40,642 nucleotides of DNA, from IMG/VR virus record IMGVR_UViG_3300034684_000463, positions 1 through 40,642 of that record; one strand, written 5' to 3'. Under the pieces are notes generated by a model. The model worked only from the letters and a program-made list of their open reading frames with translations, made no database searches and was not told the origin of the DNA. The DNA is from a virus. Of the stretch, positions 1-40,642 are shown in pieces. Each line of letters starts with the position of its first letter. Within the stretch, counting starts at the first letter, position 1. A program made the translations under genes and the position numbers.

Positions 1-1017
1 TTACGCCTCGGCTCGGCGCGGTTTACTGGTCATGGCCGCTTTCCGGTCCGCCTTCTTGGTGTAGTGCTGCACCTCGGCGAGAGTGACGTGCCCGCACCAG
101 GACTGCATGACCAGCACCGATGCCCCGTGTTCGGCCAGCGTGTTCAGCCGGTATTTCCTCAGCCCATGGCCTGTCAGGCCATCCAGTCCCGCCGCGCGCG
201 CGGCGGACGAAAACCAATCCGACATGGCCTTGCGGGATCTCGGCCCGCCGTGGCTGCTGACGACGTAGACCAGGGCGCCGGTCGGCAGGATCTTCAGCAG
301 GTCGGCGCGCTGATGCTCCATCCCGAAGGCAGGGCAAGTCCAGGGCACATGTGCCGGGTTTCCGGTCTTCTGCTGGGTGTAGGTCAGGAGGCCGTCGCGG
401 CCGACCATCTGCGGGCCGAGGCGGGCGACGTCGCTGATCCGCGCTCCAGTCCACTGCAGCAGCTCGAAGGCCAGGCGCTGCGGCGTCTCCAGCCCCCAGT
501 GGGCGCGGAACGCCTCGACATCCGCCTGCGTCCATTCCTTGTGCCCGCCCGACTTGGCGAGCTTCTTGCGCTTCACGCCGTCGGTCGGGTTGGTGTCGAT
601 CATCCCGGACGCAATCCAGAAGGCGGCCATGTGCTTCCACGCCGACATTCGGGCCATCGCCACCGCCGGGGTCAGCGGCTCGAGGTTCGCTCTGATGTGC
701 TTCGGTCGGAGGTCGGCCAGCATCGCCTGCTCGCCCTGGGAGCGGATCGCCTCAACGTGGCGGCGGATGGTCGGGCGGTAGCCCTTCGACAGCTCCTCAT
801 AGGATCGGCTGGCCAGATAGGCCTCGCAGGCCTTCGCCACACTGCCGGATAGGGCGCGGCTCTTGCCTGCCGGTCGCTTCTGCTCCTCAGCGAGCCATGC
901 GGCGACAAAGGCGGGGTGATCCTCCGGGACATCGCGCGGCAGCTCGCGTCGGGTGCGGCGGTGGTACTTGTAGACCACATCGCCCTTCGTGACCCGGTGG
1001 ACGCGCGGTAGTCTCAT
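1..1017 (-). CDS. int: Phage tyrosine recombinase (integrase)
   Basis: This 338-residue protein would integrate and excise the prophage by site-specific recombination. The catalytic residues of the tyrosine recombinase family can be read directly: Arg193 in GARISD, Lys217 in QQKTG, the H-x-x-R box at His284-Arg287 (HGLRK), His310 in CGH, and the nucleophile Tyr319 in VQHYTKK. Residues 1-160 have the make-up of arm-binding and core-binding domains. I chose the ATG at 1017 over the longer frame because it overlaps the stop codon of the excisionase-like gene as ATGA, which implies translational coupling. The stop codon is the first triplet of the window, so the attachment site next to int is probably just outside. 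All catalytic residues are present, so the enzyme looks functional. Confidence 0.96.
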   Translation of the reverse strand: MRLPRVHRVTKGDVVYKYHRRTRRELPRDVPEDHPAFVAAWLAEEQKRPAGKSRALSGSVAKACEAYLASRSYEELSKGYRPTIRRHVEAIRSQGEQAMLADLRPKHIRANLEPLTPAVAMARMSAWKHMAAFWIASGMIDTNPTDGVKRKKLAKSGGHKEWTQADVEAFRAHWGLETPQRLAFELLQWTGARISDVARLGPQMVGRDGLLTYTQQKTGNPAHVPWTCPAFGMEHQRADLLKILPTGALVYVVSSHGGPRSRKAMSDWFSSAARAAGLDGLTGHGLRKYRLNTLAEHGASVLVMQSWCGHVTLAEVQHYTKKADRKAAMTSKPRRAEA

Positions 1018-1247
1018 CTCGCCCCGAAAGCCTTGTCGCATGAGTTTTCCCGCACCTCGCCCTCGGTCATGAGGGAATCGGCATAGGCGTCAAGCGCCAG
1101 ACGGTCATAGAGCCGCTTCCCGTCGAGCACCTTGCGCGCGATGGGAAGGCTGCGCAACTTCGTCTCGCTCACACCGATGTAGGCCGCAGCCTGCGCCGCG
1201 GGCAACAGGCGGGGCGGGTAGGAGATGCTGGTACGGGCGGTGGTCAC
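1014..1247 (-). CDS. Excisionase-like small HTH protein
   Basis: This 77-residue basic protein lies directly upstream of int. Its core, from PRLLPAAQAAAYIGVSETKL to DGKRLYDRLALDAY, has the winged-helix layout of AlpA/MerR-like excisionases: a 'layer-in' helix, a YIGVSETKL recognition helix, then a wing. I chose a GTG start at 1247, preceded by GAGGAG, because the longer frame to 1472 has a non-biological composition. The stop overlaps the int ATG, and the GTG overlaps the stop of the DUF4031 gene. The role as recombination directionality factor is inferred from fold and position. It could also be a transcriptional regulator of int. Confidence 0.8.
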   Translation of the reverse strand: MTTARTSISYPPRLLPAAQAAAYIGVSETKLRSLPIARKVLDGKRLYDRLALDAYADSLMTEGEVRENSCDKAFGAR

Positions 1248-1522
1248 GATCCGGTCTCCTCTGACAGCGCCGCGCGCCGCCGCTGGATCATCAGCCCCAA
1301 CTCGCGCGACGTTACCTCTTTGGCTCCGGCCAGCACGGCCAGCGCCCGCTTTACCTTGGCGATGTCGAAGTGCTCCTGCGGCGTCCCAGCCTTCTGCAGC
1401 CATTTGCGATCCACCCCGATATGATCCGCCATCGCCAGCAGCTCGGCCGTGCTGTCGGCCATCATGTGGCACATCACCATTCGGCCGTGGGGGTGGCAGG
1501 CGGAGTCGAGGTAGACGGTCAT
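1244..1522 (-). CDS. DUF4031 domain protein
   Basis: This 92-residue protein begins MTVYLDSACHPHGRMVMCHM and continues with MADHIGVDRKWLQ, EHFDIAKVKRALAVLAGA. That order (N-terminal strand, H-x-x-G-R-M, MADHIG, HFD-I-xxKR-xLA) is what I recognise as DUF4031, a small family common in phages and actinobacteria. Its biochemical role is unknown to me. The start at 1522 is set where the family signature begins. The longer frame to 1630 adds an unrelated stretch. It is the first gene of a three-gene coupled unit with the excisionase-like gene and int, so it is probably expressed with them. Confidence 0.8.
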   Translation of the reverse strand: MTVYLDSACHPHGRMVMCHMMADSTAELLAMADHIGVDRKWLQKAGTPQEHFDIAKVKRALAVLAGAKEVTSRELGLMIQRRRAALSEETGS

Positions 1523-1649
1523 ACCATCATCTTCCGTGTCTTTTTGAACTGCGCTTGCGTCAGTAGTCGAGCGAACGAACTTTGGCCTCGCCCAAGCTCG
1601 CGCGCCCAAAAAATCTGCGCGGGCCCACAAGAGTGCTCTTTTTCGAGTT

Positions 1650-1680
1650 GCGCCTGGAACAGGCGCGGGTGCCCGCGCCT
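1650..1680. repeat. Overlapping alternative hairpins
   Basis: Two mutually exclusive dyads share bases here. GCGCCTG (1650-1656) pairs with CAGGCGC (1660-1666) across a GAA loop. AGGCGCGGG (1661-1669) pairs with CCCGCGCCT (1672-1680) across TG. They lie in the 236-base gap between the leftward DUF4031 gene and the rightward DUF982-like gene. The rest of that gap shows no gene. They could be a terminator/antiterminator pair or protein-binding sites. Confidence 0.5.
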
Positions 1681-1758
1681 TAGATCGCGCCGACCTCCTT
1701 CGTCGATTGCCCTTCTTCGCGGCGAAGGACCTGACGTAACGCGTAGAGTGGAGTTGAG

Positions 1759-2034
1759 ATGGCTAGGTACCGTTGGAAGCGGCCGGTGAAGGTGCATATA
1801 CGCGGCCGAGAGGATCCGGAATATATTCACACGGTCTTCGAAGCGGCGCAGGTATGTTGCCCAAAGCTCGTCGAAACCAAGGGTCCCATGGTGACAAGGG
1901 CGATCACTGCGATCCTTGCTGTGATGGAGGGCAAGGCTGATGCAGAGGAAGCGAGGGACGCGTTTGTTGAGGGCATGATGGAGGCTGGCTTTGCGGGACA
2001 AAAGCCGCAGGAGCACAGTGCCCAAAACAAGTGA
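1759..2034 (+). CDS. DUF982-like small protein
   Basis: This 91-residue protein carries an alternation of positions that matches my memory of DUF982: EYIHTVFEAAQVC, a short loop, AITAILAVMEGKADAEEARDAF, then a final helix EGMMEAGF. DUF982 is a short alpha/beta family frequent in Rhizobiales and Rhodobacterales and often found on mobile DNA. No enzymatic motif is visible and no function is established. It is followed with a 17-base overlap by the next gene on the same strand. Both oppose the flanking leftward phage operons, which suggests a separately acquired, separately transcribed unit. Confidence 0.65.
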   Translation: MARYRWKRPVKVHIRGREDPEYIHTVFEAAQVCCPKLVETKGPMVTRAITAILAVMEGKADAEEARDAFVEGMMEAGFAGQKPQEHSAQNK

Positions 2035-2518
2035 ACTGCTCCCAGAGCCTGCCGCAAATTCGACACAATTGGGGAGCGGTGTCCCTCCCAGATTGCAAAT
2101 GATTTTTGGGGGTCCACCCGTGCGGGTTTTTATCGTTGAGGACGAGGAGTTGATGCTGCTTCTTCCGACGGGCAAAGCCGTCCTCTGGTGCCAAGGCAGC
2201 TGGTATCCTCGCGCCGGCTCTCGCCGGCTCGCGCGCGAAGTGCTTGAGGAGGGGAATTGGGTGGAAATTATCGGCTGCGCTGAGACGATCCTCGAGCAGA
2301 TTGGCGTCACAGTTCCTTCACCCGCGAATTCTGAGCCGCGAAGTGTGGCGATCAACCGGCTGGTGCTTTGGTTGAAGAAAACCGCCGGCGGAAGACGGCT
2401 CGTCCACAAACTGTCCGTGCAATGCGGCATACCAGGATCAGAAATGGCTCGTTTGTCCATCAGCAACGCGGAATTCCCTCAATTGCAGTTCGGTTCCGGA
2501 ATTCGCTCTTCGTCATAG
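2018..2518 (+). CDS. Hypothetical protein coupled to the DUF982-like gene
   Basis: This is a 166-residue protein that I do not recognise. I propose a GTG start at 2018 because AGGAG lies five bases upstream, inside the end of the DUF982-like gene. A TTG at 1991 and an ATG at 2099 are alternatives. The middle part, about residues 28-100, looks like a compact alpha/beta domain (VRVFIVEDEELMLLLPTGKA, then a Trp-rich loop and a helix REVLEEGNWVEIIG). The last 50 residues are poor in predicted order. Base composition is less GC-rich than in the structural genes. The opposite frame is open over the same interval, so coding is likely but not certain. Confidence 0.5.
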   Translation: MPKTSELLPEPAANSTQLGSGVPPRLQMIFGGPPVRVFIVEDEELMLLLPTGKAVLWCQGSWYPRAGSRRLAREVLEEGNWVEIIGCAETILEQIGVTVPSPANSEPRSVAINRLVLWLKKTAGGRRLVHKLSVQCGIPGSEMARLSISNAEFPQLQFGSGIRSSS

Positions 2519-2557
2519 GCAGCAGCTTCGCGAAGCTGTCTCTGAAAAAGGCCTCAC

Positions 2558-2785
2558 TCACGTCATCTTCCTCCGTTTGATATCGCGCTGCGCCGCTTCC
2601 AGCGCCGCCACGTCGGCCTCATAGAACTCTCGATGCTTGCCACCGTCCCGGTCCCGGAGCCGCTGGTAGAGCGTGATGCGGCCCGGGAGATCCTCCGCCG
2701 GGATCGTCTGCGACCAGGTGCTCTTTGCGAGGGTGACCGTGGCAGCGTCGGGCGAGATGGTGATGGTAAGGGCGGGGCGGGTCAT
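2558..2785 (-). CDS. Hypothetical early phage protein
   Basis: This 75-residue protein has an N-terminal beta-rich half (MTRPALTITISPDAATVTLA) and a basic helical C-terminus ending in KRRKMT. I see no known motif. It is the last gene of the leftward early operon. Its ATG overlaps the stop of the gene upstream as ATGA. The first part reads like a small beta-hairpin domain and the tail could contact nucleic acid, but that is speculation. Confidence 0.7.
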   Translation of the reverse strand: MTRPALTITISPDAATVTLAKSTWSQTIPAEDLPGRITLYQRLRDRDGGKHREFYEADVAALEAAQRDIKRRKMT

Positions 2786-3096
2786 GCTCTGCCCACGGTA
2801 GTCGGAAAGCCGCGCCGCTGCTCAAAGGCGATGATCATCTGTTCCAGGTGCGTTCGCGATTGCCGTGGATCGATCGAGCTCTCGCCGCGCTCGATCGTGT
2901 CCGCCAGAAGCCGCAGCAGCCCGACTGTAGAGGCTTCATCATATCCGGCCATCTGCCCGACGACCGTCACCAGCAGGCCGTTCAGGGTGTTGATTTCGTG
3001 GCTCCCGATCTCGGCAAAATCGTCGACAGTGCAGAGAACCGCGACCTGCATGCCTTTGGCGAAATCCTCGTCGTCGATGGGCGGGCGCTTAGCCAT
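2782..3096 (-). CDS. Hypothetical helical early protein
   Basis: This 104-residue acidic, mostly helical protein begins MAKRPPIDDEDFAKGMQVAV. I placed the start at 3096 because it gives a natural N-terminus and an 8-base overlap with the previous gene. It is not recognised. The stretch LNGLLVTVVGQMAGYDE followed by LLRLLADTIERG resembles in pattern GGLLVGLVCVMSSMIEGTDE...LLELV in the neighbour at 3089-3430. The two may therefore be diverged tandem duplicates, a weak inference from eye alignment. No membrane segment is clear. Confidence 0.7.
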   Translation of the reverse strand: MAKRPPIDDEDFAKGMQVAVLCTVDDFAEIGSHEINTLNGLLVTVVGQMAGYDEASTVGLLRLLADTIERGESSIDPRQSRTHLEQMIIAFEQRRGFPTTVGRA

Positions 3097-3430
3097 CAAT
3101 CGAACCCCTGCTCCTGTCGGTTGCAAGGGGCGGCAGATCCTGTATCGACCGCATCATGTCGATCGACCACGGGACCAGCTCCAGGAGACCTGCGCGCAGG
3201 CTGGCGTGGTTCTCATCCGTGCCCTCGATCATCGACGACATGACGCAGACCAAGCCCACCAGCAGGCCACCGGCGACGTCTTGCAGCGCCTCGCCGTCCG
3301 GGGCGTCGATCTTGTCGAGGGCATCGATTGCCGCCGTGACGAGCAGCTTGCGAGCCTCCTCTGATCGGCGGTCGCGCGGATCTGCCGGGTCGAAGGGGCT
3401 TGCGCCGTAGAGCTTGCCAACGTCAGCCAT
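3089..3430 (-). CDS. Hypothetical helical early protein
   Basis: This 113-residue protein of unknown function begins MADVGKLYGASPFDPADPRD. It is followed by three or four amphipathic helices, the central one rich in Leu/Val/Met. Its start codon lies inside the 3' end of the ParB-like gene and its end overlaps the next gene, so it is translated as part of the leftward operon. The possible pattern resemblance to the downstream protein suggests a duplicated pair. Nothing in the sequence gives a catalytic role. Confidence 0.7.
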   Translation of the reverse strand: MADVGKLYGASPFDPADPRDRRSEEARKLLVTAAIDALDKIDAPDGEALQDVAGGLLVGLVCVMSSMIEGTDENHASLRAGLLELVPWSIDMMRSIQDLPPLATDRSRGSIDG

Positions 3431-5300
3431 CGCTGCCCCCTTCCTCGCCGCCCTTGGCGGGCCGCTTCCACCGCAGCTCGTCGGGGAGCCAATCGTCGAT
3501 CTTCGCGGCCTCGGCGCGGCTCAGGCCGATGGCCTCGCGCACGCTCATATCGTCGAAGAGCGCCTGCAGCCTCTTGGCCTTCTCCGCGCGCTTCAGGCCG
3601 CGATAGGCCGAGTTGTCGAGATCGATCTTGTCGGCCGGCACCAGCCGCTCCCAGATGCTGTCCAGGTAAGCGCTGCTGGTGCGGCCGAGGAAGCCGGCTG
3701 CGGTGGGCGACCAGACGGACCGGGTGTTGACGTCGAGCTGCGCGGCCAGCGTCTCGGCGAGGGGGCCGGTGCCTTGGAAGGTGCGGGCGAGCGCCTCGGC
3801 CAGCACCTTGTTGCGGTGCTTTTCGCCAAGATCGCGGAAGGCTTCGAACGCGGCCGGCGTCGGATCCTCACCGCGGCTTTCAGCCTTGGTGACGGCGGCC
3901 AGCCGTTCGCTGATCGTCGTTCCCTCGGGCTTCGTCGGGCTGATGCTCGGCGGCGAAATGCTGACCGCCAAGGGCTTCGACCACGGGCTCAGCCCACCCA
4001 TCAGAGTCCATGCCAGAAGGTCGAGCATCAGCTTGGGCTGATCCATCAGGCGCGTCTGCAGCGCCAGCAGCTTGATCGATTTCAGATCATCCTGCAGGTT
4101 CTGCGGGAATGCCGCGGCGTCCTCTTCCGCCCCCTTCTTGCTGGTGACCTGGCCATCGCCGGCGCCGGCATCATCCGCCACATCTTCGCGCCGGCGATAC
4201 GCTCGGTCGACCTGGAAGCCGTCGCGGTCGACAAAGCAGAAAATGCCGCCAGTCTCTCGGTCCACGTCGGTGAAGTCGCCTTTCATCCGCTCCTCGAGCG
4301 CATCAAGCCGGTCTTCATCTTCCTTGCTGAGCTCGTCCGACCCGGAAGTCAGCCGATCATATTCCTCGGCATCCGCTTCGGTCAGTTCGACCGGCTCACG
4401 CCGGAGCCACTCCATATTTTGGACCAGCGTGTAGCTGCGGTAGCTCTCGGCGGTGAACTCCGCCCACTTCCAGCCTTCCTCAACGCGAAGCGCTTCGGTC
4501 TCGGCCTTGCCCTTCTCGATGAAGAGCTCGTTGAGCAGCTTCTCGTCGTGCAGGTAGCCTGATTCCGTGAACAGATCGCTCTGATAGGTGCCGCCGGCCG
4601 CGACGTAGGCTTCGAGCCCGACATAGCGGGCCCGGCGGTCGCTCAGCGGCACGGTATCGGGCGTCAGCTCGCGGCCCAGCATGTCCGGCCGGGTATCCCG
4701 GCCCCGCACCGCCTGCAGCGCCTCGAGACAGCGCGCCTCGGTCGGCGTAATGGTCAGAACCTTGGCGATCTCATAGGTGATCTCGTTCGCGCGCAGCGCG
4801 TCCAGGACCGGCGCCGGAAGATCCGCCAACCGCAGCCGGCGCTCCACATGCGCCTCCGATTTGGCGAAGCTGCGCGCGATCATCTGCGCCGAGGATCCGC
4901 GCTCGCGCATGGCGGCATAGGCCCGGACCTCGTCCGCGGGGTGCAGTTCGGACCGAGCCGTGTTCTCGGTGCCCGACCAGGCGATCGCACGGTGCGGATC
5001 GCTGGTGACCTTCACCGGCACGGGATCGATGCGCGTCTGCCCTGTCTTGCGGCTCCAGCCTTCGCCGGCGAGCTTCTGCAGGGCGCGCAGCCGCTTGCCG
5101 CCCCCGACGATCTCGATCGAGCCTGCGGCGGTCTCGATGCCAATGAGGTTCTGCAGCAGGCCGGCGATGGCGATGCTCTCGGCCATCGCCTCGATCTCTT
5201 CCTCGGCGACCTGCTGGCGGGTGTTGAGCGGCGACAGGGCGAGATCCGCGAGCGGGATCAGGCGCAGGTCGCCGCCGATGATGGGTGCTTGGTCATTCAT
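3423..5300 (-). CDS. Large ParB-like DNA-binding protein
   Basis: This 625-residue protein has an N-terminal ParB/Srx-type domain at about residues 10-110: LIPLADLALSPLNTR, then IAMAESIA-type helices, GSIEIVGGGKRLRALQKL, and ENTARSELHPADEVRAY. A KorB/ParB-like HTH follows (residues about 120-190, GSSAQMIARSFAKSEAHVER). The remaining 400 residues are unassigned and include an acidic, charged middle (about 300-400). In plasmids, ParB binds centromere-like sites and hydrolyses CTP. In phages, long ParB-like proteins of this kind occur in early operons, sometimes as nucleases or regulators. No parA is present, so a simple partition system is unlikely. I chose the start at 5300, which overlaps the upstream gene by 8 bases. 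The longer frame to 5396 adds arginine-rich shadow sequence. Confidence 0.85.
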   Translation of the reverse strand: MNDQAPIIGGDLRLIPLADLALSPLNTRQQVAEEEIEAMAESIAIAGLLQNLIGIETAAGSIEIVGGGKRLRALQKLAGEGWSRKTGQTRIDPVPVKVTSDPHRAIAWSGTENTARSELHPADEVRAYAAMRERGSSAQMIARSFAKSEAHVERRLRLADLPAPVLDALRANEITYEIAKVLTITPTEARCLEALQAVRGRDTRPDMLGRELTPDTVPLSDRRARYVGLEAYVAAGGTYQSDLFTESGYLHDEKLLNELFIEKGKAETEALRVEEGWKWAEFTAESYRSYTLVQNMEWLRREPVELTEADAEEYDRLTSGSDELSKEDEDRLDALEERMKGDFTDVDRETGGIFCFVDRDGFQVDRAYRRREDVADDAGAGDGQVTSKKGAEEDAAAFPQNLQDDLKSIKLLALQTRLMDQPKLMLDLLAWTLMGGLSPWSKPLAVSISPPSISPTKPEGTTISERLAAVTKAESRGEDPTPAAFEAFRDLGEKHRNKVLAEALARTFQGTGPLAETLAAQLDVNTRSVWSPTAAGFLGRTSSAYLDSIWERLVPADKIDLDNSAYRGLKRAEKAKRLQALFDDMSVREAIGLSRAEAAKIDDWLPDELRWKRPAKGGEEGGSDG

Positions 5301-5703
5301 GGCTGGCTGCCTCGCCGGCGGGCGCGGTCGGTTCGATCTCCTCCTGGTTACGCACCTGTGAGAAAACCCACGGCACAAAGACCAGGCTGTGCGCATCCTG
5401 CCAGTCGTCGCAGGCGATCTTCAGGCGCGCCAGAAGGTCCGCCTTCTGCTCGTCGCTGGCCCCGAAGATCGGGTCGCCGTCCTCGCCCTTCTGGTCGTCG
5501 GCGTTGTCATCGAACTGCGCCAGCACACCATCGGCGTCGGGGAGGAAGTCGGCGAGCCTGAGCGGATCCTGCCGGGCTTCGCAGATATAGCCGCGCTCAC
5601 CATCCAGCGCAGCGATCGCCGCTTCGCGGGTCTCGTGTTCGTCGGAAAAGTACTCGTCGCTCTGGCCGGAATACCATTTCCAGCCCTTGTCGTTGTCGGT
5701 CAT
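5293..5703 (-). CDS. Hypothetical acidic early protein
   Basis: This 136-residue, strongly acidic protein (MTDNDKGWKWYSGQSDEYFS...) has an excellent ribosome binding site, GAGGAGA, seven bases before the ATG at 5703. It is the first gene after an intrinsic terminator and a structured element, so its expression may depend on read-through or antitermination. The sequence ADFLPDADGVLAQFDDNADD and the Trp-rich N-terminus are distinctive, but I cannot assign a family. Its acidity would fit a DNA-mimic or an inhibitor of a DNA-binding protein, which is only a guess. Confidence 0.8.
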   Translation of the reverse strand: MTDNDKGWKWYSGQSDEYFSDEHETREAAIAALDGERGYICEARQDPLRLADFLPDADGVLAQFDDNADDQKGEDGDPIFGASDEQKADLLARLKIACDDWQDAHSLVFVPWVFSQVRNQEEIEPTAPAGEAASHE

Positions 5704-5731
5704 GATTTCTCCTCGGCCCGCAGGCCTTCTG

Positions 5732-5759
5732 AAAAGCCCCCCGGCATCGGGCCGGGGGG
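5732..5759 (-). terminator. Intrinsic terminator inside the leftward operon
   Basis: CCCCCCGGC (5737-5745) pairs with GCCGGGGGG (5751-5759) over a five-base loop. Read leftward, the nine-pair stem is followed by CTTTTC. It lies 29 bases before the start codon of the gene at 5293-5703, so leftward transcripts must pass it to reach the ParB-like gene and beyond. Lambda-type leftward operons have comparable terminators overcome by antitermination. Confidence 0.75.
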
Positions 5760-5813
5760 AAGTGGCAGGGAGGCTGCGCGGGTTGCCCGCCGCGCTTCGG
5801 GGTGCCGTCACCG

Positions 5814-5877
5814 GGGTTTCGCGGTCCCGCCCGGCGCGGGTTCAGCGGCGGGGAGGGACACGCCGCCCGCGAAACTC
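5814..5877 (-). ncRNA. Candidate three-way-junction RNA element
   Basis: A nine-pair outer stem (GTTTCGCGG 5816-5824 with CCGCGAAAC 5867-5875) encloses two inner hairpins. The first is CCCGC/GCGGG at 5826-5830 and 5836-5840. The second is GCGGCG/CGCCGC at 5845-5850 and 5861-5866. It lies in the only long gap of the leftward operon, 5704-5875, just upstream of an intrinsic terminator. Position and shape suggest a cis-acting RNA controlling read-through. GC-rich DNA produces chance dyads, so the element is a candidate only. No strand is proven, and leftward is assumed from the operon. Confidence 0.4.
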
Positions 5878-6001
5878 AGCCCCAGAGGAGCAGGAAGATC
5901 AGCGCCCAGATGGGAGCGACGATCAGGAGACCGATGCGGCCGCCGCGGTAGAGGCCTGCCGGGGCGGGGCAGCGATGCTTGAGCTCGGTTTCCCCGCGCA
6001 T
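5876..6001 (-). CDS. Small single-pass membrane protein
   Basis: This is a 41-residue protein with a charged N-terminus (MRGETELKHRCPAPAGLYRG) and one C-terminal transmembrane helix (IGLLIVAPIWALIFLLLWG) ending at the stop codon. The ATG overlaps the stop of the upstream gene as TGATG, which selects this start from a much longer unnatural frame. It is one of three tiny membrane proteins in the operon. The function is unknown. Tail-anchored early phage peptides can inhibit host functions or exclude other phages, but nothing here decides this. Confidence 0.65.
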   Translation of the reverse strand: MRGETELKHRCPAPAGLYRGGRIGLLIVAPIWALIFLLLWG

Positions 6002-6297
6002 CACATGGCCCTTCTGGCGATGCCCTGCGCCACGGTCTCGGCGGCGCGCCCCTGGACGTGCTCGCTGAAGACCGTGATGAGGAACAAGGCCACCAGCAGC
6101 GCGAGGAAGCCGAACAAGAACGCGGTCAGGTCGGGATGCCGGCGCGGCGTCATGGTCGGGCGCGGGATCGGCTTGCGCGCCGGGTGATCGAATGTCGGCC
6201 GGGGGCGGCTCGCCGCGATGGCGTTGCCGATCGCGTGGCATTCGGCATGCGTCAGCCTGCGCGCGCCCTCGATCGGGGTGGTGACTGCGACATTCAT
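6001..6297 (-). CDS. Membrane protein with basic N-terminal region
   Basis: This 98-residue protein has a soluble Arg/Pro-rich N-terminus (residues 1-55, including RRLTHAECHAIGNAIAASRP). One strong transmembrane helix (about 58-78, DLTAFLFGFLALLVALFLIT) and a short C-terminal tail follow. The start at 6297 begins where codon use becomes normal. It leaves a four-base gap to the upstream gene. By the positive-inside rule the N-terminus is cytoplasmic. The gene is coupled to the next gene by TGATG. I know no family for it. Confidence 0.65.
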   Translation of the reverse strand: MNVAVTTPIEGARRLTHAECHAIGNAIAASRPRPTFDHPARKPIPRPTMTPRRHPDLTAFLFGFLALLVALFLITVFSEHVQGRAAETVAQGIARRAM

Positions 6298-6301
6298 GGT
6301 G

Positions 6302-6655
6302 TCAGCCTTTCGGGGGTGCGGAGAAGAGACCACGCGAAGGGGTGGGGATGACGGGGGCGGCCAGGATGTCCGACTGGCCGCAGCCGGCGTCGACAAAGGC
6401 CTTGGTGGCGTAGACCACGCCAGCCTCGAGGATGGCGCTGCCTGCGAAACCGTGCCGCGGGTCGCGCGCCTCGCGCACCTTGCCGCTGGCCTCGCAGATG
6501 CGGAAAAAGCCCTCATCGACGAGGATCAGTTCGGCAATCTCGTAAACCTTCAGGCCGAGCTCGACGGCGCGGCCATGGGCGGCGGGCTGGCTGGTGATGT
6601 TGTCGGCCCACCATCCGCCGGTCTTTGTGCAGCTTATCAGGAAGCGCTGGGTCAT
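6302..6655 (-). CDS. Hypothetical early protein
   Basis: This 117-residue protein begins MTQRFLISCTKTGGWWADNI and contains AHGRAVELGLKVYEIAELILVDEGFFRICEA. The pattern is beta-strand, helix, beta-strand, a small mixed fold. It carries four Cys without a zinc-binding spacing. The ATG at 6655 overlaps the stop of the 32-residue membrane peptide as ATGA, so the two are translated together. No family is recognised. A C-terminal proline-rich tail (PVIPTPSRGLFSAPPKG) looks unstructured. Confidence 0.7.
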   Translation of the reverse strand: MTQRFLISCTKTGGWWADNITSQPAAHGRAVELGLKVYEIAELILVDEGFFRICEASGKVREARDPRHGFAGSAILEAGVVYATKAFVDAGCGQSDILAAPVIPTPSRGLFSAPPKG

Positions 6656-6750
6656 TGGCCGACGCCTGGATCGCGCATCTCCACGTTGAAGTGCAGGCAG
6701 ATCAGCAGCCAGAGGATGGCGACGAGGGGGAAGATGGCGAGCGCGGTCAT
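6652..6750 (-). CDS. 32-residue membrane peptide
   Basis: This short gene is missed by length-limited gene finders. It reads MTALAIFPLVAILWLLICLH then FNVEMRDPGVGQ. Residues 3-20 form a single transmembrane helix with a short polar C-terminus. Its support is its context: the ATG at 6750 overlaps the stop of the gene before it as ATGA, and its own stop overlaps the ATG of the gene after it the same way. It therefore fills the operon gap exactly. The function is unknown. It is one of three small membrane proteins in this operon. Confidence 0.65.
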   Translation of the reverse strand: MTALAIFPLVAILWLLICLHFNVEMRDPGVGQ

Positions 6751-6965
6751 TTCACCTGCTCCCGGATGTCGGCGATGATCGCAGTGAGCTCGCCTGCCGC
6801 AGTCGCGTCGGCCTCGGTCGCCGGCTCATAGGTTTCGAGGCCCAGCTCGGCACAGGTCAGGAGGGTGATCAACTGCGGGCCGGTCAGGCCTGCGATGGCG
6901 AAGGTCGGACCTGGCGGGCTGAGGGGCGTGTTGAACTGGACGCTGGTTTTAAAGGGCGGTGCCAT
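6747..6965 (-). CDS. First gene of the leftward early operon, unknown function
   Basis: This 72-residue protein begins MAPPFKTSVQFNTPLSPPGP and continues with a helical, acidic region (LTGPQLITLLTCAELGLETY, then TAAGELTAIIADIREQVK). I chose the ATG at 6965 because GGAG lies seven bases upstream. An ATG at 7001 would place the start inside the operator. It is the promoter-proximal gene under the two left operators, the position of lambda N. I see no arginine-rich motif, so an N-like role is not supported. Confidence 0.7.
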   Translation of the reverse strand: MAPPFKTSVQFNTPLSPPGPTFAIAGLTGPQLITLLTCAELGLETYEPATEADATAAGELTAIIADIREQVK

Positions 6966-6997
6966 GATGGTCTCCATCTTGGGGATAGAGACAGATT

Positions 6998-7013
6998 GCA
7001 CGCCTTGGCGTGC
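6998..7013. promoter_or_regulatory. Left operator 1 (perfect dyad)
   Basis: GCACGC-CTTG-GCGTGC is a perfect six-base inverted repeat with a four-base spacer. It extends to eight pairs with different spacing and is flanked by TTGCA and TGCA. The same half-sites recur in the repressor-cro interval at 8606-8621, so both clusters probably bind the same repressor. It lies 33 bases upstream of the ATG at 6965. Read leftward, a TTGCGA and a poor AATCTG box flank it 17 bases apart, so it may cover the leftward promoter. The promoter boxes are weak. Confidence 0.8.
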
Positions 7014-7028
7014 ATCGCAAGGGAAAAA

Positions 7029-7044
7029 ACACGCGGTAGCGTGC
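7029..7044. promoter_or_regulatory. Left operator 2
   Basis: ACACGC-GGTA-GCGTGC matches the operator consensus in 11 of 12 half-site bases. Its centre is 31 bases, about three helical turns, from left operator 1. A pair of sites on one DNA face fits cooperative repressor binding. The remaining bases of the 7045-7202 interval hold a terminator and the leader of the gene at 7203, and I see no other gene there. Confidence 0.7.
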
Positions 7045-7104
7045 GGCCAGGCTTCGTCTGGCGATTCGCTGTGCTACTCTGCAGGTGCGCAGCTTGTGGA
7101 CATG

Positions 7105-7127
7105 AAAAAGCCCGGCTTGGGCCGGGT
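7105..7127 (-). terminator. Leftward intrinsic terminator insulating the left operon
   Basis: CCCGGC (7111-7116) pairs with GCCGGG (7121-7126) over TTGG. Read leftward, the stem is followed by CTTTTTC. It lies between the immunity region and the left operators. Repressor transcripts that cross the gene at 7203 in antisense would stop here and would not enter the leftward operon in a lysogen. Confidence 0.8.
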
Positions 7128-7202
7128 CTAGAGTGCGATGGATTAAGTGAATGACCAAGCAGGCGTGTTAAGAACGAACGATGTTCCACTTGGAGGGATC
7201 AA

Positions 7203-7835
7203 ATGAGCGACGAAGCACTGAAACTGCTCTCTGCACCGTGGGACACCATTCTCACGCTTTCGTCTGGATACATCGGGTACTACGTCGCCCATGTCGGGAT
7301 CAGAGAGCACCATCGCGGGATCGACCAGGTGTTTCGCGTTGTTTTATATGGGTTCTTCGGAATTTTTGTTTACTACTGGCTTCGTTACAGCTTCGACGTA
7401 GGCATCCTGAGTGCCTCGTTGGCATCGCTCATCATGACCTTCGGTCTTGGTGCTTTCTGGAGGCGGTGGGGAAGAGCCCAGCTGGAAAAGGCGCTTCGGG
7501 CAGGCAGGATCAGCCAATCCGATGATACGCCAACGGCTTGGATGGCGCTTGCCGAAGCAGGTGATCATGCGGTCGCCACCCAGCTAAAGGTGCGATTGAG
7601 CGATGGAACTAGGCTTTTTTGTGAGAATTTGGCAGCCTTCAAGAGCCATCCTAACGGCCCGTGCGTCCTTGGGGGGAATGGAGATGTGTTGATCTACGTG
7701 ACGCACGAAGCCAAAGGATCCTCGAAGGAATATGCACGGATCGCCTCGATAGATGATGAGTTGCACGGCACGATGATCACTTACGTGCCGCGCGAGCAGA
7801 TCGCGAGAATTGAGTTCCGAAGAATGAGACGATGA
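7203..7835 (+). CDS. Membrane protein in the immunity region (DUF6338-like layout)
   Basis: This 210-residue protein has a strong GGAGG ribosome binding site six bases before its ATG. Residues about 15-35 (TILTLSSGYIGYYVAHVG) form a first hydrophobic segment, 45-62 (VVLYGFFGIFVYYWLRY) a second and 65-85 a third. A soluble domain from residue 95 follows, with DTPTAWMAL, LKVRLSDGTRLF, VLGGNGDVLIYVTHE and a final TYVPREQIARIEFR. This order of GYIGY near the start, GREHH, PTAWD-like, a DG-strand and a terminal I-x-x-I-E-F strand resembles DUF6338 from memory. It sits between the two operator clusters, convergent with the repressor gene. In lambda, rex occupies that place and excludes other phages. 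A lysogenic exclusion role is inferred. Confidence 0.8.
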   Translation: MSDEALKLLSAPWDTILTLSSGYIGYYVAHVGIREHHRGIDQVFRVVLYGFFGIFVYYWLRYSFDVGILSASLASLIMTFGLGAFWRRWGRAQLEKALRAGRISQSDDTPTAWMALAEAGDHAVATQLKVRLSDGTRLFCENLAAFKSHPNGPCVLGGNGDVLIYVTHEAKGSSKEYARIASIDDELHGTMITYVPREQIARIEFRRMRR

Positions 7836-7868
7836 TCAGTCGTCAGAGGGGGGCGGCGGGGGATGGCT

Positions 7869-7888
7869 GGAGCCTCCGGCTCCCGTTT
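7869..7888 (+). terminator. Hairpin after the 7203 gene
   Basis: GGAGCC (7869-7874) and GGCTCC (7878-7883) form a six-pair hairpin over TCC, followed by CGTTTCG. The T-run is short, so it is a weak intrinsic terminator or an mRNA-stabilising hairpin. It is placed 34 bases after the stop codon of the membrane-protein gene. Confidence 0.45.
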
Positions 7889-8039
7889 CGGGCTTGTGAT
7901 TATTCTGGGGTGTAGATGGGATGTAGTTCTTTTCTGAATGCCGTGGAATTTCTTGCTTTGGGGTGCCGCTGCTCTCTTTAGTCAAGGTCCAACCTCCTCA
8001 TGTTGCAGAAAAATCGTCTCTCATCAGTGCCTTGAAGGA

Positions 8040-8130
8040 TATGATGACTGCTGCCGGGCCATCATCATACGAGTTCACCCGGGTTGTCTCCGCAGGTTGA
8101 CCGATGCGCGGATTGCCGCGTAGGGTGAAC
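8040..8130. other. Structured noncoding segment between the 7203 gene and the repressor
   Basis: The 350-base gap 7836-8185 has no convincing gene. Within it, TATGATGA (8040-8047) pairs with TCATCATA (8062-8069). GTTCACCC (8073-8080) pairs with GGGTGAAC (8123-8130) and encloses a small hairpin CGCGG-ATTG-CCGCG (8107-8120). Read leftward, these follow the repressor stop and could act as its 3' end. A small RNA is also possible. The flanking bases 7889-8039 are AT-richer and show nothing I can support. Confidence 0.4.
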
Positions 8131-8185
8131 GGATTGAGAACATCGGGGGGTGTGGTGGTTGATCTGGGCGCGATTAGGATGCTTC

Positions 8186-8545
8186 TCATTTGGCGTTCGC
8201 TCCCGGCGGATGCTCGGGAAGAGGGCCTTCGGCTTCTGGCCGATCTTGCAGAGCCTCTAGAACAGACAGGGCTTGGCCCCTCACTTCCGGGCGAATTCGG
8301 CTCGCCACGGCTAGAAACCTCAGGTCGTCCTCGGAAGCGCGGATGCCCGTGAGGACATAGAGCGCAGACTGCTTGCCCAGCACGTCAAGCAGCCGGGCAA
8401 GGCGATCAGAGCCCGGCTCCTTCCCATCCTTGAGGAATTGCTGCACGTAATTCACACCCAAACCGGCCGCTACGCTTATCGCACGTGCGCTCCTGCCGTC
8501 GGTGCTGATCGCCTTCTGCAGGCGCGTAACCCAGTCTTTTTCCAT
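8186..8545 (-). CDS. CI-like repressor, HTH domain without peptidase domain
   Basis: This 119-residue protein has an XRE-type helix-turn-helix at residues about 6-56 (RLQKAISTDGRSARAISVAA, GLGVNYVQQFLKDGKEPG, RLARLLDVLG). A short helical C-terminus follows (EDDLRFLAVASRI and EVRGQALSVLEALQ). It lacks the S24 LexA/CI autoproteolysis domain, whose Ser/Lys residues and length are absent. RecA-stimulated self-cleavage is therefore not expected. I chose the ATG at 8545. The frame to 8674 would run through the operators. It is divergent from the Cro-like gene, with three operator dyads between them, which is the main support for its role as the lysogeny repressor. Confidence 0.85.
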   Translation of the reverse strand: MEKDWVTRLQKAISTDGRSARAISVAAGLGVNYVQQFLKDGKEPGSDRLARLLDVLGKQSALYVLTGIRASEDDLRFLAVASRIRPEVRGQALSVLEALQDRPEAEGPLPEHPPGANAK

Positions 8546-8558
8546 GCTCAATTTGCTA

Positions 8559-8574
8559 GCACGCTGGTTCGTTC
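8559..8574. promoter_or_regulatory. Right operator 3 (repressor-proximal)
   Basis: GCACGC-TGGT-TCGTTC has one perfect and one degraded half-site (10 of 12). Its centre is 23 bases from the next operator. It lies 13 bases upstream of the repressor ATG, where a bound protein could switch off the repressor's own promoter, as lambda OR3 does. Confidence 0.6.
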
Positions 8575-8581
8575 GGCGCAT

Positions 8582-8597
8582 GAACGTTATGGCGTGT
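8582..8597. promoter_or_regulatory. Right operator 2
   Basis: GAACGT-TATG-GCGTGT matches the consensus in 9 of 12 half-site bases. Its centre lies 23 and 24 bases from its two neighbours. On its own it would not be called. The regular spacing in a three-site array is the support. Confidence 0.6.
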
Positions 8598-8605
8598 ATT
8601 GACGC

Positions 8606-8621
8606 GCACGCCAAAGCGTGC
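8606..8621. promoter_or_regulatory. Right operator 1 (perfect dyad, cro-proximal)
   Basis: GCACGC-CAAA-GCGTGC is a perfect dyad with the same half-sites as left operator 1. It ends 12 bases before the proposed cro start. The flanking sequence TTGCAC read leftward could be the -35 box of the repressor promoter, with AATACA 17 bases on. The boxes are weak, so promoter positions stay uncertain. Confidence 0.8.
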
Positions 8622-8633
8622 AAACCATCCGCC

Positions 8634-8852
8634 ATGGAACAGCCTCTCCTCACCGAAGTCGAACGCTTCATCACCGCGACCGGCCTGTCTGATCACAGGG
8701 CTGGGATGGTGCTCTGCAAGAATGGTAAGCTTGTCGAGCGTCTCCGGGCTGGTCGGCGCATCTGGCCTGAGACCGCTCAGATGGTGCGTGATGCAATCGC
8801 GCGCGAGACCGCTGCGCGCTGTGCGCCTGAAGCAAGCGAGGCGGCCGAATGA
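8634..8852 (+). CDS. Cro-like small DNA-binding protein
   Basis: This 72-residue protein (MEQPLLTEVERFITATGLSD...) has the compact helical shape of a Cro-type HTH. ERFITATGLSDHRAGMVLCK and GKLVERLRAGRRIWPETAQM would form helices 2-3 and the following turn. It is the first gene rightward of the operators and divergent from the repressor, the usual place of cro. I chose the start at 8634 because upstream ATG codons (8580, 8589) fall inside operator 2. No good ribosome binding site precedes it, so translation may be leaderless or start elsewhere. The identity rests on position and helical pattern. Confidence 0.7.
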   Translation: MEQPLLTEVERFITATGLSDHRAGMVLCKNGKLVERLRAGRRIWPETAQMVRDAIARETAARCAPEASEAAE

Positions 8853-8926
8853 CCGCCCCGCTTCACCATCCTCTCTCTGTTCATCATGCCGGCTCACAAC
8901 CGCATGATGCCTCAGGAGAAAACCAA

Positions 8927-9154
8927 ATGTCCCATACCAAAGTTTTTGACCCGCGCGGTTTCCGCGCGCGTTTCGCCGATCTCTGGGCCGAGTTCCTGAG
9001 GGCGAACTACCGCAATCCCGAAGAGGTCTCTGTGGCCTACGGGGTGCGCTTTCAGACAGCAGTCAATTGGTGGAACGGGTCCAACCGCCCCAGCGGCGAC
9101 GTGGTTGCGCTGGCTGGGCGCAGGTTCACCGAGTTCCTGGAGAAGCGCGCATGA
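8927..9154 (+). CDS. Early HTH regulator (CII-position)
   Basis: This 75-residue protein has a helix-turn-helix reading EEVSVAYGVRFQTAVNWWNG followed by SNRPSGDVVALAG. Its Trp-rich recognition helix resembles those of phage and plasmid copy regulators. I chose the ATG at 8927 because AGGAGA lies seven bases upstream. An ATG at 8849 that overlaps the cro stop is the alternative and adds 26 residues. It is the second gene of the rightward operon, where lambda has cII. That functional parallel is positional only. Confidence 0.7.
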   Translation: MSHTKVFDPRGFRARFADLWAEFLRANYRNPEEVSVAYGVRFQTAVNWWNGSNRPSGDVVALAGRRFTEFLEKRA

Positions 9155-9306
9155 TGCGGCTGGTGATCCTCTATCCCGCCTGGGCGGTGCTGACGCTGCT
9201 GATCGTGCTGCTGGCGGGCGGGGGGATCTCCCTGCGCATCGCCGCCGATCGGTTGGTGCAGGCGCAAAAGTTTTTGGCCAATGAAATTGAGGCTCGCCGC
9301 AAATGA
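9151..9306 (+). CDS. Small single-pass membrane protein
   Basis: This 51-residue protein begins MMRLVILYPAWAVLTLLIVL, a transmembrane helix spanning residues 3-27. A short amphipathic, charged C-terminal helix follows (AADRLVQAQKFLANEIEARRK). The ATG at 9151 overlaps the previous stop, and the stop overlaps the next ATG. ATG 9154 is an equal alternative start. The function is unknown. Confidence 0.7.
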   Translation: MMRLVILYPAWAVLTLLIVLLAGGGISLRIAADRLVQAQKFLANEIEARRK

Positions 9307-9821
9307 CCAGCGTGAGCTCGCATGATCAGATCAGCTGGGGCGCGCTGCTCGCGCCCGATGTCGCCGGTCGCTTCGAGCTCCTGAAAACCGGCGCCACACC
9401 CGAGCTGGTGGCGCGGCACTGCCGCTGGGGATCGCCGGTCTATCTGGCCACGCCCTACAGCAAGGTCTCGGTCGGCCCCGACGGCATCTGGCGGCGCGAC
9501 CTGTCCGAGGCGGCAATGGCGGTTGCGGCGCGCGAGTCCGCACGGCTTCTCGATGTCGGCGTGGCTGCGGTGTCGCCGATCGTGCTCTCGGGCGCGATGA
9601 TCCACGCCACCATGTATCCGTCGCCCCGCCTCGCGCCGCTCGACGCGAAGCTCTGGCGCAACTTCTGCCGGCCGATCCTCGATGCCTGCTGCGCCGTCGT
9701 GGTGCCGGACGTTCAGGGTTGGTCGACCTCGGGCGGCGTCTGGCACGAGGTCAAGATCTCGCTCGAGCTGCAGGTGCCGGTCTTTCTCTACGCCGCCGGG
9801 TCGAGCCATGGCGAGGCCTAA
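9303..9821 (+). CDS. DUF1937 protein, nucleoside deoxyribosyltransferase-like fold
   Basis: This 172-residue protein has the family landmarks in order: PVYLATPYSK, then a helix with the A-x-x-x-x-x-A-A-x-L pattern around AARESARLLDVGVAAVSPIV, W-R-x-x-C-R-P-I-L-D-A-C-C-A-V-V-V-P, and GWSTSGGVWHEV. DUF1937 belongs to the nucleoside 2-deoxyribosyltransferase-like superfamily. In that superfamily the YLA(S/T)PY strand binds the nucleobase or nucleotide, and the G-x-x-x-S-x-G-x-x-x-E segment holds the catalytic Glu. Here Glu lies in WHEVKI. A role in phage nucleotide metabolism is inferred. The start at 9303 is ATGA-coupled to the gene before. Confidence 0.85.
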   Translation: MTSVSSHDQISWGALLAPDVAGRFELLKTGATPELVARHCRWGSPVYLATPYSKVSVGPDGIWRRDLSEAAMAVAARESARLLDVGVAAVSPIVLSGAMIHATMYPSPRLAPLDAKLWRNFCRPILDACCAVVVPDVQGWSTSGGVWHEVKISLELQVPVFLYAAGSSHGEA

Positions 9822-10077
9822 GGCCAGATCCACGGATCGCCTCACCGCCATCGGCGCGTCAGGTGCGCAGGCCGCCCAGGTCACCCGCGCCGTTCACGTT
9901 CAGGTCGAGGATCTCCGCATCACGGTGCTGGAGGTAGAGGGAACCGTTCAGCTCGTCTGGGCGCGCAAATGGAATGCCGAATGGAAAACCCTGCTCAACG
10001 AGTTCGCCACGACGATGACGGGCCCGGCGCTGCGCGCCCTGGCCGATGCGGTGGACGAGGCGACGGCGAAGCTGTGA
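9808..10077 (+). CDS. Hypothetical early protein
   Basis: This 89-residue protein begins MARPKARSTDRLTAIGASGA, a basic N-terminus. Two beta strands (HVQVEDLRITVLEVEGTVQLVW broken into halves) and a helical C-terminus (LRALADAVDEATAKL) follow. The start at 9808 overlaps the DUF1937 gene by 14 bases. I do not recognise it. A small nucleic-acid-associated role is possible but not supported by a motif. Confidence 0.65.
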   Translation: MARPKARSTDRLTAIGASGAQAAQVTRAVHVQVEDLRITVLEVEGTVQLVWARKWNAEWKTLLNEFATTMTGPALRALADAVDEATAKL

Positions 10078-10168
10078 CGCGAGCGGATCGCGGATGGCAG
10101 TCCATCGGGTCGCTCGCCGCCGGCGCTGTCGCGCAGGCATCCGAAACCGCTCTGAAGGAGCCCAAACC

Positions 10169-11209
10169 ATGCACAATCTGAACCTGATGACGCTGGAAGA
10201 ACTGAACGCGCTTCACGCGACCACCTCGGCGCTGGTCGCCGCGGGCAAGGCGCTGGTGGCGCACAAGATTGATCCGGTCTTCTCGCTGGAGCCGGGCCTG
10301 CCGGCGCGGATCACGCTGATCAGGCAAGGGGTGCCGGGAGATCGGGCGGTAGAGTTTACGTTCGTCGGCGAGGCGGTCCATCCGGCCTTCACCGTCTTCG
10401 CCGAGCAACTCGCAGCGCAGGAAGCCTCGACGGAAGAAAGCGGTGAAGTCCTGCCGGCGGAGTCTGCGCTGGAAGCGGCGAGCGCTCGGGATTCGGTGCC
10501 CGAACCTGAAAGGCCGAAGTCGGAGGTCTCACCCTCGCCGGCGGCACCGGTTTCGAAGGCCGAGCAAGAACCGGAAGCCGCTACGGCGCCGGTCGATGCG
10601 CAGCCAATGCTTCGCGCGGGCCCGCTCGACGATGATGAGCGAGCCACGATCACGCGGCTCGCCGCCGAGGGTGTCGCTCGCCCGGAGATCGCCACGCAAC
10701 TCGGCCGCAGGGTCCAGTCCGTGTCGCTTTACCTGTCGTCGCTGGAGCAGGCGAAGAGCAAGATCGAGGCGAAGCCGCGAGAGGCCCAGAAAGCGCCGCC
10801 GCGAGCGTCCGTCAAAGTGCCCAGCAAAGCGGCCGCTCCGATTCCGAAACCGCCCGCGCCGCCCGCGCCAAAGATCACCGTCACCGCGCCGGTGTCCGCT
10901 CCGGTGACGGCAGAAAAGCAGGCCGAGCCCGTGTGGCATGCGCCGATCGACCGCCACCTCACGACGCTGGGCTACTCTGGCGGATGGAGCGCCGGGCTCG
11001 ATCTCGATCTGGTCGAGGGCCTGTCGAAGGGCATCAAGCTCGGGATGCTGGCCACCGACCTCGGTCTCGACACGTCCGCGCTCAAATCCCGGTTCACGGC
11101 TCTGACCGCCTGCGTTCGCGATGACTTCGGCATGATGACGATCGAACAGCAGAAGCGCCTGCTGACCGTGCTGCGCTCCCGCGCGCCCGCCAAGGGGTCG
11201 GCGGCCTGA
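10169..11209 (+). CDS. Multi-domain protein with internal HTH
   Basis: This 346-residue protein has an AAGGAG site nine bases before the ATG. Residues 1-80 form a helical then beta domain (LMTLEELNALHATTSALVAA, then ARITLIRQGVPGDRAVEFTF). Residues 85-150 are a low-complexity linker rich in Glu/Pro/Ala. A homeodomain-like HTH lies at about 152-195 (DDERATITRLAAEGVARPEI, then QLGRRVQSVSLYLSSLE). A second Pro/Lys/Ala linker and a C-terminal helical domain (about 265-346, LTTLGYSGGWSAGLDLDLVE) end the protein. Its position before the primase suggests a replication initiator or regulator. No family was identified. Confidence 0.75.
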   Translation: MHNLNLMTLEELNALHATTSALVAAGKALVAHKIDPVFSLEPGLPARITLIRQGVPGDRAVEFTFVGEAVHPAFTVFAEQLAAQEASTEESGEVLPAESALEAASARDSVPEPERPKSEVSPSPAAPVSKAEQEPEAATAPVDAQPMLRAGPLDDDERATITRLAAEGVARPEIATQLGRRVQSVSLYLSSLEQAKSKIEAKPREAQKAPPRASVKVPSKAAAPIPKPPAPPAPKITVTAPVSAPVTAEKQAEPVWHAPIDRHLTTLGYSGGWSAGLDLDLVEGLSKGIKLGMLATDLGLDTSALKSRFTALTACVRDDFGMMTIEQQKRLLTVLRSRAPAKGSAA

Positions 11210-11211
11210 TC

Positions 11212-12336
11212 ATGGCTACGCTCGAAGATCCACGGCGCGCCGAGGCGCAGGCCATGCCCATGGCCGATATCGCCGCGCGGCTCGAATTGTCGGGTCTGCA
11301 AAAGGCCGGGCATGAGCTGGTCGGGCCGTGCCCGAACTGCGGCGGCACCGATCGCTTCGGGATCAACCTGCGCAAGGGCGTGTTCGGCTGCCGGCGATGC
11401 GGCGGCAGGGGCGGCGGCGTCGACCTGGTCATGTTCGTCCTGCGGATGGAATTTCCAGCCGCTCTCGAATGGCTCTGCGGTCCTCGGCAGGAGATCTCCG
11501 AAGAGGAGCGCCAGCGGCGCGCCAGGATCGCCGAGGCCAACGCAAAAGAGAAGCAGGCCGAGGCCGAGCGATTCCGCGCCAAGGCGATCGCGGATGCGCG
11601 CAAGATCTGGAACGCTGGCCAGCCGGCTGAAGGCACCGCAGTGCGCGACTACCTCACGATCCGGGGCATCCGCCCCGAGCTGTTCCCGATCATGCCAAAG
11701 AGCCTGCGGTTTCACGCGGATCTTCCCTACATGGTCGAGCTCGGCCCTCAGAACTACGCCCAGGCGCACCGCGGCCCGGCGATGCTCGCCGTGGTGCAGG
11801 GCGCCGACGGGCAAGGCACCGCCGTGCACCGGACATGGCTCGATCTCACCCGCCCGAATGGAAAGGCGGAGATCGTCCATCCCAAGACGGGCAAGTCGCT
11901 GTCGTCGAAGAAGCTGCTCGGCTCGAAGAAGGGCGGCGCAATCCGCCTGCTGCAAGGCTCGGGTGACGCGCTGGTGATGGGCGAGGGCATCGAAACCACG
12001 GTCTCTGGCGGGATTGTCGATGCGATTCCGGGCGCGAGCTACTGGGCCGGCGTCGATCTGGGCAACATGTCGGGCCAGCGCGTCTTCGGCCGCGGCCTGC
12101 GCTACGCCGGGATCCCCGACATGACCGATGACGAGGCGTTCGTGCCGCCGCCATGGGTTCGCCGGCTGATCTTCATCCAGGACGGCGACAGCGACCCTCG
12201 GGACACCCGGGCCAAGCTCCTCGCCGGCCTCCGCCGCGCCATGCTCCGCCGCCCCGGATTGAGGGCGCAAATCGTGCATGCCGATGCGGGATCCGATCTG
12301 AATGACGTGTTGATAGGAGACGGCGACAATGGATGA
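11212..12336 (+). CDS. Zinc-finger TOPRIM primase
   Basis: This 374-residue protein would make RNA primers for phage replication. It has a CHC2/DUF7146-like zinc finger with CPNC at residues 40-43 and CRRC at 60-63. A charged coiled segment lies at 95-135. A TOPRIM domain carries the conserved Glu in MGEGIE (Glu258) and the DxD motif in IQDGDSD (Asp324, Asp326), which bind metal ions for catalysis. The order is that of phage DnaG-type primases, though the protein is shorter than bacterial DnaG (about 600). It starts two bases after the preceding gene and overlaps the helicase gene by eight bases, so the two replication proteins are coupled. Confidence 0.9.
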   Translation: MATLEDPRRAEAQAMPMADIAARLELSGLQKAGHELVGPCPNCGGTDRFGINLRKGVFGCRRCGGRGGGVDLVMFVLRMEFPAALEWLCGPRQEISEEERQRRARIAEANAKEKQAEAERFRAKAIADARKIWNAGQPAEGTAVRDYLTIRGIRPELFPIMPKSLRFHADLPYMVELGPQNYAQAHRGPAMLAVVQGADGQGTAVHRTWLDLTRPNGKAEIVHPKTGKSLSSKKLLGSKKGGAIRLLQGSGDALVMGEGIETTVSGGIVDAIPGASYWAGVDLGNMSGQRVFGRGLRYAGIPDMTDDEAFVPPPWVRRLIFIQDGDSDPRDTRAKLLAGLRRAMLRRPGLRAQIVHADAGSDLNDVLIGDGDNG

Positions 12337-14230
12337 TCGCCTGGACAAGGTGCGCGCCATCATGACCGCGCCAGAGGAAGTGGATCTGCATGAGGGCGCG
12401 GACAGCGGCGGGCCATGGGATGCCGGCGGCTCGGCCAGCCCAGAAGATGATCGGCGCCATGATCATGATGACGGGATCGATCCGCCCCCCGAACCCCCCG
12501 AGAATGGCGAAGGGGAAGAGCCTCCCGAGGCCCGGTGTGTCGCATTCCCGCTGAACGACTACGGCAACGCCCAGCGTCTCCTCGAGCACTTCGGCGAGGA
12601 TCTGATCTCTGTGCCGCGCGTGGGATGGTTCGTCTGGGACACCCGCAAATGGGTATCAGACCCCGACAGCATTCTGGTCCGGCGGCACGCCCATAAGCTG
12701 ACCGCGCTGATCGGCAAGGAAATCTGGCATCTGCGGTACACCGAGGCGCAGGAGACCATCCTCATGGCAGGCGATGCCGGCGAAGAGGCTATGGAAGAGA
12801 TCGCCGCCACCCCGACCAAGGATAGGACTGCTGAGCAGAACGTCCGTTATCTCGAGGCGTCGAAAGCGGTCGCGGCGGCGCGTGAGATCAGGGAAGGCCG
12901 GAGCAAGACAGTCGGTCGAATCCTGACCCATGCGAAGAATGTCGGGAACACCAACGGCATCAAGAACCTGCTGACCGAGGCCGCGACGATCATCGCGCGG
13001 AGCCTCGAGGATCTCGACGCGGGCCCGCTCGACATCAACACCGAAAGCGGTGTGCTGCGATTCAGCACCGTGGTCGATGAGCTTTCCGCGTCCTTCCTGC
13101 CGCCTGACGCGCCCAAACCCATGATGGCGGTGGTCGATCTTCTGGAACACAAGCGCGAGCAGCTGCTGACGAAGATCATGCCCGTCGCCTACGATCCGAA
13201 GGCCACTGCACCTCTGTTTCATTCCTTCCTCGAGCGCGTGCAACCGGTGCCAGAGATGCGCCGGTTCCTGCAGCGCTGGCTCGGCCTGAGCCTCACTGGC
13301 CTGACCAGCGAGCAGAAGTTCGCCTTCTTCTATGGCATCGGTGCGAACGGAAAGTCGGTCCTCGTCGACCTGATCGGCAACATGGCCGGGGACTATTCCG
13401 CCTCGGCCAAGATCGAGTCGCTGACCGGCCGCAACCGCCGCGGAGGCGGAGACGCGACACCCGACCTCATGCCGCTGATCGGCGCCAGGTTCGTGCGCGC
13501 CTCGGAGCCAGACCAGAGCCAGCAGCTCCAGGAGGGGCTGATCAAGGAACTCACGGGCGGCGAGCCGATCCTTGTCCGCGCGCTCAATGAGAACTTCGTT
13601 CTGGTGCGGCCGATCTTCAAGCTGACGATCTCGGGCAACCATCGGCCTGAGATCCGCGGCGGTGACGAGGGGATCTGGCGTCGAGTGATGCTCATCCCCT
13701 TCGACGTGCATATCCCGCCACAGGAGCGGGATCCGGATCTCGGCGAGAAGCTATGGGCGGAGCGATCGGGCGTCCTCAACTGGCTGATCGAGGGGCTGAA
13801 GGACTATCTGGTCAATGGGCTGCAGGTGCCCGAATCCGTTCTCGAGGCGACGCGGGAGTACCGAGAGGACAGCGATCCGCTTGGCGCGTTCCTGACGAGC
13901 TGCTGCGTCGTCAGCGGCGCGGCAGCGGATGAGATAGGGACGCGGGAGTTGGGCCAGGCGTTCAACTACTGGCTCGAGGAAACCGGCCGGCAGGCTTGGG
14001 GGCTGAACACGGTTTCCAAGCGAATATCGGACAAGGCCGAGCGATGGGCCTCTCCTGCCACGGGCAAGACGTTCGCGCGCAAGAAAAAGTCCACCTGGTA
14101 CTGCGTCGGGGTCCGATTGGCGGAACCCTTCGCTAGCCGGTTCAAGGAAGCGCCCCGTGACACGAAGGGGAATGTCCTGGTGGTGTCGCCGGCACCCCCG
14201 GCAGCGGCTGGTGCTGATCATGAGTTCTGA
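12329..14230 (+). CDS. D5/P4-type primase-helicase (SF3 helicase)
   Basis: This 633-residue protein unwinds DNA at the phage origin. The N-terminal 70 residues are acidic and disordered. Residues 75-290 match the D5_N-type region (FVWDTRKWVSDPDSILVRRH, then LDINTESGVLRF). An SF3 helicase core follows, with Walker A GIGANGKS at residues 336-343. Motif B is around LMPLIGARFVRASEPDQ and motif C is in KLTISGNHRPEIRGGDEGIW, followed by RRVMLIPF. The C-terminal 120 residues include an HTH-like end typical of the P4 family (GTRELGQAFNYWLEETGR). With the separate TOPRIM primase immediately upstream it forms a two-protein priming and unwinding module. DNA polymerase would be the host's. Confidence 0.93.
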   Translation: MDDRLDKVRAIMTAPEEVDLHEGADSGGPWDAGGSASPEDDRRHDHDDGIDPPPEPPENGEGEEPPEARCVAFPLNDYGNAQRLLEHFGEDLISVPRVGWFVWDTRKWVSDPDSILVRRHAHKLTALIGKEIWHLRYTEAQETILMAGDAGEEAMEEIAATPTKDRTAEQNVRYLEASKAVAAAREIREGRSKTVGRILTHAKNVGNTNGIKNLLTEAATIIARSLEDLDAGPLDINTESGVLRFSTVVDELSASFLPPDAPKPMMAVVDLLEHKREQLLTKIMPVAYDPKATAPLFHSFLERVQPVPEMRRFLQRWLGLSLTGLTSEQKFAFFYGIGANGKSVLVDLIGNMAGDYSASAKIESLTGRNRRGGGDATPDLMPLIGARFVRASEPDQSQQLQEGLIKELTGGEPILVRALNENFVLVRPIFKLTISGNHRPEIRGGDEGIWRRVMLIPFDVHIPPQERDPDLGEKLWAERSGVLNWLIEGLKDYLVNGLQVPESVLEATREYREDSDPLGAFLTSCCVVSGAAADEIGTRELGQAFNYWLEETGRQAWGLNTVSKRISDKAERWASPATGKTFARKKKSTWYCVGVRLAEPFASRFKEAPRDTKGNVLVVSPAPPAAAGADHEF

Positions 14231-14257
14231 CGCCCCGCACCCCTTTTCGCCCGAATT

Positions 14258-14582
14258 GCGGGAGGCACGGGAGGGAAACACCGCTGAACGAGGGAGGCTT
14301 TCTGTTTTGCGGGGGCGCGGGGAAAACAAACGGGATCAGGTGCTTATGTGCCGTTGCGGGAGGCAGGGGAGGCACGGGAGGCAAATCCCCCCGTACATGT
14401 GGAGCGTTGATCTATGAGGGGTCTGGGGTCTGATCTTTCACATGGGGGTAGCAATCTGCCTCCCTTTCCTCCCGTCCCTCCCGTTATCCTCGTCAAGCCA
14501 CTGTTATACTTATGCTTTCTCTACCTTTCTCCGTTCATTCCTCCCTCCCATAAAAACAATCTCTCTCCCATCCCTCCCTAAA
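14258..14582. repeat. Iterated GGGAGGCA region, candidate replication origin
   Basis: The gap 14231-14601 follows the helicase gene. GGGAGGCA occurs at 14260, 14358, 14367 and 14376. The last three are a perfect 9-base tandem array (GGGAGGCAN). Variants GGGAGGG and GGGAGGC occur at 14269 and 14292. The inverse TGCCTCCC occurs at 14457, with CCTCCCG at 14468 and 14477. The strand is purine-rich on the left and pyrimidine-rich from 14455 to 14580, where an AT-rich stretch (14484-14580) also lies. Iterons, strand skew, an AT-rich block and adjacency to primase and helicase fit an origin. An ATG frame from 14220 to 14417 exists but looks non-coding. Confidence 0.5.
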
Positions 14583-14601
14583 GAAAACCAGCGGAAACGA
14601 G

Positions 14602-15306
14602 ATGAAGAATAAAAGCGGAAGCGAGGCACAAAATATGGGGAAGGGTGAGGAAATGGGGCGCGAGATGATGATCGGTCAGCGGGCATCGGCCACGATCTGC
14701 GGCGTGAAGGCGCGCAAGGAAGTCTCGGTGCAGCAGATCCTCGAATGGGCCTTCCGGCGCGAGCGAGTCCAGCTGGAGCTTGACGGCAGGGTCGAGGCTG
14801 AGGGCCACCGACCGGGCGTCAGCACGATCTGGGTGATGATCCAGCGTGGCAACCTTGGCTGCAAGATCGACGGCGGCGGCACGTCCGAGCCGCATGAGGA
14901 TGCCGAGGTCGTCGCGGCTGCGGTGGCCAACCTGTCAATCGGCTGCGGCGGGAAGAGCATGGCGGTGCAGGTGGCGGAGCTGGCCCGCGCTGGCATGACG
15001 CCGGACTGGATGCCCGGAGCCAAGCCGAAGATCGTGCCGGCCGAGTGGCACACCAACCGCTATGGGCGCCGGGCCAAGGCCGAGCGGCTGACCGAGGCTC
15101 AGTCAGGCTGGCCCTGTGATGCGCGGGCCTGCATGATCACCTGGTCGCCCTCCGCCTCATCCATCGCCCGCGCCCGCCGCGCCTACCTCGGATGGTATGG
15201 CGCGCTGCTCGACATCAGGGCGAGCCTTGTCGCGGGTCGCATGCTGCGCGCCCATCAGCTCACGGATGCGATGCCGCCGCGGGAGCCGTGGAAGAAAGGG
15301 GCTTGA
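14602..15306 (+). CDS. Hypothetical protein before the late region
   Basis: This 234-residue protein of unknown function begins with a polar tail (residues 1-22). It continues IGQRASATICGVKARKEVSV, AFRRERVQLELDG, STIWVMIQRGNLGCKIDGGG, and a C-terminal region with SWPSASSIARARRAYLGWYG-like helices. Downstream ATGs at 14635, 14653, 14665 and 14668 are alternative starts, and GTGAGG precedes the one at 14653. It stands between the replication genes and the packaging genes, where lambda-like phages keep Q antiterminators or Holliday junction nucleases. I see no motif for either. Two Cys pairs are not arranged as a zinc finger. Confidence 0.75.
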   Translation: MKNKSGSEAQNMGKGEEMGREMMIGQRASATICGVKARKEVSVQQILEWAFRRERVQLELDGRVEAEGHRPGVSTIWVMIQRGNLGCKIDGGGTSEPHEDAEVVAAAVANLSIGCGGKSMAVQVAELARAGMTPDWMPGAKPKIVPAEWHTNRYGRRAKAERLTEAQSGWPCDARACMITWSPSASSIARARRAYLGWYGALLDIRASLVAGRMLRAHQLTDAMPPREPWKKGA

Positions 15307-15348
15307 CGGAATTCTAGCCCTCTTGCATTAAAGCAGGCAGCCGAATAG

Positions 15349-15386
15349 CGCCCGCCGGGAAAACCCCGAGCGGGCGTTCTGCATTC
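15349..15386 (+). terminator. Hairpin before the HNH gene
   Basis: CGCCCGC (15349-15355) pairs with GCGGGCG (15370-15376). Inside it CGGG (15356-15359) pairs with CCCG (15365-15368). TTCTGCATTCT follows. It is a probable intrinsic terminator closing the early operon, with a broken T-run that could allow read-through into the late genes. Confidence 0.6.
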
Positions 15387-15398
15387 TGGGGGTTGAAC

Positions 15399-15755
15399 AT
15401 GGGTCGGCTGAAGCAAGCGCCGTCCCGGCTCGCCGCCATGCCGCCTCGTCTGACTGCTGCGCCTGCGCCGGTCAATGAGGTCGAGCGGTCCCGCTTCCGG
15501 GATGAGAGCGCGCCCTGGCGCAAGTGGTACAAGACAGCGCGGTGGCAGAAGCTGCGCTGGTCTGTGCTGGTCCGAGACCTCTTCACCTGCCGGCGCTGCC
15601 GGCGCATCGAAGCCGACACGTCGCGGTTGGTGGCTGACCACAAGACGCCGCACCGGGGCGACGAGGCGCTGTTCTGGGATGACCAGAACCTGCAGTGCCT
15701 GTGCAAGCCATGCCACGACAAAGACAAGCAGCGCGAAGAGAGGCGAGGATGCTGA
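15399..15755 (+). CDS. HNH endonuclease (packaging-associated)
   Basis: This 118-residue protein carries an HNH nuclease core: CRRC (residues 64-67), ADH (79-81, the first His), an Asn in DDQNLQCLC (97) and CKPCH (102-106, zinc Cys pair and the last His). KWYKTARWQKLRWSVLVRD before it is typical of phage HNH proteins next to terminases. In HK97-type phages such a protein works with the terminase to cleave cos DNA. That role is inferred from position, two genes upstream of the small terminase. I chose ATG 15399. A TTG at 15393 is in frame. Confidence 0.92.
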   Translation: MGRLKQAPSRLAAMPPRLTAAPAPVNEVERSRFRDESAPWRKWYKTARWQKLRWSVLVRDLFTCRRCRRIEADTSRLVADHKTPHRGDEALFWDDQNLQCLCKPCHDKDKQREERRGC

Positions 15756-15997
15756 TCGGAATGATCGAAGGCGTCACCCGCATCATCGGCAAGAGCCAAG
15801 GCTACCTCGGCCTGCCCCTGCGGGACGAAGTGATCCACTGCACGGTCGGCGGCGAGGGGACGCCGTGCATGGTCACGGCCTGGCAGCCGACGCCGGACGA
15901 GCTGGCGCGGCTGAATGCCGGCGCTTCGGTGCATCTGCGGGTGATCGGCGCGCAGCACCCTCCGGTCATGCTCGATGTGGGCGACCCGCCAGGCTGA
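15749..15997 (+). CDS. Conserved-looking small phage protein
   Basis: This 82-residue protein begins MLIGMIEGVTRIIGKSQGYL and continues with GLPLRDEVIHC, MVTAWQPTPDELARLNAGAS and VHLRVIGAQHPPVMLDVG. It is a beta-rich fold with a conserved-looking PTPDEL turn. GAGG sits directly before the ATG at 15749, and the gene overlaps the HNH gene by seven bases. I recall similar small proteins between HNH and terminase genes in rhodobacterial phages but know no function. Confidence 0.75.
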   Translation: MLIGMIEGVTRIIGKSQGYLGLPLRDEVIHCTVGGEGTPCMVTAWQPTPDELARLNAGASVHLRVIGAQHPPVMLDVGDPPG

Positions 15998-16072
15998 TCC
16001 CGCCTCGGCGTACCGGTCGGGACCGGGTCGACCGGTCGCCGTGCCGACCGATGCCGAAATGTCACGGCCCTG

Positions 16073-16114
16073 CCCCGAGGGGGGGTGGGTCGAAAGTCCA
16101 GAACCCCCTCGGCC
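16073..16114. other. Candidate cos / packaging site
   Basis: In the 156-base gap before the small terminase gene, CCGAGGGGG (16075-16083) and CCCCCTCGG (16104-16112) form a nine-pair dyad around GTGGGTCGAAAGTCC. This is followed by CTAGACCCGCGTCA. HNH-terminase phages commonly carry their cohesive-end site exactly here, with a G-run, GGTC-AAAG-like core and GC-rich flanks. Repeated GGTCG/CCGGTC words at 16015-16050 could be terminase-binding sites. The hairpin could instead be a terminator, though no T-run follows. Confidence 0.45.
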
Positions 16115-16153
16115 TCTAGACCCGCGTCATACCCATTCGGAGATTTTTTTCTG

Positions 16154-16630
16154 ATGAGCGAGAGTTTTGACCTCTTCGGCCACCCGGTTCGGTCCGGCAA
16201 GGGCCAGAAGGGGCGGCCCCGCTATGAGGCGAGCGAGAAAGACCGCAACAAAATCAAGCTGTTGCTGGCTCTCGGTTGGTCCATCGATCGAATGGCGAAC
16301 GCGATCGGCGTCTCGGCGGCCACGGTGAAGAGGTATTTTAGAGCCGAGCTGAAGGTTCGGGATGCGATGCGGGACAGGCTCGACGCGCGGCGCTTCGAGA
16401 TCGCCATGGAGCAGGCGAACGCCGGCAACGTCGCCGCGCTCAAAGAGTTGGGCAAGATGCTTGATCGATCGGACCTGATGGGGCTCGAAGACAAGCTGCG
16501 GCGGGCACAGGAGGATCAGCCGGCGCCGCGCGGCAAAACGCTGGGCAAGAAAGAGGCGGCGCAAGAGGCGGCGAAGACCGCAGGCGAGAACAGCCAGTGG
16601 GGCAACGATCTGCTGCCCGGCGTCCACTGA
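16154..16630 (+). CDS. terS: Terminase small subunit
   Basis: This 158-residue protein recognises the packaging site and recruits the large terminase. The N-terminal DNA-binding domain has an HTH at residues about 30-65 (NKIKLLLALGWSIDRMANAI, then GVSAATVKRYFRAEL). Long oligomerisation helices (MRDRLDARRFEIAMEQANAG, NVAALKELGKMLDRSD) and a charged C-terminal tail follow. CGGAGA lies ten bases before the chosen ATG. The longer frame to 16085 runs through the candidate cos region. The gene is followed after two bases by the large subunit. Confidence 0.85.
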   Translation: MSESFDLFGHPVRSGKGQKGRPRYEASEKDRNKIKLLLALGWSIDRMANAIGVSAATVKRYFRAELKVRDAMRDRLDARRFEIAMEQANAGNVAALKELGKMLDRSDLMGLEDKLRRAQEDQPAPRGKTLGKKEAAQEAAKTAGENSQWGNDLLPGVH

Positions 16631-16632
16631 TC

Positions 16633-18339
16633 ATGAGCGCACCGATCCCGGCCTCGGCATGGTCGACCGCTCTGCCGGATTGGAAGGAAAGGATCCGGGC
16701 CGGCGCTTCCCTTGTGCCCGATCTGCCGCTTTACGACGCGGTCGCGGAGAAGGCGCTGCGGATCTTCAAGCGCCTGAGGGTGCCCGACATCATCGGCACG
16801 CCGACCTATGGCGAGGCGTGTGGCCAATGGGTCTTCGACCTGGTGCGCGCCATCTTCGGGAGTTACGACCCGGAGACCAAGCGACGGGCGCTGCGGGAGT
16901 TCTTCCTGCTGGTGCCGAAGAAGAACGGCAAGTCGTCGATCGCAGCCGCGATCATCGTCACCGCGGCGATCCTGAACGAGAGGCCAGAGGCGGAGCTGCT
17001 GCTGATCGCGCCGACCATGCGCATCGCGGGCATCGCCTTCAAGCAGGCCGTCGGCATCATCCGACTCGATCCCGAGCTGAACAAGCTGTTCCACCCGCAG
17101 GACAACCTGAAGCGCATCACGCATCTGAACACGCGGGCGGTCATCGAGATCAAGGCCGCCGACGCAGATGTCATCACCGGGTCGAAGGCGACCTACATCC
17201 TGATCGACGAGACCCACGTCTTCGCGTCGAAGCCCAAGGCCTCGGATATCTTCGTCGAGATCCGCGGTGGGCTTGCGGCTCGTCCTGACGGGTTCCTGCT
17301 TCAGATCACGACGCAGTCGAAGTCGCCGCCGGCCGGTGTCTTCAAGGCTGAGTTGGCAAAGGCTCGCGACGTGCGCGATGGCCTCTTCGCGTTCCCGATG
17401 CTGGCAGTTCTGTATGAGCTCCCGGCCGAGGATGCGCTCGAGGGTGGCTGGATGCGGCCTGAGACCTGGGGGATGGTCAACCCGAACCTGAACCGTTCGG
17501 TCGACGCGGCCTATCTCGGCGACGAGATCGCGACGGCCGAGCGCGAGGGGCCGGAGAAGCTGGCGCTGATCGCGTCTCAGCACTTCAACGTTGAAGTGGG
17601 ATTAGGCCTTCACGCCGATCGCTGGCCCGGGGCGCTGTACTGGGAGGCGGCAGCGCTGCCCGGGCTGACGCTAGACCGGATGATGGAGATCTGTGACGTC
17701 TGCGTCGTGGGCATCGACGGCGGCGGGCTCGACGATCTTATGGCGCTTGCCGTGATCGGGCGGCATGCAAAAAGCAGGCACTGGATGCACTGGGCAAAGG
17801 CTTGGGCGCAGCCTGATGTTCTGGAGAGGCGGAAGGAGATCGTTCCGCGGCTTCGCGACTTTGAGAAGCAGGGCGATCTGGTGTTCTGCGAGACTTCCGA
17901 GCAGCAGGAAGCGGAAGTCGCAGACATCTGCGAGCGGCTGTTCCTGGCCGGTCTCCTGCCGGAGGAGAGTGGCATCGGCCTCGACAGCGCGGGCGTCGCG
18001 ACACTGCTCGATGTTCTGGCGGAGCGGGGAATGGAGAACCCTCTGACCACTGCGGTCGGCCAGGGCTGGAAGCTCCAGTCGGCGGTTCTGACGCTGCCCC
18101 GGAAGTTGAAGGACAAGACGATGCGCAATTGTGGTCAGCCGCTGATGGACTGGTGCGTCGGCAATGCGAAGACCGAACTGAGAGGGAGCAACTACGTGGT
18201 CACGAAGCAGGCCGCTGGCGCGGCGAAAATCGACCCGCTGATGGCGACCTTCAACGCAGCCATGCTGATGTTCCTCAACCCGCAGGCGTCCGTCAAATCA
18301 ATCGACGGCTTCCTCGCCCAACCTGTCGGGGTCTACTGA
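16633..18339 (+). CDS. terL: Terminase large subunit
   Basis: This 568-residue motor and nuclease packages DNA into the prohead. It has a Walker A-like VPKKNGKS at residues 94-101 and a Walker B YILIDETH at 188-195 (catalytic Glu193). A coupling region around LQITTQSKSPPAG follows. The C-terminal RNase H-like nuclease has acidic motifs including VVGIDGGGLDDLMAL. The size and motif forms match the Terminase_1/YmfN group of HK97-like phages. The start at 16633 follows the small subunit by two bases, and the stop overlaps the portal ATG. Confidence 0.96.
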   Translation: MSAPIPASAWSTALPDWKERIRAGASLVPDLPLYDAVAEKALRIFKRLRVPDIIGTPTYGEACGQWVFDLVRAIFGSYDPETKRRALREFFLLVPKKNGKSSIAAAIIVTAAILNERPEAELLLIAPTMRIAGIAFKQAVGIIRLDPELNKLFHPQDNLKRITHLNTRAVIEIKAADADVITGSKATYILIDETHVFASKPKASDIFVEIRGGLAARPDGFLLQITTQSKSPPAGVFKAELAKARDVRDGLFAFPMLAVLYELPAEDALEGGWMRPETWGMVNPNLNRSVDAAYLGDEIATAEREGPEKLALIASQHFNVEVGLGLHADRWPGALYWEAAALPGLTLDRMMEICDVCVVGIDGGGLDDLMALAVIGRHAKSRHWMHWAKAWAQPDVLERRKEIVPRLRDFEKQGDLVFCETSEQQEAEVADICERLFLAGLLPEESGIGLDSAGVATLLDVLAERGMENPLTTAVGQGWKLQSAVLTLPRKLKDKTMRNCGQPLMDWCVGNAKTELRGSNYVVTKQAAGAAKIDPLMATFNAAMLMFLNPQASVKSIDGFLAQPVGVY

Positions 18340-19583
18340 TGGAGAAGAAGTTCCAAGGTGTCGTCGACCGCTTTGGCAAGCCCTTGGCCGCGCTGTCCGA
18401 TCTGACCAAGGAACAGCGGCTGACGCTGCAAGGCGGAGACCTCGGATACCACGTCGCCAGCAGCGCGACGGGCAAGGTTGTCACCCTGTCCTCTTCGCTG
18501 ACCATCTCGGCAGTCTGGGCCTGCATCTCGCGCAGCGCCCAGGCGATGGCGTCGCTGCCGCTGGATCTCTATCGCAAGACCACCGCGGGCCGGCAGAAGC
18601 AGGACGGCAGCGTCGCCGATCTTCTGAGCCTGTCGCCCAACGCCGATCAGACCCCGGTCGAGTTCTGGGAAGGCATGTTCTCCTGGATGCTTACCACCGG
18701 CAACGCCTATGCCGAGATCATCTGGATCAACGGTCGCGCGTCATCGCTGCTGCCGATGCCGTCGACGCATGTGACGCCAATCCGGAACCCGCGTACCAAC
18801 GTCCTGATGTACGAATGCCGAGATCCCGCGACGTCCGCGAAGAGGGTGCTCGACAGCCGTGACGTCTTCCACCTTCGCGGGTGGGGGTTCGGCGGCGACG
18901 AGGGCATGTCCCCGGTGCGATGGGGGACACAATCCCTCGGCGCGGCGATGGCGGCGGACGAGGCATCGGGCAAGATGTTCGGCGCCGGCATGCAGGCCTC
19001 GGGCGTGCTGAAGACCAATCAGGGACTGAAGCCCGATCAGCGCGGCCAGCTGCAGGCGATCATGGAAAGCTATTCGGGGTCGACCAGAGCCGGAAAGATC
19101 ATGATCCTCGAAGCGGGGATGGACTTCCAGGCGCTCACGATGAACCCGGATGACGCGCAGATGCTGGAGACGCGCCGCTTCTCGATCGAGGAAGTGTGCC
19201 GCTGGTTTGGCGTCCCGCCGATCGTCATCGGTCACGCGGCAGAAGGCCAGACGATGTGGGGCACCGGCGTCGAGCAGATCTTCCTGTCGTGGATGTGGAG
19301 CGGCATCAACCCGGTGCTGAAGAAGGTCGAACAGCGGATCCGCAAGCAGCTGGTGCCGCTGCGGGACCAGCGCGATGTCTATGCCGAGTTCAATCGCGAA
19401 GCGATGCTTCAGATGGACAGCAAGGCCAAGGCCGAGTTCATCCGCGCCATGGTCTCGTCGGCGGTCATGACGCCGGACGAGGCGCGCGACAAGCTGAACA
19501 TGGAACGCAAGGGCGACGCGGCCGACGAGCTCTGGATGCAGGGCGCGATGCAGCCGATCAACAGACTGAACACAGGGAACTGA
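18339..19583 (+). CDS. HK97-family portal protein
   Basis: This 414-residue protein forms the dodecameric DNA gate of the capsid. Family features are read in order: SSSLTISAVWACISRSAQAM, ASLPLDLYRKT, then TPVEFWEGMFSWMLTTGNAY, FHLRGWGFGGDEGMSP, FQALTMNPDDAQMLETRRFS, EEVCRWFGVPPIVIGHA, and NPVLKKVEQRIRKQLVP. The C-terminal MVSSAVMTPDEARDKLNMER is the usual end of the wing and crown. The ATG at 18339 overlaps the terL stop (TGATG). The longer frame to 18129 is a shadow of terL. Confidence 0.96.
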   Translation: MEKKFQGVVDRFGKPLAALSDLTKEQRLTLQGGDLGYHVASSATGKVVTLSSSLTISAVWACISRSAQAMASLPLDLYRKTTAGRQKQDGSVADLLSLSPNADQTPVEFWEGMFSWMLTTGNAYAEIIWINGRASSLLPMPSTHVTPIRNPRTNVLMYECRDPATSAKRVLDSRDVFHLRGWGFGGDEGMSPVRWGTQSLGAAMAADEASGKMFGAGMQASGVLKTNQGLKPDQRGQLQAIMESYSGSTRAGKIMILEAGMDFQALTMNPDDAQMLETRRFSIEEVCRWFGVPPIVIGHAAEGQTMWGTGVEQIFLSWMWSGINPVLKKVEQRIRKQLVPLRDQRDVYAEFNREAMLQMDSKAKAEFIRAMVSSAVMTPDEARDKLNMERKGDAADELWMQGAMQPINRLNTGN

Positions 19584-19584
19584 C

Positions 19585-20439
19585 ATGGCCAAGAACCACA
19601 TGCCTGTCGCGCATTTCGGTGTGCGGCCTGATGACGTGCGCGCCGACTGCGCGCCCCCTAAAGCCCTCGACAAGTGGCAGCCCGAGGTCAAGGCGCTCTC
19701 GGACGAGTCCTCCGACGCCCCCTTCGTCCTCGACGTGATGGACGTCATCGGCGAGAGCTGGGACGGCTACGGGATCACCGCCCGCCGCGTCGGCGCGCTG
19801 CTGCGTTCCGCGGGCGACCGCGAAGTGATCGTGAACATCAACAGCCCGGGCGGCGACGTCTTCGAGGGGCTGGCGATCTACAACCTGCTGCGCGCTCACA
19901 AGGGCGACGTCACCGTGCGCGTCGTCGGCCTGGCCGCCTCGGCGGCGTCGGTCATCGCGATGGGCGGCGACCGGATAGAGATCGCCCGCGCCGGCTTCCT
20001 GATGATCCACAACACATGGGTCTATGCGGTCGGTGATCGGCATGACCTCGGCACGATCGCCGGGCAGCTCGGGGCATTCGACGAGGTGATGGCCGAGCTT
20101 TACGCGATCCGGTCGGGCGTGGATGCGGCCGAAGTCGGCCAGATGATGGACCGCGAGACGTGGATCTCGGGCCGGGCGGCGGTGGAGCAGAAGTTCGCGG
20201 ATGATCTCTTGGCCTCCGACCTGATCACCGTCAACGAGAAGGCCCGGGCCGAAGCGCCGCGGCTCAAGAACCTCGCCAAGATCGACGCGGCCATGGCGCG
20301 GGGCGGCCTGCCGCGGGCCGAGCGCCGCAGTCTCATCAAGGAAATTACCAGCAAGCCGAGCGCTGCTGATGACGACACGCCGAGCGCTGTCGAAAGCCTG
20401 AACGCCCTTCACGGCGCGTTCAAATCGTTCCTGGGCTAA
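19585..20439 (+). CDS. ClpP-like prohead protease
   Basis: This 284-residue serine protease would cleave the capsid scaffold domain during maturation. The ClpP/crotonase fold is clear: VIVNINSPGGDVFEGLAIYN, then the nucleophile Ser119 in GLAASAASV, the catalytic His142 in FLMIHNTW, and an Asp in MMDRETWISGRAAVE. The stretch after residue 200 is a charged helical C-terminal extension. The gene lies between portal and capsid, in the standard HK97-type order, one base after the portal stop. Confidence 0.95.
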   Translation: MAKNHMPVAHFGVRPDDVRADCAPPKALDKWQPEVKALSDESSDAPFVLDVMDVIGESWDGYGITARRVGALLRSAGDREVIVNINSPGGDVFEGLAIYNLLRAHKGDVTVRVVGLAASAASVIAMGGDRIEIARAGFLMIHNTWVYAVGDRHDLGTIAGQLGAFDEVMAELYAIRSGVDAAEVGQMMDRETWISGRAAVEQKFADDLLASDLITVNEKARAEAPRLKNLAKIDAAMARGGLPRAERRSLIKEITSKPSAADDDTPSAVESLNALHGAFKSFLG

Positions 20440-20451
20440 GAGGAGATCATC

Positions 20452-21669
20452 ATGCCCTTTGATTTGGAAAAGTCTTTCGGCGACCTGAAAGACGACTTCA
20501 CCAAGGTCACGAACAAGCTGAACAGCAGTGTTCAGAATGTCCTGGACGAGAACAAGCGCCTCGGCAGCTTGACCGAGGATACCAAGAACGCCCTCGACAA
20601 GGCTCTGAGCGAGCAGGGCGAACTGAAGGGGCGGCTGGACGAGATCCAGGCCTCGGCGCGCGAGATGGAGCAGCGGTTCGCCAACGGCAACCGTGGTGGC
20701 GCTGGCGCCGCGAAGTCCCTCGGCCAGCTCGTGGTCGAGGAAGCCGCCGACAAGATCCGTGCGCTGGCCAAGAGCGGCGTTCACGGGGATGCAAGCCTCG
20801 GCGTCTTCAACGCCATCACCTCGCTCCCGGGGTCGGGCGGCGCGCTGCTGCCTGAGCGTCGCGAGACCGAGATCATCGCCGAGCCGGACAAGAAGCTCGT
20901 CGTGAAAGACCTGATCACCGTCGGCGAGACCGAGCAGGCGCTGATCAAGTTCTTCCGCGAGCTGGCGCGCACCGGCGCGGCCGGCATCGTTCCCGATGAC
21001 GGAACGACCGTGAAGCCTCTGATCGACAAGACCTGGTCGTCGGAGTCCGAGGAGGTGAAGACGATCGCCGGCCGGATGGAGATCCACAAGCACATGCTGG
21101 ACGACATCCCGGCGCTGCGGACCGACATCGACAACACGCTTCGCTACGAGGTGAACAAGGTCGAGAACGCGCAGATCCTCGCCGGCAACGGCGTGGGCGA
21201 GAACTTCTCGGGCCTGATCACCAACGCGACCGAGTACGCCCAGGGCAGCCGGGAAGGGGCCGGGATCACCATCCTCGATCGCCTGCGCCTCGCCATGCTT
21301 CAGGTGTCGGCCGCCGGCTATGTCGTCGACGCGCATGTCCTGAACATCTGGGACTGGGCCACGGCGGAGATGCTGAAGGACACCACCGGCCGCTACATCT
21401 TCGGCAACCCCTTCAACGAGACCGCCACGCCGCGGCTCTGGGGGCGCCGGGTGGTCGACACCGAAGACATGCCGGAAGGCGACTTCATGACCGGCGCGTT
21501 CAAGATGGCCGCGACCTACTACCAGCGGCAGGACATCGAGGTGCTGCTGTCGTCGGAGAACCGCGACAACTTCGACAAGAACATGCTGACGGTTCGCGGC
21601 GAGAAGCGGGGCGTTGTCGTCGTCAAGCGCCCGCTGGCGCTCTGCTACTACACGCCTGCCGAAGGCTGA
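20452..21669 (+). CDS. HK97-fold major capsid protein
   Basis: This 405-residue protein is the shell subunit. Residues about 1-100 are a coiled-coil delta (scaffold) domain (FGDLKDDFTKVTNKLNSSVQ through SAREMEQRF), presumably removed by the upstream protease. The HK97 body follows: GGALLPERRETEIIAEPDKK as N-arm, ADWGRM-type E-loop region near IAGRMEIHKHMLDDIPALRT, then YEVNKVENAQILAGNG, and the P-domain around LRLAMLQVSAAGYVVDAHVL. AGGAGA sits eight bases before the ATG. Confidence 0.95.
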   Translation: MPFDLEKSFGDLKDDFTKVTNKLNSSVQNVLDENKRLGSLTEDTKNALDKALSEQGELKGRLDEIQASAREMEQRFANGNRGGAGAAKSLGQLVVEEAADKIRALAKSGVHGDASLGVFNAITSLPGSGGALLPERRETEIIAEPDKKLVVKDLITVGETEQALIKFFRELARTGAAGIVPDDGTTVKPLIDKTWSSESEEVKTIAGRMEIHKHMLDDIPALRTDIDNTLRYEVNKVENAQILAGNGVGENFSGLITNATEYAQGSREGAGITILDRLRLAMLQVSAAGYVVDAHVLNIWDWATAEMLKDTTGRYIFGNPFNETATPRLWGRRVVDTEDMPEGDFMTGAFKMAATYYQRQDIEVLLSSENRDNFDKNMLTVRGEKRGVVVVKRPLALCYYTPAEG

Positions 21670-21676
21670 TCATCGG

Positions 21677-21703
21677 AGCGCGGCCTGAGGGTCGCGCTTC
21701 TTT
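21677..21703 (+). terminator. Terminator-like hairpin after the capsid gene
   Basis: A nine-pair stem with one G-T pair (AGCGCGGCC 21677-21685 with GGTCGCGCT 21690-21698) over TGAG is followed by TTCTTTCC. It lies in the 59-base gap after the capsid stop. It probably reduces, but does not end, transcription into the less-needed connector genes. Confidence 0.6.
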
Positions 21704-21728
21704 CCAAATCCATTGAAGGAAACATCCA

Positions 21729-22241
21729 ATGCCAAAGCTGAAAGCACTGCGCGGCTCGATCGGGACCTATGGTCGCGTCGCAGCCGGGGGCATCGTCGAG
21801 GTGGACGATGCCGAGGCCAAGAAGCTGCTGGAGACCAAGCGCTTCCAGCGCGCGTCGGACGCTGACGTGAAGGCCGCACAGGCCGCACAGAGGAAGTTCC
21901 TTAAGGTGGCCGTCGCCGGCGCGACGCCTGGCTTCGCGCCCGTCGCGGAAGCGCCGCAGCCAGTCGAGGACGCCTTCGGCGCGCTGGAGATCGAACAACA
22001 GCGCGCCGAGATCCAACGCGGGATCGAAGCGCTGGCGGCGGAGGCATCCCGTCTGAGCGCGATCGAGGCGCAGCTGATCGAGCGGCATGATCTGCAGGAA
22101 GACCGCCACGCCGACCTGAAGCGCCGGGAGGAAGACCTGCAGAAGCGCGAGGAGGCGCTGGCGGCATCCGCGGCCGAGAAGGCCCAGAAGCAAGCTGCCG
22201 AAGCGGATGCGGCCGACAAGGCGAAAAAGGCCGGCAAATGA
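21729..22241 (+). CDS. Head-associated protein of unknown role
   Basis: This 170-residue protein has an N-terminal beta domain (residues 1-45, LRGSIGTYGRVAAGGIVEVD, then AEAKKLLETKRFQRA). It is like a short SH3-type domain seen in small head proteins. The following Ala/Glu-rich coiled coil (about 85-170) includes LEIEQQRAEIQRGIEALAAE and ends KADKAKKAGK-like. GAAGGA lies eight bases before the ATG. The position between capsid and connector suggests a head fibre, decoration protein or chaperone. No family is assigned. Confidence 0.7.
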   Translation: MPKLKALRGSIGTYGRVAAGGIVEVDDAEAKKLLETKRFQRASDADVKAAQAAQRKFLKVAVAGATPGFAPVAEAPQPVEDAFGALEIEQQRAEIQRGIEALAAEASRLSAIEAQLIERHDLQEDRHADLKRREEDLQKREEALAASAAEKAQKQAAEADAADKAKKAGK

Positions 22242-22597
22242 TCCTGAGCCTGGCCGATCTGAAAGCGCATCTTCGCGTCGATGACGACAACGAAGACGTC
22301 ATCCTGGGAGTTTACGCGGAAGCTGCCGAGGTGATGCTCGCGAACTGGATCGGCCGGCCCTTCTACGCGCAAGCGTCCGACCTGCCGGTGCTCGGATCGC
22401 CGGGGTATGATCAATACCAGATGGTCGCTGATCCGGCCATTCTGGCCGCGGTGCTCATGCTGGTCGATCGGATGTACAACTTCCGGGACGGCGACGGTGC
22501 AGAAGGCGCGAACGCGGTTCCGCCGCTGGTGGTGCAGGCGCTGGTCTCCGGGCATCGGGTGTTCCGTCCCTCGGCATGTGAGACCCTCCCAAGATGA
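22238..22597 (+). CDS. Gp6-like head-tail connector
   Basis: This 119-residue protein begins MILSLADLKAHLRVDDDNED and continues VILGVYAEAAEVMLANWIGR. That is the signature of HK97 gp6-like connectors (Phage_connect_1): 'L-x-x-L-K-x-H-L-R-V-D' followed by helices. MVADPAILAAVLMLVDRMYN is the third helix. It would form the first ring below the portal. The start overlaps the previous stop as ATGA. The C-terminus includes a short loop VFRPSACETLPR. Confidence 0.88.
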   Translation: MILSLADLKAHLRVDDDNEDVILGVYAEAAEVMLANWIGRPFYAQASDLPVLGSPGYDQYQMVADPAILAAVLMLVDRMYNFRDGDGAEGANAVPPLVVQALVSGHRVFRPSACETLPR

Positions 22598-22923
22598 AGA
22601 CCGGACAGCTGACAAAGCGGGCGACGTTGCTCGAACCGTTCCAAGAGCGCGACAGCGATGGCCAACTCGTCCAGGGCGAGACCGGCCGGGGCACGGTCTG
22701 GGCGAACATGCGCCCCTTGCGCGGAGGGGAGAGCGTCATGCAGTCACGAATGCTGAGCCGGAGCCCGGCCATCGTGACGGTGAGGAAGTCGCCCATGACG
22801 ACGCCGATCACCAGCGAGTGGAGCGTCATCGTCGACGGGCGAGATTACAAGGTGCGCGAAGATCCACGCGAGACGGATGATCGGGCATTTCTGGAGTTCC
22901 TGGTGGAGGCGGGCGGCAAATGA
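22594..22923 (+). CDS. Head closure (SPP1 gp16-like) protein
   Basis: This 109-residue beta-barrel protein begins MKTGQLTKRATLLEPFQERD and includes TVWANMRPLRGGES and SEWSVIVDGRDYKVREDPRE, the form of the Phage_H_T_join/gp16 family. In that family a barrel closes the portal channel and meets the tail. Coupling to the neighbours on both sides is by ATGA overlaps. Length and order are usual for this family. Confidence 0.85.
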   Translation: MKTGQLTKRATLLEPFQERDSDGQLVQGETGRGTVWANMRPLRGGESVMQSRMLSRSPAIVTVRKSPMTTPITSEWSVIVDGRDYKVREDPRETDDRAFLEFLVEAGGK

Positions 22924-23315
22924 GAGCGGGGCGCGAGCTGCGGCGGGCTGTCATGGACCGGATCATCGCCCAGGTCCCCGACCTCGGCGGCCGCGTCTTT
23001 GACCGCGCTACCGAGGATACCGATTTCCCCTATGTAACTATGGGCCCCAGTTCGGCGGTGGACGCGAGCGCAGAGTGCATCATCGCGCGGACCATCACGC
23101 TGCAGATCGATGTTTGGCACAGCAGGGCAAACAAGGGTGTGGTCGAGGATTTGATCGATGACATCAAGCTCGCCCTTCACTCGTACGTGGCGGACTTGGA
23201 GAGCGGGAACGTGCAAGCAGAGATTGAGGTCGGTCTGCTGCGCGTCATGGATGATCCGAGCGAAGGCGTCGTGCACGGCGTGGTGCAGGTCGAAACAACC
23301 ATAGAGGAAGGCTGA
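22920..23315 (+). CDS. DUF3168 tail completion protein
   Basis: This 131-residue protein has the DUF3168 order: ELRRAVMDRIIAQVPDLGGR, VFDRATEDTDFPYVTMGPSS, TITLQIDVWHSRANKGVVED and LIDDIKLALHS, ending in GVVHGVVQVETTIEEG. DUF3168 proteins (lambda gpU/HK97 gp11 type) cap the tail at its head end. It comes before the gp10-type gene, whereas many HK97-like phages have the reverse order. The start is ATGA-coupled. Confidence 0.85.
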   Translation: MRAGRELRRAVMDRIIAQVPDLGGRVFDRATEDTDFPYVTMGPSSAVDASAECIIARTITLQIDVWHSRANKGVVEDLIDDIKLALHSYVADLESGNVQAEIEVGLLRVMDDPSEGVVHGVVQVETTIEEG

Positions 23316-23560
23316 TGTGGGTTCGGTTCACGGACGAATTCTGGTGGCGCGCGTCGGCCCAGGCGAAGATCAGATACCGCAATGGCATGGTGCTGAATGT
23401 GCCGCGCGCCTGTGCGGTGGCAGCCATCGCAGCCGGAAAGGCAGTCGCGAGGTCGACGGATGACCAAGATCCTGAACCTCGCGCGGCTGGAGAGGAAGCT
23501 GAAGAGGCTCCCTCTGGCGGCGCTGGAGGAGATCAAGCCGGCGATGGCCTCGGCGGCTGA
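23315..23560 (+). CDS. Small protein with long out-of-frame overlap
   Basis: This 81-residue frame begins MWVRFTDEFWWRASAQAKIR and continues with GMVLNVPRACAVAAIAAGKA. That N-terminal 50-residue module (VRFTxxFxW, then a GM-x-L-x-V-x-R-A-C-A-x-A-A-I-x-A-G-K-A helix) looks like a genuine small phage protein. From 23460 on it shares DNA with the gp10-type gene in another frame. Its last third (DDQDPEPRAAGEEAEEAPSG) is low-complexity acidic sequence, as expected when a frame runs over another gene. The TGATG junction with DUF3168 supports translation. Confidence 0.65.
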   Translation: MWVRFTDEFWWRASAQAKIRYRNGMVLNVPRACAVAAIAAGKAVARSTDDQDPEPRAAGEEAEEAPSGGAGGDQAGDGLGG

Positions 23561-23951
23561 CGAGATCGTCGCAATGATGAAGGGCCTCGTCCCGGTCAGG
23601 TATGGCGATCTCCAAGACAGCATCGGCTGGACTTGGGGTAAAGCGCCGAAGGGGGCGATGGTCATAGCGGCTGTGAAGGCGAGCCTCGGCGGAGATCTGA
23701 CCATTACGATCTACGCGGGGAACAGTAAGGCGTACTACGCGCGGTGGATTGAGTTTGGGACGCAGCCGCACGCGCTGGTCCGAAACGCTTCCGTTGCGCG
23801 CGGTCTTCGTCAGGGGGGCGGTGCAACCCATCAGGGCATTACTGCGCAGCCCTATTTCTATGTGAGCTACCGGGCGAACCGCAAATCTGCCGCCCGGAAG
23901 ATCCGCGCTGGCGTTCGGAGGGGCGCGAAGAAAGTCGCCGCCGGCGGCTGA
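23460..23951 (+). CDS. HK97 gp10-type tail-joining protein
   Basis: This 163-residue protein has the gp10 family form: a basic N-terminal helix (LNLARLERKLKRLPLAALEE), DLQDSIGWTWGK, then YYARWIEFGTQPH, the diagnostic 'Y-A-x-x-x-E-F-G-T' segment, and QPYFYVSYRANRKSAARKIR at the end. It helps connect the neck to the tail. I chose ATG 23460 inside the preceding frame. The longer frame to 23397 lacks a plausible start. Confidence 0.87.
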   Translation: MTKILNLARLERKLKRLPLAALEEIKPAMASAADEIVAMMKGLVPVRYGDLQDSIGWTWGKAPKGAMVIAAVKASLGGDLTITIYAGNSKAYYARWIEFGTQPHALVRNASVARGLRQGGGATHQGITAQPYFYVSYRANRKSAARKIRAGVRRGAKKVAAGG

Positions 23952-23961
23952 TCCTGAAATT

Positions 23962-24000
23962 GGCCCGCAACGGCCCCCACTGGCACCGCCACGGCGGGCC
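23962..24000 (+). other. Hairpin before the tail tube gene
   Basis: GGCCCGC (23962-23968) pairs with GCGGGCC (23994-24000) in the 68-base gap before the tail tube gene. A GGAGTAAGAG ribosome binding site follows. No T-run is present, so this is more likely an mRNA-protecting or processing hairpin for a highly expressed gene than a terminator. Confidence 0.45.
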
Positions 24001-24019
24001 GATACCCATGGAGTAAGAG

Positions 24020-24469
24020 ATGGCCAAACCCGTCACCGCAAAGTTCGGCGCCTTCGTCGTCAGCCTGTCCAACGGCGCGGAGCCCGCTGTGTTCGCCGCG
24101 CCCTGCGGCTTCACCTCGAAATCGCTGGTGCTGTCCAAGAACCTCGTCGAGGTATCGCTGCCCGACTGCGAAGATCCCGATGCGCCGATCTGGCTTGGCC
24201 GCGATGTGCAGAGCCTGTCGGCCGCTGTGACGGGCGAAGGGGTTCTTGCCGCCTCGGCCGTGCCGACGTGGCTCGAAGCCTTTGACAGCAACGACAGCGT
24301 CGAGGTTGAGGTGGAGATCACCTTCTCGACCGGCGTGCTGAAGTATCTCGGCCTGATGCACCTCGAGTCGCTGACGATCGGGGCCGAACAGGGCGGTCGC
24401 TGCACGATCAACGTCTCGATGCAGTCGGATGGCGAAATGGTCGGCACCTGGACGCCTGTCGCGCCGTGA
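24020..24469 (+). CDS. Major tail tube protein
   Basis: This 149-residue protein has the size and strand-rich pattern of siphophage tail tube subunits: AKFGAFVVSLSNG, LVEVSLPDCEDPDAPIWLGR, VSAAVTGEGVLA-like strands, SVEVEVEITFSTGVLKYLGL and MHLESLTIGAEQGGRCTINV. These correspond to the beta-barrel and loop of the lambda gpV/GTA tail protein superfamily. A strong ribosome binding site and a preceding hairpin agree with high expression. The stop overlaps the GTG of the chaperone gene. Confidence 0.85.
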   Translation: MAKPVTAKFGAFVVSLSNGAEPAVFAAPCGFTSKSLVLSKNLVEVSLPDCEDPDAPIWLGRDVQSLSAAVTGEGVLAASAVPTWLEAFDSNDSVEVEVEITFSTGVLKYLGLMHLESLTIGAEQGGRCTINVSMQSDGEMVGTWTPVAP

Positions 24470-24882
24470 GCCGCAGCGCGCAGATCACCCTCGACTGGGC
24501 GGATGGGACATTCCTGTTCGCCCTGAAATGGGGGCAGCTGGCAGAGCTGCAGGAGAAGTGCGACGCCGGTCCCTATGTCGTTCTCGGCCGGCTGGCGGAG
24601 GGCTCTTGGCGGATCGGCGACATCTCGGACACGATCCGGCTCGGCCTGATCGGCGGGGGCATGGCTCCGCTCGATGCGCTGAAAAAGGTTCGTACCTACG
24701 TCGAAGACCGGCCGCCCCTGGAGAATGTGCGGCACGCACAGGCGATCCTGTCGGCTGCGTTGCTCGGCGCACCGGATGAGCAGCCGGGAAAGCCTCGCGC
24801 GGGAAGCCGGAGGGCGACGCGCTCCCGCGCGGCAAAATCCGCTTCGCCCGGATCTACGGAACCGGCGCCGCCATCGGCCTGA
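24466..24882 (+). CDS. Tail assembly chaperone, short form (gpG-like)
   Basis: This 138-residue protein starts at a GTG that overlaps the tail tube stop. It reads ITLDWADGTFLFALKWGQLA, ELQEKCDAGPYVVLGRLAEG, IRLGLIGGGMAPLDALKKVR. This is the GTA-type 'gene transfer agent family' chaperone that coats the tape measure before tube assembly. After residue 109 (QPGK) the zero frame becomes low-complexity (RAGSRRATRSRAAKSASPGS). That is where the ribosome can slip into the T frame at 24786-24792, so part of the product should be a 190-residue fusion. Confidence 0.87.
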   Translation: MSRSAQITLDWADGTFLFALKWGQLAELQEKCDAGPYVVLGRLAEGSWRIGDISDTIRLGLIGGGMAPLDALKKVRTYVEDRPPLENVRHAQAILSAALLGAPDEQPGKPRAGSRRATRSRAAKSASPGSTEPAPPSA

Positions 24883-25037
24883 GTGTTGCAGAGGTCAACG
24901 CGATGTCGATCTGGGAATATACCTCGGCGGTGAATGGCTGGATCGAGGCGAACTGCCCAGATGAGGCCGGCAAGATCAGCGCCGAGGAGGAGGAGGGGCT
25001 TTGGGCGATGGTGCAGGCGAAGATGGGTGCTACCTGA
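24780..25037 (+). CDS. Tail chaperone T extension (-1 frameshift product)
   Basis: This frame has no early start codon. It opens right after a stop at 24777-24779 and reads LPRGKIRFARIYGTGAAIGL, SVAEVNAMSIWEYTSAVNGW, IEANCPDEAGKISAEEEEGL, ending at 25037. The coding-like sequence extends well before its first ATG (24903), which shows that it is reached by frameshift. The fusion would be join(24466..24792, 24792..25037), 190 residues, the equivalent of lambda gpGT. The T part binds the tail tube while G binds the tape measure in the lambda model. IGLSVAEVNAMSIWEY resembles the GTA second chaperone. Confidence 0.85.
   Translation, partial: AAGKASRGKPEGDALPRGKIRFARIYGTGAAIGLSVAEVNAMSIWEYTSAVNGWIEANCPDEAGKISAEEEEGLWAMVQAKMGAT
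24786..24792 (+). promoter_or_regulatory. Programmed -1 frameshift slippery site GGGAAAG
   Basis: The heptamer G-GGA-AAG lies exactly in the zero frame of the chaperone gene (codons GGA at 24787 and AAG at 24790). It is the same heptamer as lambda uses for gpG-gpGT. It comes seven bases after the last stop in the -1 frame, so slippage is possible without premature termination. Confidence 0.88.
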
Positions 25038-25500
25038 GCGCGTCCAACATCTGCTTGGCGCTGGAGGCTCCGTTTATAGTCTCGATCTGGAGCATCTGAT
25101 CATCCGGGACGCCGTGCCGGTCGCACGTCTCCGGAAACCGGCTCATGCCGATGATCTTCGAGACGGCCTCTGAAATGACCGCGTCCGTGCTGTCTGCCCC
25201 AGCTGTCGGAATGATGGTTACCGCGACCTTGCCGCCAGGCCGACGCTCCACCCGATAGCGGGTGAGAAAGGCAGTCTCTCCCGAGAGCGCCTCTGTATCG
25301 AGCGGCATAAACATTGCGCCTTCGCTGGCGCAGCCCGGTGAGAGCGTCACGATGCTCTCGCCAACCGAGATATCCCTCAGGGTGATCACCCCTTTCCATG
25401 CCCGATACTCCCCGGGCGAAACATCCAGCCGGAACTGCGCCTGCGCGCCTCCGGCAACCCCCGCGATCATCAAACTTAACAGCAGCATGGTCCTGTGCAT
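25030..25500 (-). CDS. Antisense secreted protein (moron candidate)
   Basis: This 156-residue protein begins with a clear Sec signal peptide (MHRTMLLLSLMIAGVAGGAQ, cleavage predicted after AQA at residue 21). A mature domain of about 135 residues follows, with two Cys (LSPGCASEG, FPETCDRHG) that could form a disulfide in the periplasm. Strands such as WKGVITLRDISVGESIVTL and GKVAVTIIPTAGADST suggest a beta-rich fold. It is transcribed against the tail operon. Its stop overlaps the chaperone T frame, and its ATG is 11 bases from the tape measure TTG start. AAGGGG precedes the ATG. The function is unknown, and lysogenic conversion or surface modification is inferred. Confidence 0.82.
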   Translation of the reverse strand: MHRTMLLLSLMIAGVAGGAQAQFRLDVSPGEYRAWKGVITLRDISVGESIVTLSPGCASEGAMFMPLDTEALSGETAFLTRYRVERRPGGKVAVTIIPTAGADSTDAVISEAVSKIIGMSRFPETCDRHGVPDDQMLQIETINGASSAKQMLDALR

Positions 25501-25511
25501 GGAGACGCCCC

Positions 25512-28247
25512 TTGGCAACTGATGTCGAAAAGCTGGTTGTCCAACTCTCTGCGGACATCAAGCAGTACCAGCGCGAGATGAACAAGGCCGTTGGGGTGTC
25601 GAACCGGCAGGCCAAGGCCGTCGAGAACCGCTTCAAGCTGATGAGCCGGAACCTCGACGGCATCGGCCGCAACGCGGCGCGGTCCCTGGTGACGCCGCTT
25701 CTCGGGATCGGCGCTGCGCTCTCGGTGCGAGAGGTGACCCGCTACGCTGACGCCTGGACCAATGCCAAGAACAGCCTGGCCGTGGCTGGCGTCGTGGGGA
25801 AGAACCAGGCCGACGTGCTCGACCAGCTGTATAACTCGGCGCAGAACAATGCGGCGCCGGTGGGAGCGCTCGCTGACCTCTTCGGCAAGGCGTCTCAGGC
25901 CTCGGATGTCCTAGGCGCATCGCAGGCGGATCTGATCAAGTTCAGCGATGGTGTCGCGGTGGCGCTGCGGGTGCAGGGCGGTTCCGCTGCCCAAGCGTCG
26001 GGCGCGCTGACGCAACTCGGTCAGCTGCTTGGTTCGGCGCGGGTGCAGGCGGAGGAGTTCAACTCGGTGAACGAGGGCGCGCGTCCGATCCTGATGGCGG
26101 TCGCCTCTGGCCTCGACGCAGCGGGTGGCTCGGTCTCCAAGTTGAAGACCCTCGTCAATGACGGCAAGGTCAGCGGCCAGCAGTTTTTCCAGGCATTCCT
26201 GAAGGGCCTGCCCGTCATTCAGGGCATGGCGGCGAACGCCACCACCACCATCGAGCAAGGCATCACCAAGGTCGAGAACGCCTTCACACGATACATCGGC
26301 CAGACCGACGAGACGCTGGGGGCTTCTCAGCGTCTAGTGCAGGGCCTCTCTGCCCTTGCAGACGATTTCGAGAACATCGCCGACATCACGCTCAAGGTGG
26401 CCGCGCTCATCGGGGCTGCCGTCCTCGGCCGCTCGATCGGGGGCATGATCAGCAGCCTAGGTTTTGCCGCGACCGCCGCCACTCGCTTTGTCGCAGCCAT
26501 CAGGGCCGCGAGCGCGGTGTCCGGTGTCGCCACGGCCATTGGCGGGCTCACCGCCGCCGCGGGGCCGATTGGGGCTGTGGTGGGGGTCGCCGCGGTCGGC
26601 GCGCTGATGCTCTACTCGTCCAGCACGGCAGACGCGAGAGAGGCTTCGGAGTCTTTCCGCCAGCGCCTTGACGCGATCAAGGAGGCTGCGCCGCAGATGG
26701 CGACGGCGGTGGAGGCGGGCGCGCAGCGGGCAAAAGAGGCGATGGCGAGCATCGGATCAATCGAGCTGCCCAAGCTGGTGCTGGAAAGCGATGAAGCCCA
26801 GGCGAACCTTGATGCCATTCGCGCCAATCTCGCCGAGGCGATGGTGCAGCTCGAACACCTCAACAGCCTTGGCGTCATCACCGACGAGCAGCGCCAGACG
26901 CTGGAGGAGTTCAACCAGAAGGTTCTCGACGGGACGACCAATGCGAAGGAGTTGGACGCAGCATTGATGAGCCTCGGCGCGATCAACGGACTGGGCCAAG
27001 GCCTTATCGACTCGATCACGCAGCTTTGGAACATGCTCAATCTGACCTCTGTCGCTGCCCAGAACGTCAAGGCTGACATCCAGGCGGCCCTCGGGGCTTA
27101 CGCGCCCGAGATGGGCCGGTTCGGGAACCCCTACGCCAAGCAGGAGGCCGAGGTGGCCGCGGTCCGCGCCGGCAAGGCTTATGTCGATGAGCAGAAGCGC
27201 CTTCAGACCCTCACGAAGGAGCAGCTGGCGCTCGAAACCGAGATTGCCAAACTCCGAAAGAACCTGCCGGATGGAGCAGTGGTGTCCGACGCCGAGCTGG
27301 CCGAGACGGCGCGTGGCAACCTTGCGGCAAACGAAAGGCGATCCGCATCGGGCGGCGCAAAATCCAGCGGCGGAGCCAAAGCCGTAGAGCGCTCGGATGA
27401 CAGGATCCTGAAGGAGATCGAGGGGCTGAACGCCGAGACTGAGGCGCTGAAATCTCTGACGCTCGGCCAGGACGAGTACGGCAACGCGGTCGCGCGCGCC
27501 CGCAAGGAAGCGGAGATGCTGCAGGATCTGCAGAACAAGGGCATCGCCCTGACGCCGGAGCTGCGTGAGCAGGTGCGCGCTCTGGCGGCTGACTGGTATG
27601 CGGCGGCGGAGGCAAACTCCGAGGCGACCGCCGAATATGAGCGGTTCCAGAGCGATCTGCAGGGCACCCGCTCGACGCTCGAATCTGCCTTCACCGGCCT
27701 GATCACAGGCGCGCACAGCCTTACCGACGCCCTGGGGATGGTGCTCGACAAGCTGGCGGAGATCGCGCTCAGCGCGGCGTTCGACGACATCTGGAGCGGC
27801 TTCCTTGGCGGCGCAACTGCGGGTGTCGTGAAGGGCGTCGGCGGCTATGCGACGGGAGGCTACACGGGGCCCGGCGCGCGGAATGCGCCCGCCGGCGTGG
27901 TGCACAAGGGCGAGGTGGTCTGGAGCCAGGACGATATCCGGCGCGCCGGCGGCGTCGGCACGGTCGAGGCCATGCGCCGCGGTGTCATGGGCTATGCCTC
28001 TGGCGGCGTCGTCGCGGCTCAGTTGCCGAGCATACCCTCGGCCGGGCGGATCGGGGCGATGGCCGCGCGAGCCGCTGCTCCCTCCAGCTCGATCGTGGTC
28101 GATGTGCGGGGCGCGACCGGAAACTCCGAGATCCGCCAGATGGTCGAGTCCGGGATCGGCGCTGCGATCACGAAGTACGACGCCCGTTTGAAGCCGAAGA
28201 TCCAGGGCACCATCAGCAATTCACGTCGATCCTGGGGGAGAGCCTGA
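25512..28247 (+). CDS. Tape measure protein
   Basis: This 911-residue protein fixes tail length and takes part in DNA ejection. I chose a TTG start at 25512 with GGAGA seven bases upstream. The resulting N-terminus MATDVEKLVVQLSADIKQYQ is the usual beginning of this family in alphaproteobacterial phages, and the longer frame to 25398 is a shadow of the antisense gene. Features are a helical N-terminus, the tape-measure core (VTRYADAWTNAKNSLAVAG, ALADLFGKASQASDVLGASQ, LTQLGQLLGSARVQAEEFNS), two hydrophobic stretches (about 305-385) that may insert in the membrane, long coiled coils, and a Gly/Ala-rich C-terminus (GGYATGGYTGPGARN). Confidence 0.93.
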   Translation: MATDVEKLVVQLSADIKQYQREMNKAVGVSNRQAKAVENRFKLMSRNLDGIGRNAARSLVTPLLGIGAALSVREVTRYADAWTNAKNSLAVAGVVGKNQADVLDQLYNSAQNNAAPVGALADLFGKASQASDVLGASQADLIKFSDGVAVALRVQGGSAAQASGALTQLGQLLGSARVQAEEFNSVNEGARPILMAVASGLDAAGGSVSKLKTLVNDGKVSGQQFFQAFLKGLPVIQGMAANATTTIEQGITKVENAFTRYIGQTDETLGASQRLVQGLSALADDFENIADITLKVAALIGAAVLGRSIGGMISSLGFAATAATRFVAAIRAASAVSGVATAIGGLTAAAGPIGAVVGVAAVGALMLYSSSTADAREASESFRQRLDAIKEAAPQMATAVEAGAQRAKEAMASIGSIELPKLVLESDEAQANLDAIRANLAEAMVQLEHLNSLGVITDEQRQTLEEFNQKVLDGTTNAKELDAALMSLGAINGLGQGLIDSITQLWNMLNLTSVAAQNVKADIQAALGAYAPEMGRFGNPYAKQEAEVAAVRAGKAYVDEQKRLQTLTKEQLALETEIAKLRKNLPDGAVVSDAELAETARGNLAANERRSASGGAKSSGGAKAVERSDDRILKEIEGLNAETEALKSLTLGQDEYGNAVARARKEAEMLQDLQNKGIALTPELREQVRALAADWYAAAEANSEATAEYERFQSDLQGTRSTLESAFTGLITGAHSLTDALGMVLDKLAEIALSAAFDDIWSGFLGGATAGVVKGVGGYATGGYTGPGARNAPAGVVHKGEVVWSQDDIRRAGGVGTVEAMRRGVMGYASGGVVAAQLPSIPSAGRIGAMAARAAAPSSSIVVDVRGATGNSEIRQMVESGIGAAITKYDARLKPKIQGTISNSRRSWGRA

Positions 28248-28885
28248 TGGTGCAACCGCTCAGCTATCTGTCCGACGCTTTCGAGTGGCTGCCCTGGAAA
28301 TGGGACGTGCTGCGCAATGACGAGATGTCGGGGAGCGGGGATGGCCGCTACTGGACTGCCGAGCTCGCACCGCCGCTCTGGAAGGCGGATGTGGTCTCGC
28401 GCCGCATGCCCAACACCAAGGCTGAGGAGCTGGACGCGGCCCTGCGCTATCTCGTCGCGACGCGCGAACCCTTCCTGATGTCCAACCCGGTCTTTTGCGG
28501 GCCGAAGGCGGATCCCACTGGCGCGATCCTCGGCGCCGCAGCGGTGACCTTGTCGGCCATCGGGGCAGCGCCGAGGATGTCGGTTTCGTTCGCAGGGCTG
28601 CCCGCTGGATATGTCCTGACCCGCGGCGACAAGATCAGCGCCGCCTATGGGACGGACAAGACCTACTTCGGGGAGATCTCCGCAACGGTCACGGCCAACT
28701 CTGGCGGCGCTGCTGCCAGCGTCCCGGTCTTCCCGCCGATCCCGCTCGGGCTTTCGGCTGGCGCCGCAGTCACGCTTATCAAGCCAGCCTGCCCGGTCAC
28801 CATCCAGCCGAAATCCATCGCGGTCTCCGAAATCGTCGGGTCCGGCAGTAGCGGGACCTCTTTCACGATCATCCAGAAGAAGTGA
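28247..28885 (+). CDS. Distal-tail-type protein
   Basis: This 212-residue, beta-rich protein follows the tape measure, where siphophages encode the distal tail protein. It begins MVQPLSYLSDAFEWLPWKWD. A helical part (NTKAEELDAALRYLVATREP) precedes an Ig-like half (AAVTLSAIGAAPRMSVSFAG to AAVTLIKPACPVTIQPKSIA). Family membership is not certain. The start at 28247 overlaps the tape measure stop (TGATG). The position supports a role at the tail tip. Confidence 0.75.
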   Translation: MVQPLSYLSDAFEWLPWKWDVLRNDEMSGSGDGRYWTAELAPPLWKADVVSRRMPNTKAEELDAALRYLVATREPFLMSNPVFCGPKADPTGAILGAAAVTLSAIGAAPRMSVSFAGLPAGYVLTRGDKISAAYGTDKTYFGEISATVTANSGGAAASVPVFPPIPLGLSAGAAVTLIKPACPVTIQPKSIAVSEIVGSGSSGTSFTIIQKK

Positions 28886-28888
28886 CGC

Positions 28889-29503
28889 ATGAGAATCTAT
28901 GACACCGAATTCGTCGATGTCCTGGCGGCTGCGCGGGATCAGGGCATCGCCCCGGCCTATTTCCTCCATGTTCTGGCCCGCGACCGGCTGACAGACGAGA
29001 CTACGCCGCTGGGGTTCTGGTCGGGTGATGACGACATCACCACCAACGTCGAGATGGCCGGCGGCGGCACGACAAGCCGGAGCTATTACGGCGGCTGCAA
29101 CCTGGTGATTGACGGCCTCGAATATGTCGGAGACCTGACCGACAATCCGGTGTCGATCTCCATGAGCCAGATTGCCGATGCAGTGCAGGAGGTCATTCGA
29201 GGGCTCGATGTCAGGTTGGCCTATTGCGAGATCCACGCAACCAGCTGGAACGGCAGCGCGCTGGTGACCCGCCCCCAGCTGCTCTGGGTTGGTGTCGTCG
29301 ATGAGGCGACCATCTTGACAGCCGCCGCTGGCGGGGAAGGTGCGGCGAGCCTGACGATCCGGTCCGAGCTCATGGCGCAGCTCACGGCCACCAATCCGGC
29401 CAAATCTTCGGATGCTCACCAGAGGCGTCGCTTGGCCGATGATCGGTTCTGCGAATACGCCTCCACCGTCACCTCCCGCAAAGTGCAGTGGTACAAAGAA
29501 TGA
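28889..29503 (+). CDS. Minor tail protein, DUF2163-like
   Basis: This 204-residue protein begins MRIYDTEFVDVLAAARDQGI and has PLGFWSGDDDITTNVEMAGG, TSRSYYGGCNLVIDGLEYVG, and LDVRLAYCEIHATSWNG. It recalls the DUF2163 group of tail-tip proteins found in alphaproteobacterial phages and gene transfer agents, where a G-x-W-x-G-D-D segment is conserved. It would form part of the hub around the tape measure end. It is followed by the peptidase-like gene with an ATGA overlap. Confidence 0.75.
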   Translation: MRIYDTEFVDVLAAARDQGIAPAYFLHVLARDRLTDETTPLGFWSGDDDITTNVEMAGGGTTSRSYYGGCNLVIDGLEYVGDLTDNPVSISMSQIADAVQEVIRGLDVRLAYCEIHATSWNGSALVTRPQLLWVGVVDEATILTAAAGGEGAASLTIRSELMAQLTATNPAKSSDAHQRRRLADDRFCEYASTVTSRKVQWYKE

Positions 29504-29937
29504 CCCATGATCTGAAGCGGCTCACTGACTCGCGCGCTCGCTTTGCGGCCGAGATGGACCGCCAGCGGCGAATCTCGTTCGCATGGGGCGGCCATGACTG
29601 CCTCCTGGGCTTGGTGTCTGGCGCGGTCGAGGCGCTCACCGGGGAGCCATTTGCAGTGCAGTACCACGGCCGGTATTCCACAGAGGAAGAGGCTGCGGCG
29701 GTCATTGAAGGCGAGGGCTTCGGAGATCTCGGTGACCTGATGGCGAGCCTGCTTCCCGAGCATGAGCATCCATCAAGGGCCAGGGTGGGCGATGTCGGGG
29801 TGATCCGTGCGGCCGGTGCACTCGGCATGGCGCTTTGCATCGTCGACGCGAGCAGCCTGATTGTGCTGACCGCTCGCGGTCACGGGCGCGCTCCACGCGA
29901 GCTGATGTTGCGCGCCTACCGGGTGGGTCTGGAATGA
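29500..29937 (+). CDS. Tail-tip cysteine hydrolase-like protein (NlpC/P60 or DUF6950 type)
   Basis: This 145-residue protein has FAWGGHDCLLGLVSGAVEAL at residues about 27-46. Trp29 and Cys34 in W-G-x-x-D-C are the signature of NlpC/P60-like peptidases and of the DUF6950 group. RYSTEEEAAAVIEG and ARVGDVGVIRAAGALGMALC-like strands complete a small papain-like fold, and a His in RGHGRAP may be the second catalytic residue. In siphophages this protein (lambda gpK type) sits in the tail tip and cuts peptidoglycan during entry. The start at 29500 is coupled to the previous stop. Confidence 0.82.
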   Translation: MTHDLKRLTDSRARFAAEMDRQRRISFAWGGHDCLLGLVSGAVEALTGEPFAVQYHGRYSTEEEAAAVIEGEGFGDLGDLMASLLPEHEHPSRARVGDVGVIRAAGALGMALCIVDASSLIVLTARGHGRAPRELMLRAYRVGLE

Positions 29938-32738
29938 TGCGGGTCGTTCTTCTCGCCGCGGCGCTATGCCTCGCGGCCATTCCCGCCCATGCCGGACCCG
30001 TTGCCGCGATTGCCGGCTGGATCGGCAGCGTCATCGCCGCCGGCGGCGTGGCCGGAACTTTGATGCGGATCGCGATCGGGATCGGCGCAAGCCTGCTCTC
30101 CACCGCGATCACCTCGGCCTTCGCCAAGAAACCGAAGGTGGAGGTCAACTTCGAGAAGGATCTCGGCGACGACACGCCGCTGACCTTCGTGGTGGGCCAG
30201 TACGTCACGGCGGGCAAGAGCAAGTACATCGGCAGCTGGGGCAAGAACACCCGCTACATCACCGAGGTGATCGAGATCTCCTGTCTGCCCGTGCCCGGCA
30301 TCGACGCGATCTGGGTCAACGACGAGCTGGGCGAGGTCGACTGGGAGGATCCGCACTATTTCGCCGGCTCCAGCCTGCCGACGCCGATCCTCGATCCGGC
30401 CTCGCACCTGGTCGGCTATCCGATCAAGAACTTCTCGGAGGGCGTCGGCTCCTCTGACGAGCGCGACCGCGCCTGGATCAAGCTGATCGACGGGACGCAG
30501 ACCGCCGCCGACAGCTTCCTGATGGGGATCTTCTTCGGCGACGACGATTATCCCTGGACCATGAACATGGTGGGCGCCGGCAAGGCCTATGTGGTCCTGA
30601 CCTACTACTATGACCCCGAGTCCATGACGGCGGTTCCTTCGTTTCTGATCCAGCCGACGCCGCTGCCCATGTATGACCTGCGGAAGGACAGCACGGTCGG
30701 CGGCAGCGGCGCGCATCGCTGGGATGATCCGGCGACCTGGGAGCCGACGAAAAACCCCGCCGTCATCTCCTACAACATCGCCCGCGGCATCTACTGGGGC
30801 AGCGAGTGGATATTCGGCGGCAAGAACCTTGCGGCCTGGCGTCTGCCGGCGGCCGAGTGGATGGCGGCGGCGAACGAATGCGACGCGACGGTCGCACTGG
30901 AGGGCGGCGGCTCCGAGCCGGCCTATCGCTGCGGGGCGGAGATCTCGGTGGACATGATGCCGGCCGACATCCTAGAGGAGCTCGGTCGCGCGGCGAACAT
31001 GCGCTTCGCCGAGGTGGGCGGGCGGCTCAAGCCGATCGTCGGCCTGCCGGGAGCGTCCGTGCTGTCGATCACCGACGAGAATATCGTGATCACCGAGGGT
31101 CAGTCGTTCTCGCCGTTCCAGCCGCTGTCCTCGACCTACAACGCGCTCTCGGCCACCTATCCGGAGCCGGGCGAGAAATGGGCCTCGAAGGACGCTGTCG
31201 AATACATCGACGAGGATGCGACCGAGGCCGATGGCGGCCGCTATCTGCCGACCTCGGTCAGCTACGGGGCCGCGCCGTTCGGCAAGCAGGTGCAGCGCCT
31301 GATGCGCTCGCAGATGCGCGATTACCGCCGGATGCGCCGCCACCAGTTTCACCTGCCGCCGGAGGCCTATGGCCTCGAGCCGCTCGTCGACATGATCAGC
31401 TGGACGAGCCCCCGGAACGGCTATGACGGCAAGTTCTTCGTGGTCGAGTCCGTGGCCAAGACGCCGGGGATGCTGGTGCTAGTCTCGCTGCGCGAGGCCG
31501 ATCCCAGCGACTATGACTGGTCGATCGAATTCGAGCAGCCGCTGACGATCGTGACGCCGGTCAACCCGATCCCCTTCACCCAGGCGATCAGCGGTTTCGC
31601 CGCCGAGCCGCTGACGGTGCAGGATCTCGACGGCGACAACCGCCGGGCGGGGATCAGGGTGAGCTGCGACGGCGACGAGGTGGGCGTGACCCATATCAGG
31701 CTGCAGGCCCGGCTCAACGGCTCGCTCATCAATCGGGTCGACGTCGAGCTGCCTTTCGACGATCCCTTCGAGTGGGACATCACCGATGTGTTGCCGGACA
31801 CGACCTATCAGGTGCGCGGGCTGCTGCTGTCGGACCTGACGCCCTATTCGGATTGGGCGGACTGGCTCACGGTCACGACGCCCGACATCCGGCTCGGCCC
31901 GAAGGATATGGACTATGCCGAGATCACGTCGGACGTCGCCGCGGACCTGGCAGAACTCAACGAGTGGGCGGATGCGACCGACGACGTGATCGCCGGGCTG
32001 GTCGCGGACGTCGACGGTGTCTCGGCCAGCGGTCTGCTGAAGATCTCGGTCGAGGCCACGCCCGCCGGCGCGCTGTCGCGGATCGGGCTGAAGGCCAAGG
32101 CGAGCGATACGGAAGATGACAGCCTGCGCTCGGCCGCGATGTATCTGGAGGCGGTTTCTGGCGACAAGAGCCAGGTGGTTTTCGAGGCCGACCGCTTCGC
32201 CATCGTGAACGGCGGGGCGCGCGAGCAGCCCTTTGTGCTTGAGGGCGGCAACCTCTACCTGGGCGGCGATGTCCGGATCGCCGGCATGCTCAGCGCCGCG
32301 ACCATGGATCCTTCTTTCCCGCTGGCGTTCGACCTCGGCGCCGGTCGGCGCGCGCCGCTCCTGATCTTCCGGGCCGCCTTCGGCACGGGCTCGGCCGGCG
32401 GCACAAACATCACGGTCGACATGGGCACGCTCTATGGTCCGGAGAGCACCGCCGTCGGCAGCGACCAGTTCCGTCTGGCCCGCTACAGCAGCAAGGTGAT
32501 CATCGAGGCGATCGTCGATCACGCCGCCACCGGCTCCGGCTCGACCACGATCTCGGTATCGGTGGACGGCGCGGCATATGCGCCGATCCTGTCATTCGGC
32601 CCGGGCGAGTTCGGGGTTTCGCGCGCCTTCGAATACACGACGCCCAGCTCGTTCAACACGCTGCAATTCAGGTGCTCCTGCACCTCCGCCATGAAGGTGA
32701 TCAGCGTCAGCCTGAAGGTCACCGCCATCAACTGGTGA
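29934..32738 (+). CDS. Host-specificity / central tail fibre protein (gpJ-like)
   Basis: This 934-residue protein would form the tail-tip hub and central fibre that meets the host receptor. The N-terminal 23 residues (MMRVVLLAAALCLAAIPAHA) look like a signal peptide, followed by a second hydrophobic stretch (GWIGSVIAAGGVAGTLMRIA). The gpJ-type core contains GPLTFVVGQYVTAGKSKYIG-like segments, PAVISYNIARGIYWGSEWIF, ITEGQSFSPFQPLSSTYNAL and MISWTSPRNGYDG. A fibronectin-like domain (RLNGSLINRVDVELPF, DVLPDTTYQVRGLLLSD) and a DUF1983-like C-terminus end the protein. ATG 29937 is an equal start. Expected length and order fit gpJ. Confidence 0.9.
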   Translation: MMRVVLLAAALCLAAIPAHAGPVAAIAGWIGSVIAAGGVAGTLMRIAIGIGASLLSTAITSAFAKKPKVEVNFEKDLGDDTPLTFVVGQYVTAGKSKYIGSWGKNTRYITEVIEISCLPVPGIDAIWVNDELGEVDWEDPHYFAGSSLPTPILDPASHLVGYPIKNFSEGVGSSDERDRAWIKLIDGTQTAADSFLMGIFFGDDDYPWTMNMVGAGKAYVVLTYYYDPESMTAVPSFLIQPTPLPMYDLRKDSTVGGSGAHRWDDPATWEPTKNPAVISYNIARGIYWGSEWIFGGKNLAAWRLPAAEWMAAANECDATVALEGGGSEPAYRCGAEISVDMMPADILEELGRAANMRFAEVGGRLKPIVGLPGASVLSITDENIVITEGQSFSPFQPLSSTYNALSATYPEPGEKWASKDAVEYIDEDATEADGGRYLPTSVSYGAAPFGKQVQRLMRSQMRDYRRMRRHQFHLPPEAYGLEPLVDMISWTSPRNGYDGKFFVVESVAKTPGMLVLVSLREADPSDYDWSIEFEQPLTIVTPVNPIPFTQAISGFAAEPLTVQDLDGDNRRAGIRVSCDGDEVGVTHIRLQARLNGSLINRVDVELPFDDPFEWDITDVLPDTTYQVRGLLLSDLTPYSDWADWLTVTTPDIRLGPKDMDYAEITSDVAADLAELNEWADATDDVIAGLVADVDGVSASGLLKISVEATPAGALSRIGLKAKASDTEDDSLRSAAMYLEAVSGDKSQVVFEADRFAIVNGGAREQPFVLEGGNLYLGGDVRIAGMLSAATMDPSFPLAFDLGAGRRAPLLIFRAAFGTGSAGGTNITVDMGTLYGPESTAVGSDQFRLARYSSKVIIEAIVDHAATGSGSTTISVSVDGAAYAPILSFGPGEFGVSRAFEYTTPSSFNTLQFRCSCTSAMKVISVSLKVTAINW

Positions 32739-32796
32739 CGCGGGCCCACTCTGGCGCGCCGAAGGAATGAAGGATGAGGCAACCGCGCGCCGGAAC

Positions 32797-33126
32797 AGGG
32801 CACGCGGTCTAACCATGTTCGGATCTTGGGGTATCAAAATCATGGCTGCCCCTCAGATGACCGTGGCGCAAGATTCGCGCAAGAGGAGAGTGGCGGGGTC
32901 AAGCTGACCTGAGCTTCCGAGCCGGGACTGAGTGCAGGGGAGGGCAGCGCGGGGACTGGGTGGCGATTGGGTCCCCCGCGCCTGACCATGCAAATCTTGG
33001 GGACTACGCATGGCTGAGCGCCGTCTACAGAAGGACGCCTTGGAGTGAAAGCCCCCTCAGGGAGGCGGCACGGGGCCTCGTGCCATAAGCCCCGCGCCTG
33101 ACCATCAACGCAAGAGGACCGCGTCG
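32797..33126 (+). repeat. Repeated hairpin/ACCAT units in the fibre-lysis gap
   Basis: The 388-base gap 32739-33126 has no convincing gene. CCCCGCGCCTGACCAT occurs twice without change (32974-32989 and 33090-33105). A third, diverged copy (CGCGGTCTAACCATG, 32803-32817) and the first exact copy are both followed by ATCTTGGGG. The first exact copy is preceded by a ten-pair stem (GCGCGGGGAC 32947-32956 with GTCCCCCGCGC 32971-32981, one bulge). The second is preceded by GGCACG/CGTGCC (33067-33072/33079-33084). These could be regulatory RNAs, recombination sites or remnants of small genes. Confidence 0.55.
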
Positions 33127-33183
33127 ATGACTAAGACTGAGACTACCGCAGTGCGCGAACCGCGCAATAAGGCGATCGGATGA
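33127..33183 (+). CDS. Possible 18-residue leader peptide
   Basis: ATG at 33127 is preceded by AGAGGA with suitable spacing and encodes MTKTETTAVREPRNKAIG. Its TGA lies 23 bases before the ATG of the membrane coiled-coil gene. It also overlaps, as ATGA, an alternative start of that gene at 33180. It could couple translation of the lysis operon. The peptide is too short for any family call. Confidence 0.35.
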   Translation: MTKTETTAVREPRNKAIG

Positions 33184-33206
33184 TCCCCCAACCGGAGGCT
33201 GAAAGG

Positions 33207-33566
33207 ATGACGAGGCCGATGATCGAAAACTCGGACAGGGGGATCACCCTGAACAAATCTCTGGCGTGGACCATGCTCAGCGCTCTCGCCGTCCTGGTCT
33301 GGTATGGCGGCTCGACGATCGCGCGGCTGCAGTCCGCCACCGAGACCTTGACCATGGCGCTGAACCGGACTGAGGCGACGATCTCGACCGATCGGGCACA
33401 GGCCGCGTCGATCGAAGCGCGGGTGCGCGTGCTGGAGACGACCACCAGCCGGCAAGACGTGAAGTTCGACATGCTGTCCCGGAGCCTCGACGAGGTGAAG
33501 AACAGCCAGCGCGAGACCAACGAGCTGCTGCGCCAGATGCAGCAGGAGCAGCGCTCCGGCGGCTGA
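33207..33566 (+). CDS. Membrane-anchored coiled-coil protein of the lysis module
   Basis: This 119-residue protein has one transmembrane helix at about residues 17-37 (SLAWTMLSALAVLVWYGGST). A long coiled coil to the end follows (SATETLTMALNRTEATISTD, RVRVLETTTSRQDVKFDMLS, RETNELLRQMQQEQ). The ATG at 33207 has GGAGG eight bases upstream. ATG 33180 is an alternative. The layout resembles XhlA-type lysis accessory proteins and phage Rz-like proteins. As the first gene of the lysis block and followed by a strong terminator, it may be regulated apart from the lysozyme. A holin role is not shown. Confidence 0.7.
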   Translation: MTRPMIENSDRGITLNKSLAWTMLSALAVLVWYGGSTIARLQSATETLTMALNRTEATISTDRAQAASIEARVRVLETTTSRQDVKFDMLSRSLDEVKNSQRETNELLRQMQQEQRSGG

Positions 33567-33594
33567 CCACTCCACCAGATCCAGACCGACAACC

Positions 33595-33616
33595 GCCCGC
33601 CTCGCGCGGGCTTTTT
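33595..33616 (+). terminator. Strong intrinsic terminator
   Basis: GCCCGC (33595-33600) pairs with GCGGGC (33606-33611) over CTCGC, followed at once by TTTTT. It separates the membrane coiled-coil gene from the lysozyme gene by ending most transcripts, unless antiterminated. The lysozyme ATG lies 16 bases after the T-run. Confidence 0.85.
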
Positions 33617-33631
33617 CATGAGGAAAACACG

Positions 33632-34444
33632 ATGCAGACAATCGCGGACGCCAGGCGCGTGGCGCTGATCTCCTACAGTTTCTGGGCGCAGGTTCTGGGC
33701 TTGCTGGCCATCGTCCTGCCGGAGCTGCTCTTCGACTTCGCCGAGATCGAGGTGAACCCCTACTTCCTGTGGTGGCTTGCCGTGGGGCTCGCGCTGTTCG
33801 GGATCCTCGGCCGCTTCGTCAAGCAGAGCGGCGGCTTCCTGCGGAACTTCCTCCGGGTGCTGGCCACGGCGCTGATGATCCTCGTACTCAGCTGGCTGCT
33901 GTCGGCCTCGGCCATCGCCGGGCCGATGCTGGTGGACAGCCAGCAACCAGCCGTGGCGCAGCCCGTGGTGCTGACCGCAGGCACCACCGAGGCGGAGACG
34001 CTCGCTGTCGCGCTGCCCTTCATCGAGGTGCAGGAAGGCATGGTGCTGGTGGCCTACCGCGATGTCATCGGCAAGCCAACGATCTGTGCGGGCACCACCC
34101 GGGGCGTCGTCATGGGCATGCGCAAGACGCTGGCGGAGTGCCGCGCGATTTTCCGGGCCGAGCTGGTCGAGTATCGCAACGGTCTGCACCGGTATTTCAC
34201 GGCCGAGACGAAGCGGCTTCGGCTGACGCCGTGGCGCGACACCGCTTTCCTCAGCCTCGCGATCAACATCGGCTGGGCCGGGGCGGGCAAGAGCACGGCC
34301 ACCCGGCGGCTTAACGCGGGCGACATTGCCGGGGCCTGTGACGCCATCACGTGGTTCAACCGCGCGGGAGGCAGAGTCTGGCGCGGGCTGGTGACCCGGC
34401 GTAGCGCGGAGAAGGATCTCTGCCTGCGCGGGCTCGCCGCATGA
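33632..34444 (+). CDS. Holin-like membrane domain fused to GH24 endolysin
   Basis: This 270-residue protein joins two parts. Residues 1-98 contain three hydrophobic segments (about 10-34, 43-63, 73-97) in a holin-like arrangement. Residues 118-270 are a lysozyme of glycoside hydrolase family 24 with the catalytic triad at the spacing of T4 lysozyme: Glu135, Asp144 and Thr150 (EGMVLVAYRDVIGKPT, E-8-D-5-T). AFLSLAINIGWAGAGKSTAT and GAGRVWRGLVTRR-like segments match the family C-lobe. It would cut peptidoglycan at lysis. Fusion of membrane and enzymatic parts in one chain is unusual. The third segment might instead be a signal-anchor (SAR) sequence. Confidence 0.88.
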   Translation: MQTIADARRVALISYSFWAQVLGLLAIVLPELLFDFAEIEVNPYFLWWLAVGLALFGILGRFVKQSGGFLRNFLRVLATALMILVLSWLLSASAIAGPMLVDSQQPAVAQPVVLTAGTTEAETLAVALPFIEVQEGMVLVAYRDVIGKPTICAGTTRGVVMGMRKTLAECRAIFRAELVEYRNGLHRYFTAETKRLRLTPWRDTAFLSLAINIGWAGAGKSTATRRLNAGDIAGACDAITWFNRAGGRVWRGLVTRRSAEKDLCLRGLAA

Positions 34445-34728
34445 TCCGCTACCTGATCGCCGCGCTGGCCGTCGCCTGCGTGGTTCTGTGCGGCCTCGCG
34501 TGGTTCTGGCAGGGGAGGGCCGCAGCAACCGCCGAAGCGCTCTCAGTCGCCCGCTCGCAGCTCGCGCAGCATGCCGAGGCGGCCAAGCGCCATGAGGCCT
34601 ACATCGCCTGGCTCGAGCGCAAGCGCGCCGACGAGGTCGCCGAAGATCTGCAACTGAAATCCCTGGAGGGCCGCGATGAAACTGCGCCTGATGCTCTGCT
34701 TCGTGCTGGTCGCATCCTGTGGCCCTGA
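34441..34728 (+). CDS. Inner-membrane spanin (Rz-like)
   Basis: This 95-residue protein has an N-terminal transmembrane helix (residues 3-23, RYLIAALAVACVVLCGLAWF) and a long periplasmic coiled coil rich in Ala, Glu and Arg (AEALSVARSQLAQHAEAAKR, AWLERKRADEVAEDLQ). That is the form of i-spanins, which fuse inner and outer membrane in the last step of lysis. The start overlaps the endolysin stop as ATGA. The o-spanin gene begins inside its 3' end. Confidence 0.85.
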   Translation: MIRYLIAALAVACVVLCGLAWFWQGRAAATAEALSVARSQLAQHAEAAKRHEAYIAWLERKRADEVAEDLQLKSLEGRDETAPDALLRAGRILWP

Positions 34729-34909
34729 AAGGTCGCCTGCCGTCTATGTCCCGGCGGATCTTCTGGCGCCACCGCCGGGCTGGCAGGGCGGCCCCCCGCA
34801 AACCAACGGCGCATGGATCGACGCCGCGGCGACGGAAAAGCGCGGCCTGCAGCAATGCACGGGCCAGCTGCTCACCATCGCCGAGATCCTGAAGGCCGCC
34901 CAGAACTAA
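34676..34909 (+). CDS. Outer-membrane lipoprotein spanin (Rz1-like)
   Basis: This 77-residue protein has a lipoprotein signal: basic MKLR, a hydrophobic stretch, and the lipobox Val-Ala-Ser-Cys with Cys15. The mature protein starts CGPERSPAVYVPADLLAPPP, is rich in proline, and ends in a short helix, as in Rz1-type proteins. The gene starts in the +1 frame within the Rz-like gene, overlaps it by 53 bases and extends past it, the common overlapping arrangement for two-part spanins. Confidence 0.88.
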   Translation: MKLRLMLCFVLVASCGPERSPAVYVPADLLAPPPGWQGGPPQTNGAWIDAAATEKRGLQQCTGQLLTIAEILKAAQN

Positions 34910-34963
34910 CCCGCCGTTGCCGGCTGTCCCTAACCCGCACGTCTGTCCAGGAGATCCCAGAAC

Positions 34964-37900
34964 ATGCCCACCAAATGCCGCCTCCTCGGCGAACTCGTCT
35001 CGTCGGCCGGGGTGCCGATCCCGCTCGCGCGGGTGACCTTCACCCCGAAGGATGGCGCGATCCGCCCCCTGCCGCCCCTCACCATCGTGCCTGAGGTCGA
35101 GACCGGCAGGACGGACGAGAACGGGCAGCTGCTCGCGCTCGATGGCGGGCCGTTCGAGGTCTACCCGGGCGTCTACAGCATCCGGGTGAAGCAGGGGCTG
35201 CACCCGGCCTATCCGACCATGACTGGCACGGTGCCGGAGGCGGAGACCGCCCTGCTGTCCGATATCCAGAACCTGACCCCGCCGGTACCGCTGAACGAGG
35301 CGCAGCTGGCTGTTCTGGCGGCGCAAGATGCGCGAGACGAGGCGCGGGAAGCCGCAGTCGAGGCGGCGTCTGAAGCGATCGCCCAAGTGGTTGAGGATGT
35401 GGTGCCGGCGGTGACCAGCGCCGCTGTGACAGAAGCTCTCGCGCAGGTGGGGGCTGAGCTCGACGAGAAGGTGAGCGCGGCCGAACAGGCGCGCGAGGGC
35501 GCGGTGACGGCGGCCGGCACTGCAGCGGCGGAAGCTGCGGCCGAGGTCGAGGTGCTGCTCGACGGCAAGGTGACGGCGGCGGAGGACGCGCGGAGTGCGG
35601 CGGAAGGCTCCGCCGGTGCCGCGGCGACGCAGGCTGGGCTGGCCAGCGCAGCCAAGACGGCGGCCGAGACCGCGCGGGATGCGTCAATTGCGGCAGGGGT
35701 CGTCGTCGGTGCCTATGCCAGCACTGCGGCCGGTATCGCCGCCGTCGCAGAAGGAGCGAAGTTCTGGGCACCGTCAGCCGATGGACTGACCCTGCAGCAG
35801 TACACCAAGACCGGCGGCGCGGCTGTCGCGGTGACTGGAAACGCCATCTCGACTGAGACGGCCACGGCACGGATCGCGTTGCGCGATGCGGGGTTTCTGA
35901 CCACTCCCGCACGTAGCAATCCGCTCTCGCGCGTGCTGAAGTTGGAATTGAAGCTGGCGGTCTCAGGCGCGGAAATCGTTCTCCCTGCGCTGCTCTGCGT
36001 TCGCGAGATCGCGCGGGACAGCCTCAACCGGTTCCGCTTCCGGCTCGCCTCCTTTGACGGGTCCTCCACATATGGCGTGCTGTCGCTGGAGAACCCGACG
36101 GGCATCGGGTCGATCAACGTCGCGGGACTGACCGGCCTTGTCTGGATGAATATCTACGCATCTGGAACCGCTCTCGGTGTGCCAAACCTCACCGAGATCG
36201 GCCGCGCCCTGATCGACTTCCGCACCGGGGACACGTTCGGGACTTACAACACCACGATCGCCTACGCTGAGGGAGCAATCACCCCATCCTTCCAGCAGTC
36301 CAGCCCTGTGCTTGTCAGTGACACAGACGAGCGGATCAATGCCGCCGCCCAGATCGTTCCGGGGGCGAAGATCCCGTTTGCCAATGAGATGGTGGGCAAC
36401 AGCCTGCTGCGCCGCCTCGTCCGCTCGGTGGCGGTCTACGGCGCAGACCCGACCCATGAATATGCGATCCAGACCTTCGAGGTTCGGCAGATCAGCGGGA
36501 CATCCACGCGCATTTCCGTATCGCTCTCGGATGTGACCGCAGGCACCGAGGTTGCCCGCTACACCTACCTCGTCGGGTCGCTGGTGACCTACGCCACCAT
36601 CACGGGAACGGCTGGCCGGTTCCTGCACCTGGACGACCGGGTGGTTGGGGTCAGAACTGGAGTGACGGCTTTCCTCGAAGTAGAGTGGTCTGCGTCTTCC
36701 GATCTGTTCCTCAACATCGGTTCGGCCACCATGTCGGGCGCGGGTGTGCATCCAAGCTGCATCAACTCCGATGCTGGAAACGACTATGCCGAGACCAGCG
36801 CAGCGAGCGTTCTGATCCGTGTCGGCTCGGCGGAGGCGGAAACGGCCCTCGTTGATGCGGTAGAGGCGATTTACTCGCCGATCACGGGTGCAAGCCAGAT
36901 CATCGGAAGCCCTGTGTGCGAATTCGCAAACCAAAAGAATCCGGTTCGGTTCGAGCTTGTCGATGAAGCGACCTACACCGCCGACGGCCTGTTCATGCCT
37001 TGGTATACGGAGATCAAGGGCGCGGGCATGGATCGAACCATAATCACGCATCCGGGGGCAAGCGCAGAGCCAGTGCTTGAGGTCAGGGGCAGCTTCAAGT
37101 GTTCGGATGTGACGGTCTACAGCGCGAACGCTGGCGAGTATTGCTTCCACTCGGACAACTTCAACCGGCACGTCGTCGGCGGCAAGCGCCAGAATGTCCA
37201 CATTGCCCAAGTCTATGAGCGGGTTCGCATGATGGGCTGTCCCGGCCACGATGGCTGGCTGTTCGGCTGCGGCCTTTCATCTGGCGACGACATTCGGTTC
37301 ACCGATGTCGTCGGCGAGCACTTGGATAGCACGGCGACGGCGCCGGCATTCGGCTTCCACAACTCGGGACCGACACTTGCCCAGCCTGGTTTCGCAACGA
37401 GCTACAAGCCAGCAAGCGTTACCATGCTTGGCTGCTCATCGCCGGATCAGGTTGGGGTGGTGCTGGATACCCTTGAGCCGTCCGCCATCTGCACGCTGAC
37501 GCTGTTCGACTGTGCGTTCAACCTGATCAAACTCGGTACCGCCAGCGGGAATGAGGTGCTGTCCGACTTGGCGCGCTCACGGAACGCATGGCGCATTGGC
37601 GGGCGGCACGATGGCCCGTGGCTGCGTAATGACGCTATCGGGGAGAATGTGCTGAAGACCACGGCTGGCCAGACCCCCAGCGGCTCGGCTTCGCCCCTGA
37701 TCTTCGGCGCGATGGATGAGCTCGGTAGGGGCGAGAAGTGGATCAATGGTGTAACTGGGGCAATCTATAGCCTCGGGGCAAGGCTGGGCGATTGTTCATT
37801 GGTCAACAAGACGCTGACCATCGGAGGGCAGACGCACACATTCACGACGAACCTGACCGCGGTTTCGAACGACACGATCCTCGCCGCGATCAATGCCTCG

Positions 37901-38482
37901 ATCACGTCCCACCCGTTGACCGTGGTTGACCTTCAGCACGAATGGGTGCCAGACGCTGCTCCAAAGCGCAGGGTCCGCAACAGCACGGGGGCGACAATCC
38001 CGAAGGGGCGTTTTGTCAAGTTCACCGGCACCGCGACTGTCGAGCTTTGTGGCCTAGGGGACCGCCCCGATGCATGGACGCACCGCGATATCCTCGCTGG
38101 AACAGACGGGTGTGTTGTCCTAACCAGGCAGATCTCCTCAGTTCATATCGCCAGAGGGATTGCAGACGTCAACGTGACCGCTGGCGGATCGGGCGGAACT
38201 GACGGGGTCTTTCCGCTGGTCTTCTCGGGAGGGGGCGGGAGCGGCGCGACGGGGACCTTCACAGTCCTTGCAGGATCGGTTGCGTCAATAAGCCTCACCG
38301 CCGGCGGCATCAATTACACGTCAGCCCCTTCTGTTGACTTCTCTGCGTCCCCAGGCTTGACGGGTGCCTCCGCGTCTGTCGAGACCACCGGGGAGTGGGG
38401 GATCGGAGCTGGTGGCGCAATTGATCACCTGGCGACCTTGAAGCTAGGTCGGACAGTTGGGCACATTTGTACGTTGTGGTGA
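34964..38482 (+). CDS. Long tail fibre / tailspike with coiled-coil stalk
   Basis: This 1172-residue protein probably binds or degrades host surface sugars. Residues 1-105 are a beta-rich tail-attachment domain (RLLGELVSSAGVPIPLARVT, GPFEVYPGVYSIRVKQG). Residues 110-275 are an Ala/Glu-rich coiled-coil stalk (AAVEAASEAIAQVVEDVVPA and similar). The middle, 300-620, is beta-rich. Residues about 640-870 have short repeated strands (DNFNRHVVGGKRQNVHIAQV, GDDIRFTDVVGEH, ASVTMLGCSSPDQVGVVLDT) that suggest a right-handed beta-helix. The C-terminus has GGINYTSAPSVDFSAS, a motif frequent in fibre ends. AGGAGAT lies nine bases before the ATG. No catalytic pair is certain. Confidence 0.85.
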   Translation: MPTKCRLLGELVSSAGVPIPLARVTFTPKDGAIRPLPPLTIVPEVETGRTDENGQLLALDGGPFEVYPGVYSIRVKQGLHPAYPTMTGTVPEAETALLSDIQNLTPPVPLNEAQLAVLAAQDARDEAREAAVEAASEAIAQVVEDVVPAVTSAAVTEALAQVGAELDEKVSAAEQAREGAVTAAGTAAAEAAAEVEVLLDGKVTAAEDARSAAEGSAGAAATQAGLASAAKTAAETARDASIAAGVVVGAYASTAAGIAAVAEGAKFWAPSADGLTLQQYTKTGGAAVAVTGNAISTETATARIALRDAGFLTTPARSNPLSRVLKLELKLAVSGAEIVLPALLCVREIARDSLNRFRFRLASFDGSSTYGVLSLENPTGIGSINVAGLTGLVWMNIYASGTALGVPNLTEIGRALIDFRTGDTFGTYNTTIAYAEGAITPSFQQSSPVLVSDTDERINAAAQIVPGAKIPFANEMVGNSLLRRLVRSVAVYGADPTHEYAIQTFEVRQISGTSTRISVSLSDVTAGTEVARYTYLVGSLVTYATITGTAGRFLHLDDRVVGVRTGVTAFLEVEWSASSDLFLNIGSATMSGAGVHPSCINSDAGNDYAETSAASVLIRVGSAEAETALVDAVEAIYSPITGASQIIGSPVCEFANQKNPVRFELVDEATYTADGLFMPWYTEIKGAGMDRTIITHPGASAEPVLEVRGSFKCSDVTVYSANAGEYCFHSDNFNRHVVGGKRQNVHIAQVYERVRMMGCPGHDGWLFGCGLSSGDDIRFTDVVGEHLDSTATAPAFGFHNSGPTLAQPGFATSYKPASVTMLGCSSPDQVGVVLDTLEPSAICTLTLFDCAFNLIKLGTASGNEVLSDLARSRNAWRIGGRHDGPWLRNDAIGENVLKTTAGQTPSGSASPLIFGAMDELGRGEKWINGVTGAIYSLGARLGDCSLVNKTLTIGGQTHTFTTNLTAVSNDTILAAINASITSHPLTVVDLQHEWVPDAAPKRRVRNSTGATIPKGRFVKFTGTATVELCGLGDRPDAWTHRDILAGTDGCVVLTRQISSVHIARGIADVNVTAGGSGGTDGVFPLVFSGGGGSGATGTFTVLAGSVASISLTAGGINYTSAPSVDFSASPGLTGASASVETTGEWGIGAGGAIDHLATLKLGRTVGHICTLW

Positions 38483-38516
38483 GCAGCAGACCGTTCAACA
38501 TGGCTGTCAGAAGCGC

Positions 38517-38531
38517 CTCTCGAATCGAGAG
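38517..38531. terminator. Hairpin after the fibre gene
   Basis: CTCTCG (38517-38522) pairs with CGAGAG (38526-38531) over AAT in the 68-base gap before the accessory genes. A T-run is missing, so termination is uncertain. It marks the boundary between the structural genes and the accessory block. Confidence 0.45.
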
Positions 38532-38550
38532 TGCATATTGATGGTGTCCT

Positions 38551-39222
38551 ATGAAGCGCACGTTTGGAAAGATTATTGCCCTAACGCTGTTTGCAGCAGA
38601 GCTCATGTTGCTGGCCCTTCGATATACGGTCGACTTGCTCGGTTACGCTAGCGCATATGACGATCTGCTTGCGGCACCAAGCCTTTTCCAGCGCGCACTA
38701 ATCTTTATGCTCGGCTTGCCGACATGGATACATGTTCTGCTCGCCTTAGGCATCGCGCTGTACTCTGCTTGGGTGTTCTGGCCAGATTTTAACGGACTTC
38801 GGTTGGCCAAGCAGCGCGTCGGAAAACTTGAGCGTAGGCTTGATCAGTTGCAGCCCCAGCTTGAAGCCCTGATCAATAAGAAGGACGCTGATTGGGCCAC
38901 GCTGAGAGTCGAGATAGACGACCAAATCATGAAACTCGAGCGGATGAAGAACGAGAAGGACCGGCAGGACAGGCGTTTCGGCGAAGTGTGGGCGGACCGT
39001 TTCCGGACCTTTAGCAGCGAGATTGCCGGGGCTGGCGCTCACACCGAGGCAATTTGTCTCTCGTACCTAAAGGAATTCGAAGAGAGGGTGGATGCTCGCT
39101 TGAGAGTTGTCCAGGAGGCTGGCCATGCGAGCGAGGTTGCCATACGACAAGAGGTAGTTGCACTTCGCCATGAGTTAGCCTCCAGCTCATCTCCCCGTAC
39201 GACATCGGACTCGAAAACGTAA
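38551..39222 (+). CDS. Two-pass membrane protein with cytoplasmic coiled coil
   Basis: This 223-residue protein starts MKRTFGKIIALTLFAAELML. It has transmembrane helices at about 8-28 and 52-76 (LIFMLGLPTWIHVLLALGIA) joined by a short external loop. A long charged coiled coil occupies residues 85-215 (VGKLERRLDQLQPQLEALIN, LRVEIDDQIMKLERMKNEKD, EEFEERVDARLRVVQEAG-like). It has no enzymatic motif. It lies beyond the last structural gene, is less GC-rich than the structural genes, and would be expressed from its own promoter in a lysogen. A membrane-associated exclusion or defence role is possible and unproven. Confidence 0.75.
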   Translation: MKRTFGKIIALTLFAAELMLLALRYTVDLLGYASAYDDLLAAPSLFQRALIFMLGLPTWIHVLLALGIALYSAWVFWPDFNGLRLAKQRVGKLERRLDQLQPQLEALINKKDADWATLRVEIDDQIMKLERMKNEKDRQDRRFGEVWADRFRTFSSEIAGAGAHTEAICLSYLKEFEERVDARLRVVQEAGHASEVAIRQEVVALRHELASSSSPRTTSDSKT

Positions 39223-39334
39223 GGGCGGCCATGCCTCCCAAAATTTGCGGGGCGCAGTGTCTATCAGTCTCCTCGTTCTAGTCGTCGGTTGAAGGGCCTT
39301 CCAGAATCACGGCGCGTTCGTCATCTGTTCTCAC

Positions 39335-39598
39335 ATGTGGACGCGCAAACTAGCGGTGATCGGCGGCACGACCGACCCTGACGACTGGTCGATCCTCTGG
39401 GACGGCAAGCCGGTCGGTCGGGTGTTCTATGACCCGCGCTCGAGCATGAGCGACGAGGATTGGTGCTGGGGGGTGAATGGCCATGCGATCCACGGCCGGA
39501 CTTGCACGATGGAGGAGGCGCTCGCCCGGCTGCGGTACGCGGTGCTGGATCTGCATGGCGCGCCTCGGCCGCCGAAGAAGCCTAGGTCGCCGGTGTGA
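39335..39598 (+). CDS. Small conserved-looking protein
   Basis: This 87-residue protein reads MWTRKLAVIGGTTDPDDWSI, LWDGKPVGRVFYDPRSSMSD, EDWCWGVNGHAIHGRTCTME, EALARLRYAVLDLH. It is a small alpha/beta fold in which 'W-x-V-x-x-D-G-x-x-V-G-R-I-Y' and 'G-x-x-x-T-x-E-E-A' recur in uncharacterised rhodobacterial proteins, as I recall. Two Trp and two Cys lie in the middle. The gene could be phage cargo or the first host gene after the attachment site. Codon use is high-GC and host-like, unlike its right neighbour. Confidence 0.7.
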   Translation: MWTRKLAVIGGTTDPDDWSILWDGKPVGRVFYDPRSSMSDEDWCWGVNGHAIHGRTCTMEEALARLRYAVLDLHGAPRPPKKPRSPV

Positions 39599-39706
39599 AC
39601 GGGCGGGATTATGGAGCTGGCTTCCCTGAGTGTCTAGTTCGCCGAACCACATCTGCTCGGCTCCTGATGCGCTTGCGACTCCCCCACTTGCGGCGCGCTG
39701 TGCATC

Positions 39707-40531
39707 ATGACAACGTGGGATCGCGGCGTCGCCTTCCCCACTCCCGCATCTGGATTTTTACTGCAGGTAGGTCAAAAAGTGCCAGCATTCATGATGTACA
39801 AGTATGGTGTTATTGGCAAGAACTTGACCGATTTAGAAGTCCAGCAACTGGCTACTTTCTGTGCGCGGGATCTCTCCCCGAATGATTTTATTGCCAATCG
39901 TGATCTAATTAAACCAGCCCGCGAAGCGGACATTGAGCTGATGGTTGCTCCGACTCAGCGCATATCGAAGATGACCCAGAGCAAGTACATGGATGACTTT
40001 TTCAGGCATGGAAGGCTTCAACTAGGAACCTACGACTATTTCCGATCCGCGGGCAACGCTGAGGTTAGAGACCATCAAGAGGGAACTGTCACACTGATTG
40101 GTGAAGGCCCGGGTCGCACTGCTTGGGGAAAGTTCCAAGGCGGCGGTGACAACTATCTCTTCTGTACGTATCTTGGCGCACCAGATCCGAAAGTGCTTCG
40201 TGCCTTCGAATACGAGGCCTGCTACTTCATCGACAATCCAGATGGATTCGCTAATGCCATCCAAACATCTTTGAGCGCAAATAGGTATTCCTTCGGTAAG
40301 TGTGTTTATTGTGAAGAAAAAGCGCTTGTGGGTCCGCTTAGCGCGACGCATTCCTTCGAGAGGCTGGACTACAGAACTGTGGAAATGATTGGCGAAGCCA
40401 TGAATTTCGTGAAGCCAGTAGCGTATGCTCATCAACGAGAGTTTCGCTTTTCTTGGAAGATGCCCACCGACGTACGTGGAGCGCTCATTATCGATTGTCC
40501 CGAAGCAGTTCAGTATTGCTCTACAGCGTGA
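39707..40531 (+). CDS. AT-richer cargo gene of unknown function
   Basis: This 274-residue protein has clearly lower GC than its surroundings, a sign of separate transfer. The true start may be ATG 39791 or 39794 (MMYKYGVIGKNLTDLEVQQL). The first 28 residues of the longest form look less natural. The recognisable core is YMDDFFRHGRLQLGTYDYFR, AEVRDHQEGT, NYLFCTYLG, FEYEACYFIDNPDGFANAIQ, GKCVYCEE, and near the end KPVAYAHQREFRFSWKMP. 'Short-output region with F-x-x-G-x-L, R-D-x-x-E-G and K-P-x-x-x-x-x-Q-R-E-F-R-F' recalls uncharacterised accessory proteins on mobile elements and defence islands, but I cannot name the family. No catalytic residues are identified. Confidence 0.75.
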   Translation: MTTWDRGVAFPTPASGFLLQVGQKVPAFMMYKYGVIGKNLTDLEVQQLATFCARDLSPNDFIANRDLIKPAREADIELMVAPTQRISKMTQSKYMDDFFRHGRLQLGTYDYFRSAGNAEVRDHQEGTVTLIGEGPGRTAWGKFQGGGDNYLFCTYLGAPDPKVLRAFEYEACYFIDNPDGFANAIQTSLSANRYSFGKCVYCEEKALVGPLSATHSFERLDYRTVEMIGEAMNFVKPVAYAHQREFRFSWKMPTDVRGALIIDCPEAVQYCSTA

Positions 40532-40642
40532 CCGGTCAGCGCGCAGTCCAGGTGGACGCACGCACCCAATTCGCTCACGGGATTGTCGACGCGGTGTCCT
40601 CGGGAGCCGCGTCGTCTCAGCGGCATCCGCCGCCGCCCCCAT

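Follow-up and report, generated by a model that had tools for sequence, protein, structure and literature searches.

A lambda-like operator layout around a 119-residue repressor in the probable immunity region of a temperate siphophage

Do the OL/OR architecture of a phage switch and the control of PRM depend on the C-terminal domain of CI at all? The question is raised by a 40,642-bp virus record (the window, meaning the whole stretch analysed), which encodes an integrase, ParB-like and primase/helicase-like proteins, a terminase, a portal protein and a Clp-type protease. The locus described here is very probably the immunity region of a temperate siphophage, in which a lambda-like switch is run by a repressor of 119 aa, far smaller than CI and unrelated to it. 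Its spacing-conserved two-cluster operator plan, shared by a wide range of mostly uncharacterised phages, is apparently undescribed; no description of the operator family was found in the literature searched, a body to which most subscription papers did not belong. In a study of Brucella phage BiPBO1, in silico operator prediction was reported to be impossible (PMC4729917). The immunity region of poorly annotated alphaproteobacterial phages can be located by a simple rule, which calls for two operator clusters with fixed spacings, an operator in the promoter spacer, and TGnTA 6–8 nt before the repressor ATG.

Operator dyads of the window

The first-pass annotation had described two perfect copies of the dyad GCACGC-N4-GCGTGC and three diverged ones, and all five are present where it placed them. 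The perfect copies lie at 6998 (GCACGCCTTGGCGTGC) and 8606 (GCACGCCAAAGCGTGC), with no mismatch in either; the diverged copies lie at 7029 (ACACGCGGTAGCGTGC, one mismatch), 8559 (GCACGCTGGTTCGTTC, two) and 8582 (GAACGTTATGGCGTGT, three), and the spacings of 31, 23 and 24 bp are likewise confirmed. Two perfect dyads were found in none of 300 dinucleotide shuffles of the window, and any 6-4-6 dyad arm recurring within 2 kb in 7 of 300. At up to three mismatches the pattern is not enriched across the window (61 found against ~78 expected), so weak copies are not significant on their own.

Scoring with a matrix from the OR1 and OR2 sites of relatives separates four strong dyads from a weak one at 8559 (Table 1). 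It had been predicted that a motif scan would return only these sites; in the window part of that scan, the best unrelated place reached at most 5.9 bits. The four strong dyads are thus firm, their chance origin being ruled out by the shuffles and the relatives, while the fifth is supported by its position and by one close relative (an equivalent at the identical 23-bp spacing in L045/L004).

Table 1. Features of the switch region, with positions in the window.
Feature	Position	Strand	Description	Score
First leftward-operon gene	6747..6965	-	~72 aa, function unassigned, GGAG ribosome site; inferred start	
PL	6992..7020	-	-35 TTGCGA (7020-7015), 17-bp spacer with OL1, weak -10 AATCTG (6997-6992)	
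OL1	6998..7013		Perfect dyad GCACGCCTTGGCGTGC, within -35/-10 spacer of leftward promoter PL	17.0 bits, matrix without OL training sites
OL2	7029..7044		ACACGCGGTAGCGTGC, 31 bp upstream of OL1	17.5 bits
Terminator-like hairpin	7111..7126	-	CCCGGCCCAAGCCGGG followed by CTTTTT; pattern only	
phrog_12870 protein	7203..7835	+	210 aa, function unassigned, between OL and OR	1.8e-53
Repressor	8189..8545	-	119 aa, ATG 8545, N-terminal XRE-type HTH, no S24 domain	
PRM extended -10	8553..8561	-	TGCTAGCAA, ends 7 nt before repressor ATG (8545)	
OR3 (weak)	8559..8574		GCACGCTGGTTCGTTC, overlaps TG of PRM extended -10	7.6 bits
OR2	8582..8597		GAACGTTATGGCGTGT, centre 44.5 bp upstream of repressor ATG, putative PRM activation position	19.9 bits
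PR	8599..8627	+	-35 TTGACG (8599-8604), spacer with OR1, poor -10 AAACCA (8622-8627); predicted start ~8634	
OR1	8606..8621		Perfect dyad GCACGCCAAAGCGTGC, occupies 17-bp spacer of PR	20.0 bits
Cro-like HTH protein	8634..8852	+	72 aa, ATG 8634, four predicted helices	

Conservation of the two-cluster layout

Relatives were sought with the repressor and the Cro-like protein in IMG/VR, named phage and plasmid records. About 30 viral contigs with relatives of either protein carry sites of the ACGC-N4-GCGT type; these loci are not all independent and include several near-duplicate groups. A Sphingomonas plasmid match (L070), which carries a different dyad (TGTGTGAT/ATCACACA), was excluded from the counts. 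When all loci were scanned with a symmetric matrix trained on OR1 and OR2 only, counting as a pair two sites of at least 13 bits each, a second pair outside OR was found in 23 of 30 loci and in none of 150 shuffled loci, and every such pair was spaced 29–31 bp. Among the relatives, OR1 and OR2 are 22–25 bp apart and OL1 and OL2 29–31 bp apart; the OL–OR interval, 1.6 kb in the window, ranges from 0.6 to 5 kb. Examples are the contigs L004 (sites 9795/9818/9842 and 7657/7688) and L010 (5188/5212 and 6568/6599), Synechococcus phage Yong-M2-251 (11446/11470 and 16440/16470), and a plasmid-borne prophage region of Roseicitreum antarcticum (L069), in which the OR sites are 24 bp apart and the two OL sites 29 bp. 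The OL pair is weaker in L044 and L047. Of the 14 stretches returned by a scan of IMG/VR for the OR2 variant ACACGCNATAACGTTC, four are flanked by repressor and Cro homologues. Each of these has a pair at OR and another at OL, and two (L055 and L063) were new. The other ten have neither repressor/Cro genes nor a site pair.

An OL/OR arrangement with the repressor and Cro genes in divergent orientation, as proposed, is conserved in many relatives, and its operators lie within the spacers of PL and PR. The claim of three right-hand sites stands for their positions and spacings and for the strong sites at 8582 and 8606; the site at 8559 is weak and is not general, OR3 in relatives lying 16, 17 or 23 bp away or not being found, and it is missing in many. 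Alignment of the relatives' promoters shows OR1 occupying the stretch that separates TTGAC from the -10 of PR, and OL1 doing likewise in PL on the opposite strand, a plan for PL that is common to 26 aligned loci. The left-hand pair does front the leftward operon, as had been suggested, and its layout is kept in relatives. A consensus promoter scan of the window matched neither PL nor PR, the -10 hexamers of which are poor. In most relatives (L024–L053) A-tracts lie directly upstream of OL2; these could be UP elements for PL, or for a looped PRM as proposed for lambda. Leftward transcription from the repressor gene could be stopped short of PL by the terminator-like hairpin in the window.

In L033 (7877–8001) the OL pair adjoins OR1 and a repressor homologue was not found; the locus looks like a derivative that has lost the repressor interval. 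In Yong-M2-251 (OM868082.1, 11269–11842) the repressor and Cro genes are unannotated, short opposite-strand ORFs being listed instead. The Synechococcus host label is possibly doubtful, given that the plasmid carriers with a name belong to the alphaproteobacteria.

The repressor and the control of PRM

As had been noted from its size, the repressor is unlike lambda CI: at 119 aa it has an XRE/lambda-type HTH and is without the S24/LexA-like C-terminal domain, for which no match was found. Its structural model (pLDDT 88.9) is all-helical with seven helices, residues 1–66 forming the XRE-type HTH and residues 72–100 two further helices, followed by a disordered tail. The HTH_3 match is weak (E 0.023), and a weak S24 match in the relative L048 (E 0.0015) lies below the cut-off. 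The best folds are controller proteins, SinR and P22 c2; profile searches of solved structures and fold searches gave weak HTH-class matches only. Among these, SPC32H Rep (PDB 5d4z, 5d50) and C.Csp231I share an HTH with a short helical C-terminus, at E-values of 0.0086 and 0.014, with no homology shown beyond the HTH class. Two degenerate-peptide searches of 84,980 cellular genomes with the repressor returned no match, and so no host prophages by that route. With no CI/LexA-type domain, the repressor lacks the means by which lambda is known to achieve cooperativity, looping and RecA-triggered cleavage.

The geometry around the repressor start is close to that of lambda, in which the OR2 centre lies at about -42 relative to PRM. 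In 26 of 28 loci the repressor ATG lies 42.5–44.5 bp from the OR2 centre; in 20 of 22 it follows the end of the hexamer of a PRM extended -10 (TGnTA) by 6–8 nt. A Shine–Dalgarno-like motif was found at the repressor start in none of 22 loci and at the cro start in two of 22. The repressor mRNA is therefore predicted to be leaderless, and that of cro also looks leaderless. A transcript starting at the repressor ATG would put OR2 at lambda's OR2/PRM position, and on sequence geometry OR2 appears placed for PRM activation.

A dimer of the 119-aa repressor would bind the ACGC-N4-GCGT-type dyads. At OL1 and OR1, between the -35 and the -10, it would block PL and PR, and with them the leftward early operon and the cro operon; at OR2, some 43 bp upstream of the point where its own, probably leaderless, mRNA begins, it would most likely activate PRM via a contact with sigma, in the manner of lambda CI. 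The Cro-like protein would read the same dyads, and here probably prefers OR3 and OR2, thereby turning PRM off. Covariation supports the view that both proteins read the dyads. Residue 32 of the repressor, which directly precedes the recognition helix, is Asn in every aligned member with ACGC operators and Gly in Atu_ph08 (L007), the operator dyad of which is ATCCTC-N4-GAGGAT; the NGRLVERLR helix of the Cro-like protein is altered where the dyad is a different one (L007, L051 and L052). The outliers are few, and the Asn32 covariation comes from a single repressor.

Homologous Cro-like genes accompany other dyads in L051, L052, L054, L007 and L070 (GTAGGG, GCGGGA, ATCCGC, ATCCTC and TGTGTGAT, respectively). 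These dyads lie in similar promoter positions, so that the layout is constant and the specificity changed; the repressors of L051 and L052 are longer and of a different type. Downstream of cro, at the position of lambda cII, lies a conserved 75-aa protein (8927–9154 in the window, 4396–4623 in L004) with no Pfam match.

Paired sites at fixed spacing suggest pairwise cooperativity, and an OL–OR loop would be possible. It is the fixed spacings, the one line of evidence here, that point to dimer–dimer contacts; because OR and OL do not share one spacing, looping is a possibility here and not a finding, and without a CI-type dimer–dimer domain cooperativity would have no known basis. An alternative of real weight, if somewhat short of probable, is that the dyads are operators at which each dimer acts alone, repressing PL and PR sterically with neither cooperativity nor a loop, and that OL2 and OR2 do no more than extend the occlusion or, for OR2, activate PRM. 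It accords with a repressor that has no S24/CI-type C-terminal domain, and with the 933W repressor, which is reported to be non-cooperative at adjacent sites (PMC3317979); moreover, one fixed dimer–dimer contact would be a poor fit to spacings of both 24 bp (OR) and 30 bp (OL). However, two-site clusters with spacings kept within 2–3 bp over diverged phages, and with intervals of 0.6–5 kb between them, exceed what steric repression would need.

A broader proposal built on cooperative binding is tentative and, taken whole, rather doubtful. It holds that a widespread class of switches, found mainly in alphaproteobacterial phages, has repressors of ~100–140 aa without a CI-type oligomerisation domain, which would form cooperative looped OL/OR complexes via another contact, with pair spacings of 24 bp at OR and 30 bp at OL and with leaderless repressor and Cro mRNAs. 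If true, the OR2/PRM geometry would be convergent with lambda, preserved through changes in the type of repressor and in the operator sequence.

Two further readings give dyads another role. That OL2 is an intrinsic terminator is very unlikely: on the minus strand the hairpin GCACGC-TACC-GCGTGT is followed by TTTTTT, a T-run which lies between OL2 and the -35 of PL, and the site is accordingly terminator-like in the pattern listing of the window, but relatives keep the dyad and its 29–31 bp distance and not the T-run, many having upstream A-tracts instead, and this reading was rejected. That the dyads are parS centromere sites, likewise dyads, of the ParB-like protein encoded at 3423–5396 is more improbable still and was also rejected, since the sites go with promoters and not with the parB gene: they sit in promoter spacers next to the repressor/Cro pair, and occur also in L069 and Yong-M2-251, in which the annotated left-operon stretches covered contain RecT and no ParB-named gene.

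Known switches and the OL–OR interval

The operator reading brings the locus close to lambda in its divergent repressor and cro genes, PR and PL that each contain an operator, an OR2 placed as for PRM activation, a repressor mRNA predicted to be leaderless, and accessory genes between OL and OR, which in lambda are exclusion genes. The OR1–OR2–OR3 spacings of lambda are 24 and 23 bp, as in the window. It differs from lambda in its 119-aa repressor without a CI C-terminal domain, in its unrelated operator sequence, and in its clusters: lambda has three sites in each, whereas here OL has two, 29–31 bp apart, and OR3 is weak or absent. In lambda, OL and OR are 2.3 kb apart and are bridged by octamers and tetramers, with loop-enhanced activation of PRM (PMC3708714), and the cI mRNA is leaderless (PMC3017554).

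Other phages share part of the plan. In the enterobacterial telomere phage PY54, cI and cro have both been mapped as leaderless mRNAs, as is predicted here; unlike the present locus, its Cro has one binding site, and the passages of the paper covered describe no paired OL cluster (PMC4488713). Rhizobium phage 16-3, also of an alphaproteobacterium, has PL and PR under its C repressor (PMC3694467), and gave no match to the window repressor in a tblastn search of the phage collection at E 0.01. Phaeobacter prophages carry hth/xre-luxR-luxI modules, in which a small HTH gene is divergent from an XRE gene with lysis/lysogeny promoters; there the XRE gene is followed by luxR-luxI, and the main text of the preprint does not use the word operator (PMC13345283). 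LuxI family matches were absent from 23 relatives' records, in which the control likewise matched nowhere.

BstA is found downstream of repressors elsewhere, in a region known as a mosaic hotspot, and prophage defence genes may be sought in the OL–OR interval, following the examples of lambda and BTP1 (PMC8585504). The phrog_12870 gene of the window occupies the position of lambda rexAB. In several relatives the interval is an accessory slot with genes that, judged by their matches, are defence or toxin–antitoxin-like: SocA/Panacea-type genes in L034 (5941–6558) and L039 (6371–6907), BstA in L040 (4790–5719), and in L042 (3520–4815 and 5422–6465) a RelA/SpoT-domain protein matching PDC-S33 together with a PD-T4-6-like kinase. 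The interval of L038 contains DUF3800/DUF7946 genes.

Follow-up and report, generated by a model that had tools for sequence, protein, structure and literature searches.

A predicted membrane protein gene and its small convergent ORF in a phage immunity region: a possible two-gene exclusion cassette with remote kinship to DUF6338

Introduction

What does a membrane protein gene do when it lies between the left and right operators of a temperate phage, and does it act by itself? The question is raised by a gene at positions 7203-7835 of the window, by which we mean the whole stretch of DNA analysed here, an entire virus record (IMG/VR IMGVR_UViG_3300034684_000463) of 40,642 bases. A first-pass annotation had described the gene as independent of both operons, bounded by a terminator on each side and placed like the rex genes. 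The analysis below finds a companion for it, an overlooked small ORF in the repressor operon, with which it makes up a conserved pair. Judged by its integrase, terminase, portal, head, tape-measure and endolysin genes, together with P4-type primase genes, the window is a siphophage-like temperate virus. The primases nearest to its own are those of Rhodobacter phage RcapNL and Paracoccus phage Pthi1 (46%), and across 18% of a 20-kb query the head genes are matched by Pthi1 at 79%; the host probably belongs to the Rhodobacterales.

Results and Discussion

Layout of the immunity region

The features of the region are collected in Table 1. The membrane gene is considered real because its product matches the PHROGs family phrog_12870, listed there with function unknown, over its whole length (E 1.8e-53, residues 7-209) and also matches proteins in other genomes. 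The good ribosome binding site claimed for it is present five bases 5' of the ATG, and its position between the left and right operators holds as well, operator-like palindromes being found on both sides of it: the palindrome GCACGCnnnnGCGTGC occurs at three sites of the immunity region, two of them perfect. On the other side of the right palindrome, the gene in the Cro position gave no confident family in a Pfam-type profile search. The repressor-like protein resembles HTH_3 at E 0.013, which is under the Pfam cut-off. Its gene heads a leftward operon of three: the stop of the repressor-like gene overlaps the ATG of the 63-aa ORF (ATGA), for which a PHROGs search gave no match, and the third gene is a previously unlisted ORF of 49 codons whose TGA stop abuts the TGA of the membrane gene. 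The proposed independence of the membrane gene from both operons thus stands as regards its direction of transcription, but not otherwise, since the two stops adjoin.

Of the two terminators said to bound the gene, the left one is fair (dG -13 kcal/mol; z -2.3 versus shuffles) but acts on leftward transcripts. The right-hand candidate (7875-7894) is no stabler than shuffled sequences (z +0.34) and lies inside the overlooked ORF, which is predicted to be coding; evidently, a supposed terminator can mask a convergent ORF some 50 codons long. The left terminator is also the next one that leftward transcription meets after the 49-aa ORF, past the membrane gene, and a leftward transcript reaching it would be antisense to that gene. 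The likeness to rex is likewise half right: placement in an immunity region recurs in other lineages (see below), but the true rex position, on the repressor strand and downstream of the repressor, is that of the small partner and not that of the membrane gene. An Rfam scan of positions 6700-9000 found no known RNA.

Table 1. Features of the immunity region, and the endolysin gene, in the window.
Feature	Position	Strand	Basis
Left operon, first ORF	6747..7001	-	ORF list
Operator-like palindrome, left	6998..7013	.	Sequence
Operator-like palindrome, left, one mismatch	7029..7044	.	Sequence
Intrinsic terminator for leftward transcripts	7111..7126	-	dG and shuffles
Shine-Dalgarno GGAGGG of membrane gene	7192..7197	+	Sequence
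Membrane protein gene, 210 aa; phrog_12870, remote DUF6338 homologue	7203..7835	+	Profile match, AF2 model
Overlooked small ORF, TTG start, 49 aa, disordered, proline-rich	7836..7985	-	AGGAGG upstream
RBS AGGAGG of 49-aa ORF	7998-7993	-	Sequence
63-aa ORF between repressor gene and 49-aa ORF	7998..8189	-	ORF list
Repressor-like gene, 119 aa	8186..8545	-	Mainly position and palindromes
Operator-like palindrome, right	8606..8621	.	Sequence
Small divergent gene, Cro position	8634..8852	+	ORF list, position
Endolysin gene	33632-34444		Gene annotation

The membrane protein

The product of the membrane gene gave no match in Pfam (PF19865, the DUF6338 family, included, at E up to 1), NCBIfam or PADLOC. 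Its AF2 model, built from 8 sequences (mean pLDDT 72.9, pTM 0.44), has helices at residues 13-30, 39-64 and 68-100 and strands within 127-206. From this we describe the protein as a three-helix anchor (residues 13-100), a linker, and an Sm-like beta domain (about 110-208). The first membrane segment is weakly hydrophobic (best 19-residue mean 1.05), and six lysines or arginines stand at residues 87-105, directly past the third helix; from the charges around this helix the C-terminal domain is expected to be cytoplasmic. The three-segment anchor and cytoplasmic domain originally proposed thus agree with both the model and the distribution of charges.

A second model, that of a viral DUF6338 protein (4 sequences, pLDDT 72.2, pTM 0.49), is built alike: at moderate confidence, each of the two has three long helices and a short one, together with a small beta barrel. 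Structural matches to the beta domain of the window protein were nearly all of the Sm-type fold. The best alignment of its barrel, to SpLsm4, reached Z 6.9 (rmsd 2.2, 60 residues), where the safe value of the tool is 8, and Foldseek placed Lsm at E 0.099 with a probability of 0.96, E-values that alone are not significant. The DUF6338 barrel aligned with Sm at Z 8.3 (rmsd 2.5 over 73 residues) and with Escherichia coli Hfq at Z 7.8 (rmsd 1.7 over 60), and among the matches listed for this model all 50 were Sm, LSm or Hfq. Because two separate models yield the same fold, we predict with moderate confidence that the C-terminal domain is Sm/Hfq-like. By sequence, the window family found no credible match among solved chains. 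DUF6338 found a botulinum-associated haemagglutinin component at E 1.4, which is chance level and was disregarded.

Two other kinds of membrane protein were compared. Matches to LydA-type holins were weak and confined to helices (E 0.016 and worse), and the endolysin gene of the window lies elsewhere (Table 1). The MscS-type channels share with the window protein the order of three helices followed by an Sm-like beta domain; the window protein differs from them in having no profile similarity and no cytoplasmic cage domain. Homology to MscS was rejected at the level of sequence, as hhalign gave 0.1 and 0.6% against 14 MscS-type proteins of 6 genomes, similar to the reversed controls. From the Sm, LSm and Hfq proteins, whose fold the C-terminal domain resembles in both models, the window protein is set apart by its membrane anchor and by the absence of a credible sequence match to a solved chain.

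The small convergent ORF

The 49-aa protein ends in PPPPPSDD, and 17 of its last 20 residues are P, G, K, S, T, N, Q, D or E. G+C by codon position (0.55, 0.55, 0.59) is not informative on coding in this ORF. To count such partners elsewhere we required a convergent ORF of at least 25 codons whose stop lies -20 to +60 from that of the membrane gene, with at least 13 of the last 20 residues from the set PGKSTNQDE and at most two large hydrophobics; these thresholds were set after the first examples were known. A partner of this kind was found at 17 of 20 window-family loci, as against 6 of 216 control ORFs (others of at least 150 aa, taken from loci of the same sort) and, in another control set, 5 of 259. 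Counted by lineage, with lineages grouped by eye, it is present in 8/11 (Fisher 3e-9), or 9/12 when locus L077 is included. A codirectional small ORF was seen at 0/20 of the window-branch loci. Among the three loci that fail the rule, two (L026 and L029) miss it narrowly, their tails being rich in proline and lysine, and the third (L033) is without any tail. Three loci were left uncounted: L014, which is truncated; L024, whose gene is that of L013; and L002, whose record ends at the gene.

In a Roseobacter-type clade, the small ORFs could be compared codon by codon, and the changes at codon positions 1, 2 and 3 numbered, for example, 3/2/14, 4/5/20 and 9/5/27 between members. As in the membrane genes, third positions change most, which argues that these small ORFs are translated; the test covers this one clade, the ORF of the window having no close relative for comparison. 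A purine-rich tetramer or longer, of the type found in ribosome binding sites, precedes 29 of 32 small ORFs (the DUF6338 partners described below included; the chance rate was not computed). The architecture and partnership of the pair are regarded as well supported, and the membrane gene and the small ORF very probably form one unit.

Kinship with DUF6338

In hhalign the window family and the DUF6338 profile matched at 93.2% (5 proteins), 89.9% (20) and 81.8% (16). The 20-protein DUF6338 profile gave E 1.7e-6 with a score of 47.5, whereas a reversed profile scored 16.8 and none of 8 shuffled ones exceeded 14.2 (all 0.5% or less). The alignment spans the helices and reaches only into the first part of the beta domain. 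One entry, G1026:C2, is matched both by PF19865 (9.3e-21) and by the window-family profile (5.3e-8). Judged by these profiles the window protein is a remote homologue of DUF6338, and by the rule of Pfam it is no member.

The likeness extends to the neighbouring DNA. Both proteins are modelled as three helices followed by an Sm-like domain, and in both branches a small, disordered and proline-rich ORF stands at the 3' end of the gene; this partner is convergent in the window branch but codirectional in DUF6338. When the DUF6338 partner is defined as a codirectional small ORF that ends 30 to 320 bases past the gene and satisfies the same tail rule, it is found at 19 of 29 loci, versus 12/216 and 9/259 in the controls (Fisher 4e-16). 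These 29 were drawn from 37 loci (L044-L069, L079-L083 and L084-L089), with L047, L052-L055, L061, L066 and L069 excluded as below the cut-off, broken in frame or second pieces. L061 has a partner nevertheless outside the count, the partners of L050 and L084 are visible by eye and missed by the rule, and L057 and L058 are near copies. Public annotation lists the partner ORF as hypothetical at L084, L085 and L087, in the last case two in tandem.

The DUF6338 partners carry GYQP repeats that are absent from the window-branch partners. In 21 DUF6338 partner proteins, G[YW]xP occurs 26 times (0.7 in composition shuffles) and [YW]QP 22 times (0.43 in shuffles), whereas [YW]QP is found in 0/13 partners of the window branch. 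QP by itself occurs in 9 of these 13 proteins, with a milder excess (11 versus 4.3). All motif counts are descriptive, the proteins within each set being related. Taken together, the two-gene unit of the window very probably belongs to the DUF6338 kind.

Small proteins beside a DUF6338 gene have already been seen. PMC10433244 describes three proline-rich proteins of less than 50 aa in Pseudomonas stutzeri, detected by digest-free mass spectrometry with 44 to 114 spectra per small protein, whose genes share a predicted operon with one for DUF6338; its authors regarded them as unconserved outside the species and perhaps as de novo genes. Our survey suggests that this kind of small protein is general and that its sequences drift fast. 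In the literature searched, DUF6338 is named by this one paper, and apart from it neither the pairing of membrane gene and small ORF nor an Sm-like anti-phage membrane protein was found described.

Distribution and genomic settings

The order repressor, small ORF or ORFs, and convergent membrane gene is found in four lineages belonging to two phage types. The window and the L036/L075 lineage are of the same type, the latter having a ParB-like protein and the same primase type. The other two lineages, L076/L038 and L077, are Mu-like: L077 has Mu transposase domains, and L076 has a protein that begins alike. The repressor of L036 matches HTH_3 (2.1e-7), and those of L077 and L076 combine Peptidase_S24 with an HTH. 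About 20 bases separate the repressor stop from the start of the small ORF in L077, and in L076 there are three small ORFs in tandem. Pthi1, the closest named phage checked, has about 236 bases and no membrane gene between left operon and repressor, and the corresponding gap of RcapNL is 13 bases without a gene; since Pthi1 has no such gene at that place, the pair behaves as an optional extra.

Other members of the window family lie within a head operon (L040) or behind a tail gene (L041), and others again on plasmids, beside recombinases or in chromosomes. The family is present in 9/394 genomes of one bacterial family and 4/385 of the class, and its profile finds 5/349 genomes of the phylum; DUF6338 is present in 15/299 genomes. 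Viral contigs, searched with three smaller alignments, yielded 0, 1 and 3 loci. Many DUF6338 neighbours are housekeeping genes according to Pfam. With PADLOC, 122 neighbours of DUF6338 (16 loci) matched 87 models versus 18 models matched by 119 control ORFs (13 loci), the models overlapping so that neither figure gives a number of genes; this comparison is not taken as support for an enrichment in defence islands.

A few DUF6338 settings are striking single cases. On a Proteus plasmid (L085:4001-6221) the DUF6338 gene and a 59-aa partner stand directly before genes for a ThsB-type TIR protein and a caspase-domain protein, and behind Tn7-like tnsD/tnsE. On an Acinetobacter plasmid (L087:858-5096) one operon comprises a metallohydrolase, Prok-E2, a ThiF-JAB fusion, DUF6338 and two small GYQP proteins. 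An inovirus-like record with a Zot-domain gene (L080:402-4936) has a DUF6338 gene with a GYQP partner, and in a further viral record (L079) the DUF6338 gene adjoins the integrase.

Comparison with RexAB-type systems

By analogy, the nearest working model is the RexAB type, the proteins of which are unrelated to those described here. Systems of this type are described for lambda and Sbash gp30/31 (PMC6426596) and for Pseudomonas putida (PMC12894663). As in these, the window has a two-gene cassette in a prophage repressor region, composed of one membrane protein and one non-membrane protein, and its leftward series of repressor, 63-aa ORF and 49-aa ORF occupies the place of cI-rexA-rexB, the order given for lambda (PMC6426596). 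According to the same text, RexB and Sbash gp31 cross the membrane with four segments and RexA and Sbash gp30 carry DUF4747, whereas the window protein has three segments in its model and a disordered partner of 49 aa. Pfam returned no DUF4747 match for the window membrane protein. In the RexAB-type systems a cytoplasmic protein activates a membrane effector (PMC12894663, PMC6426596).

Possible function

From its position and neighbours, we read the pair most likely as an exclusion cassette of two genes, the membrane protein being under the control of the small one, with a probability of roughly 0.5; whether exclusion or defence is the job of the unit at all stands at the same even odds. The setting is defence-like by virtue of the place in the repressor operon in four lineages, the neighbours on the Proteus and Acinetobacter plasmids, and the rarity of the family (9/394). 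Against exclusion stand the several members outside immunity regions and the housekeeping neighbours of DUF6338.

In a lysogen, the small protein would be made from the repressor transcript and would bind the Sm-like domain by short linear motifs, keeping the membrane protein silent. Infection by a second phage might upset this balance, the small protein being lost, modified or titrated, or the leftward transcript acting through antisense regulation; the freed membrane protein could then assemble and damage or depolarise the membrane, so that the infection aborts. The small protein would thus act as a ligand of the Sm-like domain and determine the state of an oligomeric membrane effector. Two precedents suggest this role: some LSm domains, among them the ones in Edc3 and Scd6, recognise short motifs of disordered proteins, and MscS, with its N-terminus out, has three helices and an Sm-like domain just behind the third. 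Against the proposal stands the absence of the GYQP motif of DUF6338 partners from the window-branch partners, and we hold binding of the small partner to the Sm-like domain to be a plausible idea with somewhat less than even odds.

Other functions would fit parts of this evidence. The pair might serve the upkeep of prophages and plasmids as an addiction module, in which the membrane protein is the toxin and the small protein or an antisense transcript the antitoxin. Family members do occur on plasmids and beside recombinases, a prophage would be well served by a neutraliser that the repressor transcript supplies, and transcripts running leftward would be antisense to the membrane gene as far as the terminator beyond it. 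However, there are up to three tandem small ORFs, chromosomal members adjoin housekeeping genes, and the layout is convergent in one branch and codirectional in the other, which to our knowledge is unusual for toxin-antitoxin pairs; we consider such a module rather unlikely. A membrane-bound protein with an Sm-like ring could also handle RNA or stress in the ordinary physiology of lysogen or host, with no relation to phages. The alignment of the C-terminal domains with Sm, LSm and Hfq (Z up to 6.9 in the window and 8.3 in DUF6338) and the ordinary surroundings of DUF6338 genes in several genomes agree with this, but a common fold proves no function, and genes so rare and patchy (9/394, 4/385; DUF6338 15/299) and so often on mobile elements make it improbable. 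Least probable, and by our estimate a long shot, is that the membrane protein alone stops DNA injection, as in superinfection exclusion, and that the small ORF is irrelevant. The position in the immunity region would suit such an entry block, as would the DUF6338 gene of the inovirus-like record, but the small ORF accompanies the membrane gene across unrelated settings and changes as coding DNA does.

Returning to the exclusion cassette under control of a small protein, a wider and more tentative proposal, which we think somewhat doubtful, is that DUF6338 and the phage branch together constitute a widespread and unrecognised system. It would consist of a membrane-anchored Sm/Hfq-like protein and one to three dedicated, disordered microprotein ligands, which in the main branch bear repeated GYQP-type motifs; by placing the microprotein within the repressor operon, phages would have let lysogeny itself set the state of the membrane effector. 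If this is right, a Pfam family without a function and a set of unlisted microproteins would be one module found in phages, on plasmids and in chromosomes, and two unrelated phage types would hold the cassette in their immunity regions, in the same order beside the repressor. The supposed de novo microproteins of P. stutzeri, for which the pair offers another reading, would then belong to a two-part DUF6338 system. The pair would also point to a use of the Sm-like fold at the membrane, together with short linear motifs.

Further observations

Several features near the cassettes are noted here for their own sake. The left operon of the window encodes an unusually large ParB-like protein of 656 aa (3423-5396, minus strand; phrog_7783), and in L036 a 619-aa protein with a ParB HTH domain likewise adjoins the cassette. 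In L075 a 74-aa ORF occupies the place that corresponds to the 63-aa ORF of the window. To the right of the immunity region, the window has a gene like DUF1937 / nucleoside 2-deoxyribosyltransferase (9303-9821, plus strand; E 6.4e-36). In L077 (1559-3990) an AAA ATPase gene of OLD/AbiEii-like type is followed by another ORF and then by the membrane gene and small ORF; the region of the ATPase gene is possibly a second defence unit. Finally, the record named Synechococcus phage Ssp-JY41 (PP438431.1; L002) resembles a Rhodobacterales plasmid: its annotation includes RepA-like, ParA and Txe/YoeB genes and names no virion gene. PADLOC assigned its membrane protein, like that of the window, to 0 families, and by eye this protein is identical to those of Rhodobacterales loci such as L007 and L008.

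What the first reader, a model, noticed from the sequence alone, without database searches (positions are those of the whole stretch)
25030..25500. Secreted-protein moron inserted antisense between chaperone and tape measure
A signal-peptide protein gene runs against the tail operon in the tightest place possible. Its stop overlaps the chaperone T frame and its start is 11 bases from the tape measure's TTG. Genes here are normally co-directional and of fixed order. Opposite strand, export signal and lack of a tail role point to lysogenic conversion. Its transcript would be antisense to the T frame, and its ribosome binding site overlaps that of the tape measure.
Basis: partly seen in the sequence, partly recalled or inferred. 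Interest (0 to 1): 0.7.

Follow-up and report, generated by a model that had tools for sequence, protein, structure and literature searches.

The report
Swappable exported-protein slot in phage tails
A small gene for an exported protein lies backwards between two tail genes of a bacterial virus, and over a hundred related viruses show that this exact spot is a loading slot where unrelated exported-protein genes are swapped in and out, most likely to help the dormant virus shield its host from other viruses.

Summary
A 156-codon minus-strand gene (ATG at 25500, TAG at 25030-25032) fills the junction between the T frame (stop 25035-25037) and the tape measure (TMP; TTG at 25512). It is a real gene: a homologue in the same antisense position (L003, 57% identity) gives dN/dS 0.16, and a distant homologue (L145) is there too. 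It has an N-terminal signal sequence and two invariant cysteines in the mature part.

It is one example of something larger. Among 106 distinct relatives collected mainly by their chaperone gene, 13 have an empty T/TMP junction and 93 carry an insert. The longest insert ORF is antisense in 86 of 93. The antisense proteins fall into 38 BLAST families; 80 of 93 have a hydrophobic N-terminus, against 17-20% of controls. Phages with TMP N-termini at least 90% identical usually carry different cargo (32 of 44 pairs). So this is a cassette-exchange slot.

Best reading: a lysogeny-strand moron, most likely superinfection exclusion acting in the envelope, as HK97 gp15 does from the same junction (but co-directionally). 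The function is inferred. No promoter or terminator was identified in the window. New variant of a known kind.

The parts
24466..24882 (+). tail assembly chaperone (G-like, Phage_TAC_11 / GTA-gp10 family)
   Evidence: Pfam PF11836 E=1.1e-23; phrog_8985 E=1.2e-48
24786..24792 (+). GGGAAAG slippery heptamer, in phase for a -1 shift into the T frame
   Evidence: sequence; GGGAAAG found in 10 of 106 loci
24834..25037 (+). T frame (tail chaperone C-terminal extension), stop TGA 25035-25037; the left edge of the slot
   Evidence: conserved T-frame homologues in the relatives by tblastn
25030..25500 (-). slot cargo: gene for a 156-aa exported protein; predicted signal sequence residues 1-21, two invariant Cys (57, 126)
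   Evidence: homologues L003 and L145 in the same antisense position; dN/dS 0.16
25508..25513 (-). candidate Shine-Dalgarno AAGGGG of the antisense gene, overlapping the TMP start codon by 2 nt
   Evidence: sequence; inference
25502..25505 (+). candidate Shine-Dalgarno GGAG of the tape measure gene
   Evidence: sequence; inference
25512..28247 (+). tape measure protein gene, TTG start; the right edge of the slot
   Evidence: Pfam TMP_3 E=1.2e-48; phrog_17300 E=4.4e-84
4..1041 (-). tyrosine integrase gene (temperate phage), same strand as the cargo gene
   Evidence: phrog_1 E=2.1e-26; PF00589 E=6e-16

Best explanation
The T/TMP junction of this family of alphaproteobacterial temperate siphophages is a cargo slot. 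In the window it holds an antisense gene for a secreted (periplasmic, probably disulphide-bonded) protein. Shown here: the gene is real, under purifying selection, accessory, exchanged as a cassette with sharp edges at the T stop and the TMP start, and normally on the minus (integrase) strand. Inferred: it is transcribed from the prophage while the late operon is silent, and its exported product protects the lysogen by superinfection exclusion, interfering in the periplasm with the injection step that incoming siphophages' tape measure proteins carry out. The antisense position would let late transcription through T-TMP turn the gene down during lytic growth, as in a noncontiguous operon. Anatomy and slot: about 0.9 likely. 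Superinfection exclusion as the function: about 0.5.
For: Real gene: dN/dS 0.16. Homologues (L003, L145) sit in the same antisense slot, and among 394 genomes of the bacterial family of L145 only L145's own genome matched clearly, plus one E=8e-4 hit. Slot: 93 of 106 loci filled, longest insert ORF antisense in 86, 38 families. N-terminal hydrophobic segment in 80/93, against 168/839 chance antisense ORFs, 21/119 sense ORFs in the gap and 106/612 sense ORFs upstream. Exchange: 32 of 44 pairs with TMP N-terminus at least 90% identical carry different families, with edges at the T end and the TMP start. Two cargo families searched against 50,697 phage records hit only this slot, and the four strongest hits of one family in 394 genomes of one bacterial family all lie in the slot. 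Temperate association. Long-spacer loci have antisense promoter-like sequences (9 or more of 12 matches in 14/41, against 1/41 on the sense strand and 5% of shuffles). [quoted passage not shown] Tab targets TMP (PMC10884400); phi80 tai is an antisense immunity gene in the late operon (PMC11364771).
Against: No functional data. No family in Pfam, PADLOC, NCBIfam, PHROGs or PDB for the window protein. No promoter-like sequence at 24400-25900 and no terminator below the gene; short-spacer loci, the window's class, show no promoter enrichment. No sequence similarity to HK97 gp15. The same cargo families occur with very different TMPs, so there is no sign of cargo-TMP co-evolution. In phi80 the antisense immunity protein stayed at the same level after induction and fell only when Q was overproduced (PMC11364771), so the switch-off step is weak even in the precedent.
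Confidence: 0.5

Rival explanations
1. Exported lysogenic-conversion factor unrelated to phage exclusion: it changes the host envelope or fitness, and the T/TMP junction is simply a tolerated insertion point in the late operon.
For: Cargo families are diverse, one being VasI-like, and some inserts are clearly not small exported proteins (the exonuclease/BRCT-like sense ORF in L013, by eye; large inserts in L136-L138). No defence family hit.
Against: The strong bias to small exported or membrane proteins next to TMP and the fast exchange look like an arms race. HK97 gp15 at the same junction is an exclusion protein.
Confidence: 0.35
2. Structural or assembly role: the product is a tail component or a periplasmic helper for the phage's own tape measure during injection.
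For: Immediate neighbourhood of TMP; export signal.
Against: Absent in 13 of 106 relatives and in homologous integrase-less phages, replaced by unrelated families beside near-identical TMPs; antisense to the late operon.
Confidence: 0.05
3. The antisense arrangement itself is the function: transcription interferes with T/TMP expression in the lysogen, and the protein is secondary.
For: Orientation is antisense in most loci, and in long-spacer loci a candidate -35 coincides with the TMP start codons.
Against: Purifying selection on the protein; conserved signal sequences in unrelated families; empty-slot prophages exist.
Confidence: 0.07
4. Chance ORF in GC-rich DNA.
For: GC-rich genome with many spurious long ORFs.
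Against: dN/dS 0.16, third-position bias, sense frames of the same DNA broken by stops; homologues in the same place.
Confidence: 0.01

Closest known systems
HK97 gp15 moron (superinfection exclusion)
   Same: Single small accessory gene exactly between the frameshifted tail chaperones and the tape measure; product acts at the envelope; exclusion depends on the tail/TMP region of the target phage (PMC10883804).
   Different: Co-directional with the tail operon and followed by an annotated putative terminator; unrelated sequence; not described as one of dozens of exchangeable families.
phi80 TaiEcA noncontiguous operon
   Same: Prophage immunity gene antisense within the late operon, expressed in the lysogen (PMC11364771).
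   Different: Lies upstream of the packaging module, blocks tail assembly, and has a counter-defence partner; no partner gene was looked for here.
Tab of Pseudomonas phage JBD26
   Same: Moron in the late operon that acts on the tape measure protein of incoming phages (PMC10884400).
   Different: Blocks virion assembly rather than injection; encoded elsewhere in the late operon.
TP-J34 Ltp lipoprotein
   Same: Exported prophage protein whose exclusion can be escaped through TMP changes (PMC10883804).
   Different: Lipoprotein of a Gram-positive phage; location and sequence not compared here.

Membership tests
Moron (accessory prophage gene) | present in some relatives, absent in close ones, precise junction when absent | tested here: met
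   13 of 106 junctions empty, e.g. L004, where T and TMP overlap by 11 nt
Moron (accessory prophage gene) | own promoter and terminator | tested here: inconclusive
   none found in the window; promoter-like enrichment only in long-spacer relatives
Moron (accessory prophage gene) | expressed from the repressed prophage | not testable with these tools
   needs RNA-seq of a lysogen
HK97 gp15-type superinfection exclusion | lies between tail chaperone and tape measure genes | tested here: met
HK97 gp15-type superinfection exclusion | sequence homology to gp15 | tested here: not met
   no BLASTP alignment
HK97 gp15-type superinfection exclusion | same direction as the tail operon | tested here: not met
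   window gene is on the minus strand; gp15 is on the plus strand
HK97 gp15-type superinfection exclusion | blocks DNA entry of related phages | not testable with these tools
   needs plating tests
Noncontiguous-operon immunity (phi80 tai) | immunity gene antisense inside the late operon | tested here: inconclusive
   orientation and position fit; immunity function itself not shown
Noncontiguous-operon immunity (phi80 tai) | counter-defence gene on the sense strand | not tested
   no search for a partner gene was made
Known defence families (PADLOC) | profile match | tested here: not met
   no hit for the window protein or nine other slot proteins

The most novel reading that the evidence does not exclude
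A family-wide cartridge system: temperate siphophages of Alphaproteobacteria keep a dedicated antisense slot between the tail chaperone and the tape measure, through which dozens of unrelated, mostly undescribed exported superinfection-exclusion proteins are exchanged between nearly identical phages. In part of the family the slot uses a conserved two-way element in which the tape measure's start codons serve as the -35 box of the antisense promoter, so late transcription silences the phage's own exclusion gene.
Probability: 0.35. Interest if true: 0.75.

Novelty: new variant of a known kind. Interest (0 to 1): 0.6.

Why it matters
The slot gives a positional handle for finding candidate envelope-acting phage-exclusion proteins: 38 families from about 100 loci, most without any database name. 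Because many pairs of phages differ in cargo while sharing a near-identical tape measure, whether the cargo sets exclusion specificity can be tested directly. It also suggests why a gene may be kept antisense in a late operon: expressed in the lysogen, turned down by late transcription.

Tried and rejected
Direct homologue searches with the window protein in IMG/VR, phages and plasmids found nothing significant; the family is small, and L003 and L145 surfaced only through the position-based survey. Fold comparison: two AlphaFold models (pLDDT 66.5 and 64.7) gave no PDB match (VIA-align best Z 2.6). The one good BFVD match (A0A6G5YFK0, E=1.1e-6, 23% identity) has no name and could not be placed. 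A consensus promoter and a terminator for the window gene were sought and not found. A terminator-like hairpin at 25315-25332 (-) lies inside the gene and was set aside as likely chance. I considered the cargo family beginning MGIQKKRMFCEEE as an Imm-like superinfection immunity protein; Pfam gives no significant hit, so no claim is made. The idea that only virulent relatives lack cargo is wrong: integrase-bearing relatives with an empty slot exist (e.g. the Labrenzia phage, L059, L119).

Full report
What is there. The window is a 40,642-base virus record with a tyrosine integrase at its left end on the minus strand and a plus-strand head-tail module. Between the T frame (stop TGA 25035-25037) and the tape measure gene (TMP; TTG 25512) lies a minus-strand gene, ATG at 25500 and TAG at 25032-25030, coding 156 residues. 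Its stop overlaps the T frame by 8 nt, and 11 bases separate its ATG from the TMP start. The upstream gene is a GTA-gp10-like tail chaperone (PF11836, E=1.1e-23) and the downstream one is a tape measure (PF20155, E=1.2e-48). A GGGAAAG slippery heptamer at 24786-24792 is in phase for a -1 shift into the T frame.

It is a real gene. A homologue in IMG/VR contig L003 (57% identity) lies antisense in the same junction. The codon alignment gives pN 0.26, pS 0.70, dN/dS 0.16, with differences of 43, 32 and 95 at codon positions 1, 2 and 3; all three sense frames of the same DNA hold stops. Synonymous sites are near saturation, so the ratio is approximate, but the third-position bias does not depend on it. 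A distant homologue (25% identity, E=1e-11 in a pairwise test) sits antisense in the same junction of a Pseudogemmobacter faecipullorum prophage, L145. All three start with a hydrophobic signal-like segment, and all share Cys57 and Cys126. Direct searches find no other members in phages, plasmids, IMG/VR or the other genomes sampled from the family of L145, apart from one marginal hit. The protein matches no family in Pfam, PHROGs, PADLOC, NCBIfam or PDB sequences. Its predicted structure is of middling confidence and has no PDB match.

The junction is a cargo slot. I collected relatives mainly by the chaperone gene, not by the cargo, so the sample is not biased towards cargo (plus tape-measure relatives and annotated phages). 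Of 106 distinct junctions, 13 have T and TMP abutting or within 35 bp, and 93 hold an insert of more than 100 bp; the longest insert ORF is antisense in 86. Several of the seven exceptions also hold a plausible antisense gene (L021, L022, L097). Grouping phages at 90% TMP identity to reduce redundancy leaves 75 groups: 58 antisense only, 5 mixed, 1 sense only and 11 empty. The antisense proteins fall into 38 BLAST families. A hydrophobic 12-mer near the N-terminus is present in 80 of 93, against 168 of 839 chance antisense ORFs over tail genes, 21 of 119 sense ORFs in the gap and 106 of 612 sense ORFs upstream. Independent annotators had marked such genes, as hypothetical proteins, in Mesorhizobium phage vB_MseS-P1, Rhizobium phages RHph_X2_25 and RHph_TM3_3_14B and Paracoccus phage Pthi1.

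The cargo is exchanged. Among 44 pairs of phages whose TMP N-termini (320 aa) are at least 90% identical, 32 carry different cargo families, 8 the same, 3 one empty and 1 both empty. L020 and L072 have identical TMP N-termini and unrelated cargo. L002, whose TMP N-terminus is 91% identical to the window's, carries an unrelated membrane protein. In the pairs inspected, similarity falls off at the last codons of T and resumes at the TMP start; in 25 of 93 loci the cargo stop overlaps the T stop by exactly 4 nt. In the empty form L004, T runs 11 nt into TMP. The same cargo family also occurs beside very different TMPs: family 0 is in eight TMP groups at 70%. Two cargo families searched in 50,697 phage records hit only this junction. 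In 394 genomes of the bacterial family of L123 (Mesorhizobium), the four strongest hits to cargo family 0 all lie in the slot, and four weak ones do not.

Lifestyle. The named phages with cargo have integrase hits (one of them, RHph_X2_25, below the curated cut-off), and five named phages with homologous TMPs but no integrase found (Pseudomonas JG012, Roseobacter RDJL3, Achromobacter maay_LB1, Rhizobium RHph_X2_26, Acinetobacter HD01) have no antisense gene there. Integrase-bearing phages can also be empty (Labrenzia phage). The numbers are small, but they fit a moron.

Expression. No sigma-70-like promoter or terminator was found around the window gene. Relatives with a longer spacer between the antisense start and TMP do show one: in 14 of 41 loci there is a promoter-like pair with at least 9 of 12 matches on the antisense strand, against 1 of 41 on the sense strand and 5% of shuffles. 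It usually consists of TTGCCA, the reverse complement of the TMP start codons ATGGCAA, followed 16 nt later by a GATAAT- or TATAAA-like hexamer next to the TMP ribosome binding site. These are consensus matches only. Because the backbone is shared by descent among these phages, they are not independent, and the window itself lacks this element.

Mechanism. Shown: a real, selected, exported-type, accessory and exchangeable gene on the integrase strand. Inferred: prophage expression, export, and superinfection exclusion at the injection step. The inference rests on position and precedent. [quoted passage not shown] TP-J34 Ltp exclusion is overcome by tape measure changes (PMC10883804). Tab acts on the tape measure of incoming phages (PMC10884400). 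SNIPE associates with tape measure proteins during injection (PMC13190303). The antisense placement has a precedent in phi80 taiEcA, which interrupts the Q-driven late operon, is made in the lysogen, and fell when Q was overproduced (PMC11364771). The main rival is host-directed lysogenic conversion using a tolerated insertion point.

Limits. Cargo start codons and families were assigned by simple rules. The signal-sequence test is a hydrophobicity threshold, not a trained predictor. Some IMG/VR contigs may be near-duplicates. The literature search covered open-access papers only, and I found no description of this slot there.

Noticed in passing
L013:2472-3482: The slot in this contig holds, besides an antisense exported-protein gene, a sense ORF of 336 aa that by eye looks like a DnaQ-type exonuclease with a BRCT-like part.
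   Followed up: no
L012, L018, L029, L110 (slot): One cargo family is VasI-like (PF11319, E=5e-16), a name otherwise tied to type VI secretion; here it is an exported phage protein.
   Followed up: partly
L013, L020, L022, L026 and similar loci, about 30 bp before TMP: Conserved element (ATTATCAGGACACAATCCTAAATGGCAAC-like) shared by different cargo families: TMP ribosome binding site on one strand, promoter-like -10/-35 on the other, the -35 being the TMP start codons.
   Followed up: partly
window:24786-24792: GGGAAAG slippery heptamer as in lambda G-T; found in only 10 of 106 relatives (18 have another X XXY YYZ heptamer, 78 none), so the way T is made seems to vary in this family.
   Followed up: partly
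L136, L137, L138 (Brucella and relatives): Much larger inserts (1.5-3 kb) in the same junction, with room for several genes.
   Followed up: no
L165, L166, L167, L168: Weak relatives of cargo family 0 without the tail genes of this family nearby, in genomes of the bacterial family of L123.
   Followed up: no
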